This document shows, piece by piece, positions 1-64,000 of a stretch of 64,000 bases of DNA. Below the pieces are notes generated by a model, which worked only from the letters and a program-made list of their open reading frames with translations, had not been told where the DNA came from and ran no database searches. A program made the translations under genes and the position numbers. The DNA is taken from the IMG/VR virus record IMGVR_UViG_3300027710_000017, positions 1 through 64,000 of that record; one strand, given 5' to 3'. Each line of letters opens with the position of its first letter. The stretch's first letter is position 1. The stretch is from a virus.

Positions 1-756
1 GCCACCCATAAAGACAAGGTTATTATAATCTGGTAGAAGTCTTGACCTAACGTCGTGCATAAAGTCAGTTAGCCTTAGTTCATACACTAGCTGAACTGCA
101 GCGGCTATATCAAATTTTGCTTGCTCGTCAATTTCTTCTTCCCAGTCGTGGATTCCTTTGTGGTAATTGTACTTCTGCTGTTTAGTATTTGGGAAATACT
201 GTAGAACTTTTTTATAGTACCTGTTTGCATCTCCGTATCCAGCCATGCCCATTAAAATATATTCGTGCTCATTTGGCTTTAATCCAATCAAGTCTGTGAA
301 GGCAGTATAGAATAATCCGAAGCTAAGTGGGTACTTAATCTCTTTAATTAGTTTTATATCTTCCCCGTCACCAGACCAGACGGTAGAAGTAGAAAATTCT
401 CCGATTGCATCTAGGACTACTATCGCTGCTTTATTAAATGGGCTTGTGTAATATCCAGCGCAAGCATGTGAGTAGTGGTGCTTAAAAGCTTTGTCGTGTC
501 TATGCCTTGGCTTCCAGTCAGCCCTACCTCCATTCAGCAATAACCTTAGTTGCTTTAGCCTTGGCTTTTCGTAGTAAGCTATGGCATCTGGATCTCCAAA
601 CTTTAGGCCATCACCCCAAAGGGCTTTATTTGTATACCAGTCATTTTTTTCTTTGCTATATCTTTCAGCATGACCCGCAAACAAGATTGTATTATTGTCA
701 ATAACGGCTAGGGCCGCATCGTGAGATGTTTCATTAAATCCAAAAATTCTCAACAT
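1..756 (-). CDS. NodU/CmcH-family carbamoyltransferase (partial, 3' end off window)
   Basis: I translated this reading frame by hand; it starts at an ATG overlapping the preceding TAA by one base and runs off the window after 252 codons. The N-terminus reads MLRIFGFNETSHDAALAVID, the hallmark opening of the NodU/CmcH/TobZ carbamoyltransferases. Further on are the HHYSHA motif (roughly residue 110), a VVLDAIGE segment and an LMGMAGYG segment, all in family order within the YrdC-unrelated Kae1-like domain. The family moves a carbamoyl group from carbamoyl phosphate via a carbamoyladenylate to a hydroxyl of a sugar, antibiotic or, in some phages, a hydroxymethylated base. The substrate here is unknown. 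Full family members are about 550-600 residues, so over half may be missing. It is last in a glycosyltransferase and oxygenase operon, which fits a modification role. Confidence 0.88.
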   Translation of the reverse strand, partial: MLRIFGFNETSHDAALAVIDNNTILFAGHAERYSKEKNDWYTNKALWGDGLKFGDPDAIAYYEKPRLKQLRLLLNGGRADWKPRHRHDKAFKHHYSHACAGYYTSPFNKAAIVVLDAIGEFSTSTVWSGDGEDIKLIKEIKYPLSFGLFYTAFTDLIGLKPNEHEYILMGMAGYGDANRYYKKVLQYFPNTKQQKYNYHKGIHDWEEEIDEQAKFDIAAAVQLVYELRLTDFMHDVRSRLLPDYNNLVFMGG

Positions 757-1358
757 TACTCGCTAGCGTATGGGTGCTGTTGTGCTGGCCAAATGCCTCT
801 GTCTACTTCTGGATGGAATTCTGGATCTAGGTATTTGGGAACGCTTGTATGCATATACAAAGCCGTATGCCTTGCCCCAGATGTAACTGTTGTAATTCCA
901 TGTATATATTCTGATCCTGCGCTTGGGAAAAATACAGCAGAGTACTGCCTTGGCTTATACTCAAAATCTTGGTTTGGGAAATATATAATACCACCTTCAT
1001 AATCACTAGGATTATTTAGATAAATTATTGTACTCCACTCAATAAACGGCTCTGGATCCTGAGCATCCATATGAAGATCTCCCTTTGTTCCTGGATTCCA
1101 CCATGAGCCAAAAGCTTTAAATACATAAATAGGATTTACAAACCCATTTAATTCTTTATGAACATCGTTAGATTTGTGACCGTACTTAATTAACAAATCC
1201 ATTACTCTCTTGTTGTATGGAAATGCTGTTCCTCCATACCTTTCAGAGTAGTAGTCTGGGTATGGGTTTCTCTCAGATGGATTCTTTTGCTCTTGAATAA
1301 GAGTCTCAGCATCCTCTGGTGTTATAAAATTGTCAATGATAGTAATTCTGTGTGTCAT
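756..1358 (-). CDS. 2OG-Fe(II) oxygenase, prolyl-4-hydroxylase-like
   Basis: A 200-residue single-domain protein with the double-stranded beta-helix signature of 2-oxoglutarate/Fe(II) dioxygenases. The iron ligands are visible as H96-x-D98 and the distal H153, followed by R163 as the likely 2-oxoglutarate-binding arginine. The GGIIYFP strand and FFPSAGSEYIHGI segment are typical of prolyl-hydroxylase-like members. The enzyme would couple 2-oxoglutarate decarboxylation to hydroxylation of an unknown substrate (protein side chain, base or sugar). It sits 12 bases after the glycosyltransferase and overlaps the carbamoyltransferase start by one base. A hydroxyl installed here could in principle be the acceptor for the neighbouring transferases; that is inference. 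Confidence 0.85.
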   Translation of the reverse strand: MTHRITIIDNFITPEDAETLIQEQKNPSERNPYPDYYSERYGGTAFPYNKRVMDLLIKYGHKSNDVHKELNGFVNPIYVFKAFGSWWNPGTKGDLHMDAQDPEPFIEWSTIIYLNNPSDYEGGIIYFPNQDFEYKPRQYSAVFFPSAGSEYIHGITTVTSGARHTALYMHTSVPKYLDPEFHPEVDRGIWPAQQHPYASE

Positions 1359-1370
1359 CTTTTCTCCTTT

Positions 1371-2180
1371 TTAATATATTGACTTTACGTTAGAAATAAA
1401 CTTTCTAGAGTCTATATCGTTTATCTTAAGACTATTTGGATTGTAAGAGACATCATCATTTGCATAAGGCAATGGCAAGATTGGGCACTTATCCAAACCA
1501 ATGTACCTCCAAAAACTGCTAGATATGATGTCAAGGACCTTGCCATATTTATGCTCTATAGAAAATGTTTTATACTTATTTTCTAAAGTTCTTTGGTTTA
1601 AGTCTGAACCAAGGCTGCTAGGAGCATTATAAACAGTATAGCCTTTCTCAAAACATCTAAAAGATAATAGCTCGTCCTCGCCAAGATACTTAACATATAT
1701 GGGATAGCTGACTGGCTTTAGCGTTCTGGTCTTTGAAAAAATTAAATTCTTACTTATGATGTTCGTTTTACTAAAGTCATCTGACTTTTCAGACTCTGAA
1801 ATTATTGTAAACAGATCTCTGTTTTTAAAGTACTGTTTTCCTACGCCAGAAACAACAGTCTTATTATCTTTAATAAAATCTATTAAGATATTATCCCAGC
1901 CATCCTTAACCATAATGTCATCTGACAATACTAAAAAGTATTCTGAAGAGCTTTCGTGAATTGTTTTTGACTTGTATTCGCAAGGGCTATTCAGGTAGTC
2001 CCAAAATATATGGTTATAAGATATTTGTGGGCTATCAAACATTTCTTTTCTATCTAAGGGGTGTTGATCGTAAACGTGTATATAAATATCATTACTGGTT
2101 GATGAAATAAGGTTGTCAACAACTTCTTTTAAGAATTTATTCTTGTATGAATAAATAACGGCATCAATCGTTGTCGTCAT
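1371..2180 (-). CDS. Putative GT-A glycosyltransferase (GlcNAc-transferase-like)
   Basis: A 269-residue protein that reads as a small GT-A fold glycosyltransferase. It has an early beta-alpha-beta region ending in VYDQHP (36-41), a YFLVLSDDIMVKDGWD stretch with D87-D88 in the place of the metal-binding DXD motif, and a later GEDE (166-169) acidic motif. These resemble the GlcNAc-transferase family PF11397; I could not test this by search. It would transfer a sugar from a nucleotide sugar to an unknown acceptor (modified base, capsid/tail protein or cell-wall glycan). The start overlaps the preceding gene by 17 bases, indicating translational coupling in the operon. Confidence 0.6.
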   Translation of the reverse strand: MTTTIDAVIYSYKNKFLKEVVDNLISSTSNDIYIHVYDQHPLDRKEMFDSPQISYNHIFWDYLNSPCEYKSKTIHESSSEYFLVLSDDIMVKDGWDNILIDFIKDNKTVVSGVGKQYFKNRDLFTIISESEKSDDFSKTNIISKNLIFSKTRTLKPVSYPIYVKYLGEDELLSFRCFEKGYTVYNAPSSLGSDLNQRTLENKYKTFSIEHKYGKVLDIISSSFWRYIGLDKCPILPLPYANDDVSYNPNSLKINDIDSRKFISNVKSIY

Positions 2181-2931
2181 GGCTTACCTCTGGTGATTTT
2201 TTATTAAATATACCAAAATTCTTTTTTCTCCAGGCAAATTTTTTATAATATCCATAGAGCATAGATCGCCTATTTTCAGCCATGAGCTCGTGTTTATCTA
2301 GCTCTTCGTCCGTATCTATAACCTTTGACTCCCAGTCTTCTCTTTTGAATGGGATTATTTGAAATATTGGCGTACCTTTGGGAATTACACCTCTAAAATT
2401 TCTCTTTAGAAAAAATGCAGTAAAGACTGGAAGGCCCCAAATATCCGACTCTACAATTCCAGACAGGGTATAAAACGGAAGGTCGTGCCTGTTCATTGGT
2501 TGTGTAACCAGTACTGAGTATCCTGGGGGAGTTTCGTAATACCAGTTCATTCTCCAGCCATAGTGAATTGGGTGGCAGTTATCTGGAACTGGAACCTCTA
2601 TAGTTGGCCTAGTGTCTACAATCATGACGTCACCTTTCCAGGACAAAACTGGAACTCCGTTTTCATCTAAGTCTACATAAAGGTCATCCTCTAAGACATA
2701 CTGGTATCCAGCTGTTAGCGCATCAAAGAAAGGCATACACATTTTTGTAGCCACCTGAGCTCCATCAGTTCCTAAAGAGTTCTGAGGGTTTAGCGTCTTG
2801 TCACTATTAGACTTTTCAAACTTTGCTAAGCTTCTATACCATTCTGGGACATGCTTTGTCGCTGGCTGTGGGGCAGTCAGCCTGTCTCCAGGCATTCTAA
2901 AGGATGGAATAAAATTAATTATGTTTGACAT
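2164..2931 (-). CDS. Conserved protein, paralogue of the next gene upstream (DUF6065-like)
   Basis: Function unknown. The 255 residues align by eye with the 240-residue product of 2931-3653. Both share a KxVPxWY segment near the N-terminus, a CMPxFDxxTAGY segment, a Y-P-G-Y-S segment before a long beta-rich region, and PKGTP/RGTP-(I/L)-xQ(I/V)IPxKRxxWES near the end. The general pattern recalls the DUF6065 family and, more loosely, the beta-barrel of dUTPase/dCTP deaminase-like folds, but neither is demonstrated. The gene abuts its paralogue with a one-base start/stop overlap, so it arose by tandem duplication inside the operon. The C-terminus is highly charged. Confidence 0.6.
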   Translation of the reverse strand: MSNIINFIPSFRMPGDRLTAPQPATKHVPEWYRSLAKFEKSNSDKTLNPQNSLGTDGAQVATKMCMPFFDALTAGYQYVLEDDLYVDLDENGVPVLSWKGDVMIVDTRPTIEVPVPDNCHPIHYGWRMNWYYETPPGYSVLVTQPMNRHDLPFYTLSGIVESDIWGLPVFTAFFLKRNFRGVIPKGTPIFQIIPFKREDWESKVIDTDEELDKHELMAENRRSMLYGYYKKFAWRKKNFGIFNKKSPEVSHDDND

Positions 2932-3653
2932 TAATTATATTCTTTCTTTGATCTAAAGATAAGTTTGTATCCATTTGCAAACATGCTACGTAGCTTAAGT
3001 CTCTGGTTTGATAAAGCTTTCTTTGAGTCTTCTGCCTCTGCAATCTCGGACTCCCAGCTATCTCTCTTGATTGGAATGACCTGTACTAATGGAGTACCAC
3101 GCTTAATTATACCCTTAAATCCCTTTTCTACAATAAAAGATAGGTGGCCTTCTGTAATAAACTTGTCAGAGTCGACTAAAGCTGGTATTGCAGTTAGTGG
3201 ATAGGTGTCTCTGTGAACTGGATTTAAGAATAGTGTGCTATATCCAGGATCTGTCTTCATATACCAGAACGGCATCACCCTGAACAATGTTTCATGTTGA
3301 CGACTTTTGTCTATTGGGTATTCATCATATTGTTGTTTTTCATGGGAAGAAAACATGTCTGCCTGGAATTGCTTAATTGCAATTGGTATAGACCATGTTA
3401 ACTTTTCTGGATCAGTGGCGTCTAGATAAACGTCGCATGGCATAGTGATCATATAGCCAGCTGTCATTATATCAAATACTGGCATACACCTTTTAACAGT
3501 CGAAGTAGAGTAGCCTTTTGGAAGAGTCTCGGAATCATTTACTGTACCCTTTTGCTTTTTGTACCAATCTGGAACAAACTTTACTGCTGGCTCTGGCGGA
3601 TCTGTATATGCTGAGGTACTTTCACTATGTTGATAAAATTTAATCTTTGGCAT
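2931..3653 (-). CDS. Conserved protein, first of a tandem paralogous pair (DUF6065-like)
   Basis: Function unknown; 240 residues, clearly homologous to the downstream product of 2164-2931. Shared landmarks are KFVPDWYKK, RCMPVFDIMTAGY, DPGYSTLFLNP and GTPLVQVIPIKRDSWES. The pattern of a GY-x-L-P strand, a buried aromatic stretch and a late GTP-x-x-Q-x-IP motif suggests a compact beta-barrel. Retention of two divergent copies suggests distinct substrates or a heteromeric complex. It overlaps the preceding gene by 14 bases and shares a base with the following start, so expression is likely coupled. Confidence 0.6.
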   Translation of the reverse strand: MPKIKFYQHSESTSAYTDPPEPAVKFVPDWYKKQKGTVNDSETLPKGYSTSTVKRCMPVFDIMTAGYMITMPCDVYLDATDPEKLTWSIPIAIKQFQADMFSSHEKQQYDEYPIDKSRQHETLFRVMPFWYMKTDPGYSTLFLNPVHRDTYPLTAIPALVDSDKFITEGHLSFIVEKGFKGIIKRGTPLVQVIPIKRDSWESEIAEAEDSKKALSNQRLKLRSMFANGYKLIFRSKKEYN

Positions 3654-4323
3654 AAAACTCCTTAATTCCTAAGTCTATTATAGCATTCCTAGGAATTATC
3701 ATATCGTAAACAGCAGAGGGCTTTTTAGCCTTTCCAAACTCATGGTCTGCCATGTGGCTGCCACTTTTCCTAAATCTAAAAGGTATCATGAATGGCTCTA
3801 GGTATTTTGTTTCTTCAGGAATTTTAACACAATTCCTTGTAGTTTCAAATACTTTAAATGCAGACTCTTCTTCTGGAACTACAAATCTAACTTCACAGCC
3901 CGAATCAATTATCCAAGGAGTATACGCCACAAACATATCATCAAAACACTCTGAGTCCAAATCTGCAACATAGGACGATTTGTAGAATTGTCGCAACCAC
4001 GGTCTATCTAGAAACTTTCTTTCTTTTTTATTTACTAGAATAAAAACTTCTGCATGGCTATATTGCCTCAGTCTAATAAAATTATCATCAATGCTAATTA
4101 GTTTTGGTGCTGGATAAAGAGCTTCTGCGTATTTGTTAATTGGTTTTATAATGCTGCTTTTATATTTTTCTGATGATGAAATTTTTTGAAAATTTAACCA
4201 CTTCTCTGGAACTCTAGACTTAAAGGAAATTTCTACAAAGTTTGGATCATAAGATGAATTCCATATGCCAAAATCATAGTCAGTGTTATTAAGTATGTCT
4301 GGCTTATCCACGATTACCAGCAA
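3640..4323 (-). CDS. Hypothetical protein in modification operon
   Basis: I do not recognise this 227-residue protein. It has no signal peptide or membrane segment. The composition is aromatic- and charge-rich, with a PEKWLNFQK stretch near the N-terminus that faintly recalls the PEWY element of the two downstream paralogues. A central segment lists YTPWIIDSGCEVRFVVPEEESAF. The late SGSHMADHEFGKAKK region has clustered His residues that could bind metal, but no known motif is formed. It overlaps its neighbours on both sides (20 and 14 bases), so it belongs to the same translationally coupled operon as the methylase and the glycosyltransferase. Confidence 0.5.
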   Translation of the reverse strand: MLVIVDKPDILNNTDYDFGIWNSSYDPNFVEISFKSRVPEKWLNFQKISSSEKYKSSIIKPINKYAEALYPAPKLISIDDNFIRLRQYSHAEVFILVNKKERKFLDRPWLRQFYKSSYVADLDSECFDDMFVAYTPWIIDSGCEVRFVVPEEESAFKVFETTRNCVKIPEETKYLEPFMIPFRFRKSGSHMADHEFGKAKKPSAVYDMIIPRNAIIDLGIKEFYAKD

Positions 4324-5017
4324 TCAAGATAGAGATAAAGTCTGACTGATCTATATTCATATCAAAGATTTTACTAATAATTTTTGATACGCTGCCCCTA
4401 GCTATCGTTTGATTTGACATGCTAACATTTATACCAATTCCAACTTGACAATACTTGCCAAAAACAGTTTCAATATCTTTTAAAATTTCTAGAACCTTGG
4501 AGTTGTCATCTCTCCTATTTTTAATTAAGAATAAGTAGGGCATCTTACTTTCTTTAACCCAAACGAGCCTTTCTATCCGAATGTCTGAAGACTCTCCTGG
4601 AATATCATCTTCGAATATAAATGATTTTCCACCTATCCCAAGTATAGCAGGCAGGGCTGAAATAATCGATGGCCCTGGAATTACTTCTACTGGCAATCCT
4701 TCCTCATGAGCAATAACAATTATTTTGCCGCCTGGGTCTGCTATGCTAGCCATCCCGTCATCTGGACATATCAAAACATCTTTATTGCTTTTAAGTGCCT
4801 CAATAACTTTTAAAATTATTGGATCTTCGAGCTCTTCATCCATTGGGGCATAATACTCAATAACAGATCCAGACGGAACAATGGCCAGGTCTTTGCAAAG
4901 ATTGTCAAACAGATGCTTATTTTCTACTAAGACAATGTCAGAATCTCTTATCGCAGACATCATCCTGGGGCCAACGTCTAGCCTATTACCAATGTCTACT
5001 CCACCAACAATTAACAT
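4304..5017 (-). CDS. RsmI-like tetrapyrrole-methylase-fold SAM methyltransferase
   Basis: A 237-residue protein of the tetrapyrrole (corrin/porphyrin) methylase superfamily, closest in motif order to RsmI, which 2'-O-methylates C1402 of 16S rRNA. Visible landmarks are the early GNRLDVGPRM loop (10-19), VENK (31-34), PDDGMASIADPG (85-96) matching the SDAGTPxISDPG motif of RsmI, and IPGPS (113-117) followed by an FEDDIP segment like the FxGFLP of RsmI. The C-terminal helix-rich region of bacterial RsmI is reduced. The start at 5017 has a GAAGG ribosome site and lies 16 bases after the tRNA-Thr 3' end, so its mRNA is probably released by tRNA processing. The substrate (ribosome, tRNA, or a small molecule) is not shown. 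Confidence 0.75.
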   Translation of the reverse strand: MLIVGGVDIGNRLDVGPRMMSAIRDSDIVLVENKHLFDNLCKDLAIVPSGSVIEYYAPMDEELEDPIILKVIEALKSNKDVLICPDDGMASIADPGGKIIVIAHEEGLPVEVIPGPSIISALPAILGIGGKSFIFEDDIPGESSDIRIERLVWVKESKMPYLFLIKNRRDDNSKVLEILKDIETVFGKYCQVGIGINVSMSNQTIARGSVSKIISKIFDMNIDQSDFISILIAGNRG

Positions 5018-5032
5018 ATCTGCCTTCCTTCG

Positions 5033-5104
5033 AGCCTCCTGTCAGGATTGAACTGACGACCTACGCATTACAAGTGCGTTGCTCTACCACTGAGCTAAAG
5101 AGGC
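5033..5104 (-). tRNA. tRNA-Thr(TGT)
   Basis: Cloverleaf folded by hand: acceptor GCCTCTT pairs with AGGAGGC, the anticodon stem ACGCA/TGCGT encloses CTTGTAA, and the T arm has GTTCAATC. Anticodon TGT reads ACA and wobble Thr codons. No CCA is encoded. It is the last of the five tRNAs in the transcript. Confidence 0.95.
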
Positions 5105-5105
5105 G

Positions 5106-5178
5106 TACTCCCAACGGGATTCGAACCCGTGCTACCGCCGTGAAAGGGCGACGTCCTAGGCCACTAGACGATGAGAGC
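5106..5178 (-). tRNA. tRNA-Glu(TTC)
   Basis: Acceptor GCTCTCA pairs with TGGGAGT using the G-U first pair common in tRNA-Glu; anticodon loop CTTTCAC gives TTC; T loop GTTCGAATC is canonical. Separated from tRNA-Thr by one base. No encoded CCA. Confidence 0.95.
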
Positions 5179-5182
5179 AGTG

Positions 5183-5256
5183 CGACCCTGACCAGACTTG
5201 AACTGGCGACCTCCTCCGTGACAGGGAGGCGCTCTAACCAACTGAGCTACAGGGCC
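5183..5256 (-). tRNA. tRNA-Asp(GTC)
   Basis: Acceptor GGCCCTG pairs with CAGGGTC, discriminator G; D arm AGCTCAGTTGGTTAGAGC; anticodon loop CTGTCAC gives GTC; T loop GTTCAAGTC. No encoded CCA. Confidence 0.95.
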
Positions 5257-5311
5257 TGGTGTCCACTTTTATCCCTTCTCTCAGCGGGAGTGGTGTAGAC
5301 TAAACCATTAG
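5257..5311 (-). repeat. tRNA spacer with repeated hairpin element (copy 1)
   Basis: This spacer and the one at 5383-5435 are related: both contain a TTTTATCC run, a GGAGTGGT segment and end in CCATTAG just before the next tRNA. In both, GGT...ACC ends can pair to form a small stem, with the inside bases differing. They could be tRNA-processing signals or debris of a duplicated tRNA unit. Confidence 0.45.
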
Positions 5312-5382
5312 AGCGAATGGAGAGAATCGAACTCTCACCGTCAGTTTGGAAGACTGAGGCACTACCACTATGCAACATTCGC
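5312..5382 (-). tRNA. tRNA-Gly(TCC)
   Basis: Acceptor GCGAATG pairs with CATTCGC, discriminator T; anticodon stem TCAGT/ACTGA with loop CTTCCAA gives TCC, which reads GGA; T loop GTTCGATTC. No encoded CCA. Confidence 0.95.
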
Positions 5383-5435
5383 ATTGCCCATTTTTATCCT
5401 TATACCCTTAGGAGTGGTATGGGCCACACCATTAG
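5383..5435 (-). repeat. tRNA spacer with repeated hairpin element (copy 2)
   Basis: Shares the TTTTATCC, GGAGTGGT and CCATTAG landmarks with the spacer at 5257-5311. The inner GGTATGG/CCACACC segments form a stem with one G-U pair. Confidence 0.45.
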
Positions 5436-5507
5436 CTCCCCTCCGTGGATTCGAACCACGAACCGACGAGTTAACAGCTCGTTGCTCTGCCATTGAGCTA
5501 GAGAGGA
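5436..5507 (-). tRNA. tRNA-Asn(GTT)
   Basis: Acceptor TCCTCTC pairs with GAGGGGA (one G-U), discriminator G; anticodon stem ACGAG/CTCGT with loop CTGTTAA gives GTT; T loop GTTCGAATC. First tRNA of the cluster, 32 bases after the protease stop. A weak GCCC/GGGC hairpin lies between them (5512-5528). Confidence 0.95.
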
Positions 5508-5539
5508 TTGTGCCCGTTAAGGATGGGCTTCCATTTTAT

Positions 5540-6577
5540 TTAATTATTATATACTGCGTCAAGCTGGTTTGCAAGATCTCTAAGAGTCTTTGCTAGCTCG
5601 GATGCAGCTGTTCTGTCTAGAGTCTCAGTAGAGGCAGCGTTGGTACGAATCTTTTGAATCAAAGATGTCGAACTGTCTAGTGATCCTAGCAAAAGTTGTC
5701 TTGAGGATACAGTGGATGTTGTTGCTGGTGTTTCAGCCACTACCCCCACAACCTTAGAGACTGTAGGCTCTGGAGCTTTTGCTTTAACTGTAGGAACTGA
5801 AGCTACTGCAGCAGTCACCGTTGCTACTGATGTTGTAAAGCCAACCATAAATGGGTTAGGTCCTGTAGTAGTAATCGCAAAAGAGTCATGCAATCCCTGA
5901 ATAGCAGTTCTAATAGACTTCAAGCTCTTGCTAGAGTATGTATTGCCAGAAAGAACCAGGTCAGACCGCTTAGTACTGCCTGCAAACTGAGTAGAGCCAA
6001 CTGCAACAGAGTTTGAAATACAAGCTGGATAGTCAATTCTATCTCCGCTTCCATAGTTTCCAGCTGAGGCATAAAAATCAATCTTGGATGCCTGCAGTGC
6101 AGCAATTGCACTAACAACATTGTTATGGGTTGTTGAAATACTTACCCCTGGAGATGACGGCGTACAGCTTGAACCGTTTCCAGCATTGTAAGAAAATGAC
6201 ACTGCTTTGATATTATACTTAGCTGAATTAGCAATGACCCAATTAAGGGCATTAGATAGCTGAATTCCAGTAATTACGCCAGTCTTAGTCGTTCCTGCTT
6301 CAATCAAAACCAACGGAACTTCTGCGTTATTTGATCTAGCAATATCTGCCATAACTGTGCCATGATTAAATGCCTTAAACTGTGAAGTGCTTCTTGGCGT
6401 TGGTGTTGAGCTACACTCTGAAGGTGCAGCTAGACAAATCTCCGTCACTTCTCCACTAATTAGAGTGGATTCAAAATTTACATCGATAATTGCAACGGCC
6501 CCAGCAGTGTCTGCCTGAGCTGGAACAATTCCAACAAGTGCAAGGATTGTGGCAAATGCGATAGCTAGTTTCTTCAT
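5540..6577 (-). CDS. Secreted subtilisin-like serine protease (S8 family)
   Basis: A 345-residue protein with a clear Sec signal peptide: MKK, a hydrophobic stretch to residue 18, and a likely AQA-D cleavage after A22. The mature part carries the subtilase residues in order: D32 in AIIDV, H72 in NHGTVMADI, oxyanion N174 in ASAGNYG, and S250 in GFTTSVATVTAA, which replaces the usual GTSMAxPxVAG. The region after about 260 is Ala/Thr/Val-rich linker followed by a helical C-terminus, which could attach the enzyme to the cell surface or another protein. A secreted protease is unusual in a phage. It might cleave host surface protein, process a phage-encoded exported protein, or aid lysis. Expressed from the consensus promoter at 6814-6842 with the 65-residue gene ahead of it. 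Confidence 0.82.
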   Translation of the reverse strand: MKKLAIAFATILALVGIVPAQADTAGAVAIIDVNFESTLISGEVTEICLAAPSECSSTPTPRSTSQFKAFNHGTVMADIARSNNAEVPLVLIEAGTTKTGVITGIQLSNALNWVIANSAKYNIKAVSFSYNAGNGSSCTPSSPGVSISTTHNNVVSAIAALQASKIDFYASAGNYGSGDRIDYPACISNSVAVGSTQFAGSTKRSDLVLSGNTYSSKSLKSIRTAIQGLHDSFAITTTGPNPFMVGFTTSVATVTAAVASVPTVKAKAPEPTVSKVVGVVAETPATTSTVSSRQLLLGSLDSSTSLIQKIRTNAASTETLDRTAASELAKTLRDLANQLDAVYNN

Positions 6578-6590
6578 ATTATTTTTCTTT

Positions 6591-6788
6591 CTATTGATTG
6601 ATTAATTTAATTACTGGGGAACACGGGTCTCCGCCGTCTTCCCATTCTTTTTCTTCTTCTTCTGTCATGTACGGATCTCCGTCATGGGTATAGCAGAATG
6701 GCTCAGTTACCCAACCATTGCTAATTCCAACCGCAAGCCACTCATCAAAGTCTGGTGCAGTTGTCTCATCATCTATAATGTTTTCCAT
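6591..6788 (-). CDS. Small acidic conserved hypothetical protein
   Basis: A 65-residue acidic protein with a W-LAVGISNGWV start, a Cys (FCYTHDGDP) and an EEEEKEWEDGGDPC segment near the end. The pattern GW-(V)-x-C-x-THDG-x-P-T-x-E-E is one I associate with small conserved proteins of actinobacterial phages of unknown function. It is the first gene behind the consensus promoter at 6814-6842, so it is likely well expressed. Two Cys and one His could bind a metal, but a full motif is lacking. Confidence 0.7.
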   Translation of the reverse strand: MENIIDDETTAPDFDEWLAVGISNGWVTEPFCYTHDGDPYMTEEEEKEWEDGGDPCSPVIKLINQ

Positions 6789-6813
6789 AAAAATCCTTTT
6801 GAGTCATACATAC

Positions 6814-6842
6814 ATTATATCTAATTCAAAGGGGCTTGTCAA
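6814..6842 (-). promoter_or_regulatory. Consensus sigma70/sigmaA promoter for 65-aa gene, protease and tRNAs
   Basis: On the minus strand a perfect TTGACA (6837-6842) is followed by 17 bases and a perfect TATAAT (6814-6819). The element lies in the gap between the methyltransferase-like gene and the 65-residue gene. Predicted start is about 20 bases before that gene's ATG. Confidence 0.85.
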
Positions 6843-7555
6843 CTATTTTTGAGTGACTTATAGTAGCCTAACCACTTACATAGATACAAGGCAAGCCTTT
6901 CATCATCGATAGCAGTTAAAGAGGGATGGTCGATAGAGTTTTTTAGCAAAAATTCTCGCCATCTTTTAGCAACTTTATGTCTATTAGTATTAAGATACTC
7001 TTCTAGCAAAAATTCTGAATCATTTTTTAGGAATTCTTGTTTTAGAAATAACCCCTCAATCGACCATGGCCAGTATGTTTCTGTTTTTATTCTTTTAAAA
7101 ATGTTAGACATATCCGCTAGCTTCCAAGAGTCAAGCTGGAGCTCATAGTGATCTGGGAAAAAACAATCATATTTTACATCAGTTTCATAGGTTGTGGCAT
7201 TTCCTGAAATAATTTTAATTTTATGATTTTCTGGATTACTTTCTAAAAAAGCTTTTTCTACATCTGAATTTAGCTCAATAACTGTTACGCTAGAAACGTT
7301 TTCTTTTTGTGCAAGAGCGATTGGAAGAATTCCAAAACCCAAACCAGTTAATAAAACATCTCCATGAGCCAAGTCATACTGGGAATAAAAAGTATCTTTT
7401 GGATGAATGAAGTCTTTGTCCGTTTGCATCCAACCTATGCCATTATGATATAAAAAATATGCCTGCCTTTCAGGCTCAAAAATTATTTCTACTTCTCCAT
7501 AAACACCTGGAACAATATTTGGCATTGTTGCATCATATATTGTTTTAAGATTCAA
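6839..7555 (-). CDS. SAM-dependent methyltransferase-like (spermidine synthase-like Rossmann) protein
   Basis: A 238-residue protein with a Rossmann methyltransferase motif I, VLLTGLGFGILP (67-78), followed by SSVTVIELNSDVEKAF with acidic E94 at the end of strand 2, as in class I SAM-dependent enzymes and spermidine synthase-like proteins. The N-terminal YHNGIGWMQTDKDF segment resembles the small beta domain in front of the spermidine synthase fold. The later part, with a HYELQLDSW stretch, lacks a diagnostic catalytic motif, so the substrate cannot be named. It has its own consensus promoter (7624-7652) and an AAAGGG site ahead of the ATG. Confidence 0.65.
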   Translation of the reverse strand: MNLKTIYDATMPNIVPGVYGEVEIIFEPERQAYFLYHNGIGWMQTDKDFIHPKDTFYSQYDLAHGDVLLTGLGFGILPIALAQKENVSSVTVIELNSDVEKAFLESNPENHKIKIISGNATTYETDVKYDCFFPDHYELQLDSWKLADMSNIFKRIKTETYWPWSIEGLFLKQEFLKNDSEFLLEEYLNTNRHKVAKRWREFLLKNSIDHPSLTAIDDERLALYLCKWLGYYKSLKNS

Positions 7556-7596
7556 GATCAGCCCTTTCTGAGACAGCTATCTGCAGACTATACAAA

Positions 7597-7652
7597 ATGA
7601 CAAATCCCCTCAGCCTAGATATAATTATATACCCAGGAGAGGGGGTTGTCAA
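7597..7652. repeat. 56-bp near-palindrome carrying promoter elements on both strands
   Basis: The left arm reads ATGACAAATCCCCTC and the right arm read on the other strand TTGACAACCCCCTC; the inner part CCTAGATATAATTATATACCC (7614 on) continues the symmetry around an AT centre. Both strands therefore contain a -35-like hexamer, a 17-base spacer and TATAAT. It could be a bidirectional promoter, an operator, or an imperfect terminator hairpin after the holin genes. Confidence 0.6.
7624..7652 (-). promoter_or_regulatory. Consensus sigma70/sigmaA promoter for methyltransferase-like gene
   Basis: Minus strand TTGACA at 7647-7652, a 17-base spacer, and TATAAT at 7624-7629, both perfect consensus. 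The leader of about 60 bases contains a further small inverted repeat (7567-7587). Confidence 0.85.
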
Positions 7653-7656
7653 ACAA

Positions 7657-7923
7657 TTACTTAGAGTTTTTGTCTACTTTAGAAAAAGCCTGGTTAATCT
7701 CTTCTAGAGTTAGCTGGCCGTCATCCAAGAATGCTCTTGCAAGCTTCTCTACTACGCTAGCTACTCCAAGAATACCTGCCATGATTACTGCAGAGATTAG
7801 GTCAATTCCTACTACTGCACCTGCACCCAAGACGCTAAGTCCTGAAGCCGCAAACACAGCTAGAATTCTCCAGAATATGTTCTTGATGGTTGCCCATCCT
7901 CCTGTTACTCCTTGTTCTTCCAT
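7657..7923 (-). CDS. Holin-like membrane protein
   Basis: An 88-residue protein with a hydrophilic N-terminus, about 40 hydrophobic residues (roughly 17-58) interrupted by a Gly-rich stretch that could form two transmembrane helices, and a charged C-terminal tail that includes an EF-hand-like DDGQLTLEEI segment. Size and topology fit actinophage holins, but no sequence signature proves it. The pairing with a second small membrane protein just upstream is typical of lysis cassettes. No endolysin is recognised next to it. Confidence 0.6.
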   Translation of the reverse strand: MEEQGVTGGWATIKNIFWRILAVFAASGLSVLGAGAVVGIDLISAVIMAGILGVASVVEKLARAFLDDGQLTLEEINQAFSKVDKNSK

Positions 7924-7937
7924 GTTATCCTCCTATT

Positions 7938-8123
7938 TTATTTATCTTCTTTTTCATAACGAAAAATCGGAAATGTTACTACCCATACTAATAAAGTAAT
8001 TAGTATTAAGTTTCCTGTAAGTTCCTTAGCGGAACCTTCAAGAACAAGCCAAGCCACAACCATGCCAAGCAATGTCCATGCCTGTTCTACGATGTCCTTA
8101 GCCAATGCTGTTAAAAATTTCAT
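7938..8123 (-). CDS. Small membrane protein, possible second holin
   Basis: A 61-residue protein with two predicted transmembrane helices (about 15-32 and 37-53) and a charged C-terminus, FRYEKEDK. It starts three bases after the stop of the Pro/Glu-rich surface protein, with an AAGGAG site inside that gene's end, so it is translationally linked to it. The short size and two-helix topology fit a holin or antiholin partner of the next gene. Confidence 0.6.
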   Translation of the reverse strand: MKFLTALAKDIVEQAWTLLGMVVAWLVLEGSAKELTGNLILITLLVWVVTFPIFRYEKEDK

Positions 8124-8126
8124 TTT

Positions 8127-10058
8127 TTACGATCCACTCCTTATGTTTACTGTTGTTGCTATACCGCTTATAGAAATTGCTGATAGAGCTGCTTGCACCG
8201 CAACAATTGCTGTAACTACTACCTTCTCTGAATCCTCTCTAACTTGTGGGCTCATGTCTGCCCCTGCGTTTCCAAGGAAGTTTAGGGCCTCTACGGCTCC
8301 ACCAAGAACATCCCCAAGAAGTGGGATAGCCACTAGGGATTCATCTAAAACAATGTCATCGGCCTGGGCTGCCACAAATAGGGCCTCCAGAGCCTGCTGA
8401 TACTCCTCTGAGCCCTGTTCTGCTGTCTCAAAGGTCTCCAGCGCTGCCTCTATAAGAGCCCCTACCTGGGCCTCTGAGAGCTCTGTAGCTATGATCTGAG
8501 AGAGGTCTACAGCCATGAGCAATTCTGGGGAAATCTCCTCTGGTAATTCTTCGGCAGATGTGATAGACTCTTCTTCAGGCTCTATAACGGGAGGTTCAAT
8601 TGGAGAAGGTATTACAGGTTCTGGTTCTGGCTCTGCTGGTGGCTCTATTTCCTCTGGCTGTGGCGTGGTCGATTCTTCTGGCTCTGGCTCCAATGACGGT
8701 TCTGGTTCTGGGGTTGCTGGTATGGAGGGCTGTGGCTCTGGTACAACGGGCACGACTGGGGATGGCTCAATCGGAGTCTGAACTGGAATATCCTCATAGA
8801 CTATTAGAAGAATCAAGACCTTAGGCGTTCCAGGGGCTGGATCATTTTCAAATACGGTGTTAGACACCTCTACTATTGCTGAAGTTTCTCCAGCTAACAA
8901 TTCAAAGAGGATAGAAGAAACATCTTGGCCACGAGTCGAGTTGTTTGGATCTCCGTAGTATCCTATGGCACTAGCAATCCTCTGACCTTCAGGGGCAACT
9001 ATCTCTACAACTGATCCTTCCCATGTAGTTGTTGCACCTTCTGGAACTGTGGGGGCAGGAGGTGGAGGAGACGCCACTAATGTCGAAGCAGTATCTGAGA
9101 AGGAAGAATAGATAGCTTCTGTGTCGTTATCAGAACGTATTCTGAATTGATAAGTCTGATCCAACCCACCTGTAGTTGCAAAAGCATCTCTAGATATGTT
9201 AATGCTGTTTGTGGTAGACGAGATTCCCCAACCTGTGGCGAAGTTATCTGTTGACCAACTAACTGCGTAACGCTCTACTGATGTGCTAGTAGGTATTGGA
9301 GCATCCCAGGTAAGCTGAACGGTTCCGTCTTGCAGCTGAGTAGCGGTGACGTTTGTTGGAGCGTTAAGAGATGGAGCTGGTGGTGGTGGGTTAAATGGAG
9401 CTTCTTCAGTTGGCTCTGGTGCCAGCTCTGGAGTCTCTTCTGTCTCTTCAATTCCGTAAGTCTCGAAGTCAACAATGCTTCCATCATTTAGACGCACTCC
9501 AGTTCGTGGATTGTTCTGTGGGTACTCTGGACCACTTAGGGTGTAGGCCATTGCAACTGTTCCGTCTGAAAGGATAGCAGCGGTAATAACAATACGAGTA
9601 GGTTCTAATGTGCCCTGTAGCCAGATTGGTCTAGCTGAAATGTCTACCTGAAATCCACCATCTGATGAACGAATGATGAGATGTTCATCTGCTCTGTTGT
9701 TTGGGTATACAACCCAGTCAAAAGAGTAAAGCGAGATAGAGGGGGTGCCTGGGTAGGTCCAGTAAGTTCCGTCTGGTCTGCCGAAGGTGATTACTGAGTT
9801 GGTGGTCGCATAAATATTGTTGTAGACAATCCCATCGAAAGTTACGCTGGTTGTTAGTGGAATCTGGTAAGAGGTATCGTCTCCACCGCAGGTGCGAATT
9901 TCTGTGACTACTGGTTCTGTTGAGGCTGCTTGCTGAGCAGCGGCAGCTGCAGCTTCTTGTCCTGGGTAGACGCAGCTTGCATGTGCAAAACTAGCTCCCA
10001 TAAATGATGGGAAAAAAGCTAGAGACAGGACTACTAAAATTTTGATAGGGGTTTTTAT
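8127..10058 (-). CDS. Exported Pro/Glu-rich FnIII surface protein, C-terminal membrane anchor, probable ATA start
   Basis: The first in-frame ATG is at 10001, but it lies inside a signal peptide: reading upstream in frame gives IKTPIKILVVLSLAFFPSF, then M, then GASFAHA-SC. An AAGGAG site stands five bases before an ATA at 10056-10058, and the frame is closed by TAA four codons further up, so ATA is the best start (643 residues). The mature protein has an N-terminal beta-rich domain, an FnIII domain (about 225-330), a second beta domain, a long Pro/Glu repeat stalk (about 425-510), and a hydrophobic segment near the C-terminus that could anchor it. Function unknown. Its position before two holin-like genes suggests lysis or surface remodelling. 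Confidence 0.65.
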   Translation of the reverse strand: MKTPIKILVVLSLAFFPSFMGASFAHASCVYPGQEAAAAAAQQAASTEPVVTEIRTCGGDDTSYQIPLTTSVTFDGIVYNNIYATTNSVITFGRPDGTYWTYPGTPSISLYSFDWVVYPNNRADEHLIIRSSDGGFQVDISARPIWLQGTLEPTRIVITAAILSDGTVAMAYTLSGPEYPQNNPRTGVRLNDGSIVDFETYGIEETEETPELAPEPTEEAPFNPPPPAPSLNAPTNVTATQLQDGTVQLTWDAPIPTSTSVERYAVSWSTDNFATGWGISSTTNSINISRDAFATTGGLDQTYQFRIRSDNDTEAIYSSFSDTASTLVASPPPPAPTVPEGATTTWEGSVVEIVAPEGQRIASAIGYYGDPNNSTRGQDVSSILFELLAGETSAIVEVSNTVFENDPAPGTPKVLILLIVYEDIPVQTPIEPSPVVPVVPEPQPSIPATPEPEPSLEPEPEESTTPQPEEIEPPAEPEPEPVIPSPIEPPVIEPEEESITSAEELPEEISPELLMAVDLSQIIATELSEAQVGALIEAALETFETAEQGSEEYQQALEALFVAAQADDIVLDESLVAIPLLGDVLGGAVEALNFLGNAGADMSPQVREDSEKVVVTAIVAVQAALSAISISGIATTVNIRSGS

Positions 10059-10095
10059 TTTTGCTCCTTGTTAGTGGGGTAAGACTAACAGGATA

Positions 10096-10104
10096 ATTAT
10101 ACCA
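10096..10104 (-). promoter_or_regulatory. Extended -10 promoter element for surface protein gene
   Basis: Minus strand TGGTATAAT in the gap between nrdF and the surface-protein gene. The -35 region is poor, so recognition would rely on the TGn extension. A GTTAG/CTAAC inverted repeat follows in the leader. Confidence 0.5.
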
Positions 10105-10119
10105 TTTTATTTAGGTATA

Positions 10120-13173
<3,054 letters not shown>

Positions 13174-13187
<14 letters not shown>

Positions 13188-13593
13188 ATAGAATCCTCAT
13201 CCTTTGTTTTACTTTGTCTACGTCTTCGGGTGTGCCGAATATTTCTATCCTAGCAACAATTGGTACTCCAGTTTTTTTAGAGATTAATTCTGCAGCCTTG
13301 CAAAAATGTTCTCCAAAGTTTGTATTCCCAAATCCAACTACTCCTCTGAGGAGATCTCTGTTTTGGGGTACATTTAAAAATTGTCTGACTTGTCTGGGAA
13401 TCGCACTACGTTCGGATCCTCCACCGTAAGTCGGTACAAAGAGTATATAAGGAGAATTGGAAACAAAAGGAGCATGCCCAATCCCAGAATCAATAGGAAT
13501 CCTAGCAATATTAAAGCTTCCATCATCTACCTTATTTACAAATCTTTTTGTATTTCCTGAGTAATTTGAGAAATACACAATGTTTATGGACAT
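13174..13593 (-). CDS. nrdI: NrdI flavodoxin-like ribonucleotide reductase activator
   Basis: A 139-residue flavodoxin-like protein with the FMN phosphate loop [12 protein letters not shown] near the N-terminus, a TYGGGS segment and [12 protein letters not shown], all characteristic of NrdI. NrdI supplies the oxidant that activates the dimanganese cofactor of NrdF. First gene of the nrdIEF operon, with an AGAGAGG site ahead of the ATG. The terminator at 13631-13655 separates it from the preceding secreted-protein gene, so the operon needs its own start or read-through; the TATAAT just before the ATG is too close to be its promoter. Confidence 0.95.
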
Positions 13594-13630
13594 TAATTAT
13601 ACCTCTCTTTTTTGTTTGGAGATAAACAAA

Positions 13631-13655
13631 GGGAAGGGCAAAAATAGCCCTTCCC
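13631..13655 (-). terminator. Rho-independent terminator after secreted protein gene
   Basis: A perfect 9-bp stem (GGGAAGGGC/GCCCTTCCC) with a 7-base loop, followed on the minus strand by TTTGTTTATC. It lies 20 bases past the stop of the secreted protein gene at 13675. Confidence 0.85.
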
Positions 13656-13674
13656 CAAGTCTATCTTGCTTTAA

Positions 13675-14559
13675 TTACTTGACTAGCTTAACTCTCTTGG
13701 ACTTCTTTACTAGCTTGTTGTACTTAGCAGCTAGCTTGTTAAAGTCGCTCTTTAGCTTTGCATTGTCTGCATTCAGAATAGCTACCTGAGTAAGTAGGTC
13801 TGCAGCTGCAATAGAGAAAGATACTTCCTTTACTGCCTTTGCTAGGCCAGTCACGTCTGTGGCAGAAATGTTTGCAATACCAGCAACTGCACCAGCGGTA
13901 GCAGGAGTGGTGATTACACCCTTGTATAGCTTATCGGTTGAGTTCCAGGTTAGTGCTGTCTTAACAGTTCCACGAAGAAGTGTTGTTGTAATTGTTGCAT
14001 TCTCAACCTTATTACCAAATACGTCAGTAGCGGTTGCAGTAAAGTCTACATCCGAACCAAGGCCAGCAACAGTTGGTACTGAAACTGATAGGTTGTATGC
14101 AGGACCAGCAACACCCTTTAGGTAGTAGGTTGTAGATGATCCACCAACAGAAACAACAACTGAACCAGCTGTGGTCTTAGTAGTGAATGCATAGAAGGTT
14201 GCTGTAGTTCCAGAACCTGTTGCAATCTCAACGCTAGAAGTTCCTGCAGAAGCAGGTACTGGAGCGTCAGCTGCATCCAAAGCTGTTACTAGCTTTGCAT
14301 CAGTTGCTGATGCACGAACAACTGTACCAGTTGCTACTGTAACAACAAACTTAACAGTGTCAGCAAGGTCAACCTTGTTGTCTGATGGAACTGTTGGAGT
14401 TGCTGGAGTTGTTGATACCTTAGATGTAGTTGCTACGTCTGTTGCACCTACGGTTACAGCCGCATTTACGGTTGCGTTAGCTGGAACTGCCAAGATAGCA
14501 GTTGCAACAAGCGCTACTGCCGAAGCAATAGCAATTAGTGGCTTCTTAAATGAAGTCAT
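13675..14559 (-). CDS. Secreted Ala/Thr/Val-rich surface protein with C-terminal coiled coil
   Basis: A 294-residue exported protein: signal peptide MTSFKK plus a hydrophobic core, with probable cleavage after ANA near residue 29. The mature part is rich in Ala, Thr and Val and reads as two Ig-like beta domains (about 35-160 and 160-245; the second with DVDFTATATDVFGNKVENATITT). The C-terminus is a short coiled coil rich in Lys, ending KKSKRVKLVK. It resembles surface or S-layer-like proteins of low-GC actinobacteria rather than a virion protein. Possible roles are masking the infected cell or being a captured host gene. It is followed by a strong terminator, so it may be expressed at high level. 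Confidence 0.6.
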   Translation of the reverse strand: MTSFKKPLIAIASAVALVATAILAVPANATVNAAVTVGATDVATTSKVSTTPATPTVPSDNKVDLADTVKFVVTVATGTVVRASATDAKLVTALDAADAPVPASAGTSSVEIATGSGTTATFYAFTTKTTAGSVVVSVGGSSTTYYLKGVAGPAYNLSVSVPTVAGLGSDVDFTATATDVFGNKVENATITTTLLRGTVKTALTWNSTDKLYKGVITTPATAGAVAGIANISATDVTGLAKAVKEVSFSIAAADLLTQVAILNADNAKLKSDFNKLAAKYNKLVKKSKRVKLVK

Positions 14560-14573
14560 AGTTTTTCTCCTTA

Positions 14574-16349
14574 TTATAATAAATTGAATCTATCCAAATA
14601 CTCTTTAACGTCTTCTGGCATAGGCTTATATTTTATCACATCTTGCCTGTCCATGTCAAGGTCTGATTTTGACCTATCACTAAAAGTATGAATCTCTACT
14701 TCAAGGTTTTGATCCTTTGGGGTGTGAGAAATAGCCCCAAAGATAGCTCCGCAGACAGCGTCTGCAAGGTCTTTTGAAGACTTTCTTGGGTGGTCAACCC
14801 TATTATTTTTCATGATTTTTAATTCCGTAAGCTCTTCAAATAAAAGCTCAATTGTTGGCATTGCCAATCTTTCTTCATACATAAGCATGGCCATGTCTTC
14901 ATAATGCTTTTTAGCTACCGACACTGTCTCTGTTCTCATACCAACGGACTTGAGCTCATTCTGAATGTCAAACGATTGCCAACGGTCAAATGACACCATC
15001 CCAATATCGAAGCCTTGCCTTCTTAAGTTTTGTATCCATTGCTTTACTTCGGAAAGATTTACTGGCCCTTCTATTCTTGGCTCCCAGTAGACAACAGCAT
15101 CTACGATTACCATTGGCACGACTTGCTCATAGTCCTTCATTACCTGAACAGATACCCATTTCTCTACGTGAGCAATTGCTACAGCACACTTGTCATGCTT
15201 CTGAGCAAGGTCAGCATGGACAAAATACTTCTTATTCGGATCTGGCTTAAAGGTCTCATCAAATCTTTTATTTGAATCAATTGGGTTTCTTATGGTCATG
15301 CATGCTCGAACCTTTTCCTGCTGCTTAAAGAACGCATCAGATGCAAAGGTGGGGACACAGGCAAAACGCTGCATGGCATCGCCTAGGTCTGTGTAAAACG
15401 CAAGCTTAAAGTCATCTATCTTTCTTGTAGGGTTAACTTCCCAGGTTGGCTTTTTTAGTGCAAACATTCCTGGGTACTTGTAAGAAATTATATTATCTTC
15501 ATCCCAAGAAATTTCCATAGAGTTTCCTGGAGAATCTTCTGGAAGATCCTCATTCATAATAAACTTATGAGTCTTAGAGATTACTTCTTTTTCCATAATG
15601 ACGTCATCATATCTTTTAGAAATAAAGTCTCCTGGATATCTTGGGAATGATAGCAATGCTACCTTTCCAAGATCTGGGAAACGTGAATCTACGGATGCAC
15701 GGAATGCCTTATAAATATTATCAGCTGTCTTACCCTGGTCATTACCAGTGCCAATCTCTTGAGCGAAACCAGAAATCTCATCAAGCACTGCCAGGATAAG
15801 GTTAAGTCCTTCGTGGGACTCTCTTTCCGAATGTCCAGAATAAACAGTGATTGCCTTATCAAATTCTACGCTATCAGCTTTTGCATAGAACTTTCCAGCA
15901 AACCAGGGAGACTTTTCAATCTTACTTTTAAAGCCTTTAAAGAAAACGTTCTTAGCCTGCTGTGCGTTAATAGCAACGTTAATGATATCTATGGCATCCC
16001 CACTTGGCTTTCCAAAATATCTTGAAGGATCTTTTAGACACAACAGCTTATAAACAATGTATGCACAAGCAACCGTAGACGTGAAGTCTTTTCCAGATCC
16101 TTTACCAAGCTGCAGAATTACTTCATTCTTTGTATACTTTTTATAATAGCGACGGCCTTCTTCTTCCCCCATCAGGTCAATTAAATCTTCTACCCTGTAG
16201 ATCTGACTCATTGCCTCGACAATGTCATACTGGACTTGAGAGAGTGGTGGTTGCTGAAGGAAGTCATCACCCTCAACAAATGTCTTAGCGTCTACTGGCT
16301 TTTCTTCAAAGTTGTCCGCTTTAAGAACTTCTAAGAACTCATCAAACAT
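14574..16349 (-). CDS. terL: Terminase large subunit
   Basis: The DNA-packaging motor, 591 residues. The ATPase part has Walker A as GKGSGKD (82-88) and a LILAVLDEIS Walker B near residue 190. The C-terminal RNase H-like nuclease part begins at YFVHADLAQKHDKCAVAIAH and continues with VSFDRWQS and SSKDLADAVCGAI, which supply its acidic residues. The gene overlaps the small-subunit candidate by eight bases. Unusually, it stands almost 40 kb downstream of the portal gene, after the replication module. Confidence 0.93.
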   Translation of the reverse strand: MFDEFLEVLKADNFEEKPVDAKTFVEGDDFLQQPPLSQVQYDIVEAMSQIYRVEDLIDLMGEEEGRRYYKKYTKNEVILQLGKGSGKDFTSTVACAYIVYKLLCLKDPSRYFGKPSGDAIDIINVAINAQQAKNVFFKGFKSKIEKSPWFAGKFYAKADSVEFDKAITVYSGHSERESHEGLNLILAVLDEISGFAQEIGTGNDQGKTADNIYKAFRASVDSRFPDLGKVALLSFPRYPGDFISKRYDDVIMEKEVISKTHKFIMNEDLPEDSPGNSMEISWDEDNIISYKYPGMFALKKPTWEVNPTRKIDDFKLAFYTDLGDAMQRFACVPTFASDAFFKQQEKVRACMTIRNPIDSNKRFDETFKPDPNKKYFVHADLAQKHDKCAVAIAHVEKWVSVQVMKDYEQVVPMVIVDAVVYWEPRIEGPVNLSEVKQWIQNLRRQGFDIGMVSFDRWQSFDIQNELKSVGMRTETVSVAKKHYEDMAMLMYEERLAMPTIELLFEELTELKIMKNNRVDHPRKSSKDLADAVCGAIFGAISHTPKDQNLEVEIHTFSDRSKSDLDMDRQDVIKYKPMPEDVKEYLDRFNLL

Positions 16350-16878
16350 CCGTGTGGACCACCGTTATTACTTCTTGCTTTCTAGACACATCTGAAAGTC
16401 TTCGCATAATCTTATCTCTAATTTCTGGATGCTCGGAGGCAATGTCTTTGAGTATGCCAACTAAAATTTCCTGCTTGTTTTCAATCTCTAGCATTTCTTC
16501 TGCTAGTTCTTTATTTTCTAGAAGTCCAGCCTTCTGTAGCATTTCAATTCTAGTTTTTTCAATATCCATAACTAATTTAATTGAAGCATTTTTTGCACCA
16601 AGGTTTGCTGTAGTTGTAGCATCATCCATAACCTCATAAGCTTTTTGAATTAGCTTGTTGTAGTGAGCGTCTGCACCTGCCAAAGCTTCTCTAGCACGTC
16701 CTCGAATAGCTGCATTATCTGCAGCCATGACTCTCCACTCATTTATATATGCAACAACTTTTTGTCTTGGCATATCTAGCTCTTTAGAGATTTGGGTTGG
16801 TTCATTACCAGCCAAATACTTTTCAACTACCCTGTTTACTTCATCAAGGTGTTCTATTGTTAGATCTTCAAATGACAC
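16342..16878 (-). CDS. Putative terminase small subunit (HTH protein)
   Basis: Immediately upstream of terL and overlapping it. I prefer a GTG start at 16878, preceded by GAGGAAAGAGGG, giving 178 residues and an 11-base overlap with the previous stop; a longer frame would begin at 16956 but would overlap that gene by almost 90 bases. The N-terminus holds a helix-turn-helix (about 15-50, with NEPTQISKELDMPRQKVVAYI), followed by a long helical region suited to oligomerisation. Both fit a terminase small subunit that recognises the packaging site. The assignment relies on position and architecture. Confidence 0.7.
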   Translation of the reverse strand: MSFEDLTIEHLDEVNRVVEKYLAGNEPTQISKELDMPRQKVVAYINEWRVMAADNAAIRGRAREALAGADAHYNKLIQKAYEVMDDATTTANLGAKNASIKLVMDIEKTRIEMLQKAGLLENKELAEEMLEIENKQEILVGILKDIASEHPEIRDKIMRRLSDVSRKQEVITVVHTDV

Positions 16879-17152
16879 GCTTAGCCCTCTTTCCTCTTTG
16901 TGGGATACGTTTAATACTATCAGATTTAAAGCTTCTGTATGCCCCAACCTGGCCACGTTGGATTTCGAAACAATCTATCCACTGAGCTCCAGTTTCAAGG
17001 TTCGTTGTAAGGCTTTGGAACTTAAACTTAGAGCCATGCTCGCCCTTAACCTTAAAAAGATCTCCCTTGATAATTGAGAACCCATCAATCATAATTTCTG
17101 GATCTTTTGCAAACTTAGTTGGCTGCTCTTCTGTGGGGTTACGCCTTCTCAT
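16868..17152 (-). CDS. Small basic hypothetical protein
   Basis: A 94-residue basic protein beginning MRRRNPTEEQPTKF. The centre, GFSIIKGDLFKVKGEHGSKFKFQSL, reads as a small SH3- or KOW-like beta barrel, and the C-terminus is strongly basic (KRIPQRGKRAKRVI), suggesting nucleic-acid binding. Similar short proteins occur near terminases or HNH genes in actinophages, in my recollection, without a known function. Overlaps neighbours on both sides. Confidence 0.6.
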   Translation of the reverse strand: MRRRNPTEEQPTKFAKDPEIMIDGFSIIKGDLFKVKGEHGSKFKFQSLTTNLETGAQWIDCFEIQRGQVGAYRSFKSDSIKRIPQRGKRAKRVI

Positions 17153-17411
17153 TGGCCCCTCGTTCTTTAGAAACTTTAAGAAGAACTAGATATCCGATCA
17201 AATCATCAATGTCGTTATCTCCTGGGTACTTCTTTCCCCTTGCAAACCTAGACAGCTTGTCGTCAATCCTAACTAGCAGCTGCTCCATGCTATTTGCTTT
17301 AGAAAAAATTCTAACTGGATCTAGGGCTGAGTCTCCGTATGCCAGATTTTTCTCTATTAGCATGCGCTTGATCTCATCGCATATTCTATTGATATCGTTT
17401 ACTGTATTCAT
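17139..17411 (-). CDS. Nmad1/DUF1599-like small protein
   Basis: A 90-residue helical protein with the pattern EKNLAYGDSALDP...R(I/V)DDKLSRFARG...DDLIGYLVLLK. This resembles Nmad1 (formerly DUF1599, PF07659), a family named for its association with nucleotide modification in phages and with a MazG-like all-alpha look. If correct, it supports the idea that this phage handles modified nucleotides. Identification is by eye only. Overlaps the previous gene start region and the next gene by four and 14 bases. Confidence 0.6.
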   Translation of the reverse strand: MNTVNDINRICDEIKRMLIEKNLAYGDSALDPVRIFSKANSMEQLLVRIDDKLSRFARGKKYPGDNDIDDLIGYLVLLKVSKERGANEKA

Positions 17412-17563
17412 CTACGGGATTTCCTTAATCCAAACTTAGCAAGATAAACGTAGACTGTCTCTACGCTTGTCCCGCACTCTTTTGCAATTTCTTCTGGGCT
17501 CTTCTTGTCAAGCCAGTAGCGTTTCTTTAGCCATGCTTCATTGGTATATAGTTTAGCAGCCAT
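17408..17563 (-). CDS. Small helix-turn-helix DNA-binding protein
   Basis: A short protein (51 residues from the ATG at 17563; TTG starts at 17578 or 17596 would lengthen it into the resolvase gene). It contains a clear helix-turn-helix: KKSPEEIAKECGTSVETVYVYLAKFGL, followed by a basic end RKSRR. It probably binds a specific DNA site, either as a regulator or as an accessory to recombination or packaging. The start choice is uncertain because no strong ribosome site is visible. Confidence 0.65.
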   Translation of the reverse strand: MAAKLYTNEAWLKKRYWLDKKSPEEIAKECGTSVETVYVYLAKFGLRKSRR

Positions 17564-17574
17564 GATCTTTTCTG

Positions 17575-18150
17575 TCAATCCCCCAGCCTGTCCCAATTTT
17601 GTAATGCATAATGGCCTATCCCAACTGCATCTGCAATGTCATTATCGCTAATTTCTAAATCATAGTTAATATTAACAAAGTTGATTGTCTTTTGCTTCCT
17701 GACCTCACGCTCATGTTGCTTATACCAAGACTCTGACTTGCCTGGATTTTCTTTTCTCATCAATAGCTTGGCATCTTTTGTGACTTTTCCATTGCCAATA
17801 TATGTTTGCCAGGCTATTGGGTTTGTGCCCTTAAAGACTTTAACTCCAGCCAAGGATGCTCCTGCAAGTATGGCACCCTGAACCATAGAAAGCTCAGACA
17901 TTGTTTTTGGACTATTTATAAAAATTGCCCTTTCTATGACCAAAGCCTCTGGGTTAATATCTCTTATAACGTCTACAACTGACCCTATTGCGCTTGATAT
18001 TTTTTCATAGACATTCTTACCTAAAAACTCAACCTTGCCACTAAGAATAAGTTTTTTATTTTCAAAAACAGCATAGGCTATGCTGGTGGTACTTGCGTCA
18101 ATTGAAATGATCCTATTTGGAACAGAAGAGAATTTACTCAAATTTACCAT
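17575..18150 (-). CDS. RuvC-like Holliday junction resolvase
   Basis: A 191-residue RNase H-fold endonuclease. The acidic catalytic set of RuvC is visible: D18 in IISIDAST, E73 in LVIERAIF, and D171/D174 in SDNDIADAVGIGHYAL. The AVQGAI-like segment QGAILAG also matches. The expected role is resolution of branched DNA before packaging. It overlaps the zinc-protein gene by 17 bases and lies between the Cas4-like nuclease and the terminase, consistent with late DNA processing. Confidence 0.88.
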   Translation of the reverse strand: MVNLSKFSSVPNRIISIDASTTSIAYAVFENKKLILSGKVEFLGKNVYEKISSAIGSVVDVIRDINPEALVIERAIFINSPKTMSELSMVQGAILAGASLAGVKVFKGTNPIAWQTYIGNGKVTKDAKLLMRKENPGKSESWYKQHEREVRKQKTINFVNINYDLEISDNDIADAVGIGHYALQNWDRLGD

Positions 18151-18427
18151 TAGAGAAATCCCTTATTTCTTTTATGGCTTTTTTTACGTCTTGAGGATTT
18201 ACTATACACTTAGTACATAGTGGCTCATCGTTATAAGCAGAAAGCGGCCCGTTACAGCTTTTACAAAGTCTTTCTTTTCCTATCCTTTTGCTTCTTCTGT
18301 TTTGGGCATACTTCTGTGCCATCTTTTCTTTGGTTGCAGATTCTCTGCACCCTGAAGAACAGTATATCTGATAAGAAATCTCTGTTTCAAATACAGAGTC
18401 ACACCAATTACAATGCTTGCTTTTCAT
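18134..18427 (-). CDS. Zinc-binding protein with two Cys4-type knuckles
   Basis: A 97-residue protein with two zinc-knuckle sites: C6-x2-C9 with C23-x3-C27, and C55-x2-C58 with C71-x2-C74. A basic linker (about 33-53) joins them, followed by a helical C-terminus. The design suggests a nucleic-acid-binding accessory protein. It is embedded with overlaps between the Cas4-like nuclease and the RuvC-like resolvase genes, hinting at a joint role in recombination. Not recognised as a named family. Confidence 0.7.
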   Translation of the reverse strand: MKSKHCNWCDSVFETEISYQIYCSSGCRESATKEKMAQKYAQNRRSKRIGKERLCKSCNGPLSAYNDEPLCTKCIVNPQDVKKAIKEIRDFSNGKFE

Positions 18428-19205
18428 CTAGAGGCTCCAAGGAATTAATCTTTATTAGTCCCTTGCCAGCCTCTGCGCATGCCTTTTGTATTGGACATGT
18501 CTTGCAAATTTTAGAATTAGATCGATAGTTCTTTTCTGGCAGAGTTTTGCTTTCCCATGCCTTACGTACCGTTTTCATCCATTCAAACGCCTGGTTTACC
18601 CACCTGACATAATAATCATTAATCTCTACTGGTATTACCAGAAGGTCATGATTATTTTTGTTTTCATAAATCAAGACAGCTTTTGTCTTGTTTAATATTT
18701 TCATATAGATAAGCAGCTGGATTAAATGTCCTAGCTTTGCTTTGCCACTTGCTTTCCTATACTCAAAACCTTCATTAGGCATTGTCTTAATCTCTCCAAG
18801 AAGATCCTCGCCTGCCCAATCTAGAATAACATCTCCAAATCCAAAAATTGGTGGATCGCTATAAGTAACTTTAAATTCTGAATCTTTTAGAATTCCTGCG
18901 TCAGCCATGGCTTGCTGGATTCGCTCGTGCGACTTTGTTCCGCTAGTCATATTTGCCCCGCCGTAAGCATCGGCATTATCCTCGAACGTTGCACCCTCAA
19001 AAGCTAGGTACCAGTATCTGGGACACTCTCCATGAGAGTATGCTATTGTGCTTGGAGCAAAAGAGTTTTTCTTTGTAAACTTTGGCTCACGCTTAGCGAT
19101 ATACCCGTAGTTAATCTTATCAATAAGATCTTTTGTATTAAGAAACGATGGACCAGAATTTTCTGGACTTTTTAGCATTACCTGCTGTAATAAATTTTTA
19201 GCCAT
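18408..19205 (-). CDS. Cas4/RecB-like PD-(D/E)XK nuclease with Fe-S cluster cysteines
   Basis: A 265-residue nuclease of the Cas4 / AddB-like Fe-S group. The catalytic motifs are H93-E94 in SGTKSHERIQ, D125 in FGFGDVIL, E138-x-K140 in GEIKTM and Q163 in GHLIQLLIYMK. Four cysteines at C61 and C234, C237, C243 are arranged like the 4Fe-4S ligands of Cas4. No CRISPR array or other cas gene is present, so it is likely a 5'-3' or 3'-5' resection nuclease for phage recombination and end processing. Stands next to the zinc protein and resolvase. Confidence 0.88.
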   Translation of the reverse strand: MAKNLLQQVMLKSPENSGPSFLNTKDLIDKINYGYIAKREPKFTKKNSFAPSTIAYSHGECPRYWYLAFEGATFEDNADAYGGANMTSGTKSHERIQQAMADAGILKDSEFKVTYSDPPIFGFGDVILDWAGEDLLGEIKTMPNEGFEYRKASGKAKLGHLIQLLIYMKILNKTKAVLIYENKNNHDLLVIPVEINDYYVRWVNQAFEWMKTVRKAWESKTLPEKNYRSNSKICKTCPIQKACAEAGKGLIKINSLEPLDEKQAL

Positions 19206-19211
19206 AGCTAG

Positions 19212-19517
19212 TTAGCGAATGATATATTTAAGGGCAGCAACCAAGCTATTGATTGATTCTGCTGCAGTATAATAAATATTCTTTTTCGCTCTATCTCCTT
19301 TTTCTACGTTAGTCAACCAGGTTGCACGAAATGCCATTTTAGCTGCAATTGCCTGAAGACGAACGATTTCTAGAGTTACCACACTCATTGGAATGTCTGG
19401 CTTTAGTATAACTTTTGAAATAAAAACAAGTGCGGAAGTTAATTCCTCATCGTTCATATAATCTGCTACTTCTGACAGTCCGTTAATCATGTCTATAGTT
19501 GAAGTGTTGTTTTCCAT
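19212..19517 (-). CDS. Small helical hypothetical protein
   Basis: A 101-residue mostly helical protein with an acidic N-terminal half and a basic C-terminal half (TNVEKGDRAKKNIYY). No membrane segment or motif is recognised. Proteins of this size and look recur next to Cas4-like nuclease genes in actinophages in my recollection, but I cannot assign a function. It lies six bases ahead of the Cas4-like gene and 28 bases after the oxygenase cluster. Confidence 0.6.
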   Translation of the reverse strand: MENNTSTIDMINGLSEVADYMNDEELTSALVFISKVILKPDIPMSVVTLEIVRLQAIAAKMAFRATWLTNVEKGDRAKKNIYYTAAESINSLVAALKYIIR

Positions 19518-19545
19518 AATTACTCTATTCTACCATATTCGGCTA

Positions 19546-20298
19546 CTACTTACCAATATTTTTGGCAAGTGAATTATACATGTCCCAGGCTGATGTAAAC
19601 TCTATACGCTCCTTCAAGCCTTCTAAATATTCTTTGTGAGCTTCTGGTCTTTTTAATGGATCGATAGGGTCCTCTTCTCCAGTAAGTGCCCAGTCTGCTG
19701 CTGGGCAGTAGTCAAAGGTGACTATCTCCAAAAAGTCTCCCTCTCTCCACTCACGCTTTGGCCTCCAGTGTACTTGATTAACTGCACTAAAGATTATGGC
19801 GTCTCCAGTCTTGAGACTATATGGTTGATTGTTTATGTAGATATCCCAATCTATGTTACCGCCAAGCTGGTAATTAAAGGTTACAAGGTTTTCTGTGCTA
19901 TCTATATGTGGTGGTAGCGTGGGCTCATACCTTCCGTCACCATACTTTAAGTCATAGTCTATATAGCTATAATGTGCAAGCTTTATTTCATCTTTGTGCA
20001 ACGGCTTAGAGTAAGAGTCCATAACCTTTTCTACGGATTCTGGGCAATCAAACTCAACAATCAGTCTAGACATATGAGTCATTAGTCTGGGCTCAAGTCT
20101 GCTGGTTGTGCTTATGAACTCCTCTTTGTCTCCAGGCAATGGATGAGACGCCAAGGGCGTATTTTTAATTAGGCTAATTGCTTCTTTTAGTTCTAAAATT
20201 TGATCTTCGGAAAATGGACTCTCTACGTAAATTGGTAGAGTTTTATTATATCTATCAAAGCCCGACAAGAACTTATGCATTTTTGCAACATTAGTCAT
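19546..20298 (-). CDS. 2OG-Fe(II) oxygenase-like protein, paralogue 3 of tandem cluster
   Basis: A 250-residue protein, last of three tandem paralogues. The iron-binding set is H131-x-D133 in PPHIDS and H177 in NQVHWRP, with R179 following. The intervening FNYQLGGNIDWDIYI and GDAIIFSA segments match the other two copies. The QVHWR ending is distinct from the HxV-x-P pattern of the oxygenase at 756-1358, so the cluster forms its own subfamily. It has a longer C-terminal extension (DPLKRPEAHKEYLEGLKERI) than its siblings. Substrate unknown. Overlaps the middle paralogue by eight bases. Confidence 0.78.
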   Translation of the reverse strand: MTNVAKMHKFLSGFDRYNKTLPIYVESPFSEDQILELKEAISLIKNTPLASHPLPGDKEEFISTTSRLEPRLMTHMSRLIVEFDCPESVEKVMDSYSKPLHKDEIKLAHYSYIDYDLKYGDGRYEPTLPPHIDSTENLVTFNYQLGGNIDWDIYINNQPYSLKTGDAIIFSAVNQVHWRPKREWREGDFLEIVTFDYCPAADWALTGEEDPIDPLKRPEAHKEYLEGLKERIEFTSAWDMYNSLAKNIGK

Positions 20299-20875
20299 TT
20301 TGAGATCCCAGCTTTAAAAGCCATTCTTCTGACCTATTATCCATAAAATCAAAGTGCTCTAGGCCAACCGTATCTTTACTATCTTTAAGATATAAGTGAC
20401 AGAATATCATTTCTATAAATTCTCCAGGAACGAAGTCTCTGCTTGGTCTCCAATGTACCTGATGTGTTCCACTAAATGTTAACGCTTCGTTATTGTTTAA
20501 AACAAACTCTGTTCCCTCTACATAAATAGGCCAGCTAACATTTGAATCTAGCTGATAATCAAACGTGAATCTTGGCTCGCTAAATCTGTCAAAGTGTGGG
20601 CGAAGGCTTGGAACTTCAGTCTTTCCATTAATGTCTAAAAGTTCATACCTGGAGAACTGATATTCCATTTCAAATCCAGAAAGCCCTGTTATTTTTTCAA
20701 CATGCGAAATTATTTTTTGCTCAATTTTTTCTGGCATTTTAAAGTCTGAAATTTGCTGCACAAACATACTCATAACATATTTGTTATAAGGGTTTTTAAT
20801 TGAGCTAAGCACGTCTTCTAGCTCAGAGTCTGTTAAAACGTTTTGTACAACTATATTTTTTTCATCAAACTTCAA
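20291..20875 (-). CDS. 2OG-Fe(II) oxygenase-like protein, paralogue 2 of tandem cluster
   Basis: A 194-residue paralogue with H94-x-D96 in RPHFDR and H141 in HQVHWRP, plus R143. The shared core reads FTFDYQLDSNVSWPIYVEG and ALTFSGTHQVHWRPSRDF, then GEFIEMIFCHL. All iron ligands are conserved, so it is expected to be active. Its start overlaps the upstream paralogue by 11 bases. Diverged strongly in the N-terminal substrate-facing half compared with the other copies, which suggests different substrates. Confidence 0.78.
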   Translation of the reverse strand: MKFDEKNIVVQNVLTDSELEDVLSSIKNPYNKYVMSMFVQQISDFKMPEKIEQKIISHVEKITGLSGFEMEYQFSRYELLDINGKTEVPSLRPHFDRFSEPRFTFDYQLDSNVSWPIYVEGTEFVLNNNEALTFSGTHQVHWRPSRDFVPGEFIEMIFCHLYLKDSKDTVGLEHFDFMDNRSEEWLLKLGSQND

Positions 20876-21521
20876 CTTGTTCCTCCAGGTTGCTAATGCC
20901 AGTTTCTCCTATTAAGAAACTTGCACGTTCCCTCAGAACGTCTTCCTGCTGATTGTCTAGTGGCATATCGGACACATACTCTAAATGACAAAAGATCATG
21001 TCGATCTCTGCATCATCTGCTATCTGCTTGTCTTCTCTCCAATGTATTTGCTGAGTTCCTGCAAAAACCAGAGCCTGATTATCCTGTAGATTATAGACAT
21101 CCTCCTCTACAACAAGTGCCCAAGGCTCTGAAGTTTTTAGCTGAATGTCGAACGTTACCCTCTGACTTGGTCTAGTGTCGTAGTGTGGGAAAAGTTTTGC
21201 TCGATATCCAAATTTAGGAGAATACCTTGCAAAAGAGTAGTCTTTTTTAAGCACTAGATGATCTCCCAAAGAATTCTTTACAACTTGATTAATCCTATCT
21301 TCAATCTCTTCGCCCAAAGATACGTCCCAAACCTTATGACTAGCCCAAGGCTGAATCCTGGTCTGCTCTTCTGAGGCATTGCCAATAATTTCATAGATCC
21401 TGTCAATGTGCCCTTGTTCAAATATATCATCAACCACTGTCACATTAAAGTCCTGGTTAGATATATGTCTTTGAGTTGCCTTAAAATCTTTATATGATGT
21501 CATAATTAAATTATACACCAT
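20865..21521 (-). CDS. 2OG-Fe(II) oxygenase-like protein, paralogue 1 of tandem cluster
   Basis: A 218-residue first member of the tandem set. Ligands are H113-x-D115 in FPHYDT and H160 in QQIHWRE, with R162. Core strands VTFDIQLKTSEPWALVVEE and DNQALVFAGTQQIHWR align with the two following genes, as does EIDMIFCHLEY. An alternative ATG lies six codons in. It sits four bases after the 3'-5' exonuclease gene, so it is the junction between the replication module and the oxygenase cluster. Confidence 0.78.
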   Translation of the reverse strand: MVYNLIMTSYKDFKATQRHISNQDFNVTVVDDIFEQGHIDRIYEIIGNASEEQTRIQPWASHKVWDVSLGEEIEDRINQVVKNSLGDHLVLKKDYSFARYSPKFGYRAKLFPHYDTRPSQRVTFDIQLKTSEPWALVVEEDVYNLQDNQALVFAGTQQIHWREDKQIADDAEIDMIFCHLEYVSDMPLDNQQEDVLRERASFLIGETGISNLEEQVEV

Positions 21522-21524
21522 AGC

Positions 21525-22133
21525 CTAGTAGGCTTCGGTTGCCTCTATAATGGCCTGTTTCTCTTTGCTAGACACCCTGCTACTAGTAACAAACCATGGC
21601 AATAGAATGTCATACAAATCTATTAGTAGATTAACATCCTGAATTTGATACTTCTTCATTTCTTTCCAAGAGTCCTTATCGCCAGCCATGCATCCAAGCC
21701 ATAGTCTAAATCCAGAATGCTTAACCTTTGCCCCAACCTCAAGCTTCTGTGCCACATAGTCTAGCTTATTTGAAGGAAACATAAAGTTTGCTTTTGTTAC
21801 ACTCATCAAATCTAAATCCTTAACTGGTGATGGCGGTAGCATGCCATTTTCCAAGAACTCTCTATTTATATGTTTGTGATCAAATGCAGCTGAGTTCCAG
21901 CCAACAAGCACATCTGCCTCTTCCATAAGTTCGTGCAGCTCTTCTAGCATGGCCTGTTTGCCGTCATGGTGTACTGATTTAAAAATTACCTTTTTGCTTC
22001 CAAGCCACCTGGCTCCAAAGCACAGCATTTCAGTACTCTTAATAATTTGATCAATACTAATGTTCTGATCCCATAGCCCCCATGTATAAACCTGCATAGG
22101 TGTTGTTTCAATATCTAAAAATAATGTCTTCAT
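21525..22133 (-). CDS. DEDD-type 3'-5' exonuclease (polymerase B/DnaQ-like)
   Basis: A 202-residue RNase H-like exonuclease with D7-x-E9 in LFLDIETT, N80 and D85 in VGWNSAAFDHKHI, and D166 in YQIQDVNLL, giving the DEDD set. The PVKDLDLMSVTK and KLDYVAQKL segments are typical of the predicted 3'-5' exonucleases related to polymerase B proofreading domains. It likely provides proofreading for the DnaE-type polymerase encoded upstream, or acts in repair. Three bases separate it from the small nuclease gene. Confidence 0.87.
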   Translation of the reverse strand: MKTLFLDIETTPMQVYTWGLWDQNISIDQIIKSTEMLCFGARWLGSKKVIFKSVHHDGKQAMLEELHELMEEADVLVGWNSAAFDHKHINREFLENGMLPPSPVKDLDLMSVTKANFMFPSNKLDYVAQKLEVGAKVKHSGFRLWLGCMAGDKDSWKEMKKYQIQDVNLLIDLYDILLPWFVTSSRVSSKEKQAIIEATEAY

Positions 22134-22135
22134 AA

Positions 22136-22417
22136 TTAATCCTCAATTAGTTGCTCTAATAGAGATAGCTCTATTATTGCTAGTCTAGTTTTTTTATTTC
22201 CTTCTCCCAGTACCACGATGATAGCTGGGTCATTTTTATTTTTCATTGCATCTGTAGTTGCCTTTGCCCAGTTATCCTGGTTTACGGTAAATCCTTTTGG
22301 ATACTCTTTAAAATCTACCGTAAAGTTTTCAAAGACTGCGTCGCCCTTAGTTGTACCTCTGCCACTATTCTTTATAGCCTTGGCCCCTAAACGCTTAATT
22401 TCAGATCTCTCGCTCAT
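22136..22417 (-). CDS. Small PD-(D/E)XK-type nuclease, Holliday-junction-resolvase-like
   Basis: A 93-residue protein with the layout KRLGAKAIKNSGRGTTKGD, then FTVDFKEY. The SGRG-x-x-KGD element followed by D35-x-K37-E38 is the pattern of small PD-(D/E)XK nucleases of the Hjc/phage resolvase type; D26 is the other likely metal ligand. Its ATG lies within the end of the small zinc-protein gene (17-base overlap). With RuvC and Cas4-like nucleases also present, the phage carries several structure-specific nuclease candidates. Confidence 0.65.
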   Translation of the reverse strand: MSERSEIKRLGAKAIKNSGRGTTKGDAVFENFTVDFKEYPKGFTVNQDNWAKATTDAMKNKNDPAIIVVLGEGNKKTRLAIIELSLLEQLIED

Positions 22418-22577
22418 AATCTTTCTTTGTTTTAGTTTTTAAAGATACCTCACTTAGATGTTTTTCAAGGCACATCCATGTAAGTAGTTTTTCTTCTGGG
22501 TAATGTCTAAGGCTAGTTACTTCAGCACTACACATTTGGCACTTAAATTTCCCTTGGTAAACTGTATATCTAGACAC
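22401..22577 (-). CDS. Small CxxC...CxxxH zinc-binding protein (58 aa, GTG start)
   Basis: Found by translating the 150-base stretch between recA and the small nuclease. A GTG at 22577, overlapping the recA stop, opens 58 codons that end at TGA 22401-22403. The product has C13-x2-C16 and C36-x3-H40, a plausible single zinc site, and a basic lysine-rich end. It overlaps recA by eight bases and the next gene by 17, filling what would otherwise be the only gap in this operon. Probably nucleic-acid binding; family not recognised. Confidence 0.75.
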   Translation of the reverse strand: MSRYTVYQGKFKCQMCSAEVTSLRHYPEEKLLTWMCLEKHLSEVSLKTKTKKDYEREI

Positions 22578-23580
22578 TGTGTACCTTTTCGTATAGCATA
22601 TTGTAAAGCTCTTTATCTTCTCTTACCTTAGCAACAAAAGCATCTCTACCCTGCAACTTAGTTCCGTCTTCCAATTGGTACCAGGCCCCAGTTCTGCTTA
22701 CAAATCCAAGCATCTCTGCAGTATCTACTAAGTCTCCAACAGAATCAATTCCAATCATGTCTCCTCTGTAGTAAAAGTCATACTCAGCAGAATCTCCTGG
22801 GGCAGATGTCTTAGAATTAAGAACTTCCCATCGGACCTTTCGACCAACCTTTTGCTCTATTAGCTTATCTCCCGACTGAATCTTTGCCTTGATAGCCTGA
22901 GAGTCAGAGCTAGATGAAAACAGTTTAACTATTGTAGATGACATAAACTGTGTTGTCAGCCCTCCTGTTGGAGCTGCCTGAGTATAGGTGGCCTGAATGT
23001 TATTCCTTGCCTGAGAAATTGCAACTATAAGAGCTGGCTTCTCCCGATTATTGGCATAGTTTAGCATTAGCCAAGCATGCTTTAAGTCTTTAGACTCAGC
23101 ACCGATCTGCTTAGTCTGATCCAAAGCCTTTAGCTCATCGGAGTCTTTTTCAAAATACACAGCTGGAAGAAGAGAGCTAATACTGTCAATTACGATAATG
23201 TCTACACCTGCTTGAAGAAGTGCAACACCAACGTCTACCATATCATTTATACTTCTGGCTTCAGAGTATATTAGCTTTTCTGTATCCACCCCTAGCTTTT
23301 TTGCCCAGTCTTCGTCATAGGACATTTCTGCGTCAACCCATGCGCAAAGCTTGCCCTCTTTTTGAGCCATAGCAATCATTTGCAGACAAAGTGAAGACTT
23401 TGCGCTAGACTTGCTTCCCCAAAGAAGAACCTGCCTTCCATAAGGAAAGCCACCACCTAGGGCACGGTTTAGTCCTGCACTTGGCGTAGGCTGCATCTCT
23501 GTCTTGATACCAACACCAGTGCTTAGCCTTTTCCTAATCTTGGGATCTAACTGAGCCATTGCTTCTTCAATAGTAGTCAT
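22570..23580 (-). CDS. recA: RecA/UvsX-like recombinase
   Basis: A 336-residue RecA-family strand-exchange ATPase. The P-loop region is GSKSSAKSS (55-63), the second strand carries WVDAEMSYDEDWAKKLGVD, and Walker B is VDIIVIDSISSLLP; the QARNN segment matches loop L2. The P-loop has Ala in place of the final Gly of the classical GxxxxGK(T/S), as do some phage RecA-like proteins. It should drive recombination-dependent replication and repair. The gene shares a base with nrdH, and nrdH with dnaE, so these are co-translated. Confidence 0.92.
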   Translation of the reverse strand: MTTIEEAMAQLDPKIRKRLSTGVGIKTEMQPTPSAGLNRALGGGFPYGRQVLLWGSKSSAKSSLCLQMIAMAQKEGKLCAWVDAEMSYDEDWAKKLGVDTEKLIYSEARSINDMVDVGVALLQAGVDIIVIDSISSLLPAVYFEKDSDELKALDQTKQIGAESKDLKHAWLMLNYANNREKPALIVAISQARNNIQATYTQAAPTGGLTTQFMSSTIVKLFSSSSDSQAIKAKIQSGDKLIEQKVGRKVRWEVLNSKTSAPGDSAEYDFYYRGDMIGIDSVGDLVDTAEMLGFVSRTGAWYQLEDGTKLQGRDAFVAKVREDKELYNMLYEKVHSV

Positions 23581-23801
23581 TAGCCCACCAATCCCGAAAT
23601 CTTGTCTGGATTAAATCCTGACCAAGAATCATCGTCTGTAATAACTACTGGAGCTGACTTAAATCCCTTAGAGATTACCAGATCTAGAGCTTCTTCGTTT
23701 ACTGTAATGTCCACAGTTGAATACTCAATATTCAGCTTGTCCATCATTCTTTTAGTTGCATCGCACTGAACGCACGAAGGCTTTGTGTATACTGTAATCA
23801 T
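23580..23801 (-). CDS. nrdH: NrdH glutaredoxin-like redoxin
   Basis: A 73-residue thioredoxin-fold protein opening MITVYTKPSCVQC; the C10-V-Q-C13 active site is the classical NrdH motif. The later SAPVV cis-proline segment and W-SGFNPDKI end match NrdH. It reduces the NrdE C-terminal disulfide using thioredoxin reductase. It is separated from nrdIEF by about 10 kb and is instead sandwiched with one-base overlaps between the polymerase and recA genes. Confidence 0.93.
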   Translation of the reverse strand: MITVYTKPSCVQCDATKRMMDKLNIEYSTVDITVNEEALDLVISKGFKSAPVVITDDDSWSGFNPDKISGLVG

Positions 23802-26800
23802 TATTTTATATCCTCCAAGATAATTGTTCCATCCTTTGTTTTACCAAACTCAAAAGTGTATGCCATGCCCTCTTTAATATTCATGTATGCCTTTGGAAAG
23901 GCTGTAGGGAATACTGTGACAGAGTGTAGGTTTCGTGAAGTATCTGCCAAGGTAAGAGATGCCATCTTCTTACCTGCCTTTGTAACTCTTGGCTTAAAAG
24001 AAATAACAAACATTTCGTCATCCTTATATGGCAGCATCTTATAGTTTAAGAACTTAACCAGGGCGGATTCAGAACCTTTAATTTCGTCAACACTGATAGC
24101 ATTAACAATCCGATTATCATTACATAAAACAAGGTAGGTTTTACCAGTTTCAATAGTTGTCTGTTCTTCATCAAATATCCCAACACTTCCTGTTTTGTCT
24201 AGAATTTCTACACGTGACCAACCCTTGCCACGTTTAATTGTTTTAACCATTCCCATGAGAACGTACGCACCCTTTTCTTCAAACTCTTCTATGTCATTAA
24301 TAAATGCATAGTAGTGAGATGGAATATCTATGTTAAACTCTGGGAGGTTTAGATACTCATAAAGGCTCTCTCGTACCTCGTTTTCATTTCTTGGGTTATC
24401 ATCAAAAGTTGCTGCTCCTACTAGCTTAAGTGCTTGCAGTGCACGGCTATTGACTCCGTTGCCCTTTCCAAAAGTAAACGCCTCAAGATCTTTATAGGAG
24501 GCAAATGGTCTTCTAGCAATATACTTCTTTGCAATATTGTCAGAGATATACTTGATTGAGCTTAGTCCAAACCTAATGCCCTTACCCTCAATTTTAAAGT
24601 CCATGTCTGATTCATTGATGTGTGGAAGCCTAATAGAAATGTTCATTCTCTTGGCTTCGATCAAATACTCAGTCCTGGCATCCTTATCCTTTTCATTCTT
24701 AAGAACAGAGTACATAAACTCTATTGGATAATACTTTTTAAGCCAGGCTGTCCAGTAAGATAGTGTTGAGTAGGCTACCGCATGAGACTTGTTAAATGAG
24801 TAACCTGCGTGAGCTTCAAAATCTGTCCACAGGTTTAGCGCATCATTTGGAGATAGATAGTTAGACGCACCAGAAACAAACTTTTCCTTAAACTGGTCAA
24901 ACTCTTTTGCATCTTTCTTTTTACCAATAATTTTACGAACCTTGTCAGCTTCGGCCATCGACATTCCGCCTAGCTCAGTACAGGCTTGCATAACCTGCTC
25001 CTGATACAAGATACACCCATAGGTATCTTGAGTAAATGCCTTCATGACTTGGTGATGATAGCTAATGTTTTGCTTGCCGTGCTTACGAGCAATATAGTCT
25101 TTACCAATAGTATTCATGGCACCTGGTCGAACTAGAGCGTTAGAAGCAGCTAGCTCTGCAAAATTCTTTACCCCCATCTTTACCAAAAGATTTGTATATG
25201 GTGTAGCTTCACACTGAAACACTCCCTTAGTATATCCAGAAGAAAGCATCTCGTAGACCTTGTCGTCTTCCATATCAATTTCTAAAAGATTTATATCTTT
25301 CCCAGTCCTATCCTTAATAATATCCAAGGTGTCTCTTAGCACTGACAGGGTCTTTAGACCTAGAGCATCGATCTTAATTAGTCCGATGCGCTCCGCTTCT
25401 TCCATGTCTACCGCAACAACTGGAATTCTGTCTCCGCTTCCTGGAGAAGTTCTTGTTTCCAGTGGTGCATATTTAAATATTGGAGACTTTGAGGTGACAA
25501 CACCAGCAGCATGGATTCCAGTGCCACGAATGCGGCCACGCAGTTGTTCACCGTATTTTTCAATTTCTGGATACTTTTCACGGAACCAGGCAGCTTGTTT
25601 TGATGTGCAATAATCGTCCCAAGTATCTACGACTTTCATAACTTTATTTACGTCGGTCAGCGGTATGTTTAGCACACGAGCAATGTCCCTAACAACACCC
25701 TTGTCTTTGAACTGTAGGAATGTTGCAATAGATGCTACGTGACGATATTGACGTACAAGATAGTCTTTTACTTCTTCACGACGTGAGTCCTGGATGTCCG
25801 TATCGATATCTGGAAAGTCATTACGCTCTGGATTGATAAATCGGAAAAACAGAAGTCCGTGCTTGATTGGATCAATATCTGTAATCCCTAACGCATAGCA
25901 AAGTAAAGATCCTGCAGAAGATCCACGGCCAGGACCTACAAGGATGCCTTCTTTCTTTGCCCAAGAAATCATGTTTCGAACTACAAGAAAGTATGGACCA
26001 AACTTTTTATCCTTGATTACAGACAGCTCTTCCTGTAGTCTATCCAGGTATTCCTGCTTGTCCTTTAAGCCTCTTTGGGCAAGACCCTCAAGAGCAAGAT
26101 TTCTCAGCTCTTCATCTGGCTTCTGGTACTGAACTGGGAGCAAGTCTAGGTGATCCTGAATATCGTAAGAGCCAATCTTTTCAGAAATCTCAAGGGTGCT
26201 CTGGTAAATATCTTCTCTGTCTATTCCCTGAGATGACATTGCATTCTTCATCTCTTCATAGGATAGTAAATGAATTTCAAACTTATTAAAAGACATCTGT
26301 CTATCTGCACCGTAAAGATAATCCAGCTTATCCATAAGATTGTCATGCTTAAGGGACTTTTCGTATGTAGCATCCTTGGCAATCTTATTAGCATATGTAT
26401 TAAGAATTAGCTTTAGCTCTTGAATTTCTTTTTGTCCAGCATGTGAGTGGTGACAGTCTGGAGTTACCACAGCCTTGACGCCATACTCATCAGCTAGCTC
26501 AAGCAGCTGATTATTCACTTCTGGTGGATTATGCGGCATTACTTCAATATAATAGTCTTCTCCAAAAACACGCTTATGCCATTCAATAATGTGCTTTGCC
26601 TCTGCAAGCTCTTCAGCCTCAATAGCTTTTGCTAGTGCACCAGACAAGCAACCAGAAAGAACGATAAGCCCTTCTGAATACTTCTCTAACACTTCATAAT
26701 CAATGCGTGGCTTTTTGTAGTAGCCCTCAGTCCAAGCAATTTCGTTAAGCTTGTTTAGATTTTCTAGACCAACATCATTCTTTGCAATAATAATTATGTG

Positions 26801-27073
26801 GTTATAGACTAGGTCTAAAAGGCCTTTCCTTTCTTCCTTGTCTCTTTGATCAAATCTGTCTTGGGTTATATAACCCTCTACTCCTAATATCGGCTTAATG
26901 CCACTCTCATTAGCAGCCCGAAAGAACTCCCTGTGACCAGAAAGAGATCCGTGGTCAGTAATTGCCAATGCATCCATACCCAGTTCTTTGGCACGCTCTA
27001 CATACTCTAATGGAGTAGCGATGCCGTCAAATAGACTGTAATGAGTGTGGACATGTAAGCCAACATAGGACAT
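23801..27073 (-). CDS. dnaE: DNA polymerase III alpha subunit (DnaE-type)
   Basis: The replicative polymerase, 1090 residues. The N-terminal PHP domain begins HVHTHYSLFDG with a later ITDHGSLSG. The catalytic palm has PGRGSSAGSLLCYALGITD and the acidic FPDIDTDIQDSRREEV (near residue 420), followed by the FLQFKDKGVVRDIARVL and GTGIHAAGVV segments typical of DnaE. The C-terminal part contains an OB-fold (MGMVKTIKRGKGWSRVEILD). A phage-encoded DnaE replaces the more common family A or B polymerase in this phage; proofreading may come from the separate exonuclease at 21525 or the PHP domain. One-base overlap with nrdH. Confidence 0.96.
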   Translation of the reverse strand: MSYVGLHVHTHYSLFDGIATPLEYVERAKELGMDALAITDHGSLSGHREFFRAANESGIKPILGVEGYITQDRFDQRDKEERKGLLDLVYNHIIIIAKNDVGLENLNKLNEIAWTEGYYKKPRIDYEVLEKYSEGLIVLSGCLSGALAKAIEAEELAEAKHIIEWHKRVFGEDYYIEVMPHNPPEVNNQLLELADEYGVKAVVTPDCHHSHAGQKEIQELKLILNTYANKIAKDATYEKSLKHDNLMDKLDYLYGADRQMSFNKFEIHLLSYEEMKNAMSSQGIDREDIYQSTLEISEKIGSYDIQDHLDLLPVQYQKPDEELRNLALEGLAQRGLKDKQEYLDRLQEELSVIKDKKFGPYFLVVRNMISWAKKEGILVGPGRGSSAGSLLCYALGITDIDPIKHGLLFFRFINPERNDFPDIDTDIQDSRREEVKDYLVRQYRHVASIATFLQFKDKGVVRDIARVLNIPLTDVNKVMKVVDTWDDYCTSKQAAWFREKYPEIEKYGEQLRGRIRGTGIHAAGVVTSKSPIFKYAPLETRTSPGSGDRIPVVAVDMEEAERIGLIKIDALGLKTLSVLRDTLDIIKDRTGKDINLLEIDMEDDKVYEMLSSGYTKGVFQCEATPYTNLLVKMGVKNFAELAASNALVRPGAMNTIGKDYIARKHGKQNISYHHQVMKAFTQDTYGCILYQEQVMQACTELGGMSMAEADKVRKIIGKKKDAKEFDQFKEKFVSGASNYLSPNDALNLWTDFEAHAGYSFNKSHAVAYSTLSYWTAWLKKYYPIEFMYSVLKNEKDKDARTEYLIEAKRMNISIRLPHINESDMDFKIEGKGIRFGLSSIKYISDNIAKKYIARRPFASYKDLEAFTFGKGNGVNSRALQALKLVGAATFDDNPRNENEVRESLYEYLNLPEFNIDIPSHYYAFINDIEEFEEKGAYVLMGMVKTIKRGKGWSRVEILDKTGSVGIFDEEQTTIETGKTYLVLCNDNRIVNAISVDEIKGSESALVKFLNYKMLPYKDDEMFVISFKPRVTKAGKKMASLTLADTSRNLHSVTVFPTAFPKAYMNIKEGMAYTFEFGKTKDGTIILEDIK

Positions 27074-27081
27074 AGACTATA

Positions 27082-27738
27082 TTACCAATCTATGTTCGAA
27101 CTAGAGGCGGAAGACGGTGTGTCAAAGCCTAGGTAGAAAGCTTCTTGCTCGGCATATGGTACCTTGCTCAAAGCTGACTCTAGTGGATATGGACGGATGT
27201 CTGTCCAATTGAATGGTTCCTTATCTGGAGTTGAAGGAATAAGGGTATAGCTTGTTTCCGTACCCTGACCATTCCTCTTTAGCTTCCAGGTCTGATTTGA
27301 AATGCTTCCAGTCTCAAGAGCGAACTCACGAATGGTATTAAATGCAGACTGCTTGCTTACTCCCATAGACCAAATAGCAACATATGGATCTTCTAGTCCA
27401 TCATCAACTAGAACGTTGCAGTAGAAACGGAGACGTGCTCTCCATCCAGCCTTTGGATCTTTTCTGTGCATTTCTTCTGCCCAGTCACGACCTTCGGTGT
27501 CCATGGTATCTACAGCCTTGCGTCTGTAGTCCTTTGGATTGGTGTGTTCCTTTACAACAAGTGCAAGGCCTCGCTCTTCAGAATAGCTTGAGCTATCCTC
27601 ATCTAGCTCTTCAATGAAACGAATCTTTACAGACTGTCCATCTGCCAGCTTTAGCCAGCGAACCTTTGCTTTATTTTCATCATATTTTGGCTTATCAAGT
27701 AGTGCATTGATATTCTTTAGCCCTTTTACTACGCTCAT
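27082..27738 (-). CDS. Putative single-stranded DNA-binding protein (gp32-like)
   Basis: A 218-residue protein between the polymerase and primase genes. It has an OB-like beta region with KVRWLKLADGQSVKIRFIEEL, a charged middle with KDYRRKAVD and HRKDPKAGWRARLRFYCNVLVDD, and a Ser/acidic C-terminal tail ending IDW. This layout, together with the position, fits phage ssDNA-binding proteins of the T4 gp32-like or actinophage type. No zinc ligands of gp32 are obvious. The function is inferred from layout and context. Confidence 0.65.
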   Translation of the reverse strand: MSVVKGLKNINALLDKPKYDENKAKVRWLKLADGQSVKIRFIEELDEDSSSYSEERGLALVVKEHTNPKDYRRKAVDTMDTEGRDWAEEMHRKDPKAGWRARLRFYCNVLVDDGLEDPYVAIWSMGVSKQSAFNTIREFALETGSISNQTWKLKRNGQGTETSYTLIPSTPDKEPFNWTDIRPYPLESALSKVPYAEQEAFYLGFDTPSSASSSNIDW

Positions 27739-27761
27739 TTTTTCTCCTATATCTTAGTTTA

Positions 27762-28706
27762 TTATTTTAACATTGAAGCGATTGATTTGTCAAATGATTC
27801 ATCTAATTGCTTAATCTCATCATCTGACATATCGCCTATATCTTTGTATTTTTTATTTAGTTGTATTACGATAACACGAGATCCAAGATTTTCTACAATC
27901 TTGTCTTTCATGTTGCCGCCTGCTTCATCATTATCTGCAATAACGCAAATGTTATTGAAGTATTTTTTGAGTAGGTCTATTTGGTAGTTAGAGACATTTG
28001 ACCCTAGGGTGGCTACCGCTGGGAAGCCGCACTGGTCTAGTCTAATCGCATCGAAAGATGACTCAACTACGTAAACTTTCTTAGATGTCTTAACCCTATG
28101 AAGATTAAACAATATCTTTGCTTTCGGAAGTCTTGGGGTGTTTTTAAAGTCTTTGCCCTCAATTGATCTACCAACAAATCCAACTTCCATGCCGTCTGGA
28201 GAGTGAACTGGAATAGTTACCATGTCTTGCTTTTCAGAATAGCCAAGCCAAAACTTTTTAACAGAAGCTTCTGGAATAAGTCTGCCTTCAAAATATCTCA
28301 TGGCTCTTGGAGATTCTAAAGCTTGGGAGTTAAGTCTTTTAATTGAAACCTGATCATACTGAACATACTCTGGAACATCAACTAGCTTTTTATTAATCCT
28401 ATCCAGAACAGAAGAGCTTTCTTCCTTGCTCTTAATAAATCTGACAGCCTCAAAATATTTTCTTCCAGAATAGTGCATAACAAGTTCTATAAAGTCGCAG
28501 ACGTGGTGGCATGAGAAACAAAAGAATACGCCAGTAATCTTATCTACTTCTCCAGCTGGCGTTCTGTTGTTAGCGTGAAATGGACAAAAGATAATAAAGT
28601 CAGTGTCTACTTCTGACTGGACCTCTAGGCCCGTTCCTTCAAGGACTCTCTTGATTTGCTCTCTTGTATATAGATTGGTTTTGCTTCGTCTATTCCCAGT
28701 ATCCAT
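27762..28706 (-). CDS. DnaG-type DNA primase
   Basis: A 314-residue primase. The N-terminal CHC2 zinc ribbon has C41-P-F-H44 and C63-x2-C66; the Toprim part has E215 in VYVVESSFDAI and D258-x-D260 in CVIADNDEAGG. The C-terminal helicase-interaction domain of bacterial DnaG is absent, so it is a compact phage primase. The start at 28706 has an AGGAAAG site and overlaps the previous gene's end by 82 bases; no later start codon would keep the zinc ribbon intact. Confidence 0.93.
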   Translation of the reverse strand: MDTGNRRSKTNLYTREQIKRVLEGTGLEVQSEVDTDFIIFCPFHANNRTPAGEVDKITGVFFCFSCHHVCDFIELVMHYSGRKYFEAVRFIKSKEESSSVLDRINKKLVDVPEYVQYDQVSIKRLNSQALESPRAMRYFEGRLIPEASVKKFWLGYSEKQDMVTIPVHSPDGMEVGFVGRSIEGKDFKNTPRLPKAKILFNLHRVKTSKKVYVVESSFDAIRLDQCGFPAVATLGSNVSNYQIDLLKKYFNNICVIADNDEAGGNMKDKIVENLGSRVIVIQLNKKYKDIGDMSDDEIKQLDESFDKSIASMLK

Positions 28707-28951
28707 TCGCTTTGTTTCTTTCCTATATATATTCCGTATAAACTTAGTTTAAATTCAAAAAAATCTTTTAGCTCGTTATAGTATATCGTAAAATCTGGAT
28801 TAATGTCAAGCCTTGGGACATATCCAGAAAGTCTCATCTCTGTTACTAGCAGTCTTATATACTCACCCTTGAGTCTTGGTATGGCAGAGTCATCATGGAT
28901 ATTTCCATCTAAGCCAAACTTCTTGATTGGCTTGTGGTGTATATTAAGCAT
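28625..28951 (-). CDS. Hypothetical protein between helicase and primase
   Basis: From the ATG at 28951 this encodes 108 residues (a longer frame begins inside the helicase gene). It has an alpha/beta look with RLKGEYIRLLVTEMRLSGYVPRLDINPDFTIYYNE, which resembles small primase- or helicase-accessory proteins of phages, but I cannot name a family. The final 27 codons overlap the primase N-terminus in another frame, an unusually long overlap that suggests strong coupling or a misjudged primase start. Confidence 0.6.
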   Translation of the reverse strand: MLNIHHKPIKKFGLDGNIHDDSAIPRLKGEYIRLLVTEMRLSGYVPRLDINPDFTIYYNELKDFFEFKLSLYGIYIGKKQSEWILGIDEAKPIYIQESKSRESLKERA

Positions 28952-28964
28952 GTAATAATTATAA

Positions 28965-30185
28965 CTACTTATCCTCGAAGTCTTTATACCTGTACCAGCC
29001 TTTGTCAAAGTCTGCCTGGACTAAAAACTCTCCCATATAGCCATTACGGTTTTTCCTAAATACACACTCAATAATATCACTGTTGGCTGCACGGCCTAGA
29101 GCTAGGACCCAGTCGGCATCGTAAGCAATCTGTCTAGACCAGGCTGTCTGGCCAAGAGTTGGAACTGTGTCTAGCTTTGTGACATCGTCTGGTGTTGCAG
29201 AAGAAATTGCCATGATCGGAACCTGCTCAGAAATAGCCATAAGCTTTAGTTCACGAGAAAGGTTTTTCATTCTAACAGTTTCGTTATCTGACTTTTGGTT
29301 TGGAGACATTAGCTGTAGGTAGTCAACCACGACAAAGTCTGGCTTATACTGATCTAATTTTCCTCTAAGCACAGATGGGTTTACATCGCCACCACTATCA
29401 TTAGAGATAATGTGAAACTCTGGTTTGCCTTCAAGATTTTTTTCGTGCCACTTAGCTAGATCTTCTAAATCTACCTGACCACTAGAAAGCTTCCTATGAG
29501 ACCAAAGACCTTCTCCCATGATAGCGTACACACGATTACGAACTTCAGTTTCGCTCATTTCAAGACTGACAATCATTGGGGACTTGCCCTGCTTCCAGGC
29601 TTGCACGGCAAAGTAAAGACTTAGCCAAGACTTTCCAATACCTGGATAAGCCAAGAAGACTCCTAGCTGTCCTGGCATAATTCCAGCTGGCAAGTAGTTG
29701 TCAAATCCTGGAAGCCCAGTCTTAATGCCAATGAACCCTAGCTCCTGATCTCTCTGAAGCTTTTTGTAATACTCTATAGCAGAGGCTAAATCGGTTGCGT
29801 CAATATCTCGGATTGCTGAGGTATTTTTCTTGAGCTCAGAAGTCTTTGTAATTAGAGACTCTAGTGCAGCAACACTACTACCACCCTGAATTTCTGTAGC
29901 TGCAGAAACCAAGATTTCTTTTATGCTGCTCTCAAGGTATTCGCCCTGAAGCTCTTCAAGATGATGCTTCGTAGCCCCGACTCCATCAACTGGAGAAAAG
30001 TCCCTAAACTTTTCAACTACTACGGACTTTGGTGGAACGGATCCATTAATCTCTGCATACTTACGAATAAACTGCCAAATATCGGTATGGGTACGCAAAA
30101 GCTTTTCCACATCTGCCTGAAGCAGAACGTGGAGCTGCTTGTCCTCTAGGACCGCAGATATTAGTTTGTCTTCTACGCTACTCAC
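28965..30185 (-). CDS. Replicative DnaB-like helicase
   Basis: A 406-residue RecA-fold hexameric helicase. Walker A is YPGIGKSW (180-187), Walker B is FVVVDYLQLM with D288, and the MIVSLEMSETEVRNR segment matches DnaB motif H2 region; a terminal FRKNRNGYMGEF stretch carries the arginine-rich finger element RKNR. The N-terminal 130 residues form the primase-binding region in shorter form than in DnaB. Works with the adjacent primase. Overlaps the next upstream gene by eight bases. Confidence 0.93.
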   Translation of the reverse strand: MSSVEDKLISAVLEDKQLHVLLQADVEKLLRTHTDIWQFIRKYAEINGSVPPKSVVVEKFRDFSPVDGVGATKHHLEELQGEYLESSIKEILVSAATEIQGGSSVAALESLITKTSELKKNTSAIRDIDATDLASAIEYYKKLQRDQELGFIGIKTGLPGFDNYLPAGIMPGQLGVFLAYPGIGKSWLSLYFAVQAWKQGKSPMIVSLEMSETEVRNRVYAIMGEGLWSHRKLSSGQVDLEDLAKWHEKNLEGKPEFHIISNDSGGDVNPSVLRGKLDQYKPDFVVVDYLQLMSPNQKSDNETVRMKNLSRELKLMAISEQVPIMAISSATPDDVTKLDTVPTLGQTAWSRQIAYDADWVLALGRAANSDIIECVFRKNRNGYMGEFLVQADFDKGWYRYKDFEDK

Positions 30186-30486
30186 TTAGCCACTCTTTCG
30201 CTTTCTTTCTTCTTTCAATTCTCTGAGCTGTATCCTCTTCGATACGTGATTTAGACTCAATTAGCTTATCTATGTTGCTTGCAAAATTCTTCCAATTTGG
30301 AGTTGGGTATACATCAAAGTAGTACTCTAGCATTTCGTAGCACACGTGCATTCCATAAGAGTCTATGATTGCGTCTGCTGCCCAAGCTTCGGCCCACCTA
30401 TTAAGATTTGGCTTTATGTCATATTTGAACTTGTAGTGCTTTTCAAATTTGCTGAGCAAGGCCATCTGGTCTTTGCGCTCAGCCAT
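30178..30486 (-). CDS. Hypothetical protein, possible helicase-loader-like
   Basis: A 102-residue mostly helical protein rich in Lys, Trp and Tyr, with RWAEAWAADAIIDSYG and TPNWKNFASNIDKLIESK. Position just before the DnaB-like helicase, with overlapping ends, is where phages often encode a helicase loader, but no ATPase motif or other signature is present. The loader idea is only positional. The C-terminus is strongly basic/acidic mixed (RIERRKKAKEWLSE). Confidence 0.55.
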   Translation of the reverse strand: MAERKDQMALLSKFEKHYKFKYDIKPNLNRWAEAWAADAIIDSYGMHVCYEMLEYYFDVYPTPNWKNFASNIDKLIESKSRIEEDTAQRIERRKKAKEWLSE

Positions 30487-30487
30487 T

Positions 30488-30697
30488 CTACTTGGCCTCT
30501 ACCTCAGCCGATGCCTCTTTAACCTTAGAGGCTAACTTGTCCTCAACAAAAGCATAGACACGCTCAAAGGCATCTCCGATGTTCTCACCATCACGCTTGT
30601 TGTCTTGGATCTCTACGTCAATTCGTAGTGACTGAAAGTTTCCTAGATTAAGAGTATAGCCTAAAGCAACCCTTACCTTAGTTTCTTCGTTATTCAT
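30488..30697 (-). CDS. Small conserved hypothetical protein
   Basis: A 69-residue protein with a beta-rich first half (VRVALGYTLNLGNFQSLRIDVEIQD) and a helical second half (GDAFERVYAFVEDKLASKVKE). It resembles small proteins that accompany replication genes in actinophages, function unknown. It starts with an AAAGAAACGGG-type leader and abuts the helicase operon by one base. Confidence 0.6.
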   Translation of the reverse strand: MNNEETKVRVALGYTLNLGNFQSLRIDVEIQDNKRDGENIGDAFERVYAFVEDKLASKVKEASAEVEAK

Positions 30698-30709
30698 ACC
30701 CGTTTCTTT

Positions 30710-31240
30710 CTATATAGATTCTGACCAAATCGGAATGAATCTTCCGTCTTCAGTTCTTGTATATGTCAGTATACCATCGCCCATCCTTCTTGTCAACTCC
30801 TGGATGGATGGAGTTACATCATTTGTAATTAACTTATCTTTCCTAGGTCTTCCCATGTGGTAAGATGCAAGTATATCACGAACTTCTCTTATTTGCGATT
30901 CTGAGTAATAGCTTCTTACCTGCCAGCCAGTTTCTCCGCCTTTTTGTGATCCAGTAGGATATGGAATTATACCACGCTTCATTAAGTTTGGCAAGTATTT
31001 TTTGTGACGATTTACGAGCTCTGCTGTTTGGCCAACAGTATAAGCCCTTTGTCTATTTTTTTTAAAGTCTGATATTAAACAACTTTCTATCTGATCCTTA
31101 ATTATATTATAAACAGACATAATTCCATTAGACTTATTTAAGTGATGAATTCTTACCAAGTCTCCATTTAAGAACCAAACCTTTTTACTTCCAGGAATGA
31201 CTGGAGCGCTATTGTATAGAGCCATGTCCGTTAGTGGCAT
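30710..31240 (-). CDS. MerR-like HTH DNA-binding protein
   Basis: A 176-residue protein whose centre reads AYTVGQTAELVNRHKKYLPNLMKRGIIPYPTG, a winged helix-turn-helix of the MerR/excisionase style, followed by SESQIREVRDIL. The N-terminal domain is beta-rich (KKVWFLNGDLVRIHHL). It lies at the start of the replication module, directly after the tail genes, a good position for a regulator of the early or middle operon. Not a recognised named family. Confidence 0.65.
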   Translation of the reverse strand: MPLTDMALYNSAPVIPGSKKVWFLNGDLVRIHHLNKSNGIMSVYNIIKDQIESCLISDFKKNRQRAYTVGQTAELVNRHKKYLPNLMKRGIIPYPTGSQKGGETGWQVRSYYSESQIREVRDILASYHMGRPRKDKLITNDVTPSIQELTRRMGDGILTYTRTEDGRFIPIWSESI

Positions 31241-31247
31241 GAAAAAC

Positions 31248-31700
31248 CTAGCTTGGGATTCCTACTGCAAGAATATTAATACCTATAGACGCAGTACCAC
31301 TTGTTCCAAATTTTACAACGCCTTCAATTCTAGATGTAGTGACCAAAGTTAAAACAACAGAAACGTCACCACCACTTTCAGTTCCAGATACGTTAATTGG
31401 TGTTGCTGTTACAATAGGTGGATATTTAAAATCGGCAGCTGGGAAGTTATATGAAAAGCTCGTCGACGATCCAGCTGTGACATCAGTATTTGGTGCAAGT
31501 TCATAGTACCCTCCGACAACCCTAGTGTCAGCAATACGAACATCCTGCCTACCGATGTTTGCGGCAGGGGTTTCAATTGAGCTAAACTTATTTGAAGAGT
31601 ATGAGGCTTGAAGGGAAAGCTGATTTACAGCATTTGCAAGCTGATAGATATACGAAAGGTCAAGTGGTTGCCCTCGCTCTGGTACTGGAATGTTTGCCAT
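31248..31700 (-). CDS. Putative minor structural protein
   Basis: A 150-residue protein at the downstream end of the tail module. The N-terminal helix (PLDLSYIYQLANAVNQLSLQ) could trimerise and is followed by a beta-rich domain with many Thr, Ser and Val, ending in IGINILAVGIPS. That architecture resembles tail-fibre or baseplate-appendage tips. An extended -10 element precedes it (31718-31726). Confidence 0.5.
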   Translation of the reverse strand: MANIPVPERGQPLDLSYIYQLANAVNQLSLQASYSSNKFSSIETPAANIGRQDVRIADTRVVGGYYELAPNTDVTAGSSTSFSYNFPAADFKYPPIVTATPINVSGTESGGDVSVVLTLVTTSRIEGVVKFGTSGTASIGINILAVGIPS

Positions 31701-31717
31701 TTTTCTCCTAAACTAAT

Positions 31718-31726
31718 ATTATACCA
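31718..31726 (-). promoter_or_regulatory. Extended -10 promoter element before structural gene
   Basis: Minus strand TGGTATAAT in the 18-base gap ahead of the 150-residue gene, partly overlapping the previous coding end. The AGGAG site of that gene follows. Confidence 0.45.
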
Positions 31727-32141
31727 GAGGTATAATCTCCGATTCGTAAATCTCTAAAGCAACGCTGCGGGTCTTAGATATTCCAGATACCTGAATCGCA
31801 TACCTAAAAGACTCTGTTGCTTGGTTGATAAAGCTATAGGTGTGAACAGAAGACGATCCATGGTAAAAATAATCATCATTATCAAACTTAACAAAGATAT
31901 CATATTCTGGCCTGCTCTCTTCATCTTCCCATACCACAGTTACAATATCTGGGCTTTGAATATACTTAGAATCTACTGGTGTGGGTGGTTTAGCATTTAA
32001 AGAAAAAACTGGAGACCAGGCAGAGACTCTGTTTTTGTCATCCGAAACTATCCTGTATCTAACCAGATACTTATTGTCATTAGTAACGTTGGTCAGGGAT
32101 GATTTTGGAATTATTACTTTTTTAATTTCCCTGTCTGCCAC
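31719..32141 (-). CDS. FnIII-like minor tail protein
   Basis: A 140-residue protein that reads as a single fibronectin type III-like fold: KYLVRYRIVSDDKNRVSAWSP, then PDIVTVVWEDEESRPEYDIFVKFD, then YSFINQATESFRYAIQVSG. Such domains decorate phage tails and may bind carbohydrates at the host surface. It starts on the last base of the upstream gene (one-base overlap). Confidence 0.6.
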   Translation of the reverse strand: MADREIKKVIIPKSSLTNVTNDNKYLVRYRIVSDDKNRVSAWSPVFSLNAKPPTPVDSKYIQSPDIVTVVWEDEESRPEYDIFVKFDNDDYFYHGSSSVHTYSFINQATESFRYAIQVSGISKTRSVALEIYESEIIPLV

Positions 32142-33313
32142 TAGTCTACCCCAATTGCAATTCTAAATTCAATATAGTTTGATGTATTTGAAGACTTTAC
32201 TATTGGCAATGCCCCGTCGGATTTTATAACAGAATAACCAGTAAGGCCGTATAGTGGGTTTGTGGTTGTAAGATTTTCGAGTCTCATTCCATCTATAGCA
32301 ATGTAGTAATCTGAAGACCCCTCTCCATCCTTAGAAACTTCGGCATAAACTCTTGCAGTATTTGCAGTGTTCCAGTTAAATCCAGGTGTGTAGTAAAGAT
32401 CCTGTATTTGTTTTGAGGACACAAAGTATCTATTCTGAGTAAAGTTTTTTTCTTCTGGAGCAGTTCCAGAGGAAAATGCAGTGTGATCAATGTTTACAGC
32501 AAAGCTTGCATACTGCTGCGGAGTGGTTGATGAGAAAAATCTAACCAATACCTTTAGATTGTCTGGCACGTTAGAATCTTCGCCATCCTTATTGATCAAA
32601 GAGAAGGCAAGCTTGATTCTGTCTGTTGGTGCATTTTTGCTAAAACTAAAAGATGTTTGAGCTCTTTCTATATAATTTCCAGAAGCAACCGTCACGCCCT
32701 GATTAACATCACTCTGTAGTTCTGAGCTATCTCCAACAATCATAATCATGTTATTGAAGAACCTACATCTTTCGTTCCTGTTAACTCTAGTGCTATCTGT
32801 AAAAATTCTATTGTCTGCATTGGTATGGAATATTGGAGTTTCCCTCATTGTTCCATTCACAATATACTCACCAGTGATTACGTTATTCCCAGCAGTATCT
32901 AGTGGTGCATAGACTGAAGGGATCTCGTCTGACCCTAAATACTTCCAGCCTTCTGTTTGATTAAACAAGAAAAAGTTTTTGCTGTCAAATGCCCCTGCTG
33001 ATGGGTTTGACTGTGCTGGAAAAATTCCAACCTCTGTAATCTCGTATCGCTCTTCTGTAGGCAATTCAGCAGTTAAGACTAGTTTAGTCAAATTGTTTTC
33101 ATTAATATAGCCTTTTGAAATAATGGGAACACGAAACATTTCAAAGTCTAACGACTTCTTCTCTGAATACTCTGCCTTTTGTTCCTCAGTAAATCCTGAA
33201 GTTTCACTATTCAATGCAGAGGGTCCGCAACCAACAGCAATATATGAGGCATAGGCTGGCGTCTGACCAACCAAATATTTGGCTAGTATGCCTTTTCCTG
33301 TATTTGTAATCAC
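32141..33313 (-). CDS. Minor tail / distal tail protein
   Basis: A 390-residue beta-rich protein in the distal-tail gene block. The N-terminal stretch MITNTGKGILAKYLVGQTPAY with IAVGCG recalls the start of phage tail-fibre or receptor-binding proteins of actinophages. No enzymatic motif is seen. One-base start/stop overlaps with both neighbours place it in the late tail operon. Confidence 0.6.
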   Translation of the reverse strand: MITNTGKGILAKYLVGQTPAYASYIAVGCGPSALNSETSGFTEEQKAEYSEKKSLDFEMFRVPIISKGYINENNLTKLVLTAELPTEERYEITEVGIFPAQSNPSAGAFDSKNFFLFNQTEGWKYLGSDEIPSVYAPLDTAGNNVITGEYIVNGTMRETPIFHTNADNRIFTDSTRVNRNERCRFFNNMIMIVGDSSELQSDVNQGVTVASGNYIERAQTSFSFSKNAPTDRIKLAFSLINKDGEDSNVPDNLKVLVRFFSSTTPQQYASFAVNIDHTAFSSGTAPEEKNFTQNRYFVSSKQIQDLYYTPGFNWNTANTARVYAEVSKDGEGSSDYYIAIDGMRLENLTTTNPLYGLTGYSVIKSDGALPIVKSSNTSNYIEFRIAIGVD

Positions 33314-33852
33314 TACGAAAGCTCCTCAGAATATATTGTATCATGTAGCTCCCGAATATTGGAGATAATTTGTACCTCAACTTGCTCTTCTGGCTTTAAG
33401 TTAATTAGATCAATCACTATATCGCCAGTATTTGGCTCTACATAAACATACTCACAGGTAGAAATAGACAGCTGTGGCTCGCCTGGGGCAGTAAAGATGT
33501 AGTATCCACTGCCGCACTCTGGAGTTTTATTAGAAAGAGAGATTGCAAAATTCTTAAAGTAGTCCCTGTCTGTTCTTGACAAAGGAATAATATTGTCTGA
33601 CCTATACTGATACGACAAGCCAGAAAGATTTTTGATAGGCTGATACGTCACATTTTGACCATTTATAATATCATTTCTAACAATGTTAATTATTTCCTGG
33701 CCACCGATATCTTCAAATATCAGATCAACCATGACGTCTTCTGTTAGCGTGCTATCAGAGAAGTTTAACAACTCTGGCGTTGCAATTTTTACAGAGCTAG
33801 ATGTGCTTGAGTTATAAACTTTTTTATCTACTGATAATGGCTTAGATTCCAT
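33313..33852 (-). CDS. Tail-associated hypothetical protein
   Basis: A 179-residue acidic protein, without recognised motifs, between two tail genes and joined to both by one-base overlaps. It is beta-rich with DIVIDLINLKPEEQVEVQIIS near the end. A structural or assembly role in the distal tail is likely from position only. Confidence 0.55.
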   Translation of the reverse strand: MESKPLSVDKKVYNSSTSSSVKIATPELLNFSDSTLTEDVMVDLIFEDIGGQEIINIVRNDIINGQNVTYQPIKNLSGLSYQYRSDNIIPLSRTDRDYFKNFAISLSNKTPECGSGYYIFTAPGEPQLSISTCEYVYVEPNTGDIVIDLINLKPEEQVEVQIISNIRELHDTIYSEELS

Positions 33853-36800
33853 TATGCTACCTCACTTAAAAATATAGACATCTCTGGACCCTCTGTAGTT
33901 CCAGAATATTCTATTTGATAAACTACAAACCTGTCAGCCTCTAAAGCTACTTGATCCACATTATCACTGTCCTTATAGTTAATCTTTACGATATCACCGA
34001 GCTGCAATATTGGCATTCCAAACACGGTAAGGCCTACGGATTTTCTTGGCTTCATGATTTTAGAAATCATCCAGGACATTAGATTTTCTGCATCGTCATG
34101 GGACTGAATGTATGGTGCGTCTAGAGTAAAGTCTTTTTTACCATGAGTTAGTCGGCTAACCTTAATGTCTTGATATTCCTGCTTAGCTTTTGCTGTATAG
34201 CTTACCAGCTGCTGTGAATCAAACTGTGTGCTAGACAAATCACTATTTTTATCGAAGTACTCATCTACCGTTAGCTCGTGTGTCGACTGTTGGGTAAATG
34301 TTACACCCTGAATTCTTAAATAGTTGTTGCTTGTTTCGTCTAGGCTTAAAGCCGTGTCTGTTGCATTAAATATTAAGAACTCTGCACCATAAGCAGTTGC
34401 CATAAATCCAGAAGTTGTGTAGCCCTGCATCTTATTAAAGGTTGGAGAAAGCTTAGCGTACAAAGCTGGATAAGCCTTATCATATCTTATATTAAAGTAT
34501 GCGGCTTCACGCATAATTGTGCCAAACTCTTCAAAATAGATATTATATCTTGGTGGCTCTGAAGAACTGATCCCAGAAAGATATGTTGCCTTTATTGCGC
34601 CAGTAAGTCCATACTTTCTAAATGACTCATTCATTCCAGCTTCATCTTGTAAAAAGACATCGCTTATTGGGGTGTCTAAAGCATAAGACGTGTTTTGAGA
34701 ATAGTTGTTTGATATTGCATAAACATTTTCAAACATTGCCCTTGCACCACCACGCACAAAAAGACACATATTTTTGTGTATTGGTAGCGGATCTTCGTCT
34801 ACAACTGTAGCAATTAGCTTATTATTAATGTACAGGAAGAATTTTCTAGATGCTCCAATGTCCTGGTATTCAACTGCAAGATCATATACCGTTGGCTTAG
34901 CTTCATTTGCCATCCTGTACTGCCCAGTAAAGTTTCCGTCATCTACTAGGATTTGAGCCAAACCACCATAAAGCTTTACTGGTATTGCTTTTGTTGTTGG
35001 CCCAGTAGCTGGCTTTGCGACCTTATAAAATAATACGTTATGAATTTCATCTGCATTGTCATATGAGTTTATGTTGTCTTCAGTCAAAGCAGCGATCTCA
35101 AAGAAATATCCATTATTTGTTTCAGGATTTACCAGAATGCCGAGTCCGCCAGACGCCCCTGAAATTATAGAAGGCTGGCTTGGGTTACTTGCAGAGCCAA
35201 GGAAGTATGAAGATGACCCAATTGGAGTCTGAATACTATTAACATTATTTTCAACCTTTCCAATAATTCTCATCCTAGACCCAAAATGCTTGTACTTATC
35301 ATCTAAAGGCTTATACACATATGAAATAAAGTCAGTTGGTACGTCAGAGGTGGTGAATGCTGGTCCAGTAAATACAAAAGCAGATGACTGCATTGTTCCT
35401 GGCGCAATCGAGTCCTCCGAAATATTCTCCAACTCTGGACGATATGTCAAAAGATTTTTCAGAATTCCAGTTCTAGAAGAGTTTTGAGCTAGGGAATTGT
35501 TTATTCCTGCTGCTCCAGAAGTAACAGACTGCGTTGATGGCTTTCCAAATAGCTGAGTTCCGTCCATGACACATCCACGAACATTTTGATTATCTGACCA
35601 ATAAGAAGGCAAGCCTGCTGAGTGAACAACAGCTTTAGTGCCAAACTGCTCCCTACCATGCTTTGCAACTGCACCTTCTGCAAGCCTGGTTTCGTTATCT
35701 GTAATGACATAATTTGGCTCTGCGTATATTCTTACTCTACCAGTTGGATACATTTTTCCATTAAATGGAAGCTTTGCAAAATATTTTTGGTAATCTCTTA
35801 CGCTAGAAATCCACACTCTGCCAATACCACCAGATACAGATGTGTCTGCAGTTATTTCTCCATTAATATTTTCCTGCAATACAGTTCTTTCTACTCCAGG
35901 AATTTCAAACTCTACAGCATCATATTTTATAATTTCGCCATTTGCATAAAAGTATCCGTTATACCTTGTAATCCAATAGACACTTTCTCCAAGATCCATT
36001 GTATTATTTTGGATAGCTCCATTAACAATAACTGGTAGCTGGTCAGTAAGAGTGGTGCTTAGCGGGATTGCCCCAAGCACGAAGTTTGACTGATTATTTA
36101 CAACATCATTTACAGACTTTGTATTTTCAGAGCCAGCGACTTCCCAAAGCAGTGCTGGCTTATAGATCCAAACCTTGTCCTTGTCTATCATGCTTGCCTG
36201 CCTGATTGTCCCGTAAGACCTCTGGATATACCTGGTGCTGTAGTTAATCTTACCGCCGTTGAATACCTCATCTTTTTGACTTGCTATTTCAATGATGTTT
36301 GCCAACTTGGTACTTGTTGTTTTATTACTTATTTGTCCGTCTACAGAAAAATCTTTTGACCCATAAAGAGTTAAGTCTAGCTCTCTTTCGGATTCTGAAG
36401 GTAGCATGTACTCTTTTGACATTACGACAAGATTGTTATACTCATCAAAGAACATTGCACTTTGTGTTGACACAGCTATGTCATTTAATACTTCTGCTAA
36501 AGATTTATCTGGGGCAACAAAAAAGCTTGGAATAATTGGCTCTGAAAGATCACTCACTCTTTTAAATACGTAATTTGAAAAACCAATAGAGTCTAGTATC
36601 ATTGATACGGCATAGCTTAGTGATGCATTTTGAATGAATGTCTGAGGGGCAAGCTTTGATTCAAAGTAAAAGAATAGATCCCTAAGCTCTAGCGTCACAG
36701 ATCTATCTGCTGATGTTAGGTCTGGAATTTCCTCTGAGTACATAGTTTTAATTGGAATATAATAATCGATACCGCTAACATCCAGGATAACCTCATAGAG

Positions 36801-38213
36801 CTTAAACTGAATTCCCTTATTCAGATAATTTCTAACAATGCTTTTTTGATTATAAGAGCTAAAGGCTAGATCATAGTCAAATAGCGACAGTGAGCCAACC
36901 CCAGCTAAAAGTTGTCCAACTGGCATTCCACTATTTCCTAAGTCTGATGCGGATTTAGTAATCTTAAATGACTCAACCTTATCGGAAAGGTCAACGGCAA
37001 GCCTAGGAGATAGCTCAATTAGATCTAGGGTGGAATCTACCTTGTTCATTGTATCTACGACTATGCGTATTCCAGAAATCTCGTCGAACTCTCTATACTT
37101 GATAAGTCCGTCTACTGGATCTACATAGGATGCTGGATCAGTTAGGTTTGTTGCAAAATTTGTAAGCTTGTCTACCTGAGACTCTTCTAGGTACCAGCCA
37201 TATTCTGGAACAAAAACCTCATAGTCTTCAGTAGACTCTATCCAAATATGATACGTACCAATGTCTGTATCTGTTTCTTTAATTAGATAAGCATAACCAT
37301 TTGTGGACGTCTCTGGCAAAAAGCTTTCTGTGTAATACTCGTCTGCTTTTACAAAGATATCTCGATAGCCTTCTGGCACCATAAGGCCATAGGACAACTC
37401 AACATATCCGTCAGACTTGATAATTGCAGATCCGTCTTGCCTTGTTGAGCTAAAGTCAAAAGAAGCAGCGTCTACCCAGTCATTATCTTTTAGGGTTTGA
37501 ACCTTCCACTTTACTGGCGTAGTTTTATTTTGATCTCCAAAAAACGGATCGTTAAAAGTTCCGCCATTGCCAGAAAATGTTCCAAAGTCTATATCTCCAA
37601 CATTAGTTTGCATCTTTACAACTAGCCTATTTGCTGGCAGGATATTTTTATACACTACAAATGGAGAGGCATCGTCTATGAAGTATTGTCCATTAATTAA
37701 TTTATTTGCAATACCTCGCTCAATTCCATTCTCAGTTCTGTAGGATGACCAGTACTTAAACTGATCTTCTTTATGTGACATGTAATATCTAGGTCTTCTA
37801 ATCATGTCAATGTTAGTGAAATGAGTATACTTTCCAGGAAAATATCTAAGCTTGTTAATTCCAGAGCGTGGCCTGAATTTTCCAAAACAATCTTCTAAGG
37901 AATAAAGTAGTCTTTCTTTTTCTTTTTTAGGAGTAAAAAGAATTGGAGTTTCGTCATCATCCTCAAGTCCGCCGTCTACGACAACGTCGGCATCAGTAGC
38001 GTTTGTATAAAAATTACCAGAGTCATTTTCGTCAAATGAGGTTACTGCTAGGCCATAATCGCTAGATGGGCCCTCTGATGGACGATATCTGTAGTTACCA
38101 ATCTTTAGAATGTTTTCTGCAATATTCATATTCCATTCTGCAATGACTGCAGAATTGCTTTTAATTGTAGAGGATGTTTCTAAATGATTTAATAATTCAT
38201 CATCTTTAAACAT
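33852..38213 (-). CDS. Large minor tail protein (tail tip/baseplate)
   Basis: A 1453-residue protein after the distal tail protein. The middle part (about 420-800) contains VGSLSLFDYDLAFSSYNQKS, repeated Ig- and gp27-like beta segments, and the C-terminus has LMSWMISKIMKPRKSVGLTVFGMPILQLGDIVKINYKD, a pattern of phage tail-tip hub proteins. A central region (about 1000-1150) looks like a LamG-type lectin domain. It probably forms the tail tip hub and may contact the host surface. No peptidase or lysozyme motif is obvious. Confidence 0.7.
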   Translation of the reverse strand: MFKDDELLNHLETSSTIKSNSAVIAEWNMNIAENILKIGNYRYRPSEGPSSDYGLAVTSFDENDSGNFYTNATDADVVVDGGLEDDDETPILFTPKKEKERLLYSLEDCFGKFRPRSGINKLRYFPGKYTHFTNIDMIRRPRYYMSHKEDQFKYWSSYRTENGIERGIANKLINGQYFIDDASPFVVYKNILPANRLVVKMQTNVGDIDFGTFSGNGGTFNDPFFGDQNKTTPVKWKVQTLKDNDWVDAASFDFSSTRQDGSAIIKSDGYVELSYGLMVPEGYRDIFVKADEYYTESFLPETSTNGYAYLIKETDTDIGTYHIWIESTEDYEVFVPEYGWYLEESQVDKLTNFATNLTDPASYVDPVDGLIKYREFDEISGIRIVVDTMNKVDSTLDLIELSPRLAVDLSDKVESFKITKSASDLGNSGMPVGQLLAGVGSLSLFDYDLAFSSYNQKSIVRNYLNKGIQFKLYEVILDVSGIDYYIPIKTMYSEEIPDLTSADRSVTLELRDLFFYFESKLAPQTFIQNASLSYAVSMILDSIGFSNYVFKRVSDLSEPIIPSFFVAPDKSLAEVLNDIAVSTQSAMFFDEYNNLVVMSKEYMLPSESERELDLTLYGSKDFSVDGQISNKTTSTKLANIIEIASQKDEVFNGGKINYSTRYIQRSYGTIRQASMIDKDKVWIYKPALLWEVAGSENTKSVNDVVNNQSNFVLGAIPLSTTLTDQLPVIVNGAIQNNTMDLGESVYWITRYNGYFYANGEIIKYDAVEFEIPGVERTVLQENINGEITADTSVSGGIGRVWISSVRDYQKYFAKLPFNGKMYPTGRVRIYAEPNYVITDNETRLAEGAVAKHGREQFGTKAVVHSAGLPSYWSDNQNVRGCVMDGTQLFGKPSTQSVTSGAAGINNSLAQNSSRTGILKNLLTYRPELENISEDSIAPGTMQSSAFVFTGPAFTTSDVPTDFISYVYKPLDDKYKHFGSRMRIIGKVENNVNSIQTPIGSSSYFLGSASNPSQPSIISGASGGLGILVNPETNNGYFFEIAALTEDNINSYDNADEIHNVLFYKVAKPATGPTTKAIPVKLYGGLAQILVDDGNFTGQYRMANEAKPTVYDLAVEYQDIGASRKFFLYINNKLIATVVDEDPLPIHKNMCLFVRGGARAMFENVYAISNNYSQNTSYALDTPISDVFLQDEAGMNESFRKYGLTGAIKATYLSGISSSEPPRYNIYFEEFGTIMREAAYFNIRYDKAYPALYAKLSPTFNKMQGYTTSGFMATAYGAEFLIFNATDTALSLDETSNNYLRIQGVTFTQQSTHELTVDEYFDKNSDLSSTQFDSQQLVSYTAKAKQEYQDIKVSRLTHGKKDFTLDAPYIQSHDDAENLMSWMISKIMKPRKSVGLTVFGMPILQLGDIVKINYKDSDNVDQVALEADRFVVYQIEYSGTTEGPEMSIFLSEVA

Positions 38214-38912
38214 TTACACCTCTTCCAGCGTTACCGATATGTTCCAAAAATCATGGGTACTGGATCCACGCTTAACAACAGTATAGGAAAAATCTGAAAT
38301 AAACATTTCAATCAGTTGATTATAGTGTGGCAAATGCGAATATGTTTCACTATTGTTTTCAAAAACAGAATACTTGTCGTATGCAAGGTACACCCAAAAA
38401 GAACCTTTGTAGTTTTCGTACCATCTCAAAATTTCTACTCCACCTGCGCCACCATCTGTTGTATACTGCTCAGAAGAGTTTGTTGTATTAGGCAAGATTA
38501 TGAATGATCCATCGTCTCCTGGCTCTCTAGATCCTACAGTATTTAAATCTGACTTACCAGTTGCCTGGTCAAAATTTGGGCTTAGCTTATGAGACCTAGA
38601 TGGTAGCATATTCCAAGAAGTAGAAACTGTTAGTTTATCTGCAATATGATAAGACCTCATCCTACCATTTACCATTCTTTTTCTATTCTCAATTCTTGTT
38701 GGGGTAAACTCTATTGAGGACCTGTTGTCGTCAGATAGAATTAGAAATTGTCCTAGGCTACCTGTTTGAGCATTAAAGCTTGTCTCAGAGTTAACCTCAA
38801 GACCGCTGGGGATGTATAGTCCATCTACAAGCGTGCCAGGGTTTTCAGACCATAGCATAGCTTGTGGTCTTTGATATTTTTTACGGCCTAGCATGTAGTC
38901 TTCTGTAGCCAT
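38214..38912 (-). CDS. Distal tail protein
   Basis: A 232-residue protein immediately after the tape measure gene, in the position of the distal tail (Dit) protein. It is beta-rich with GRMRSYHIADKLTVSTSWNMLPSRS and ends with IEMFISDFSYTVVKRGSSTHDFWNISVTLEEV, a beta pattern common in Dit-type proteins of actinophages. Overlaps the tape measure stop by one base. Confidence 0.7.
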   Translation of the reverse strand: MATEDYMLGRKKYQRPQAMLWSENPGTLVDGLYIPSGLEVNSETSFNAQTGSLGQFLILSDDNRSSIEFTPTRIENRKRMVNGRMRSYHIADKLTVSTSWNMLPSRSHKLSPNFDQATGKSDLNTVGSREPGDDGSFIILPNTTNSSEQYTTDGGAGGVEILRWYENYKGSFWVYLAYDKYSVFENNSETYSHLPHYNQLIEMFISDFSYTVVKRGSSTHDFWNISVTLEEV

Positions 38913-41900
38913 TAAAACTTATTCCCCCTAATCCTTTGAGAGTCAATCTGCTTAATTTGTCCAATAACGGATCTAGCAATCTGATCTGCATTGGCATCTG
39001 TTTTAACATTAACGTTTACCTCATAATTATACACTGAATCGCTGGAATGTGTTCCATTATTTATTGCTTTCATCTTGTCTACACCATACTTTTCAACGGC
39101 ATATTTGCGAACGACAAATTCTCCTGGAGTAAGCATTGCAGGGACGGTATCCGTACCCTTAGGCTCAAATATTCCACCATCACCCATGTATGGAACAGGG
39201 CCTCCCTGAGACATCATTAGCTTAGCTCCCTTGGCATTGTACGGAGTGTTGCCTGTTGGAGAGGTAAACTTATCTCCAGTAAGTGGATCTCTAAAGACTA
39301 TTCCAGTATTTACCCTAGCATCTGCCACAGGAACAAAATACCCACGAGTAGGATCGTAAGTTACCGACTCTCTGGTGGATGTGGCAGGAGCTGGTGGAAG
39401 AGCTGCTGACAGAGTCTTTGACCCAAGACTATTCCAGTGAGACACAATGTCTTTAACAATATCTAGGGCTGCTTGCATGGCATCCTTGAAGGGTTGGCTA
39501 GAAGTAACTGCTAAGTCAATGCCGTTTTTTATCTGTGTCCATTCAAGCTTTGTTTTGTTAAGGACTGTTAGGGCTTCGGTAGCTACAGCAAGATTTGCCT
39601 CAGCAATTCGAACAGCTTCTGCTGCTGGCTCTAACCTTGTTTCTTCAATCTTAAAGATTTCTTTTTCAACTCTTAGAATTTCTGCTTCTAGCTCTGTTCT
39701 AGATTTACCGCCAGAAGACCTAAGGTTGCTTAGGGCTCCTTGCCTTGACGCCTCTAGCATATCTCTCTGAGTTCCAATAGCACCCTGAGCAGATTGAGCC
39801 CTCATCTCCTGGGCTGCTCTTGCTGCTGCTGCAATGTCTCCCTGGCTTAGTGCGTCGGCAAGAGAGATCTGTGTTTTCTGCTGTGCGGAAATTGCATCGT
39901 TTGCCTTTTCAATTTTATCTAGCGCATCTAGTCTCTTGTCGTACTTTTCATTAACAGAATCTTCTTGCCATTCAATTTCTTGGATACCAGCCTGAAGGTT
40001 ATCCATTTGGAATTGTAGTGCAGCTATTTCTCTTTGAGCCTGGGCCAATATTTCTCTAGCACCCTTTTGAGCCACACCAGCAATACTAAAGTCTTTTAGC
40101 TTAATTTCCATATCAATCTGAAGCTTTTCTTCTTGCGCAGAGAAGGCTTCCATTGCTTTGTTAAAGCCATCATCAAAAACAGATTGCTTAAAGTCAATGT
40201 CGTTAATTACTTGCTGCATACGTGTAGCAAATTCTGCTGGCAGTTCTGTTATCATACCGCTCAAGAACTTTTGGTATGTTTCTGAAAGTGTTGAGTCGAA
40301 CTCAATTGCTGCTTGCTGTAACTCTGTAAACTTAGTATTGTTTGTGCTAAAAGCATTCTTCATTGCGCTTTCGCCTGAAGCCTGCTGAATATCTTCAATC
40401 AGCTGGAGTCTTGATGCTACTAGGCCTACCTTAGCTGCTGAATCATTAGCATCCTTTCCTAACTGCTTAAGCTCTTTAGAGCTTATGTCTTTTGAGGCAA
40501 TTGCAGCTGCAACGGCTGGGTCCTCTATAGCCTTCAGAGCTTCTGCCACAGACATACCTGCAGCAACTAACTTGTTGAATGCCGTTGACTGGTTCAGGGC
40601 GTCTCTGGAAGCTTCTTTAAGTCCAACCTGGAACTCTCCCAAGGCAATTTCATTAAATACCTTGGCCATGTTTTTGCCAGCCTCTTTAAGTGTAACGATT
40701 CCATTCTTAACTCTTATAAACTTATCTTGAATATCCTTATCAAGTCCTAGTAAGTAATCAATGAAGGTCCTGTTAACTCCTCGGCCAATTAGCTGCTGCT
40801 CAATACCCTTAAACTGCTTCATGTTTTTATTTCCGCCGAGCCACTTATTAAGCTCTGTAATTCCACCAGTTGCTTTTACTGCTGCTTCACGTATTTCTCT
40901 AAGCCTTTGCAACGGCTCTTCGTAAGGGTCTTGCTTCGCTCCGCCTGTAGGTGGAGTTTTAGCATTTGGATCAAAGTCTCCGAGGGTCATATCTGCATTT
41001 CCAGTTTCAGCTTTTTGGAAAGACATAGCTTCTGCATACTCTTTTAAGATTATAGGGTCTGGAGAGTTTGCCCACGCAGCACCTTCTGATTTTAACCAGG
41101 CCTGAACTTTTGGATCGTGAACTGTTTTGACTGAGCTTATTATTGTTGCATACGTTCTCAAGAAGATTTCTTTGCCCTCTTCTGTGAGTTTTTCAAACTC
41201 TGCTATGTCCTGACCAACTAAGTTTAAGTTTTCTGCACCGACTATATCTGCTACAACTTTAACAGTAATAGGGCCCTTTATTTTATCTATTTCATCATAC
41301 ATTCCCTGAAGTTTTTTAGCTGCAGTTGGATTTTTAATAAAGAAGTCTACTGCAAAAGCAGCATCTTTTCCAGATGCCTGAGTTACCTTTGTATAAAAGT
41401 CAATTATATCTGCAGCTTCTTTTGAAGTTTTTGCCCCGTCAACTTGAGCAACAAATGAGGAAACGACGCTATCTATTGGCTTTCCAGTTACTGGATCTGT
41501 AAAAAATTGAGTCATTGCAGATACTTGATTTGCAAAGGCTCCGCCATATTTTGTAATAATATTTACAGTTCTTGTTTGTGTTGATTCTGGCATTGAAAGA
41601 ATATTGACAAGCTGTACTGGGTCAACCTCTTTAGATGCAAGCTGCATTGTAACTAGATACTTTTTCTCTGGTGTCAGATTAGACGATTCCAAATTCTTTA
41701 ATCCAAGAGCTGCAACTGCTGCCATTGGAGTATCTTTATATGCAGCTGTGACAGAAGTTTTTGCACCAGTCATTAAGGCATCTTGTAATTCTGGACTTGC
41801 TGTTTTGTAGCTCTCCATAATTCCAGTAGTTAGTTTTTGATTTTGAGTTAAAATATCTACTCTTGCATCTTCTAATTCTTTGAGGAGCTTGGCCTTTTTT

Positions 41901-44900
41901 ACTAAGTCTCCAGCAGATTCAGCATTAGCTATCCTTTGCTCGTATTCTAACTCTAAAGAGTCGGACATCTGCTGTTGCTGTTCTAATGCCATCTGTTGCA
42001 TTGCTACAGCAGCGCCAGAAGCTAGCCCAAGATCTTCCTTCCTGCCTGTTGACCCTGCAACATATCCAGTAATTCCGCCGCTGACTCCACCAATAATAGT
42101 TCCAGCTACAGCACCAATACCAGTTCCGATTCCTGGAAGGATTGCAGTTCCAATAGCTGCACCAATACCAGCACCGATACCAGCGCCAGCCGCAGCACCC
42201 CCAACCATGGTGCCAATCGCATTCCAGTCAGTTCCTTCAATTGATTTTTTAGCAAGGTCCATCGTTGTCTTAACTTGCTCCTGTTGATCTTCTAGTATTT
42301 CAAGCCTTACTTTAAGTGGGTCCTTAGCTAGGTTTTCTCCATTTGGTCCAAGGATATTAATTAATTGTGCGTTTACCTGAATTCCAAGAGCGTAGTCTCC
42401 CATTTCTTTTGAAATATTTGCGACAACAGATCTTGCCTCAGCTGCAGACATAGCTCCAGAGGCTACTGCTGTAGCCATTTGATTAACTAATTGTGATTGG
42501 GTGGCTACACGGCCGTTAGTTGAAAGTGACTTTGTAACATCACCTATCGCTGTCTTTCCCTCTTCAGTTTGAACAAAAGCTTCTCCAAAAGTTGTCTTTC
42601 CTGTTGCAGTCTGGAATTGGCTCAAAGAGCCTGCCCTTCTTTTATCCATAATTTCACTTGCAGTTGCGTTACCAGCAAACTTGGCAAACTTCTGAAGGGC
42701 TGCGTCGCCTGCGCCTAAGCTACCACTTAAATCAAGAGCACTCTTTTGTGCTGCTTTAAATGCTTCATCTAGCTTATAGGCGGCATACATAGGCAAAGCT
42801 ACAGCTGCAACTAATGCCATCAAGGCTGCGCTAACTGGCCCCTGAATAAACATGGCTAAGGTTGATAGACCAAGCAAAACTGGAGCTATATCTTGAGCAA
42901 CCTTTCCAGCTTCTCCTGGTAGCATCATAGCCGCACCAGTAGCCATGCTTGCACCCATACCAATCATGCCGATACGCTGGGCGCCTTGTGCAAACCTTTG
43001 CTTTGGATCCATTCCAGATCTGGAAGCCGCTAGCCTGCTTTGGGCCTGTTGTCTGCTTATGCGGTTTCCGTTAGCATCTTTATATCCACCCCTTGGACCA
43101 CGTGTCAGCCCTGCGGCTTCGAGTCTTTTTGCTTCTTTTCTATCTAATGCAGCTTGGTTGATAACCTTTCCATTTTCATCAACGACCTGATTTCCAGCCA
43201 TGGTTCCAATAGCTGACCCTATTGGCTTAGCAATAGCATTTCCTACTGCCCTTAGTCCTGATCCTAGCCCAGTGGCGACTGCAGACCCCATCTGCTTTCC
43301 GCTAGCAGCAAGAACACGAGGAGCAAACGCTTCTTTGCGGAATATCCTACCTGATTTTTTGGCTTGCTTATTTTCTTCTGAGTCTGCTTGGGCGGAAGAG
43401 CCAAAAGGATCTCCGTCAAATTTGGGAGGAGCAAAAGTATTTGTAGAAGGAGTTCTAAAAGGATCATTAAGTGGATCATAGCCATCAAAGTACCCTGGAA
43501 TATTATCAGAAATCATAGAGCTAATTAGTGGGGAATACTTCTTTGCCATCTTTGTAGGTATGACCGCTTCCCCTGGAGAAAGCATAGCTGGAACTACGTC
43601 GCCCTTGCCCTTTGGTCCTGGTACTGAAACTACACCAGTCGCAAACTTGTTTCTGCCAAACCTTCTTGCAAGCATCCCCATAACCATTTCAGAAAAAGTT
43701 TTAGCTGGTGCAACTGCTGGCATTTTTTGAGATCCAGCAATGCTATTTCCAGCACTTAATATTTTGCTTAGTTGACTTATAGTTTTTTGAGTTGGAGCTA
43801 TAGGCTTTTCGCTAGTGTTGGACTTTTGAGATCGCCGAGGCTTGGCAACTTCTTTTTCTGCTTTTGAAGATAGTTGACCATAAGACTTTTCTTTGAGCAA
43901 TTTTTCCACAGACTCAAATCTTTCTTTTTGAGCCTTAAGTACATCTGGTCGACCAACCTGATAAATAGAGTTAATTAGTCTGTTTGAAAATGCAAATTTT
44001 TCTTTTTTAGAAAGAGAGTTGTACCTTTCTCTTACACGACTTCTAAGCTCTTCTGGTAACTTTACAGATCCTTGAGACAAGAAGTTTCTTTCAAATTTAT
44101 CTACAAAGCTAGCTCCAAAGATTCTTTGAGAATTTCCGCCTCTTCTGGCACCTATTAGCCTATCCCTTACATTTCCAAAAATTGGGCTGTACTCTTTACC
44201 CCTACTGCTAGCCCCTTGACCAGGCTTTGCTACCGATGTTCTTAGCCTACCAAGCAAATTAAGATCTTGAATCATTGTTTTTGCTGCTGGACTTTTTATT
44301 TTTCTAACTGCTTTTGTTTCGGCCCTTTCGTACATATCTTGAAGGTCCGCCTCTGTTACTGTACGATTAAATGAAGACTTGAGCTCAGACCTCATTGCTT
44401 TGTCAAGATTAAGGGCATAGGACTTTATCTGCCTGTCAGATATGCCGTGTCCCTCAGGAAGCCTAGACAATATTCCAGAACCAAAAAGACCTCTGGGCAT
44501 ACGGCGGAGTGCAGCCAAGTAACCCTTTCCAGTCATTGCTTCTGAACGTATATTAGATGTTGCTCTATTTGCATCGGCCTGCAGTGGTTCTACCATGTTT
44601 GAGAAAAGCTTAAACTCTGTTCCACCTAGCTTGCTGAGTTCAGCTTTAAAGTCTGCCCTCATTTGGTTTGGGTCTAGCCCCATTCTTGCCAAAGCTCCAG
44701 ATCTGACACCTTGCTCAATTTCTCTATCGAAGATTTCAGTGACTTGTTTTCTGCTCAACCTGCCTTCTGGAGAAGCCGACATGTGGGCGCTATCAATAGA
44801 GAAGCTTCTGTCAAATTCAAATGATTTAGGAGCTGACGATGTTCCATTTTCATATCCAGGAACTCCCATGCCCCTAAACAATCTTGCAACAAATCCAGAG

Positions 44901-47833
44901 CCAGATACACGTACGCCTGCCAGGCCTGCAGCTCGCAACTCAGCCTTTAGCTGTTTTGCAATAGCTGGATCACGTGCAATAATCTTGTCTATTTCTTTAA
45001 ACCCAAACCCGCCTGGAGTGTGTGTTTCTATGTATGGAGATCTTGGGTTTATCGAATACTGATTCTTAGTTCCTGGAACCAAATTACTACCAAATGGCAT
45101 TCCAAGTCTTTCAAATGACCCTAGCTGTTTTGAAGATGCTCCACGCATTGGTGCTGGACGCATTGAACTTTGGATTCTTCCCAAACTGAGGCCAGAATTC
45201 TTTGCTCTAACATATTCCATCAATGTGTCGTTAGGATATGCAGACGATCTTCTAGCTACAGCAGATTTTGTGATAAGGTCTATATTGCCATACCTGCTTA
45301 AAGATTTTTCGCTAGGATTAGTAGTAAGAGAGTTAAAGTTCTTTCCCTTAATTCCAAATACTCTATTAATTAAAGATTGCAAAATTGAGGTTTTTGCATA
45401 GCCGTAAGTTGGTCTTTTTGAAGAAGAGGTTGATTTTGGATCTAGCCCAAACAGATCTCTTTCCATGTCCGATCTAGCCTGCTTTTGTCTTGGATTCAAT
45501 ATTCCATATTTAGTTAAATAGTCTGCTCCAGACTGGGTATCAAATGCGCTCTGATACTTTCCACCTTTTCCATTAGCTCGTAAAGCCCGTACAAAGTCTT
45601 CAGACCTCATTCTTGTTGCAACGTTAGATCGGCTCAGCATAGATGCAAATGGATTAAACCCAAATCGGAACCCAGGAATATTATCCGAAATCATGGATGA
45701 TACTAGTCCACGATATTTCTTTGCCTGTTTTGCTGGAATAACAGCCTCTCCTGGTGAGAGCATAGCTGGAACAACATCTCCAGCTCCCTTTGGACCAGGA
45801 ACAGATAAAACTCCAGATGCATACTTTTTTGGAGTTTTGCCCCTTGGCATAACTGGAGCACCAGTTTCAGGATTTCTTCCAAGAAGTCTTGACTGCTGAA
45901 CTACAGCTCTTGCATAAGAAGAAGCCAGTCTGTCAACAGCTCCAGCCTCCACTGCAAAAGTCTGGATTAATCTTGAGTGTGACTGGTTTAGTGAGGAGGC
46001 TACAGCGTTAGCTTCTAGCTGTTGCTGTGTCATGTAGTCTGTTGAAATTCCCAGGCTTCTAGAGGATTGCCCAGTTTTTGAGAATACCCCCATAACGTTT
46101 GCAAAAAGCTTAATTAAGTTTGCGGCTCCGTTAGCAATAAGACCAAACATCATTAAGAAGACTGGTCCAATACCACCAATTAGTGTGGTAGCTACAACAG
46201 CAAACTGCTTTGCGCCGTCACTTAAGTTATTAAAGTTCTTTAAGACTTCTGCACCAAACTGTACTAGTGGGGTAATCGCCTTTAAGAATTCTGCTCCGAC
46301 AGGAGCTAGTGCTGCCTGAAACTTTTCAAGTTGATTTTGAAATTTAAATAGTGGAGACTCTTCAACTCTCTTTAACTCTCGCTCAGAGATAATTGCAAGC
46401 TCCTCAGACGTAGCATTTGCTAGCTTTAGAACTTTTTGTGCCTGAGAGCCATCCTTGATAACGTTCTGGAACAAAGTAGATAGACGTGAAAACTGGAATT
46501 TTCCAAACAGCTGCTCAATAGCCCTTGCACGATTTAAAGGATCTAGAGTGTCTAGGGCTTGCGCAAAGCCAATTACAATGCCTTTGACATCTCCCTTATT
46601 TGCCTGAACAATACCCTTGACATTTATACCAAAGCCATTGAGCATTTCTGCTGCTTTTCCTGTAGGGTTGATCAAAGCTGCAAGACCAGACTTTAGGGCG
46701 TTAGCACCTTCGGAGGCATTAATTCCACCTTCCTTCATGGCTGTCAGGAAGAACGCTAGGTCTTCTACATCTCCACCAAGCTGCTTTACGACAGGACCTG
46801 CTTTTGGAATTGCAATAGTCAGGTCGTTGATGGCAGTTACTGTTTCATTTTCTACAGAGTTTAGGAAGTCAATCTTTCCAGCTAGCTGTTCGGCTGCGAC
46901 CCCAAATGCATTTGTAACTGATATTGTGGCTCTTAAAGCTTCTTGCTGATCTACTTCACCTAATACTGCAAGCCTTGTGGCTTCTGTAACCTGAGCTCTA
47001 AGAGCAGCACCTGTCAAACCCATCTGAGCTGCATCTGCGGCTAGCTCCAAAGTTTTATTTACTTCAATACCATATTTTGTAAATCCATCTGCAAGCCTCT
47101 TCATATCCTCTAAGGCTTTATCAGTTGCCTCTTCGGTATCAAAGGCTTCTCCATAAACACGCTTAAAACGTATGGCCTGCTTTTCAACTTTTTCAAATTC
47201 TTTAACGGCCATAGATCCAAAGATAGCCAAAGGTATTGTGAAACCAACCATAAGCTGGCGACCAGCCCACTGAGTATTTTTACCAAAGTTTAGAAGGTTG
47301 GTAGATCCTTGCTTTACAAGCTGATTAAATAACTGTTGCTTCTGAGCAGCGATGGCAGTTTTGGTTGCCAGGTTTTCCATGTCTAAAGCTAAAGGCCGAA
47401 CAGCAATGGCCTTCATTGCACCACTGCCGTCACGGCCTAGCTTAACATACTGCGTCTGTAGGGTCTTTACTCTTTCACGAGCGACCTTTTCAATTGTGTC
47501 AAATTCACTTCTAAATAATCTACCGAAAGTTTTTGTGGATGCTCCAGCATACCTAAAGTACTCTCCCATGGAGAGCTTGTTTCTTTCAAGTGCAGTAGTA
47601 AAAGACTCTGCAGTTGTAGATATATTTTTTACACTAGCGGCAAACTGTCCAGTTGCATTTATATTATTTATTAAATTGCGCTGGATGTTTTGTGCGGATG
47701 CTGCCTGCTGTGCCCCGCTTTTGAGAAGCTGAGCGTTTAACTGAGATATCTGCCTCTGCAGGTTTTTTATTTCTGCTATACCCACAGATGTGTCAACATT
47801 AATTATAATGTCTGATCTGATATCATCAGCCAT
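38912..47833 (-). CDS. Tape measure protein
   Basis: A 2973-residue protein, the longest gene in the window. It has an N-terminal coiled coil (ISQLNAQLLKSGAQQAA), a TP901-like core (TKYGIEVNKTLELAADAAQMGLTGAALRAQ...GINASEGANALKSGLAAL), a Gly/Ala zipper (about 1875-1935) that could span a membrane, and three copies of a VPAMLSPGEAVIP-type motif (near 680, 1410 and 2900). Tape measure proteins set tail length and pass into the cell envelope during DNA injection. By the usual scaling of about 0.15 nm per residue, the tail would be several hundred nanometres long. Preceded by an AGGAGG site. Confidence 0.96.
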   Translation of the reverse strand: MADDIRSDIIINVDTSVGIAEIKNLQRQISQLNAQLLKSGAQQAASAQNIQRNLINNINATGQFAASVKNISTTAESFTTALERNKLSMGEYFRYAGASTKTFGRLFRSEFDTIEKVARERVKTLQTQYVKLGRDGSGAMKAIAVRPLALDMENLATKTAIAAQKQQLFNQLVKQGSTNLLNFGKNTQWAGRQLMVGFTIPLAIFGSMAVKEFEKVEKQAIRFKRVYGEAFDTEEATDKALEDMKRLADGFTKYGIEVNKTLELAADAAQMGLTGAALRAQVTEATRLAVLGEVDQQEALRATISVTNAFGVAAEQLAGKIDFLNSVENETVTAINDLTIAIPKAGPVVKQLGGDVEDLAFFLTAMKEGGINASEGANALKSGLAALINPTGKAAEMLNGFGINVKGIVQANKGDVKGIVIGFAQALDTLDPLNRARAIEQLFGKFQFSRLSTLFQNVIKDGSQAQKVLKLANATSEELAIISERELKRVEESPLFKFQNQLEKFQAALAPVGAEFLKAITPLVQFGAEVLKNFNNLSDGAKQFAVVATTLIGGIGPVFLMMFGLIANGAANLIKLFANVMGVFSKTGQSSRSLGISTDYMTQQQLEANAVASSLNQSHSRLIQTFAVEAGAVDRLASSYARAVVQQSRLLGRNPETGAPVMPRGKTPKKYASGVLSVPGPKGAGDVVPAMLSPGEAVIPAKQAKKYRGLVSSMISDNIPGFRFGFNPFASMLSRSNVATRMRSEDFVRALRANGKGGKYQSAFDTQSGADYLTKYGILNPRQKQARSDMERDLFGLDPKSTSSSKRPTYGYAKTSILQSLINRVFGIKGKNFNSLTTNPSEKSLSRYGNIDLITKSAVARRSSAYPNDTLMEYVRAKNSGLSLGRIQSSMRPAPMRGASSKQLGSFERLGMPFGSNLVPGTKNQYSINPRSPYIETHTPGGFGFKEIDKIIARDPAIAKQLKAELRAAGLAGVRVSGSGFVARLFRGMGVPGYENGTSSAPKSFEFDRSFSIDSAHMSASPEGRLSRKQVTEIFDREIEQGVRSGALARMGLDPNQMRADFKAELSKLGGTEFKLFSNMVEPLQADANRATSNIRSEAMTGKGYLAALRRMPRGLFGSGILSRLPEGHGISDRQIKSYALNLDKAMRSELKSSFNRTVTEADLQDMYERAETKAVRKIKSPAAKTMIQDLNLLGRLRTSVAKPGQGASSRGKEYSPIFGNVRDRLIGARRGGNSQRIFGASFVDKFERNFLSQGSVKLPEELRSRVRERYNSLSKKEKFAFSNRLINSIYQVGRPDVLKAQKERFESVEKLLKEKSYGQLSSKAEKEVAKPRRSQKSNTSEKPIAPTQKTISQLSKILSAGNSIAGSQKMPAVAPAKTFSEMVMGMLARRFGRNKFATGVVSVPGPKGKGDVVPAMLSPGEAVIPTKMAKKYSPLISSMISDNIPGYFDGYDPLNDPFRTPSTNTFAPPKFDGDPFGSSAQADSEENKQAKKSGRIFRKEAFAPRVLAASGKQMGSAVATGLGSGLRAVGNAIAKPIGSAIGTMAGNQVVDENGKVINQAALDRKEAKRLEAAGLTRGPRGGYKDANGNRISRQQAQSRLAASRSGMDPKQRFAQGAQRIGMIGMGASMATGAAMMLPGEAGKVAQDIAPVLLGLSTLAMFIQGPVSAALMALVAAVALPMYAAYKLDEAFKAAQKSALDLSGSLGAGDAALQKFAKFAGNATASEIMDKRRAGSLSQFQTATGKTTFGEAFVQTEEGKTAIGDVTKSLSTNGRVATQSQLVNQMATAVASGAMSAAEARSVVANISKEMGDYALGIQVNAQLINILGPNGENLAKDPLKVRLEILEDQQEQVKTTMDLAKKSIEGTDWNAIGTMVGGAAAGAGIGAGIGAAIGTAILPGIGTGIGAVAGTIIGGVSGGITGYVAGSTGRKEDLGLASGAAVAMQQMALEQQQQMSDSLELEYEQRIANAESAGDLVKKAKLLKELEDARVDILTQNQKLTTGIMESYKTASPELQDALMTGAKTSVTAAYKDTPMAAVAALGLKNLESSNLTPEKKYLVTMQLASKEVDPVQLVNILSMPESTQTRTVNIITKYGGAFANQVSAMTQFFTDPVTGKPIDSVVSSFVAQVDGAKTSKEAADIIDFYTKVTQASGKDAAFAVDFFIKNPTAAKKLQGMYDEIDKIKGPITVKVVADIVGAENLNLVGQDIAEFEKLTEEGKEIFLRTYATIISSVKTVHDPKVQAWLKSEGAAWANSPDPIILKEYAEAMSFQKAETGNADMTLGDFDPNAKTPPTGGAKQDPYEEPLQRLREIREAAVKATGGITELNKWLGGNKNMKQFKGIEQQLIGRGVNRTFIDYLLGLDKDIQDKFIRVKNGIVTLKEAGKNMAKVFNEIALGEFQVGLKEASRDALNQSTAFNKLVAAGMSVAEALKAIEDPAVAAAIASKDISSKELKQLGKDANDSAAKVGLVASRLQLIEDIQQASGESAMKNAFSTNNTKFTELQQAAIEFDSTLSETYQKFLSGMITELPAEFATRMQQVINDIDFKQSVFDDGFNKAMEAFSAQEEKLQIDMEIKLKDFSIAGVAQKGAREILAQAQREIAALQFQMDNLQAGIQEIEWQEDSVNEKYDKRLDALDKIEKANDAISAQQKTQISLADALSQGDIAAAARAAQEMRAQSAQGAIGTQRDMLEASRQGALSNLRSSGGKSRTELEAEILRVEKEIFKIEETRLEPAAEAVRIAEANLAVATEALTVLNKTKLEWTQIKNGIDLAVTSSQPFKDAMQAALDIVKDIVSHWNSLGSKTLSAALPPAPATSTRESVTYDPTRGYFVPVADARVNTGIVFRDPLTGDKFTSPTGNTPYNAKGAKLMMSQGGPVPYMGDGGIFEPKGTDTVPAMLTPGEFVVRKYAVEKYGVDKMKAINNGTHSSDSVYNYEVNVNVKTDANADQIARSVIGQIKQIDSQRIRGNKF

Positions 47834-47864
47834 GCATTAGCACCTCCTAGCCGCTAGTCCATAT

Positions 47865-48176
47865 TTAGTTGTTTATTCTACCGAAGATACTTGAGTTCCC
47901 CGATGCTTCTTCAACAATCTTGTACACTGTTGGAAGGTCTAGTAGATCTTCCAAAACTTTTACATCCCCTGCTAGCTCTGGCTTAAACTGCTGCATAGCA
48001 ATCTGAACACACTCGATAAGGAGATTCATAGACTTCTCGTTGTCTTCTGAAACTTCCTGAATTTCCTGAAACTTCTTCAAGAATGGTCTCAAAAGAGAAA
48101 TCTTTAGAGGCCTGATCTGGATCTCCTGACCATCTAGCAATGTTACCTTTTTTTCTTCGTTTACTGTAGTTGCCAT
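47865..48176 (-). CDS. Tail assembly chaperone (short form, paralogous domain)
   Basis: A 103-residue protein, upstream of the tape measure gene, homologous along its whole length to the N-terminal half of the product of 48233-48925. Shared blocks are (L/F)DGxxIxIxPLKIxxLRxFxxxF, CxxIxMQQxxP, DLLDLPTVYKIVEEASG versus ESLDLNSIYKIIDVAAG. It probably binds the tape measure protein and tail tube subunits during assembly. Separated from the long form by a gap carrying an extended -10 element. Confidence 0.72.
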   Translation of the reverse strand: MATTVNEEKKVTLLDGQEIQIRPLKISLLRPFLKKFQEIQEVSEDNEKSMNLLIECVQIAMQQFKPELAGDVKVLEDLLDLPTVYKIVEEASGNSSIFGRINN

Positions 48177-48214
48177 AGTAATAGTTCCTTCCTAGGTTTT
48201 TTGTGGCTTTGATA

Positions 48215-48223
48215 ATTATATCA
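48215..48223 (-). promoter_or_regulatory. Extended -10 promoter element before short tail chaperone
   Basis: Minus strand TGATATAAT in the 56-base gap between the two chaperone genes, about 40 bases before the ATG; a GATAATTATATC partial palindrome surrounds it. Confidence 0.5.
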
Positions 48224-48232
48224 CAAAGAGGG

Positions 48233-48925
48233 CTATTTTTTAGTTAAATCTTCGTAACCCAAGCCCATGCCTATTCCAAATCCTGCCTTCTGTGCATTGT
48301 ACCCCTGAAGTGCAGTAATGTCATTTGAGTCTTTAGCCTTGCCTTTACTAAATACTCTAGCTTTCATTTCTTCCCAAGCATTGCTGTTTTGTCTTCCAGT
48401 TTGCTTATCTAAATCTACTCCCTGAATTGCCGCAAAAAACTTTTTCTCTTGATAGTCTAGCTCTCTTTTAGTCTCTAGCATTGACGTTAGCTCTGGCATA
48501 GATATATTGGATTCCATCTCTTCATAATTTTTCCAGATGCCCGTCAAGAAGGCCTCGGCTTCTAGCTTTACAAGATCTAATCCAGACCAGTCTGCACCGC
48601 TTGAAACAGCCTGTTCCTTTACTTCTTTGTCGCTTTCCTTTTTTATTTTAATACCTGCGGCTACGTCTATAATTTTATATATTGAGTTTAGGTCAAGGCT
48701 TTCTTCTAGGTCAGACATGGTCTTTATTGGTGGGTAATATTGTTGCATGCATATCCTGGCACACTCAGAAAGAAAGAATATGGCGTCATCATCAGTTTTT
48801 GCTGTTTTGACAAACTCAAAAGCATCCATAAACTGACGCAAATATTTTATCTTAAGTGGGGATATTTCAATGGTATTACCATCGAATAGCTCAATAACAG
48901 ATGTCTCGTATACTCTAGTTGCCAT
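48233..48925 (-). CDS. Tail assembly chaperone (long form)
   Basis: A 230-residue protein between the major tail protein and tape measure gene, the usual position of the G/GT-type chaperones. Its first 90 residues are paralogous to the following 103-residue gene, and the remaining 140 residues (with TSMLETKRELDYQEKKFFAAIQGVDLDK, KARVFSKGKAKDSND) resemble the longer T-like extension. Normally the extension is made by a ribosomal frameshift; here it is already in one frame, and the short version is a separate gene. Preceded by the promoter and terminator pair at 48932-48978. Confidence 0.78.
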   Translation of the reverse strand: MATRVYETSVIELFDGNTIEISPLKIKYLRQFMDAFEFVKTAKTDDDAIFFLSECARICMQQYYPPIKTMSDLEESLDLNSIYKIIDVAAGIKIKKESDKEVKEQAVSSGADWSGLDLVKLEAEAFLTGIWKNYEEMESNISMPELTSMLETKRELDYQEKKFFAAIQGVDLDKQTGRQNSNAWEEMKARVFSKGKAKDSNDITALQGYNAQKAGFGIGMGLGYEDLTKK

Positions 48926-48931
48926 GGCTCT

Positions 48932-48960
48932 ATTATACCAAAAGCAAACTGCCCCAGCAA
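48932..48960 (-). promoter_or_regulatory. Promoter with extended -10 before tail chaperone genes
   Basis: Minus strand TATAAT at 48932-48937 preceded by TGG, with TTGCTG at 48955-48960 and a 17-base spacer. It overlaps the right-hand part of the hairpin that follows the major tail protein gene, so terminator and promoter are superposed. Confidence 0.6.
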
Positions 48961-48978
48961 CTTAATGCCAGGGCAGTT
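48947..48978 (-). terminator. Hairpin terminator after major tail protein gene
   Basis: Eight-base arms AACTGCCC/GGGCAGTT (48947-48954 and 48971-48978) with a 16-base loop, followed on the minus strand by TGCTTTTGG. Likely attenuates rather than stops, as a promoter restarts at once. Confidence 0.6.
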
Positions 48979-49000
48979 CTATTTAATTATATTTAAGCTA

Positions 49001-49624
49001 TTAGCTTGCTGGGATTGTACGGTCCACGATCTTTCCGTATGACGCTGAGTCATTTGGAAGCAAACGGAACGAAACTTCAAACATTGTTGCTTCGTCACGC
49101 TTAGCGCCTACAGTAACACTCTCAATAGAAAGTGCACGGTAAGCAACGTAAATACGTTCAATCTGGTCAGATGCTGCACAGTCACCAGTTCCTGGGCCGA
49201 CAGCTACTAGACCACGCTCTACTGGACACTCTCCAATGTCACCTGCGGACAGGTTCATTGTTGGGTTTCCAGCAACAGTAGTTAGGTCATCATCCTTTGC
49301 AGCTAGTGCAAATAGAAGATTCTCTAGTGTAGCTTCAGCAAAAGCAGTATTCAGGTTAACCTGCATACCCTGCTTGTATAGCTTAGCAACATCTAGAACC
49401 TGGTCAACCTGGACTTCTCCGAAGTCAGGCTGGAATACGATCTCAAGACCATTCATTGTGTAACCAACGTTACGGAAGTCAGCATCGTCAGACAAGGTTG
49501 TCTTGTACGATACGTCGTCTGTATATGCTGGTAGATCACCGTCTGTCAAAAGACCGTTTTCGTAAGTAAATAGAGCAGCTGCACCAACAATAATTTGTGA
49601 GCTATTACCACGTGTATATGCCAT
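49001..49624 (-). CDS. Major tail protein
   Basis: A 207-residue beta-rich protein between the head-tail connector genes and the chaperones. GLEIVFQPDFGEVQVDQVLDVAKLYKQGMQVNLNTAFAEATLENLLFALAAKDDDL is characteristic of actinophage major tail tube proteins, together with the late TVGAKRDEATMFEVSFRLLPND strand. It would polymerise into the tail tube around the tape measure protein. An AAAGAGGTG site precedes the ATG and an extended -10 element lies upstream (49680-49688), in agreement with the high expression needed. Confidence 0.85.
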   Translation of the reverse strand: MAYTRGNSSQIIVGAAALFTYENGLLTDGDLPAYTDDVSYKTTLSDDADFRNVGYTMNGLEIVFQPDFGEVQVDQVLDVAKLYKQGMQVNLNTAFAEATLENLLFALAAKDDDLTTVAGNPTMNLSAGDIGECPVERGLVAVGPGTGDCAASDQIERIYVAYRALSIESVTVGAKRDEATMFEVSFRLLPNDSASYGKIVDRTIPAS

Positions 49625-49679
49625 AATTTTTCACCTCTTTTTCGTTTTATGGATAAGAGGGCTTTGTTTCCTCAAGCTA

Positions 49680-49688
49680 ATTATAGCA
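49680..49688 (-). promoter_or_regulatory. Extended -10 promoter element before major tail protein
   Basis: Minus strand TGCTATAAT in the 69-base gap, about 55 bases ahead of the ATG. The -35 region is not recognisable. Confidence 0.5.
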
Positions 49689-49693
49689 CCCTT

Positions 49694-50269
49694 TTATAGA
49701 TTGGTAGTATTGTAGGAGACGTTTCCCTGAGAATATCCCTTGGTGTGATAGCAATAATCTATGATAATCTTGTTTCCAGCATAGGTCCTGGCAGTACCAA
49801 AGTCAATAATATCCCTGGTTTCCTCTAGTTGATAGATTTTGATGTCGTGAAAATATACTGGTAAAAACTCACCTTTATAAAGCTTGGTTACTGGGTTATA
49901 ATTTGGACTATTTACGATCCAAGCATTAAGATCTTCTGCTGATTCATCGCCACGATCTAGAAGATCCTGAACAACCTGGGTTGCAAAAACAAGTGCCTCA
50001 GAGTCGCTATGCATCTTATAGAAGTAGTAAAGTAGCTGCTCATCCTTAATGTGTGGGAAGGCACGCCTTCTCATCTTAAACATTCTGTCATATACCGCAA
50101 AAACATCAGCCGATGCGTCTGGGAAATTCTCAGTTAGTGCCTGAAGGTCTGTTGGGGCTGTAGGGAAAAACCTCATTATACTACCATTAAATCTTTCTGG
50201 ACCCAAAATTTCTGGGATCTTTTCCGAGAGATAGTCATTAATAAATATTGGTGGGTAAGAGTATGCCAT
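49694..50269 (-). CDS. Head-tail/tail completion protein
   Basis: A 191-residue protein before the major tail protein gene. SYPPIFINDYLSEKIPEILGPERFNGSIMRFFPTAPTDLQALTENFPD looks like the terminator/head-tail connector type used in actinophages. It contains a hydrophobic TLL YYFYKM core and a basic C-terminus. Function is inferred from gene order and general similarity. Confidence 0.6.
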   Translation of the reverse strand: MAYSYPPIFINDYLSEKIPEILGPERFNGSIMRFFPTAPTDLQALTENFPDASADVFAVYDRMFKMRRRAFPHIKDEQLLYYFYKMHSDSEALVFATQVVQDLLDRGDESAEDLNAWIVNSPNYNPVTKLYKGEFLPVYFHDIKIYQLEETRDIIDFGTARTYAGNKIIIDYCYHTKGYSQGNVSYNTTNL

Positions 50270-50937
50270 TATAAGACACCCGCCTTTCTAATCCAATTAA
50301 GCCCAACAGCAATGCCACGAGATCTACCGCCACGCTTAGCAGAGCTAAAATTAGTTTTAAAATCAACTGGGTTGCGAAGATAGTTTGCTATACCAGTTGA
50401 CTCTAGAAAAGACTGCCTAAAGTATCTAGAGAAAAATGAATCAAACACTCTTTCATATTCTCCCTGTACCATACCACCTGGATTATCTACTGTAACTGGA
50501 GCAGATGTAAAAACCTCTTCGCCATCATCCTCAAACGCAAGCACCTTTTGTTTAGGAACTATTGTTACTGGTATGCCATTCTCCATTATTTCTGCCTTGT
50601 TGTAAAATGGAACAGTAGATCCATCTTTTATAGCTCTCGACTGCTTAAACTTAGAATTGAAAGAAAGGCCATTTCCTTTGACTGTATAAGTTAGATTAAA
50701 TAATCTTGCATCTGGGGAACCCGTCTGGTTCCATTCGTATACGTGGTGTAGCAACTGAGGGTTTACCCTAGCGTTCGAATCTATATATTGCTTTAATGCT
50801 ACCAAGGATGTTTCTCCAAATGATTTTAAAAAAGATGGTAGGCCTCTTTTTACACCATCTAAAAACCCAAAAGTATAGTCAACCATATTATCCATATCAC
50901 GCATAAACTTTTTATTATTAACTTTTAGCCTAATCAT
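50269..50937 (-). CDS. HK97 gp10-like tail completion/connector protein
   Basis: A 222-residue protein with the layout of gp10-like neck proteins: an N-terminal IRLKVNNKKFMRDMDNMVDYTFGFLDGVKRGLPSFLKSFGETSLVALKQYID helix bundle and a beta-rich C-terminal part. It is joined to both neighbours by one-base overlaps. Likely forms part of the neck joining head and tail. Confidence 0.6.
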   Translation of the reverse strand: MIRLKVNNKKFMRDMDNMVDYTFGFLDGVKRGLPSFLKSFGETSLVALKQYIDSNARVNPQLLHHVYEWNQTGSPDARLFNLTYTVKGNGLSFNSKFKQSRAIKDGSTVPFYNKAEIMENGIPVTIVPKQKVLAFEDDGEEVFTSAPVTVDNPGGMVQGEYERVFDSFFSRYFRQSFLESTGIANYLRNPVDFKTNFSSAKRGGRSRGIAVGLNWIRKAGVL

Positions 50938-51386
50938 TATACGTCAGCCCCCTGGTTTTCTGACCTACGAATAATAATCTTATAATATTCAGCATTTCCA
51001 AAAGGACCAACGAATGGCTGGTTTGTTGCCACTTCAAAAATAGTAGACTTTCCCTTTCTTGGTCCAGCTGTTTCTGTGTATAAAGGGTTGCAGTTCTTGT
51101 CACGGATATTTGTGATAATTACATTTGTAATTGCATTCTCAGACTTCCTGCTTGATATTCTTATGTCTTCTCTGGCTCTTCCAATTAGAACATTGTCCTG
51201 AGTTATATCAACGTTTGGCTTAATTTCTTCTTTCCATGCTGTACCAGCAGTATTAAAATTACAGGCAATAGTCCTGTCTAGGATCCAACTTTTCTTAACA
51301 TTTCCTAAAGCTGTCTGCTCAACTATTGGGTAAAAAATGTCTGCTTCCATGGGAAACATGAAGTCTGTCTTGTCTCCGCATGCCAT
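50937..51386 (-). CDS. Head-tail connector protein
   Basis: A 149-residue protein in the connector block with a beta-rich fold (FMFPMEADIFYPIVEQTALGNVKKSW, EAGPRKGKSTIFEVATN). Position between the portal-proximal connector and gp10-like gene suggests a head-closure (stopper) role. No sequence motif proves it. Confidence 0.6.
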   Translation of the reverse strand: MACGDKTDFMFPMEADIFYPIVEQTALGNVKKSWILDRTIACNFNTAGTAWKEEIKPNVDITQDNVLIGRAREDIRISSRKSENAITNVIITNIRDKNCNPLYTETAGPRKGKSTIFEVATNQPFVGPFGNAEYYKIIIRRSENQGADV

Positions 51387-52264
51387 TAAAAAACTCCTAA
51401 TGACTTAATGGGCCTGTGATACTTAGAAAGTATCTTGTCCACTAAAATGTTCCCCGTTCCATCAAAAACGCCTGCATCAAATTTGATCTTAAACTGATCT
51501 GTGCTATAGTCAGAAATGTATCTCTTGTAATAGTCTAATTTTCCACAATCAATGTCTTCTACTAGAAGCTCCGTTGCTCTTACAATGTCTGATGGAATTT
51601 TTGCATAACCAAATTCAGCAATAATGGTATAGTCAAATCCTTTGGGGAAGCCCCTAAAGGAAAAATTAAGATCTAGCATGTCGGAGCCACCAGCTGGAAG
51701 GATGTTCGGGGCAGACTCATTTCTATTAATAATTTCAGTAGTGGACTCTTGGACTCCAAGCCTACTCTTATCTATCTCGTACTTAACGGTATAGATATCT
51801 GGATTCGAGGAATCAAACACCAAGATATTATTTTCATATAGCTTCAAAAGCTTTTTTACGTCATCCCAGATTGGCAAAAGATCGGCACCGAGACCGACTG
51901 TGGAATAAGACTTTTTCCTATAGTAAAACCCATCTGAGACTACAGAATCAATGATTGCTCTGGCTAGCTCTTCATTTTTTGCATACTTCTCTATCTCGGT
52001 AGCTGTCTCGCCTTTTGTGTTTGGGTCGACATACGGCCTAACGACTTCAACAATGTATTCTTCGTCGTCGATATTAATTGTGTAAGTGTTGTCATATCTT
52101 GATGGCAAGGACAGAGTTACATTTGAAGATGAGTTTGATGTTGCAGTTCCAGAAATAGTTGAGGAGTCCGCCATATCCAAAATGGTGTATTCGTAGCTAG
52201 TTCCAGTTGAACTAACAGAAATTGTGACATCTGTATTATATGGCGGAACTCTCAAAATTTGCAT
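51386..52264 (-). CDS. Head-tail adaptor/connector protein
   Basis: A 292-residue protein in the neck block: an N-terminal Ig-like beta domain (about 1-75) followed by a helical domain with EIEKYAKNEELARAIIDSVVSDGFYYRKKSYSTVGLG that looks like the alpha-helical adaptor fold, and a C-terminal beta part. One-base overlap with the next gene and one base gap from the previous. Confidence 0.6.
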   Translation of the reverse strand: MQILRVPPYNTDVTISVSSTGTSYEYTILDMADSSTISGTATSNSSSNVTLSLPSRYDNTYTINIDDEEYIVEVVRPYVDPNTKGETATEIEKYAKNEELARAIIDSVVSDGFYYRKKSYSTVGLGADLLPIWDDVKKLLKLYENNILVFDSSNPDIYTVKYEIDKSRLGVQESTTEIINRNESAPNILPAGGSDMLDLNFSFRGFPKGFDYTIIAEFGYAKIPSDIVRATELLVEDIDCGKLDYYKRYISDYSTDQFKIKFDAGVFDGTGNILVDKILSKYHRPIKSLGVF

Positions 52265-52723
52265 TTACTTGCCAAACTCCCTTGCAACCTCTTCTGGAGT
52301 TGCTGTTCTAACATGGCTACGAGATAGCCAAGATTCAGCCTGTTCTGGTGTAACAAGATTATAGCCCTTATAAACTTTTCCGACTGAGCTCCAGGTTACA
52401 TTTTTTGTTGAATAGATTGCAACCTTTTCAACCTTTGGCTTGGTATTTACAGGCTCAGCCTTTGGCTTTCTTGCAACCTTGCCTGTTCCAATTACTCCGT
52501 TAGCAACAGAGGTAATTCCAGCAACGGTGCCATCCCCCAAAGAAGTGCTCTGCTTTTCATTGGTAATAACATTATCTGTATTTGGCTTAACTTCTACAGC
52601 CTGCTTGACTTCAACCTTTTCGGAAAGGTCTTCTTTAACTTCAGGCTTTTCTTCTAGAACTAGCTCATCTTCAGTTTCTAAAATTTCAGAAGCAAGCTCT
52701 TCGCTGTTATTTTCTTCGGACAT
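52265..52723 (-). CDS. Acidic linker protein downstream of capsid gene
   Basis: A 152-residue protein with a Glu-rich, low-complexity N-terminal half and a compact C-terminal domain (KVAIYSTKNVTWSSVGKVYKGYNLVTPEQAESWLSRSHVRTATPEEVAREFG). That C-terminal domain looks like a small conserved domain that often follows the capsid gene in actinophages. Function unknown; possibly a capsid-associated or connector protein. Confidence 0.6.
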   Translation of the reverse strand: MSEENNSEELASEILETEDELVLEEKPEVKEDLSEKVEVKQAVEVKPNTDNVITNEKQSTSLGDGTVAGITSVANGVIGTGKVARKPKAEPVNTKPKVEKVAIYSTKNVTWSSVGKVYKGYNLVTPEQAESWLSRSHVRTATPEEVAREFGK

Positions 52724-52745
52724 AGTGTCTCCTTCTATTTATTTA

Positions 52746-52754
52746 ATTATATCA
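52746..52754 (-). promoter_or_regulatory. Extended -10 promoter element before acidic linker gene
   Basis: Minus strand TGATATAAT directly after the capsid terminator and about 25 bases before the AGAAGGAG site of the next gene. Confidence 0.55.
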
Positions 52755-52768
52755 GATTAATGAATAAA

Positions 52769-52795
52769 GGGGCAGGAGCTAGATGCCCCTGCCCC
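52769..52795 (-). terminator. Rho-independent terminator after major capsid protein gene
   Basis: Arms GGGGCAGG/CCTGCCCC with an 11-base loop, followed on the minus strand by TTTATTCATT. It lies 20 bases past the capsid stop codon. Confidence 0.8.
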
Positions 52796-52814
52796 CTCAA
52801 TTTGTTTCTATGGT

Positions 52815-53945
52815 TTAGCTGTCAGCAGCTGCGTCAGCGAACGCAATTGCGTCCTCTTCTTCCCACTGTACACCAAAGCGAATGAACACAGTGTATTCAA
52901 TTGTGTCCTTCTTTGGCTGGTACTGACGGTTAACTGTGATGTCCCTCTGGAATCCCCACACACGGTTCTGTGGGAATGTAAGGTCTACGTAACCATCTGG
53001 GTAGTAAGGAACTTCCTGAACGTCAATTCCTAGAACACGGGTAGTGCGAGCACCACCAAATGTCTGACCCTGTCCATCTAGGTAAGCCTGGGTGTTAGCC
53101 GCAGTGTTACCGTTCTTTCCAAGAGCCTCAGCAATTGCGTCAGATAGTGTTCCGTTGTTCTTTACGATACCCTGGAACGCATCGGTACCTGCATAGAACT
53201 TCAAGTTAGACTTGATTGCACGGTACTTACGTGGCAGAGCTAGAACAATCTGCTGCATAACCTCTGGAGTCCATGCATTGTCTGCTACTGTTACCAGCGC
53301 TTCGTGTGCATCTCCGTTAGTCTTTACCTTGTTGACAAAACCGTTCATGATTGAAAGGAATGGGTCTGAACCCGCTCCTGTACCATTAATGGCTAGGTCT
53401 TCGATGTCATTGGCAAAGGCATTTGTCATTAGACGGACCAAGTGATCCTCTAGTGCAGCCCCCTCAATACCATCTTCGAGAGCTTCCGCTGAGACTTCCC
53501 AGTCTAGGCGGATCTTCTTTGTTGTTAGTTCTACCTTTGAGAACTGAGCGCCAGCGTTTGTGTAGTCACCTACAGCCTGAGCTGCGGCACGAATTACACG
53601 CTCACCAACGTTAACCTTTTCAAGTTCCATGGTGTTGGCTCGCATAGTTACACGACGACCATCCTTGGCGAGTACAGTTGCATCCCATACGTAGTCAATA
53701 AAACGACGTGCCTGTTCAGGGCGTAGAATACCACTGCCTGCATCACCCGAAGGATTTACAGCGTTTGGTCCAGTAGTTAGACCATATTCAGCGTTTGGGA
53801 TGTTACCCAGTGTGTTAGCACCTGGATCTGTTACTCCACCAATACCACCAGATGCAAACGCACCCTGACCTTGGAAAGTACCAGAGGCTGTGCCACCTAG
53901 TTCACCAGTTTCTCCTGGCTGATTCTTAATAATCTCTTCCGACAT
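52815..53945 (-). CDS. Major capsid protein (HK97 fold)
   Basis: The main head protein. I use the ATG at 53945, preceded by the strong GGAGGTGAC site; the longer frame to 54026 overlaps the protease gene. The 376 residues have a Gly-rich N-terminal arm, then ARRFIDYVWDATVLAKDGRRVTMRANTMELEKVNVGERVIRAA, LDWEVSAEALEDGIEGAALEDHLVRLMTNAFANDIEDL and late QEVPYYPDGYVDLTFPQNRVWGFQRDI, as in HK97-type capsids of actinophages. A terminator and promoter follow the gene. Confidence 0.93.
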   Translation of the reverse strand: MSEEIIKNQPGETGELGGTASGTFQGQGAFASGGIGGVTDPGANTLGNIPNAEYGLTTGPNAVNPSGDAGSGILRPEQARRFIDYVWDATVLAKDGRRVTMRANTMELEKVNVGERVIRAAAQAVGDYTNAGAQFSKVELTTKKIRLDWEVSAEALEDGIEGAALEDHLVRLMTNAFANDIEDLAINGTGAGSDPFLSIMNGFVNKVKTNGDAHEALVTVADNAWTPEVMQQIVLALPRKYRAIKSNLKFYAGTDAFQGIVKNNGTLSDAIAEALGKNGNTAANTQAYLDGQGQTFGGARTTRVLGIDVQEVPYYPDGYVDLTFPQNRVWGFQRDITVNRQYQPKKDTIEYTVFIRFGVQWEEEDAIAFADAAADS

Positions 53946-53970
53946 ATTGTCACCTCCTAAGTGATTTTGT

Positions 53971-55314
53971 TTATTTGAATAAATCGGCAGTTTTGAGGAA
54001 ACGTCCGCCCCATAGGGATTTCTCAACCTTTTCTGGTTGAAACTGTACGATCTCGCCTAGATCGCCAGACTTACGAAAAGCAGTATCTGCCTCAACGGCG
54101 TCAACTCGCTTTCCAAAATTGTCAAACTCTGATGCTGCCTGCGCAAGTTCACCCTTTACGGATGAAAGCTCGCCCTTGACAAGACCAAGAGATTTGTTTA
54201 GTTCCGAAACCTGTTCGTGCAAAGACTTTACAGTTTCGGCTAGATCGCTAAAGGCTGATGTTAGAGTACTCTGGATTTCAGTAACTGCATTAGCAATTAC
54301 TTCTTCCGACTTAGATACCTCATCGACTTCTGGTGCAGATTCAGACTTCATTTCGTCCTCAGACTTCATCTCGTCTTCATCCATATCAGCGGACTTGACT
54401 TCTTCTTCATCCATAGATTTCTCTTCAGATTTGGTCTCGTCGTTGTCCATAGACTTTTCTACTGCATCTTCAGTTGTGGCATCTGCCTCTGGAGCGACCT
54501 GTGCTTCTTCAACTACCTCGTCGTTTTTTACGACATCTTCAGTTGTTTCATTCATAGGATTTCCCTCCCTGTTAATCTTAGAAGTATTAATGCCTTTAGC
54601 ACTATCAACTAAGAACTTTATCATTTCTGTTTTTTCGCTGTCGTTTTTTTCAACGAAACCTATGTTCTTCATTGCAGATCCATCTATTGGACTCTCTTCA
54701 GACTCTTCAGATGAAACCTTTACGATTCCGTTCGACACGTCCCAAAAAACATTTTCAAATTCTACGTCAAGGTTCTCTCCCTTGATCATGTCTACTCCGT
54801 CTACCTTTTCAATAGAAAGGATATTAGCAAACTGGTTGGCTGGATTGTCTACAAGAGAAAGCTCTACAAGATCGTAGTCTTTGATGATTCTGATTGATTT
54901 ATCTATTGACTCATCGTATCCGTCATCCCACTTATTCATCTTGCCACCGATTGAAAATCCAGAAAGAGTTCCGTCCAAAACCTTTTCCCAAGTATTTTGT
55001 GCACCCTTAGAAATATACGCAGAAACAAAAACTCCAGAATAGAATTTTTTGGTGTCTGCATCGAAGAACTTCTCTTCTTTAAAATTAACCATTTTGCCAA
55101 CAGATAGTGGCTGGTGCATCTCACGGATATTTCCACGGAATTTCTTAAAAGCCTTTACACTAGCTTCTGTAGTAACTATGTCTGCCTGCTTGTCAACATT
55201 GTCAAGTGTGGCAAATCCTGAAACGATCCTTCGTTCCTGGTCAACCTTACTAAATGGCATAGACAGTCTTACACTGTCGCCATCCATATCCCATTGCGCT
55301 TTTGACATAGTCAT
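53971..55314 (-). CDS. Prohead protease (S78-type, XkdF-like) with scaffold-like C-terminal region
   Basis: Capsid maturation protease fused to a scaffold-like region, 447 residues from the ATG at 55314 (a TTG ten codons earlier is less likely). The protease part (about 1-190) has H67 in REMHQP, S118/S121 in TLSGFSIGG and a LVDNPAN motif, as in S78-like prohead proteases. Residues about 245-330 are extremely Glu/Asp-rich and about 335-415 form a coiled coil, typical of a cleavable scaffold. It stands directly before the capsid gene, 25 bases apart, as expected. Confidence 0.83.
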   Translation of the reverse strand: MTMSKAQWDMDGDSVRLSMPFSKVDQERRIVSGFATLDNVDKQADIVTTEASVKAFKKFRGNIREMHQPLSVGKMVNFKEEKFFDADTKKFYSGVFVSAYISKGAQNTWEKVLDGTLSGFSIGGKMNKWDDGYDESIDKSIRIIKDYDLVELSLVDNPANQFANILSIEKVDGVDMIKGENLDVEFENVFWDVSNGIVKVSSEESEESPIDGSAMKNIGFVEKNDSEKTEMIKFLVDSAKGINTSKINREGNPMNETTEDVVKNDEVVEEAQVAPEADATTEDAVEKSMDNDETKSEEKSMDEEEVKSADMDEDEMKSEDEMKSESAPEVDEVSKSEEVIANAVTEIQSTLTSAFSDLAETVKSLHEQVSELNKSLGLVKGELSSVKGELAQAASEFDNFGKRVDAVEADTAFRKSGDLGEIVQFQPEKVEKSLWGGRFLKTADLFK

Positions 55315-55371
55315 TCTATTCCAATTATATCGCTTTTTTATCAAATTGTTATATTTTATAGATAAAGGACC

Positions 55372-55380
55372 ATTATATCA
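55372..55380 (-). promoter_or_regulatory. Extended -10 promoter element before protease/capsid genes
   Basis: Minus strand TGATATAAT in the 70-base gap between portal and protease genes, about 60 bases ahead of the chosen ATG. A second TATAAT (near 55325-55330) lies close to the start. Confidence 0.5.
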
Positions 55381-55384
55381 GATT

Positions 55385-57013
55385 TTATTCTGAAGAGCGG
55401 CCCTCTCCTTGAGCATTTCTACCTGATATGGTAGCCGTGCTGTCGGATTGGTTATTTGTTCTCTCGGCGTCCCTCTGGCGGTTACCAGCCAAGTTTGCCC
55501 TAGAGTCTGCAGTCTGTCTGGCAGACATCTCAAAAGGATCGTCTCCGTCTGGCCTTTGAGGCAAACCAAGAACCTCTCTAGCTTCGTTCGGAACCATAAT
55601 CTGAGTCTTAACATAACGCTCTAGAATCTGAGACTGGGCTATTTCGTCTGTCAAAGTTAGCTCGTTAAACTTTAATTCTAGAACATCCGTTTTTTCTTTT
55701 ACTATTCTATTAATAAGCTTTTCGACAGTTCTTTGTAAAGGTCTTGCTACCTGCTCTTTGAATGTGCGATCTTGAGAAAGAGCAGCAGCTATGTTAGATG
55801 CATCGGATCCACCTATCTTAGATAGTGGCACCTGATGTGCAACAAGGATGTCGTCACGGTTTCTTAGTCTATAGTCATTAAAGGATGCCTCTTGAACATT
55901 GTTTTCGACTGGCTTCATCTCAAACTCTACCTTGTTTTGGTCAGTGTCACCTGGCAATGGGATGTAGAGGGTTCTGTGAGACTGCCCTTTAAGATTAGTC
56001 TGCATAAATCTAAATAGCTTGTCCTCTGCCTCAGAAGAAAGCTTGGCACCCTTTAGGGTAAAGATATATCTAGGAACAGCCTTATTGCTGAAGTAATCGA
56101 TATTGTACTGAGACGCAAGCTGGTCTCCATGCAAAGAAGAAACTGCAGACATAATGTCTGGAATTCCGTAGTATGTGTTTAATGGAGAGTACTGCTTGAA
56201 GTGGATGATCTCATTTGGTCTTGGATCTTCTGTAATTGGGTTAGCATTGGTTGCTTCAAAGTTTCTAAAGTAAACAACCTTATTTCCTATAATCTGAACA
56301 AAGCCATCCTTTAGTCTACGGACACGCATTGTAGTTGCTGGAATGTGTCCGATGTACCCGATTTCCCCACGGGTAGTTCTTCCAATTTCAAGATAGCCAT
56401 TTCCAGTAGATTCATAATCGGTGAGAACCTTCATCATAATATTTGTAAAAGCTTCTTCGTCATTAAGATTTTCTATCCAGTCACGCATCTCCATCTTTAT
56501 TCTTTCGATGCGCTTTCTTGCCTTTTCTCTTGCAGAGTCATTTTCGTTAGACTCTAACAGCATCAGAGTTCTGTCAGATACGTGAAAGTCATAGCCGAGG
56601 CCTACAGTATTCTGCACCTTTGCATCAATTGCCGCATGGTTGGCAAAAGAGGTGTCGTAAAAGTTTGCTAGCTCATATAGATTCCATGGAGGGGTAATTA
56701 CGTCAAACATGCCGTAACCATTACGATAGACAGTTCCTGGATTTATCTCTTTCGAGGTAGCTCCATTTACTCCAGAATTAATAGCTAGGGCACTGTCCAA
56801 ATAAACAGGACTAGACGTATCTAGACTTTTAGGAACCTGAGTTTCGTATGCCTTAGACATTCTATCTGTTCTACGCTTAAAGTTTTTTTCTAAGCCAGTT
56901 AACCCTTTAAGTTCATTCCAGGCTTTATCAAATGGGTCTTTCGACTTAAACTCATTCTCAACATCGCCAGTCTCTGGAAGTCCAAGATCTCTAATGTAGT
57001 GTTCTTCTGACAT
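55385..57013 (-). CDS. Portal protein
   Basis: A 542-residue portal. Landmarks include YRNGYGMFDVITPPWNLYELANFYDTSFANHAAIDAKVQNTVGLG, a stem/clip region with NYDYF-like QYNIDYFSNKAVPRYIF, and QVPLSKIGGSDASNIAAALSQDRTFKEQVARPLQ, all typical of actinophage portals. It forms the dodecameric channel through which DNA is packaged and ejected. One-base overlap with the 125-residue gene; the C-terminus is Gln/Asn/Arg-rich and disordered. Confidence 0.92.
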   Translation of the reverse strand: MSEEHYIRDLGLPETGDVENEFKSKDPFDKAWNELKGLTGLEKNFKRRTDRMSKAYETQVPKSLDTSSPVYLDSALAINSGVNGATSKEINPGTVYRNGYGMFDVITPPWNLYELANFYDTSFANHAAIDAKVQNTVGLGYDFHVSDRTLMLLESNENDSAREKARKRIERIKMEMRDWIENLNDEEAFTNIMMKVLTDYESTGNGYLEIGRTTRGEIGYIGHIPATTMRVRRLKDGFVQIIGNKVVYFRNFEATNANPITEDPRPNEIIHFKQYSPLNTYYGIPDIMSAVSSLHGDQLASQYNIDYFSNKAVPRYIFTLKGAKLSSEAEDKLFRFMQTNLKGQSHRTLYIPLPGDTDQNKVEFEMKPVENNVQEASFNDYRLRNRDDILVAHQVPLSKIGGSDASNIAAALSQDRTFKEQVARPLQRTVEKLINRIVKEKTDVLELKFNELTLTDEIAQSQILERYVKTQIMVPNEAREVLGLPQRPDGDDPFEMSARQTADSRANLAGNRQRDAERTNNQSDSTATISGRNAQGEGRSSE

Positions 57014-57390
57014 TACTCTTCATCTCCATAAAGCTCTAAAGTCTTCTTGGCAGCAATAACGGCACCAAGGTCATTCATGGATGGGATAAGCCCCTGCTTC
57101 ATCCTGTCCATTTGCTCAGAGTATTCCTCATCGCTGATTCTGGCAGTTCCTGGGAAAAATATTGGAGTTCCGTCTGGCTCACCGTGGTAAGTAGCAGCTT
57201 GCTTTAGTTTGGCGATCTGATTTTCGTCACCCTTATTTGCTGGAACGTTTAGAACGTTACCGTTACCGTCGGTAAACCACTTTCCATTAGACTTTTTCCA
57301 GACGTAAACGCCCCACGCATACCCAGTTGGCTCTACCAGTGTTAGCTTTGCTTTACCAAGAGCCTCTGCAAATTTATCTTCCATAACCAT
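57013..57390 (-). CDS. Hypothetical protein upstream of portal
   Basis: A 125-residue protein: the N-terminal half (YAWGVYVWKKSNGKWFTDGNGNVLNVPANKGDENQIAKLKQAATYHG) is beta/alpha with many aromatic residues, and the C-terminal half is an amphipathic helix (EEYSEQMDRMKQGLIPSMNDLG). Its product is often found before the portal in related phages in my recollection. It may be a virion or assembly protein; function unknown. Confidence 0.55.
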   Translation of the reverse strand: MVMEDKFAEALGKAKLTLVEPTGYAWGVYVWKKSNGKWFTDGNGNVLNVPANKGDENQIAKLKQAATYHGEPDGTPIFFPGTARISDEEYSEQMDRMKQGLIPSMNDLGAVIAAKKTLELYGDEE

Positions 57391-57402
57391 AAGTATACCA
57401 CA

Positions 57403-60400
57403 TTATACTGCCTGGTATACTTGTGAACGCCAAGAAATATCCTCAGCAACCGTATATGAGTAATCTCCGAACCTAGTCTCGACCTCATCATCGATGATTA
57501 TCTTATTTGTTCCAGTATATATCTTATATATGTCGGATGGATTGACTCCATAATAGCTAGTTGTTGCAATTACTAAGACATTTTCCCATAAAAATGGGAA
57601 TTTCCAGTAATCCCACTCTAGTTCTATAGTTTCTGCTAACTTTACCTTAAACCATGGTCTCTCAATAACTGTCTGAACCTCTTGCAGGTTTGTTGATTTG
57701 TAATAAGATATGTTATTGTATGTCAATGGTGCTGTTAACCTGAGTGCACCAGCATAGTTCCCAAACTCTTGAGTATTTGAAAACCTAATGCCGATCATAG
57801 CCCATTCTTTTATAGTTAGGATAGGGTCTTTAACAAGCTTTCCATTTAAGAAAAAGGACAGGCCATTTTCTAACTTTCCCTCATCACTAATTGCGTAAAC
57901 CTTAGCACGCTTACCAGCAGAGTCTACAGCAACCATGTAAAACTTTATGTATGAGTTTTTGCTCTGTATTTCAAATATCTTGGTAGGGGCATATGGAAAG
58001 AAGTCCTGGTCAAATCTCATGGCAAGCTGCATAGCAATAACTTTATAGTTGTCAGACTTTGCTTCATTTATAGGCACCGAGATTCCCCTATTTACCAGTG
58101 GGTCATAAGATCCACGCATGGTTATACCGCTATTTCTGGTCAGGTAAAGGTAGGGGGTGCTTCCCTTATATATAGAAAATGGATTCTTTTCTTTATAGGT
58201 AAAGTAAAATCCATCTTTTCTGTATGGATAAATATCATTTCCAAACCTTGTTCCTATCGACGTTGGAGCAGTTTCAGATAGGGACATTGATGCATACTCC
58301 AAAGCTTTTATAGATATTGGATTATCTGAAATACTGTTTGATGACATTTCTATGTGAGTTACTATAGCTATGTCTTCAAAAGCTATAGACTGTGGAGGAT
58401 AAATGATCATATTGTCAACTACCTCATACCTAGTGCTTAGCCAGTCATCTCCTGGAGATATAACCCCATCCTTAGGAGCAAGCTCTGTATTTGGAAAATT
58501 ATCAGCTGACGTGTTTGCACCGTTTTCTAAAAGTTGAAAAGTTATGTAGGTTTTTACAACTGAGTTAGACGTGTCATATTTATAGGAGCTTACAGACTTA
58601 TTTTTTAAATCTTCATAATTCTCATAGCCAGTGACCAACTGATTATCTAAGGAGTCGTATCCTCTTTGAACTGGATTCGAATACTGATCCTGAAGCTCTT
58701 GGTACGTCCAGCTTCCTGCAGTTTCATCTTGCACAAACAGGGATGGTGATGGGTAATTGATATTAAACTGTATAAAGTCTAGATCAAGCTTTTCATCGCC
58801 CCTAGGATCTAGAACATTTTTTGCAAAGAATGAAAGTGGCACATAGTCTTGCCAAGAAGAGTCTGCAGCTACAAGGAGTCCAAATCCTGAAAGGTTTTCT
58901 CCAGGAGCTATCCCATAGCTAGGTGTGTGACTACTGATAACTGACTCCGAGTATCCCTTAAGTGTTCCACCATCGTATAAAAATTCAAAAATAGAGTTAT
59001 TGTACAAACCAGCATCGGCCACACTTAAATGTGGTAGAGCTCCATCGACAAAGTCATCAGTTAGTGGTAAACCATCCTGACCAAAAACAGATGATATTTT
59101 GCTTAGGTTTTTTGCTGAGCAAAAGCCAATGCTATAAATCTTGCCGCCGAACGGCTGCGAGAAGTCTTTTCTGCTTCCAACATAAACAGATGGAGATGAT
59201 AGCTTTCCAAAAAATTGAGCAGCCTTACCGCCATAGTAATCTGAAAACTTTCTTATATCTAATGCGATAGCTCCCTTTTCTCCGATTCCAGCCATAGATG
59301 GTCTAGATACGAATGCTATTAAGTTAGACTCTCCCCTTTCATTAATAACATAGCTTATTCCGCTGGCACTAAGTTTAATCTCAAAAGTTGTTTCTGATGA
59401 TCGGTCTTCAATAACTAGCAAGGTTTGTTCTGAAGATGGCAAGGACCCTTCTTTGCATACAACGTATATACCACGAATTTCTTCATTTGCAAGATTTGCA
59501 TTTTCAAAAAATAAGTGCCCGCTTGAAGAGCTCCAAGAAGAGTTAGGTCTTATTTTAATAAAATAGTCAGATTCGTTTTGGGCCTCTTCTAAGTCTAAAA
59601 GCCACTCACTTTCTGTTTTATTGTTAAATTTAGCCACTGGAGCACTGTATGATGGAAAAGAAATAGAGTTTCCATCAATCAACAGGTTGTCGTAAGCCCC
59701 CTGCCTCCACTTTCCTAAGCTAGGATAGTTGTAGTTTTTAGAATATTTGGAAAATGGATAGTCAATAAAAACAGAGCTACCGCTGTAAGCATTATTTATG
59801 TTTTCTGGGAACTCTACCCCCTGGCCATACACAAATCTTCTTTTTGCCATTTGGTTTGGAACTTTGTAGCCATAGATTGCCACACCATCTAGGTCTATTG
59901 GAGAAACGTCTTCGTAAGACCAAAACCCAACCCAATCATTGTCTAACATTACTTCTTCTGAAAGAAAGGTAGTTGATTCTGGAAAATCTAATTCTTCAAC
60001 ATTTATAGAGATCTCTCCTACCTGCTCTCCATTTATTACTAAACTTACAGATGATGCCGAATACCTTATTTGAATTAGCATTGGCCTATACCACTGTCCG
60101 ACATAATGTCTAACAATATACTTGCCAACCTTTAGCGATAGGCTTGCCCCCTTAACATACAGACCATCTAAACCACGAATATTTCCAAAAATTCTTTTTT
60201 CTTCTGTTGTATCGGAATTTATTCTTGCCCAAAACTCAAATGTGTAGTCTTTATATTGACCAGACTTATTTAAAAACCCTTGTCCTGGAACAATTAAAGA
60301 TGGGACTATACCACCACTCTGCTGAACAATAGTGCTATTGGTTGCACCGTATACCAAGGGTATTCCAGAATTTTTTGCAGAAAGCGCATTCTTTCTAATT

Positions 60401-61101
60401 AAATAATATCCATCTAATTCTTCTAGGCCATATGCTTTAGCTGGAATACCTTGTATATTGTCGGCACCAAAAATCTGCACAGGAAGCTCTACTGGAACCA
60501 CACCCAAAGAGCTGGCGGTAAACTCTTCAGACCATTGCCCCAGGGAAACTCCATTTACCAAAAATGACAGATCTTCTAATGTCCCTCCGTCGAAGAAGTT
60601 TGCCCTGATTACTATTCGAATTGATGAATTGTCTGAAGGCAATGAAAATGTTTCTGAAAGAAATATCCAGCTATCGGCAATTTGAGATGTAAAAAGCTTT
60701 AAATTTTGAACTAAGGATCCACTGACAGAATCAAAGTACTCATACCCAATCTCAAATCCAGAAATATATGGGGTTTTACTGTATAGCATAGCAGAAATAG
60801 CAAACGTTGAAAGATCTTCGTTTAAATCTGAAATATTTACCATGTCTGGGCTAACGGCAGTAACACTTAGGCTTTCAGATAGGCTTTCTGCTGCAACTTC
60901 TGTTGTAAAACTTTCTGGAAATGGCTCATCTAGTATGCTGCCAACTGTTGTGGCCACGCCATTATCAATATTCCAAAGAGTCAAGTCCCTATTTTGCTCA
61001 GAAATAAGTGATACGTAATCAGCTTTATCGTCAAGGGGCCAGAAAGCTACTGGATGCTCTGCAAAGATTTTTTCAGCATATAAACTAGAAGGAGTAGACA
61101 T
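57403..61101 (-). CDS. Giant LamG/concanavalin-like virion surface protein
   Basis: A 1232-residue beta-rich protein. The N-terminal LYAEKIFAEHPVAFWPLDDK is the usual opening of a LamG/concanavalin A-like lectin domain, and further LamG-like segments recur (for example YTFEFWARINSDT and later FEFWARINSD-type blocks). Such domains bind carbohydrates, so a role in host attachment as a head or tail decoration is likely. Unlike most receptor-binding proteins it is encoded ahead of the portal gene. A good AGAAGGTGA site precedes it. Confidence 0.72.
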   Translation of the reverse strand: MSTPSSLYAEKIFAEHPVAFWPLDDKADYVSLISEQNRDLTLWNIDNGVATTVGSILDEPFPESFTTEVAAESLSESLSVTAVSPDMVNISDLNEDLSTFAISAMLYSKTPYISGFEIGYEYFDSVSGSLVQNLKLFTSQIADSWIFLSETFSLPSDNSSIRIVIRANFFDGGTLEDLSFLVNGVSLGQWSEEFTASSLGVVPVELPVQIFGADNIQGIPAKAYGLEELDGYYLIRKNALSAKNSGIPLVYGATNSTIVQQSGGIVPSLIVPGQGFLNKSGQYKDYTFEFWARINSDTTEEKRIFGNIRGLDGLYVKGASLSLKVGKYIVRHYVGQWYRPMLIQIRYSASSVSLVINGEQVGEISINVEELDFPESTTFLSEEVMLDNDWVGFWSYEDVSPIDLDGVAIYGYKVPNQMAKRRFVYGQGVEFPENINNAYSGSSVFIDYPFSKYSKNYNYPSLGKWRQGAYDNLLIDGNSISFPSYSAPVAKFNNKTESEWLLDLEEAQNESDYFIKIRPNSSWSSSSGHLFFENANLANEEIRGIYVVCKEGSLPSSEQTLLVIEDRSSETTFEIKLSASGISYVINERGESNLIAFVSRPSMAGIGEKGAIALDIRKFSDYYGGKAAQFFGKLSSPSVYVGSRKDFSQPFGGKIYSIGFCSAKNLSKISSVFGQDGLPLTDDFVDGALPHLSVADAGLYNNSIFEFLYDGGTLKGYSESVISSHTPSYGIAPGENLSGFGLLVAADSSWQDYVPLSFFAKNVLDPRGDEKLDLDFIQFNINYPSPSLFVQDETAGSWTYQELQDQYSNPVQRGYDSLDNQLVTGYENYEDLKNKSVSSYKYDTSNSVVKTYITFQLLENGANTSADNFPNTELAPKDGVISPGDDWLSTRYEVVDNMIIYPPQSIAFEDIAIVTHIEMSSNSISDNPISIKALEYASMSLSETAPTSIGTRFGNDIYPYRKDGFYFTYKEKNPFSIYKGSTPYLYLTRNSGITMRGSYDPLVNRGISVPINEAKSDNYKVIAMQLAMRFDQDFFPYAPTKIFEIQSKNSYIKFYMVAVDSAGKRAKVYAISDEGKLENGLSFFLNGKLVKDPILTIKEWAMIGIRFSNTQEFGNYAGALRLTAPLTYNNISYYKSTNLQEVQTVIERPWFKVKLAETIELEWDYWKFPFLWENVLVIATTSYYGVNPSDIYKIYTGTNKIIIDDEVETRFGDYSYTVAEDISWRSQVYQAV

Positions 61102-61133
61102 AAATCACCTTCTCTAGTTTACCACACAAAAAT

Positions 61134-61748
61134 CTAGAATCCTCTGATCTCCCAGCTGTCCCACTCTACTTTGTCGTAGTCAACAGATGGGAACCAGGAC
61201 TGACCCTTAAGTCCCATCCAAGCTTGAGAAAGATACATCGTTCCGTCTGTTACTGGAGTGATTTTTCTCATATCTTCCATGTTACCTTCTTCAAAGATAA
61301 CCAAGTCTCCAGGAGAATAATCTATTTCTGACTCTTCTTGAGTGTTTCCGTTTACAGCCATAAGCTTTCCGCCAGAGAAGTTGTTATTCCAAATAACATA
61401 GCCAACAAGGGTATGTGCTGGCCTGTTGATATCTGTTTGGGCTGGCTCCCCAAATTCAGGAATATACCTTGCGATGTAGTGCTTTGAAAACATTGGTGGC
61501 AAATATTCTAAATTTTTGTTGTTTTCTTTAACTGACTCATAAAATCTTTTAGAATACTTAGAAAAAATTTCTAGCATCTCATCAGAAAACTCTCCCCTTG
61601 TCCTAATGTGGAAGCTTACTGAATCTTGACTAAAAAGGTTGTCGTGAAGTGGTGGATGATTTTCTTTTGTATGAAAGTGAGAAGACTTTGCATACTCATA
61701 TACAGCCTGAGCATCTTTAGAAGAAATAAAATTCTTTATTAATATCAT
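61134..61748 (-). CDS. 2OG-Fe(II) oxygenase-fold protein lacking iron ligands
   Basis: A 204-residue protein with the same fold outline as prolyl-hydroxylase-like 2OG-Fe(II) oxygenases: ARYIPEFGEPAQTDINRP, then GYVIWNNNFSGGKLMAV, DYSPGDLVIFEEGN and RKITPVTDGTMYLSQAWM. The position expected for HxD reads Q104-T105-D106 and that of the distal His reads R161. So two of three iron ligands are replaced and catalysis is unlikely; it may be a pseudo-enzyme used for binding. It follows the small Cys/His gene with a four-base overlap. Confidence 0.6.
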   Translation of the reverse strand: MILIKNFISSKDAQAVYEYAKSSHFHTKENHPPLHDNLFSQDSVSFHIRTRGEFSDEMLEIFSKYSKRFYESVKENNKNLEYLPPMFSKHYIARYIPEFGEPAQTDINRPAHTLVGYVIWNNNFSGGKLMAVNGNTQEESEIDYSPGDLVIFEEGNMEDMRKITPVTDGTMYLSQAWMGLKGQSWFPSVDYDKVEWDSWEIRGF

Positions 61749-61882
61749 TTAAACGACATCCTTGAGTGAGAGTTGTTGCTTGGGCATCTAGAGCAAGTTT
61801 CTTGTTTAGCCTTTGTTACGGGACACTCTTGCACCATTAGGTTATGTCCAAAAATAAAGCATTTTATCTTATTAAAGATCAA
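61745..61882 (-). CDS. Tiny Cys/His protein (45 aa, TTG start)
   Basis: Starts at a TTG (61880-61882) with GGAGG eight bases before it, inside the end of the upstream oxygenase gene (11-base overlap). The 45 residues contain C8, H13, C20 and the C30-x2-C33 pair, the layout of small KIKCFIFGH-type zinc-binding proteins seen in actinophages. A longer frame starting at 62020 is unlikely because it would overlap the oxygenase throughout. Function unknown. Confidence 0.6.
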   Translation of the reverse strand: MIFNKIKCFIFGHNLMVQECPVTKAKQETCSRCPSNNSHSRMSFK

Positions 61883-62507
61883 TCCAGGTTCCTCCAAAAA
61901 AGTTAGGAGTAATGTCATAAGCGATTGTGATTCTTGGCTTTTCTTCAAACCAATCATCCCTTCCGTGAGGGTGGCCAGTTTCTGACAATATTGCACGATT
62001 GTTCTTGTTAATGTTTTCAAATATCTGACCAGATTTATCTATGTCATAGAATGTTTTTGATGGTTCTGCATTAACACAGTAATATCCATGAAACACTGGG
62101 CTACCCTGACCACCCATGTGATCATGAAAAAACTGTTCATTTTTTAATGGATTTACTCCAAAATTAGCATCGTCAGTCTTTGGATCTAGATTAAACCAGC
62201 CATTAAGATAAAACTTTGTGCCTTTGTCTATTGAGTAATACTCTGAAGCTTCTGCGACCATGTTACGAAGGGCATCTTGTAGTTTTTGGATGCCATCATA
62301 CTCAAATGAGAAAATGTTGTAGTACTTACCTAGCTGTGTAGGGGCGCCAGTCTCCCTAGAAAAATTAGAAAGCTCTTCTGCTGGCATATTTAAAATATTA
62401 TCGTTTAAGAAACTAGACAGTAGATTGTCTAAATAATTATAGAAATCTTCTAGGTCATTATCCAGATAGGCATCAAAGAACTTGTGGGCTGGCTTTGCAT
62501 CGTTCAA
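61872..62507 (-). CDS. 2OG-Fe(II) oxygenase-like protein, HxH type (copy 2)
   Basis: Paralogue of the next upstream gene. From a TTG at 62507, which overlaps the previous TGA, it encodes 211 residues; a TTG five codons earlier is the alternative. The ATG at 62612 would overlap the previous gene by over 100 bases and lacks homology there. Both copies share HKFFxxYLDNDL, the FHDHMGG (here) or WHDHGPGG segment with the HxH iron ligands, FHGYY(C/S)VxAEPS, NKNNRAILSExGHPH and RITIAYD. The family resembles the 2OG-Fe(II) oxygenases of cyanophages (PF13759-like). Confidence 0.7.
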   Translation of the reverse strand: MNDAKPAHKFFDAYLDNDLEDFYNYLDNLLSSFLNDNILNMPAEELSNFSRETGAPTQLGKYYNIFSFEYDGIQKLQDALRNMVAEASEYYSIDKGTKFYLNGWFNLDPKTDDANFGVNPLKNEQFFHDHMGGQGSPVFHGYYCVNAEPSKTFYDIDKSGQIFENINKNNRAILSETGHPHGRDDWFEEKPRITIAYDITPNFFGGTWIDL

Positions 62508-63157
62508 TTTAGTGGTATCCAATGCTGTTCTTCGTTTAAGCCAAACTTTTGAATTTCTGATAACGGCAGAAGGTCGTAAGCTATAGTTATTCGATCTCCG
62601 TCCCAATCCCAATCTCCCATAGCATGAGGATGCCCCATTTCAGAAAGAATTGCACGATTATCTTTATTTATGTTTTGGACCTCTTTGTCAAAAACAAGGT
62701 AATGGGTGGTTGATGGCTCTGCCTTTACTGAATAATATCCATGAAAAAATGGAGCTCCTCCTGGGCCGTGGTCATGCCAATTAAGCTTTCCGCCATTCTT
62801 TTTATTATTTATATTAAACCAACCCTGCATTAAGAATTGCTGGCTATCGAAATCTATTCCATAATACTCGCATGCCTCTTTAGCCATTTCTTTTATGGCT
62901 AACCCAAGCTTATAGATTTCTGGAGTGTGAAACTGAAAAACATTATACTGACGCCACTTCATTGTAGAAACGCTTTTTGATTCCTGCCAAGACTCATACT
63001 CTGTTAATGGTGTGACACCAATTAGCTCTGCGTTTTTAATTTTTTCATATCTGAGCCTTAGGTCTTGAGACAAGGTGTCTAGATCATTGTCTAAATATCT
63101 CTCAAAGAATTTATGTGGCTGTGCAGATTTACTTAAACTGGGTAATGGGCTTTTCAT
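62504..63157 (-). CDS. 2OG-Fe(II) oxygenase-like protein, HxH type (copy 1)
   Basis: A 217-residue protein with H128-D-H130 as likely iron ligands, H176/H178 in EMGHPH as the distal ligand and R189 in GDRITIAYD as the 2-oxoglutarate contact. The FFHGYYSVKAEPSTTHY strand corresponds to the SGVYYV strand of HxH-type oxygenases of marine phages. It is encoded next to the tail-fibre genes, so it may hydroxylate virion protein. Preceded by an AAAGAG-type site and an extended -10 element (63185-63193). Confidence 0.72.
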   Translation of the reverse strand: MKSPLPSLSKSAQPHKFFERYLDNDLDTLSQDLRLRYEKIKNAELIGVTPLTEYESWQESKSVSTMKWRQYNVFQFHTPEIYKLGLAIKEMAKEACEYYGIDFDSQQFLMQGWFNINNKKNGGKLNWHDHGPGGAPFFHGYYSVKAEPSTTHYLVFDKEVQNINKDNRAILSEMGHPHAMGDWDWDGDRITIAYDLLPLSEIQKFGLNEEQHWIPLN

Positions 63158-63184
63158 AACAACTCTTTTCTATAACTTAATTAA

Positions 63185-63193
63185 ATTATAGCA
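63185..63193 (-). promoter_or_regulatory. Extended -10 promoter element before oxygenase pair
   Basis: Minus strand TGCTATAAT in the 45-base gap between the FnIII protein and the oxygenase genes, about 27 bases before the ATG. Confidence 0.5.
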
Positions 63194-63202
63194 TAAAGGC
63201 TG

Positions 63203-63910
63203 TTAGATTGGATATCTTCCGCCACCCCAAGGGGCGAATCCGAATGGTGAGAATCCGAATGGTGAGAACCCGAATGGTGAAAACCCGAATGCACCAAAGG
63301 GGGCAAATGAGAATGTTGTGGTAATGCTATTAGAAGCAGCTGAAGTTCCAGAGTTTCCATTAGCATTAGTTGCAATAACAGTATATGTCTGAGCTGTTCC
63401 CTGCTCTTGAGTAACATCAACAGTCGTGCTTGCGGTTGTGCCAGTTTTGCTGTCATCAGATGCCCAGGTGTAGCCAGTAATAGCCTTTCCACCATTTGCT
63501 GGGGCTGTCCATTCAACTCTATCGACACCTGCTGATGGGGAAGATGCAGTTGGTGCTGAAGGAGTCGCAGGAACAGTAGTAGCTGTAACGGATGCTGAAG
63601 CTGAAGAAGCTGGGCTTGTTCCATCAGCATTAGCTGCTGTTACAGTAAATGTATAGGCAGTATCTGACTGCAGTCCCTCTACTGTAAGTGGAGACGATGA
63701 TCCAGTTGCTGTAAATCCGCCTGGAGATGATGTTACGGTAAACGAAGTGGCAGCATTTGGACCCTGAGCAGTAAAGGTTACTGTTGCAGCACCATTGTTA
63801 AATGCCCTAGAGGTTCCAACATCTGTAGCGGTTCCAATTAAAGGAGCCGCTGGTGCCAGATGGTCGTTCTGTGCAAGAGATTTCTTTCCCGCTCTTTTAT
63901 TTGCTGCCAT
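63203..63910 (-). CDS. FnIII-domain structural protein with FG-repeat C-terminus
   Basis: A 235-residue protein with two fibronectin type III-like domains (about 20-112 and 113-198; for example GFTATGSSSPLTVEGLQSDTAYTFTVTAANADGTSP). The C-terminus is a repeat of Ser-Pro-Phe-Gly-Phe units ending APWGGGRYPI. It lies in the tail-fibre region, so it is probably a virion appendage. The Phe/Gly-rich tail could mediate self-association or contact with the host surface. Confidence 0.72.
   Translation of the reverse strand: MAANKRAGKKSLAQNDHLAPAAPLIGTATDVGTSRAFNNGAATVTFTAQGPNAATSFTVTSSPGGFTATGSSSPLTVEGLQSDTAYTFTVTAANADGTSPASSASASVTATTVPATPSAPTASSPSAGVDRVEWTAPANGGKAITGYTWASDDSKTGTTASTTVDVTQEQGTAQTYTVIATNANGNSGTSAASNSITTTFSFAPFGAFGFSPFGFSPFGFSPFGFAPWGGGRYPI
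63237..63296 (-). repeat. 15-nt tandem repeat (4 units) encoding SPFGF
   Basis: Four consecutive 15-base units AATCCGAATGGTGAG, the first two identical and the last two with small changes, encode the Phe/Gly repeats of the FnIII protein. Slippage could vary copy number. Confidence 0.85.
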
Positions 63911-63934
63911 TTATATATCTCCTAAATTTGTTAA

Positions 63935-64000
63935 TTATGCGGACAAGTCTCCGAAGACTACCCAAGTATTTTCTGCTCTCTTAAACATTGTAGCAGATGA
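63935..64000 (-). CDS. C-terminal end of a truncated upstream gene
   Basis: On the minus strand the frame entering at base 64000 reads SSATMFKRAENTWVVFGDLSA and stops at TAA 63935-63937. Only 21 residues are visible. The W-VV-F end recalls C-termini of tail-fibre or host-recognition proteins. Its stop is followed after about 25 bases by an AGGAGA site and the FnIII gene. Confidence 0.55.
   Translation of the reverse strand, partial: SSATMFKRAENTWVVFGDLSA

Follow-up and report, generated by a model that had tools for sequence, protein, structure and literature searches.

Known clusters of carbamoyltransferases and 2OG oxygenases in phages

Jumbo cyanophages possess a cluster of carbamoyltransferase, halogenase and 2OG oxygenase genes (PMC7824862), and T4-like cyanophages encode a carbamoyltransferase, PrnA and multiple 2OG oxygenases (PMC3037559). 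Two cultured members of the group, P-RSM4 and S-SSM5, have their carbamoyltransferase/2OG cluster immediately past the tail-fibre genes. A NodU-family carbamoyltransferase also occurs in the phage 5hmC carbamoyltransferase system (MetaGPA, PMC8670742), and pelagiphages of the HTVC023P type have several non-orthologous 2OG-Fe(II) oxygenases close together in one phage, in an account whose text mentions no carbamoyltransferase (PMC9599517). For the many 2OG oxygenases, carbamoyltransferases and halogenases of large phages, the roles guessed at in the literature range over DNA repair, nitrogen sensing, nucleotide synthesis and secondary metabolism (PMC3037559, PMC9146016, PMC7824862).

The operon studied here lies at the start of the window, a stretch of 64,000 nucleotides whose first position coincides with the end of the virus record IMGVR_UViG_3300027710_000017 (93,084 b). 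It shares with the cyanophage clusters a NodU-type carbamoyltransferase and several 2OG oxygenases, but belongs to another phage lineage and is distinguished by a pair of DUF6065 proteins, GT-A-like and RsmI-like proteins, and a carbamoyltransferase clade of its own. Neither the amino-acid halogenase nor the HemK-like methylase of the cyanophage cluster was found among the operon products (by Pfam) or the ORFs read in related phages. Trp-halogenase-like genes occur in one other DUF6065 locus (L056). A cluster of the carbamoyltransferase/2OG type is already published for cyanophages, and the operon is not wholly new in kind.

Organization and conservation of the operon

The first-pass annotation had described a coupled seven-gene operon with overlaps and gaps of 12 bases or less. 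All seven ORFs are indeed found on the minus strand at the positions it gave (Table 1), with intergenic distances of -20, -14, -1, -17, +12 and -1 b, and the gene order of related phages and the substitution rates agree. Purifying selection is strong across the operon (dN/dS 0.008–0.18), indicating that these are not chance ORFs; the most constrained gene is that of DUF6065 protein b (0.008–0.019). The operon is therefore confirmed as a real, conserved and tightly packed unit of a tailed phage. The same annotation had proposed looking for the gene set in related phages and extending the truncated carbamoyltransferase. The set does recur, with the order complete in three relatives (L003–L005); two others (L006, L007) retain the order without a detected RsmI-like gene, which was likewise not detected in a 35%-identical relative (L026) that also lacks the carbamoyltransferase. 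In the related phages the operon runs on past the contig end of the window into the full carbamoyltransferase (470–483 aa) and then a second 2OG oxygenase, OG2, while the window's own copy is still cut. A cluster of five tRNA genes lies 15 b upstream of the operon, which in the window's clade adjoins tRNAs and RNR genes and not tail fibres.

Table 1. Coordinates of the operon genes and other features of the same phage
Feature	Coordinates	Strand	Evidence or remark
NodU/CmcH-type O-carbamoyltransferase (first 252 aa; the contig ends within the gene)	1..756	-	PF02543 1.2e-25
2OG-Fe(II) oxygenase OG1	756..1358	-	phrog_61 9e-14; H96, D98, H153, R163 invariant in related phages
Probable GT-A-like glycosyltransferase	1371..2180	-	PF00535/PF11397 below cut-off; invariant S86-D87-D88
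DUF6065-family protein b (phrog_7084)	2164..2931	-	phrog_7084 2.5e-34; PF19541 23.7 bits, cut-off 26.6
DUF6065-family protein a (phrog_7084), probable dUTPase-like fold	2931..3653	-	phrog_7084 2.5e-46; AlphaFold; Foldseek
"Unknown" protein, TTG start as listed	3640..4323	-	possible third divergent DUF6065-like copy
RsmI-like tetrapyrrole-methylase-family protein	4304..5017	-	TP_methylase PF00590 1.1e-14; RsmI 5hw4 4.6e-11
Cluster of five tRNA genes	5032-5507	-	
Possible further 2OG oxygenase	61134..61748	-	PF13640 3e-4, below cut-off; no phrog match
Structural protein, fn3-like, with FGFSPF repeats at its C-terminal end	63203..63910	-	speculative candidate substrate; similar repeats in L028
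2OG gene, tail-fibre region	70073-70657		
Collagen-like fibre protein	74860-75564		PF01391 3e-7
2OG gene, tail-fibre region	76650-77246		

Enzymes encoded by the operon

The gene identities first assigned to the carbamoyltransferase, the HxD...H oxygenase, the RsmI-like protein and the paralogous pair hold in profile searches, that of the glycosyltransferase weakly so. The carbamoyltransferase fragment contains the N-terminal PF02543 domain and is 96% identical over its 252 aa to that of L004. The complete proteins of the related phages contain both the N-terminal domain and the C-terminal domain with its GRxEFGPRALGNRS motif, and match the novobiocin carbamoyltransferase (9s2t, 1e-60) as well as GdmN and TobZ; the active-site residues are invariant. 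These domains place the protein in the NodU/CmcH O-carbamoyltransferase family, and transfer of a carbamoyl group to a hydroxyl is its predicted activity. In our tree it forms its own clade, parted by a 100/100 branch from two thymidylate-synthase (TS)-linked phage enzymes. The clade retains the GNR arginine (GPRALGNR), which is lost in the TS-linked enzymes (GPRALGST, GPRALCNT), and lacks the residue changes that these two enzymes, the only ones compared, show at TobZ W408, G421 and R423 (numbering set by motif and not by direct alignment). The operon thus differs from the 5hmC carbamoyltransferase system in the absence of a thymidylate-synthase partner from the five fragmentary records searched, in the residues of the TobZ 421–423 region and in its separate branch.

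OG1 is 76–88% identical among the related phages and its HxD...H...R motif is invariant, as are the active-site residues of both oxygenases. The best PDB match of OG1 is prolyl 3-hydroxylase 1 (8e-4) and that of OG2 is prolyl 4-hydroxylase (P4H; 3itq/5hv0, 2e-5), far better than its match to TET (0.05). Both motif and closest solved relatives thus suggest prolyl-hydroxylase-like enzymes with a putative peptidyl-proline substrate. More 2OG genes and a gene for a collagen-like fibre protein are found elsewhere in the same phage (Table 1). The GT-A-like protein has an invariant SDD motif and matches PF00535 (E=0.002) and PF11397 (8e-4) weakly, both below cut-off; no PDB match was found for it. 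The RsmI-like protein contains a TP_methylase domain and has RsmI as its closest solved relative, but its gene, undetected in the more distant relatives, is probably peripheral to the pathway.

The DUF6065 proteins and their probable dUTPase-like fold

None of the papers searched names DUF6065. Both paralogues match the phrog_7084 profile, and copy b alone matches Pfam PF19541, below its cut-off. The AlphaFold model of copy a (pLDDT 81.6) retrieves dUTPases or dCTP deaminases as all of its top 50 PDB matches in Foldseek, with probabilities of.66–1.0 and weak E-values (0.0057–0.05, none at E ≤0.001). The DUF6065 profile scores 32.2 against the dUTPase profile (best of 100 shuffles, 22.5); searched against the PDB it found nothing. 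The alignment covers dUTPase motif 3 (V-D-[ST]-D ~ I-D-S-D) and motif 4 (G-x-x-x-x-Q), with the catalytic aspartate of motif 3 present in copy a and most relatives and replaced by glutamate in copy b. The match to a dUTPase-like fold is of moderate strength. While DUF6065 resembles the dUTPase/dCTP deaminase superfamily in fold match and in motifs 3 and 4, it differs in having extra N- and C-terminal parts, in the glutamate of copy b and in the absence of motif 2 (PRSS) and the Gly-rich motif 5 from the alignments examined. As both motifs are missing, the paralogues are probably not dUTPases. A role for DUF6065 as replacement for a missing dUTPase was considered and is not general, because a true dUTPase is encoded alongside DUF6065 in other phages. 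The earlier suggestion that the paralogues may be substrate-binding or accessory factors stands as a possibility, to which the fold is now added.

The "unknown" protein had no match in the searches that identified the other products. It scores 31.7–34.0 against the DUF6065 profile (controls, namely shuffled dUTPase profiles and unrelated families, reach at most 22.5), above controls only with 136 sequences, the small first alignment being negative. Its AlphaFold model is of low confidence (pLDDT 69.6) and gave a weak cupin-like match and not a dUTPase fold. The protein may nonetheless be a third, divergent DUF6065 relative.

Genomic neighbourhoods of DUF6065

2OG oxygenases form the commonest neighbour clusters of DUF6065 (15–16 of 51 locus groups), the commonest of them being confirmed by Pfam. 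PF13640 matches within 1.5 kb of DUF6065 number 16, against 4.8 expected; at the contig level the association is modest (p=0.018), among contigs that are related to one another. Such enzyme and tail-fibre neighbours extend to phages unrelated to that of the window. In the marine podophages L068 and L112 a split carbamoyltransferase, 2OG genes and DUF6065 lie within the tail module, and in L009 and L010 DUF6065 is found with a sulfotransferase, an Asp-hydroxylase and an APS kinase. In many loci it adjoins Gly-rich, collar or fn3 tail-fibre genes, and often a fibre or Gly-rich gene is its immediate upstream neighbour. In S-RIM4, L028 and L012 it adjoins RNR or replication genes, and some alphaproteobacterial chromosomes contain DUF6065 genes for which no clear partner was found. 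HF1-group haloviruses have DUF6065 alone, without enzymes, and separated from the gene of the receptor-binding fibre by a few others; in the proteomics of HF1-type viruses only four major virion bands were identified. The L028 gene 9 b upstream of DUF6065 carries repeats like the FGFSPF repeats of the window's fn3-like protein; FGFxPF repeats, present in these two phages only, were rejected as a general substrate signature.

Functional implications

Synteny, purifying selection, invariant active sites, the prolyl-hydroxylase matches and the 2OG and tail-fibre neighbours suggest that the operon encodes a tailoring pathway. The prolyl-hydroxylase-like OG1 and OG2 would hydroxylate a polypeptide, the GT-A-like enzyme could add a sugar, and the carbamoyltransferase might cap a hydroxyl on either that sugar or the side chain. 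The likeliest substrates would be the phage's own tail-fibre or receptor-binding proteins, with the DUF6065 paralogues as non-dUTPase accessory proteins acting in substrate recognition, as a scaffold or as a fibre chaperone. We infer substrate, step order and DUF6065 role, and tentatively assign this reading a probability of about 0.4. Of the new modification pathway proposed in the first-pass annotation, hydroxylation followed by glycosyl or carbamoyl transfer is still the best reading, a DNA target is disfavoured, and the novelty is partial. The location of the operon away from fibres in the window's clade, and of some DUF6065 genes beside RNR or replication genes or in bacteria, counts against this reading, as do the below-cut-off glycosyltransferase call, the Foldseek dUTPase E-values (0.006–0.05) and the modest 2OG association.

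The operon might instead decorate host surface glycans, or build a sugar- or amino-acid-derived small molecule during infection for superinfection exclusion or competition. The jumbo cyanophage clusters have been so read (PMC7824862), the carbamoyltransferase has antibiotic-tailoring enzymes as its solved relatives, related clusters contain a sulfotransferase, APS kinase and glycosyltransferases, and the HTVC008M carbamoyltransferase adjoins a UDP-glucose dehydrogenase and a glycosyltransferase. Such a role is possible but less likely, given the resemblance of the oxygenases to peptidyl-prolyl hydroxylases, the location of the clusters by tail-fibre genes across several types of phage and the lack of a recognised sugar-nucleotide pathway within the operon. 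It is rather improbable that the DUF6065 proteins are themselves tail-fibre chaperones or tip components and the adjoining enzymes unrelated cargo of a variable fibre region: the fibre or Gly-rich genes that often immediately precede them and their enzyme-free occurrence in HF1-group haloviruses would fit, but the strict co-linearity with enzymes in the window's clade, the repeated association with 2OG genes and the presence of DUF6065 in replication regions and bacterial chromosomes would not.

Nucleic acid targets fare worse. The tRNA cluster and the RsmI homology might indicate modification of phage or host tRNA or rRNA by the methylase, the oxygenases and the carbamoyltransferase with its Kae1-like fold; this is very unlikely, as farther relatives have no detected RsmI-like gene, relatives of the other operon genes sit at tail-fibre genes and no RNA-binding domain was recognised. 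DNA hypermodification, in which hydroxylated bases would be carbamoylated or glycosylated and the dUTPase-fold proteins would manage nucleotide pools, has a precedent in the 5hmC carbamoyltransferase (PMC8670742) and would accord with the fold and the nearby RNR genes. It is highly improbable, however: the thymidylate-synthase family (PF00303) is absent from five records, the window's and those of its relatives, and no C5-methylase gene was found in them, all being fragments; the carbamoyltransferase keeps the GNR arginine and branches apart from the TS-linked enzymes, OG2 is closer to P4H than to TET, and dUTPase motifs 2 and 5 are missing in DUF6065.

Beyond the proposed tailoring of tail fibres in this phage, it is conceivable, if doubtful, that the DUF6065 proteins, which often come in pairs and perhaps in threes, represent a novel class of recognition proteins, built on a catalytically repurposed dUTPase fold, that steer exchangeable tailoring enzymes onto the tail fibres of bacterial and archaeal viruses. 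Such exchangeable enzymes would comprise 2OG oxygenases, glycosyl-, carbamoyl- and sulfotransferases, and halogenases. A compact conserved operon, a proposed fold for its previously unknown members and the low likelihood of DNA modification narrow the question to a few genes that lend themselves to testing. Should the substrate prove to be fibre proteins, phage-host specificity would gain a further, new layer through the chemical decoration of receptor-binding proteins.

Operon organization and conservation

The record, 93,084 b long and from a tailed phage, includes terminase, portal, capsid and minor-tail genes as well as a class I RNR; its first 64 kb make up the window. Positions 1-5017 contain seven ORFs, all on the minus strand and spaced by -20 to +12 b, in agreement with the coupled seven-gene operon proposed in the first-pass annotation. 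A subtilase-like secreted protein, recognized by eye without a Pfam match, is encoded just upstream across the tRNA genes, and its homologue occurs in the related phages.

The gene order of the operon is shared with three related phage contigs (L003, L004 and L005) and recurs in two more (L006 and L007) in which the RsmI-like gene was not detected, the L006 contig beginning at that point; recurrence of the set in related phages had been proposed as a check on the operon. A more distant, 35%-identical relative (L026) retains the unknown protein, the two paralogues (DUFa and DUFb), the glycosyltransferase-like protein and two 2OG oxygenases (OG1 and OG2), in this order. The carbamoyltransferase is absent from this set, indicating that it is optional. 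The dN/dS values of the operon genes against L003 and L004 range from 0.008 to 0.18, with the minimum in DUFb. In-frame TAA codons are present in three genes of L004, namely the RsmI-like (7165), DUFa (8247) and subtilase-like (5673) genes, and may represent assembly or sequencing error, decay or recoding.

Features of the operon and of other parts of the phage, including the tail-fibre region (positions in the phage record)
Feature	Position	Strand	Remark
Carbamoyltransferase	1-756	-	cut by contig end
OG1	756-1358	-	2OG-Fe(II) oxygenase
GT-A-like protein	1371-2180	-
DUFb	2164-2931	-	DUF6065 paralogue
DUFa	2931-3653	-	DUF6065 paralogue
Unknown protein	3640-4323	-
RsmI-like methylase	4304-5017	-
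tRNA cluster	5032-5507		directly upstream of operon
Subtilase-like protein	5540-6577	-
2OG gene	70073-70657		within tail-fibre region
phrog_17480 protein	71130-71858	-	L020:7130-7858; tail-fibre region
Proline-tract protein	71886-72521	-	carries a pair of long proline tracts; flanked by tail genes
Collagen-like fibre protein	74860-75564
2OG gene	76650-77246		within tail-fibre region
Two ORFs	78056-78715, 78712-79335		match phrog annotated 'ferrochelatase'

Predicted activities of the operon products

The carbamoyltransferase, which in the related phages is 470-483 aa long and followed by OG2, matches the novobiocin carbamoyltransferase, GdmN and TobZ. Both oxygenases keep the HxD...H...R signature, and their closest matches are prolyl 3-hydroxylase for OG1 (8e-4) and prolyl 4-hydroxylase for OG2 (2e-5). 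The glycosyltransferase assignment is based on sub-threshold Pfam matches together with an invariant SDD motif. The methylase is RsmI-like, and none was seen in the farther relatives. A fusion of APS-kinase and nucleotidyltransferase-like domains is encoded near the operon in two related phages (L005:14667-15434 and L007:14235-15002) and in a further DUF6065-linked locus (L010:5628-6383), where it adjoins a sulfotransferase and an Asp hydroxylase.

Both paralogues were assigned to phrog_7084/DUF6065, with a Pfam score below the cut-off. An AlphaFold model of DUFa built from 20 relatives (pLDDT 81.6, pTM 0.76) recovered only dUTPases or dCTP deaminases among its best 50 PDB matches (50/50, E 0.006-0.05). 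In a search of viral models the dUTP diphosphatases were the first named matches, preceded by unnamed proteins that mostly look like the DUF6065 family itself. Independently of the structure model, a 136-sequence DUF6065 profile scored 32.2 in alignment to dUTPases, matching them at motifs 3 and 4, as against a maximum of 22.5 for 100 column-shuffled profiles and 22.0 for five unrelated families. The paralogues lack motif 2 (PRSS) and motif 5 (Gly-rich) of dUTPases. The unknown protein matches the same DUF6065 profile in the corresponding C-terminal region (score 31.7-34.0), and is possibly a third DUF6065 copy; its own structure model, a weak one, did not display the dUTPase-like fold.

Genomic contexts of the DUF6065 family

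2OG oxygenases neighbour DUF6065 in 15-16 of the 51 locus groups, and 16 PF13640 matches lie within 1.5 kb of a DUF6065 gene, versus 4.8 expected under random placement (hit-level p < 1/5000, contig-level p = 0.018), an enrichment that is only supportive because the contigs are related and the matches clustered. Additional partners include a split carbamoyltransferase (L068 and L112), a sulfotransferase with an Asp hydroxylase and an APS kinase (L009/L010), and Trp-halogenase-like genes (L056). DUF6065 also often lies next to fibre genes of the Gly-rich, collar or fn3 kind, and in the HF1-group haloviruses a lone DUF6065 gene is found near receptor-binding fibre genes. S-RIM4, the L012 locus and alphaproteobacteria depart from this pattern. 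In L012 (5264-8714) two DUF6065 genes are situated among the helicase, primase, DNA polymerase and RecA genes of a DNA replication module rather than in a tail-fibre setting. DUF6065 proper is also found in alphaproteobacterial chromosomes (23 of 190 over the cut-off), including that of Caulobacter, with no clear partner gene there.

The tail-fibre region of the phage itself encodes further 2OG oxygenases, and the two ORFs matching the 'ferrochelatase' phrog would, as read by motif, also be 2OG-like. The proline-tract protein is a possible substrate for hydroxylation. Relatives of the phrog_17480 protein (26-28% identity) adjoin DUF6065 pairs in four other loci (L056, L061, L062 and L063), which suggests that it, too, belongs to this set of proteins.

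Substrate of the operon

The first-pass annotation had allowed for modification of DNA, a virion protein or a surface glycan. DNA is an unlikely substrate, because no thymidylate synthase or C5-methylase homologue was found in the records, the carbamoyltransferases of the window clade have GPRALGNR where the thymidylate-synthase-linked phage enzymes have GPRALGST or GPRALCNT, and the two groups are separated at 100/100 by a long branch in a tree with two such phages for comparison. As the records are fragments, the absence of these homologues is not final. The discriminating residues reported by MetaGPA (PMC8670742) are TobZ W408, G421 and R423, whose presumptive counterparts in the window clade we placed by motif spacing. 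The DNA part of the proposal is disfavoured, and the protein or glycan part is retained.

The nearest known kind of cluster is that published from cyanophages, which was interpreted as functioning in capsule decoration or secondary metabolism (PMC7824862); a comparable function for the present operon is the main rival explanation. Two cultured cyanophages, P-RSM4 and S-SSM5, have a carbamoyltransferase together with several 2OG genes just beyond the tail-fibre genes. We infer both the substrate of the operon and the role of DUF6065; the operon is most likely a tailoring set acting on a protein or glycan, with a phage fibre protein as the most likely target.
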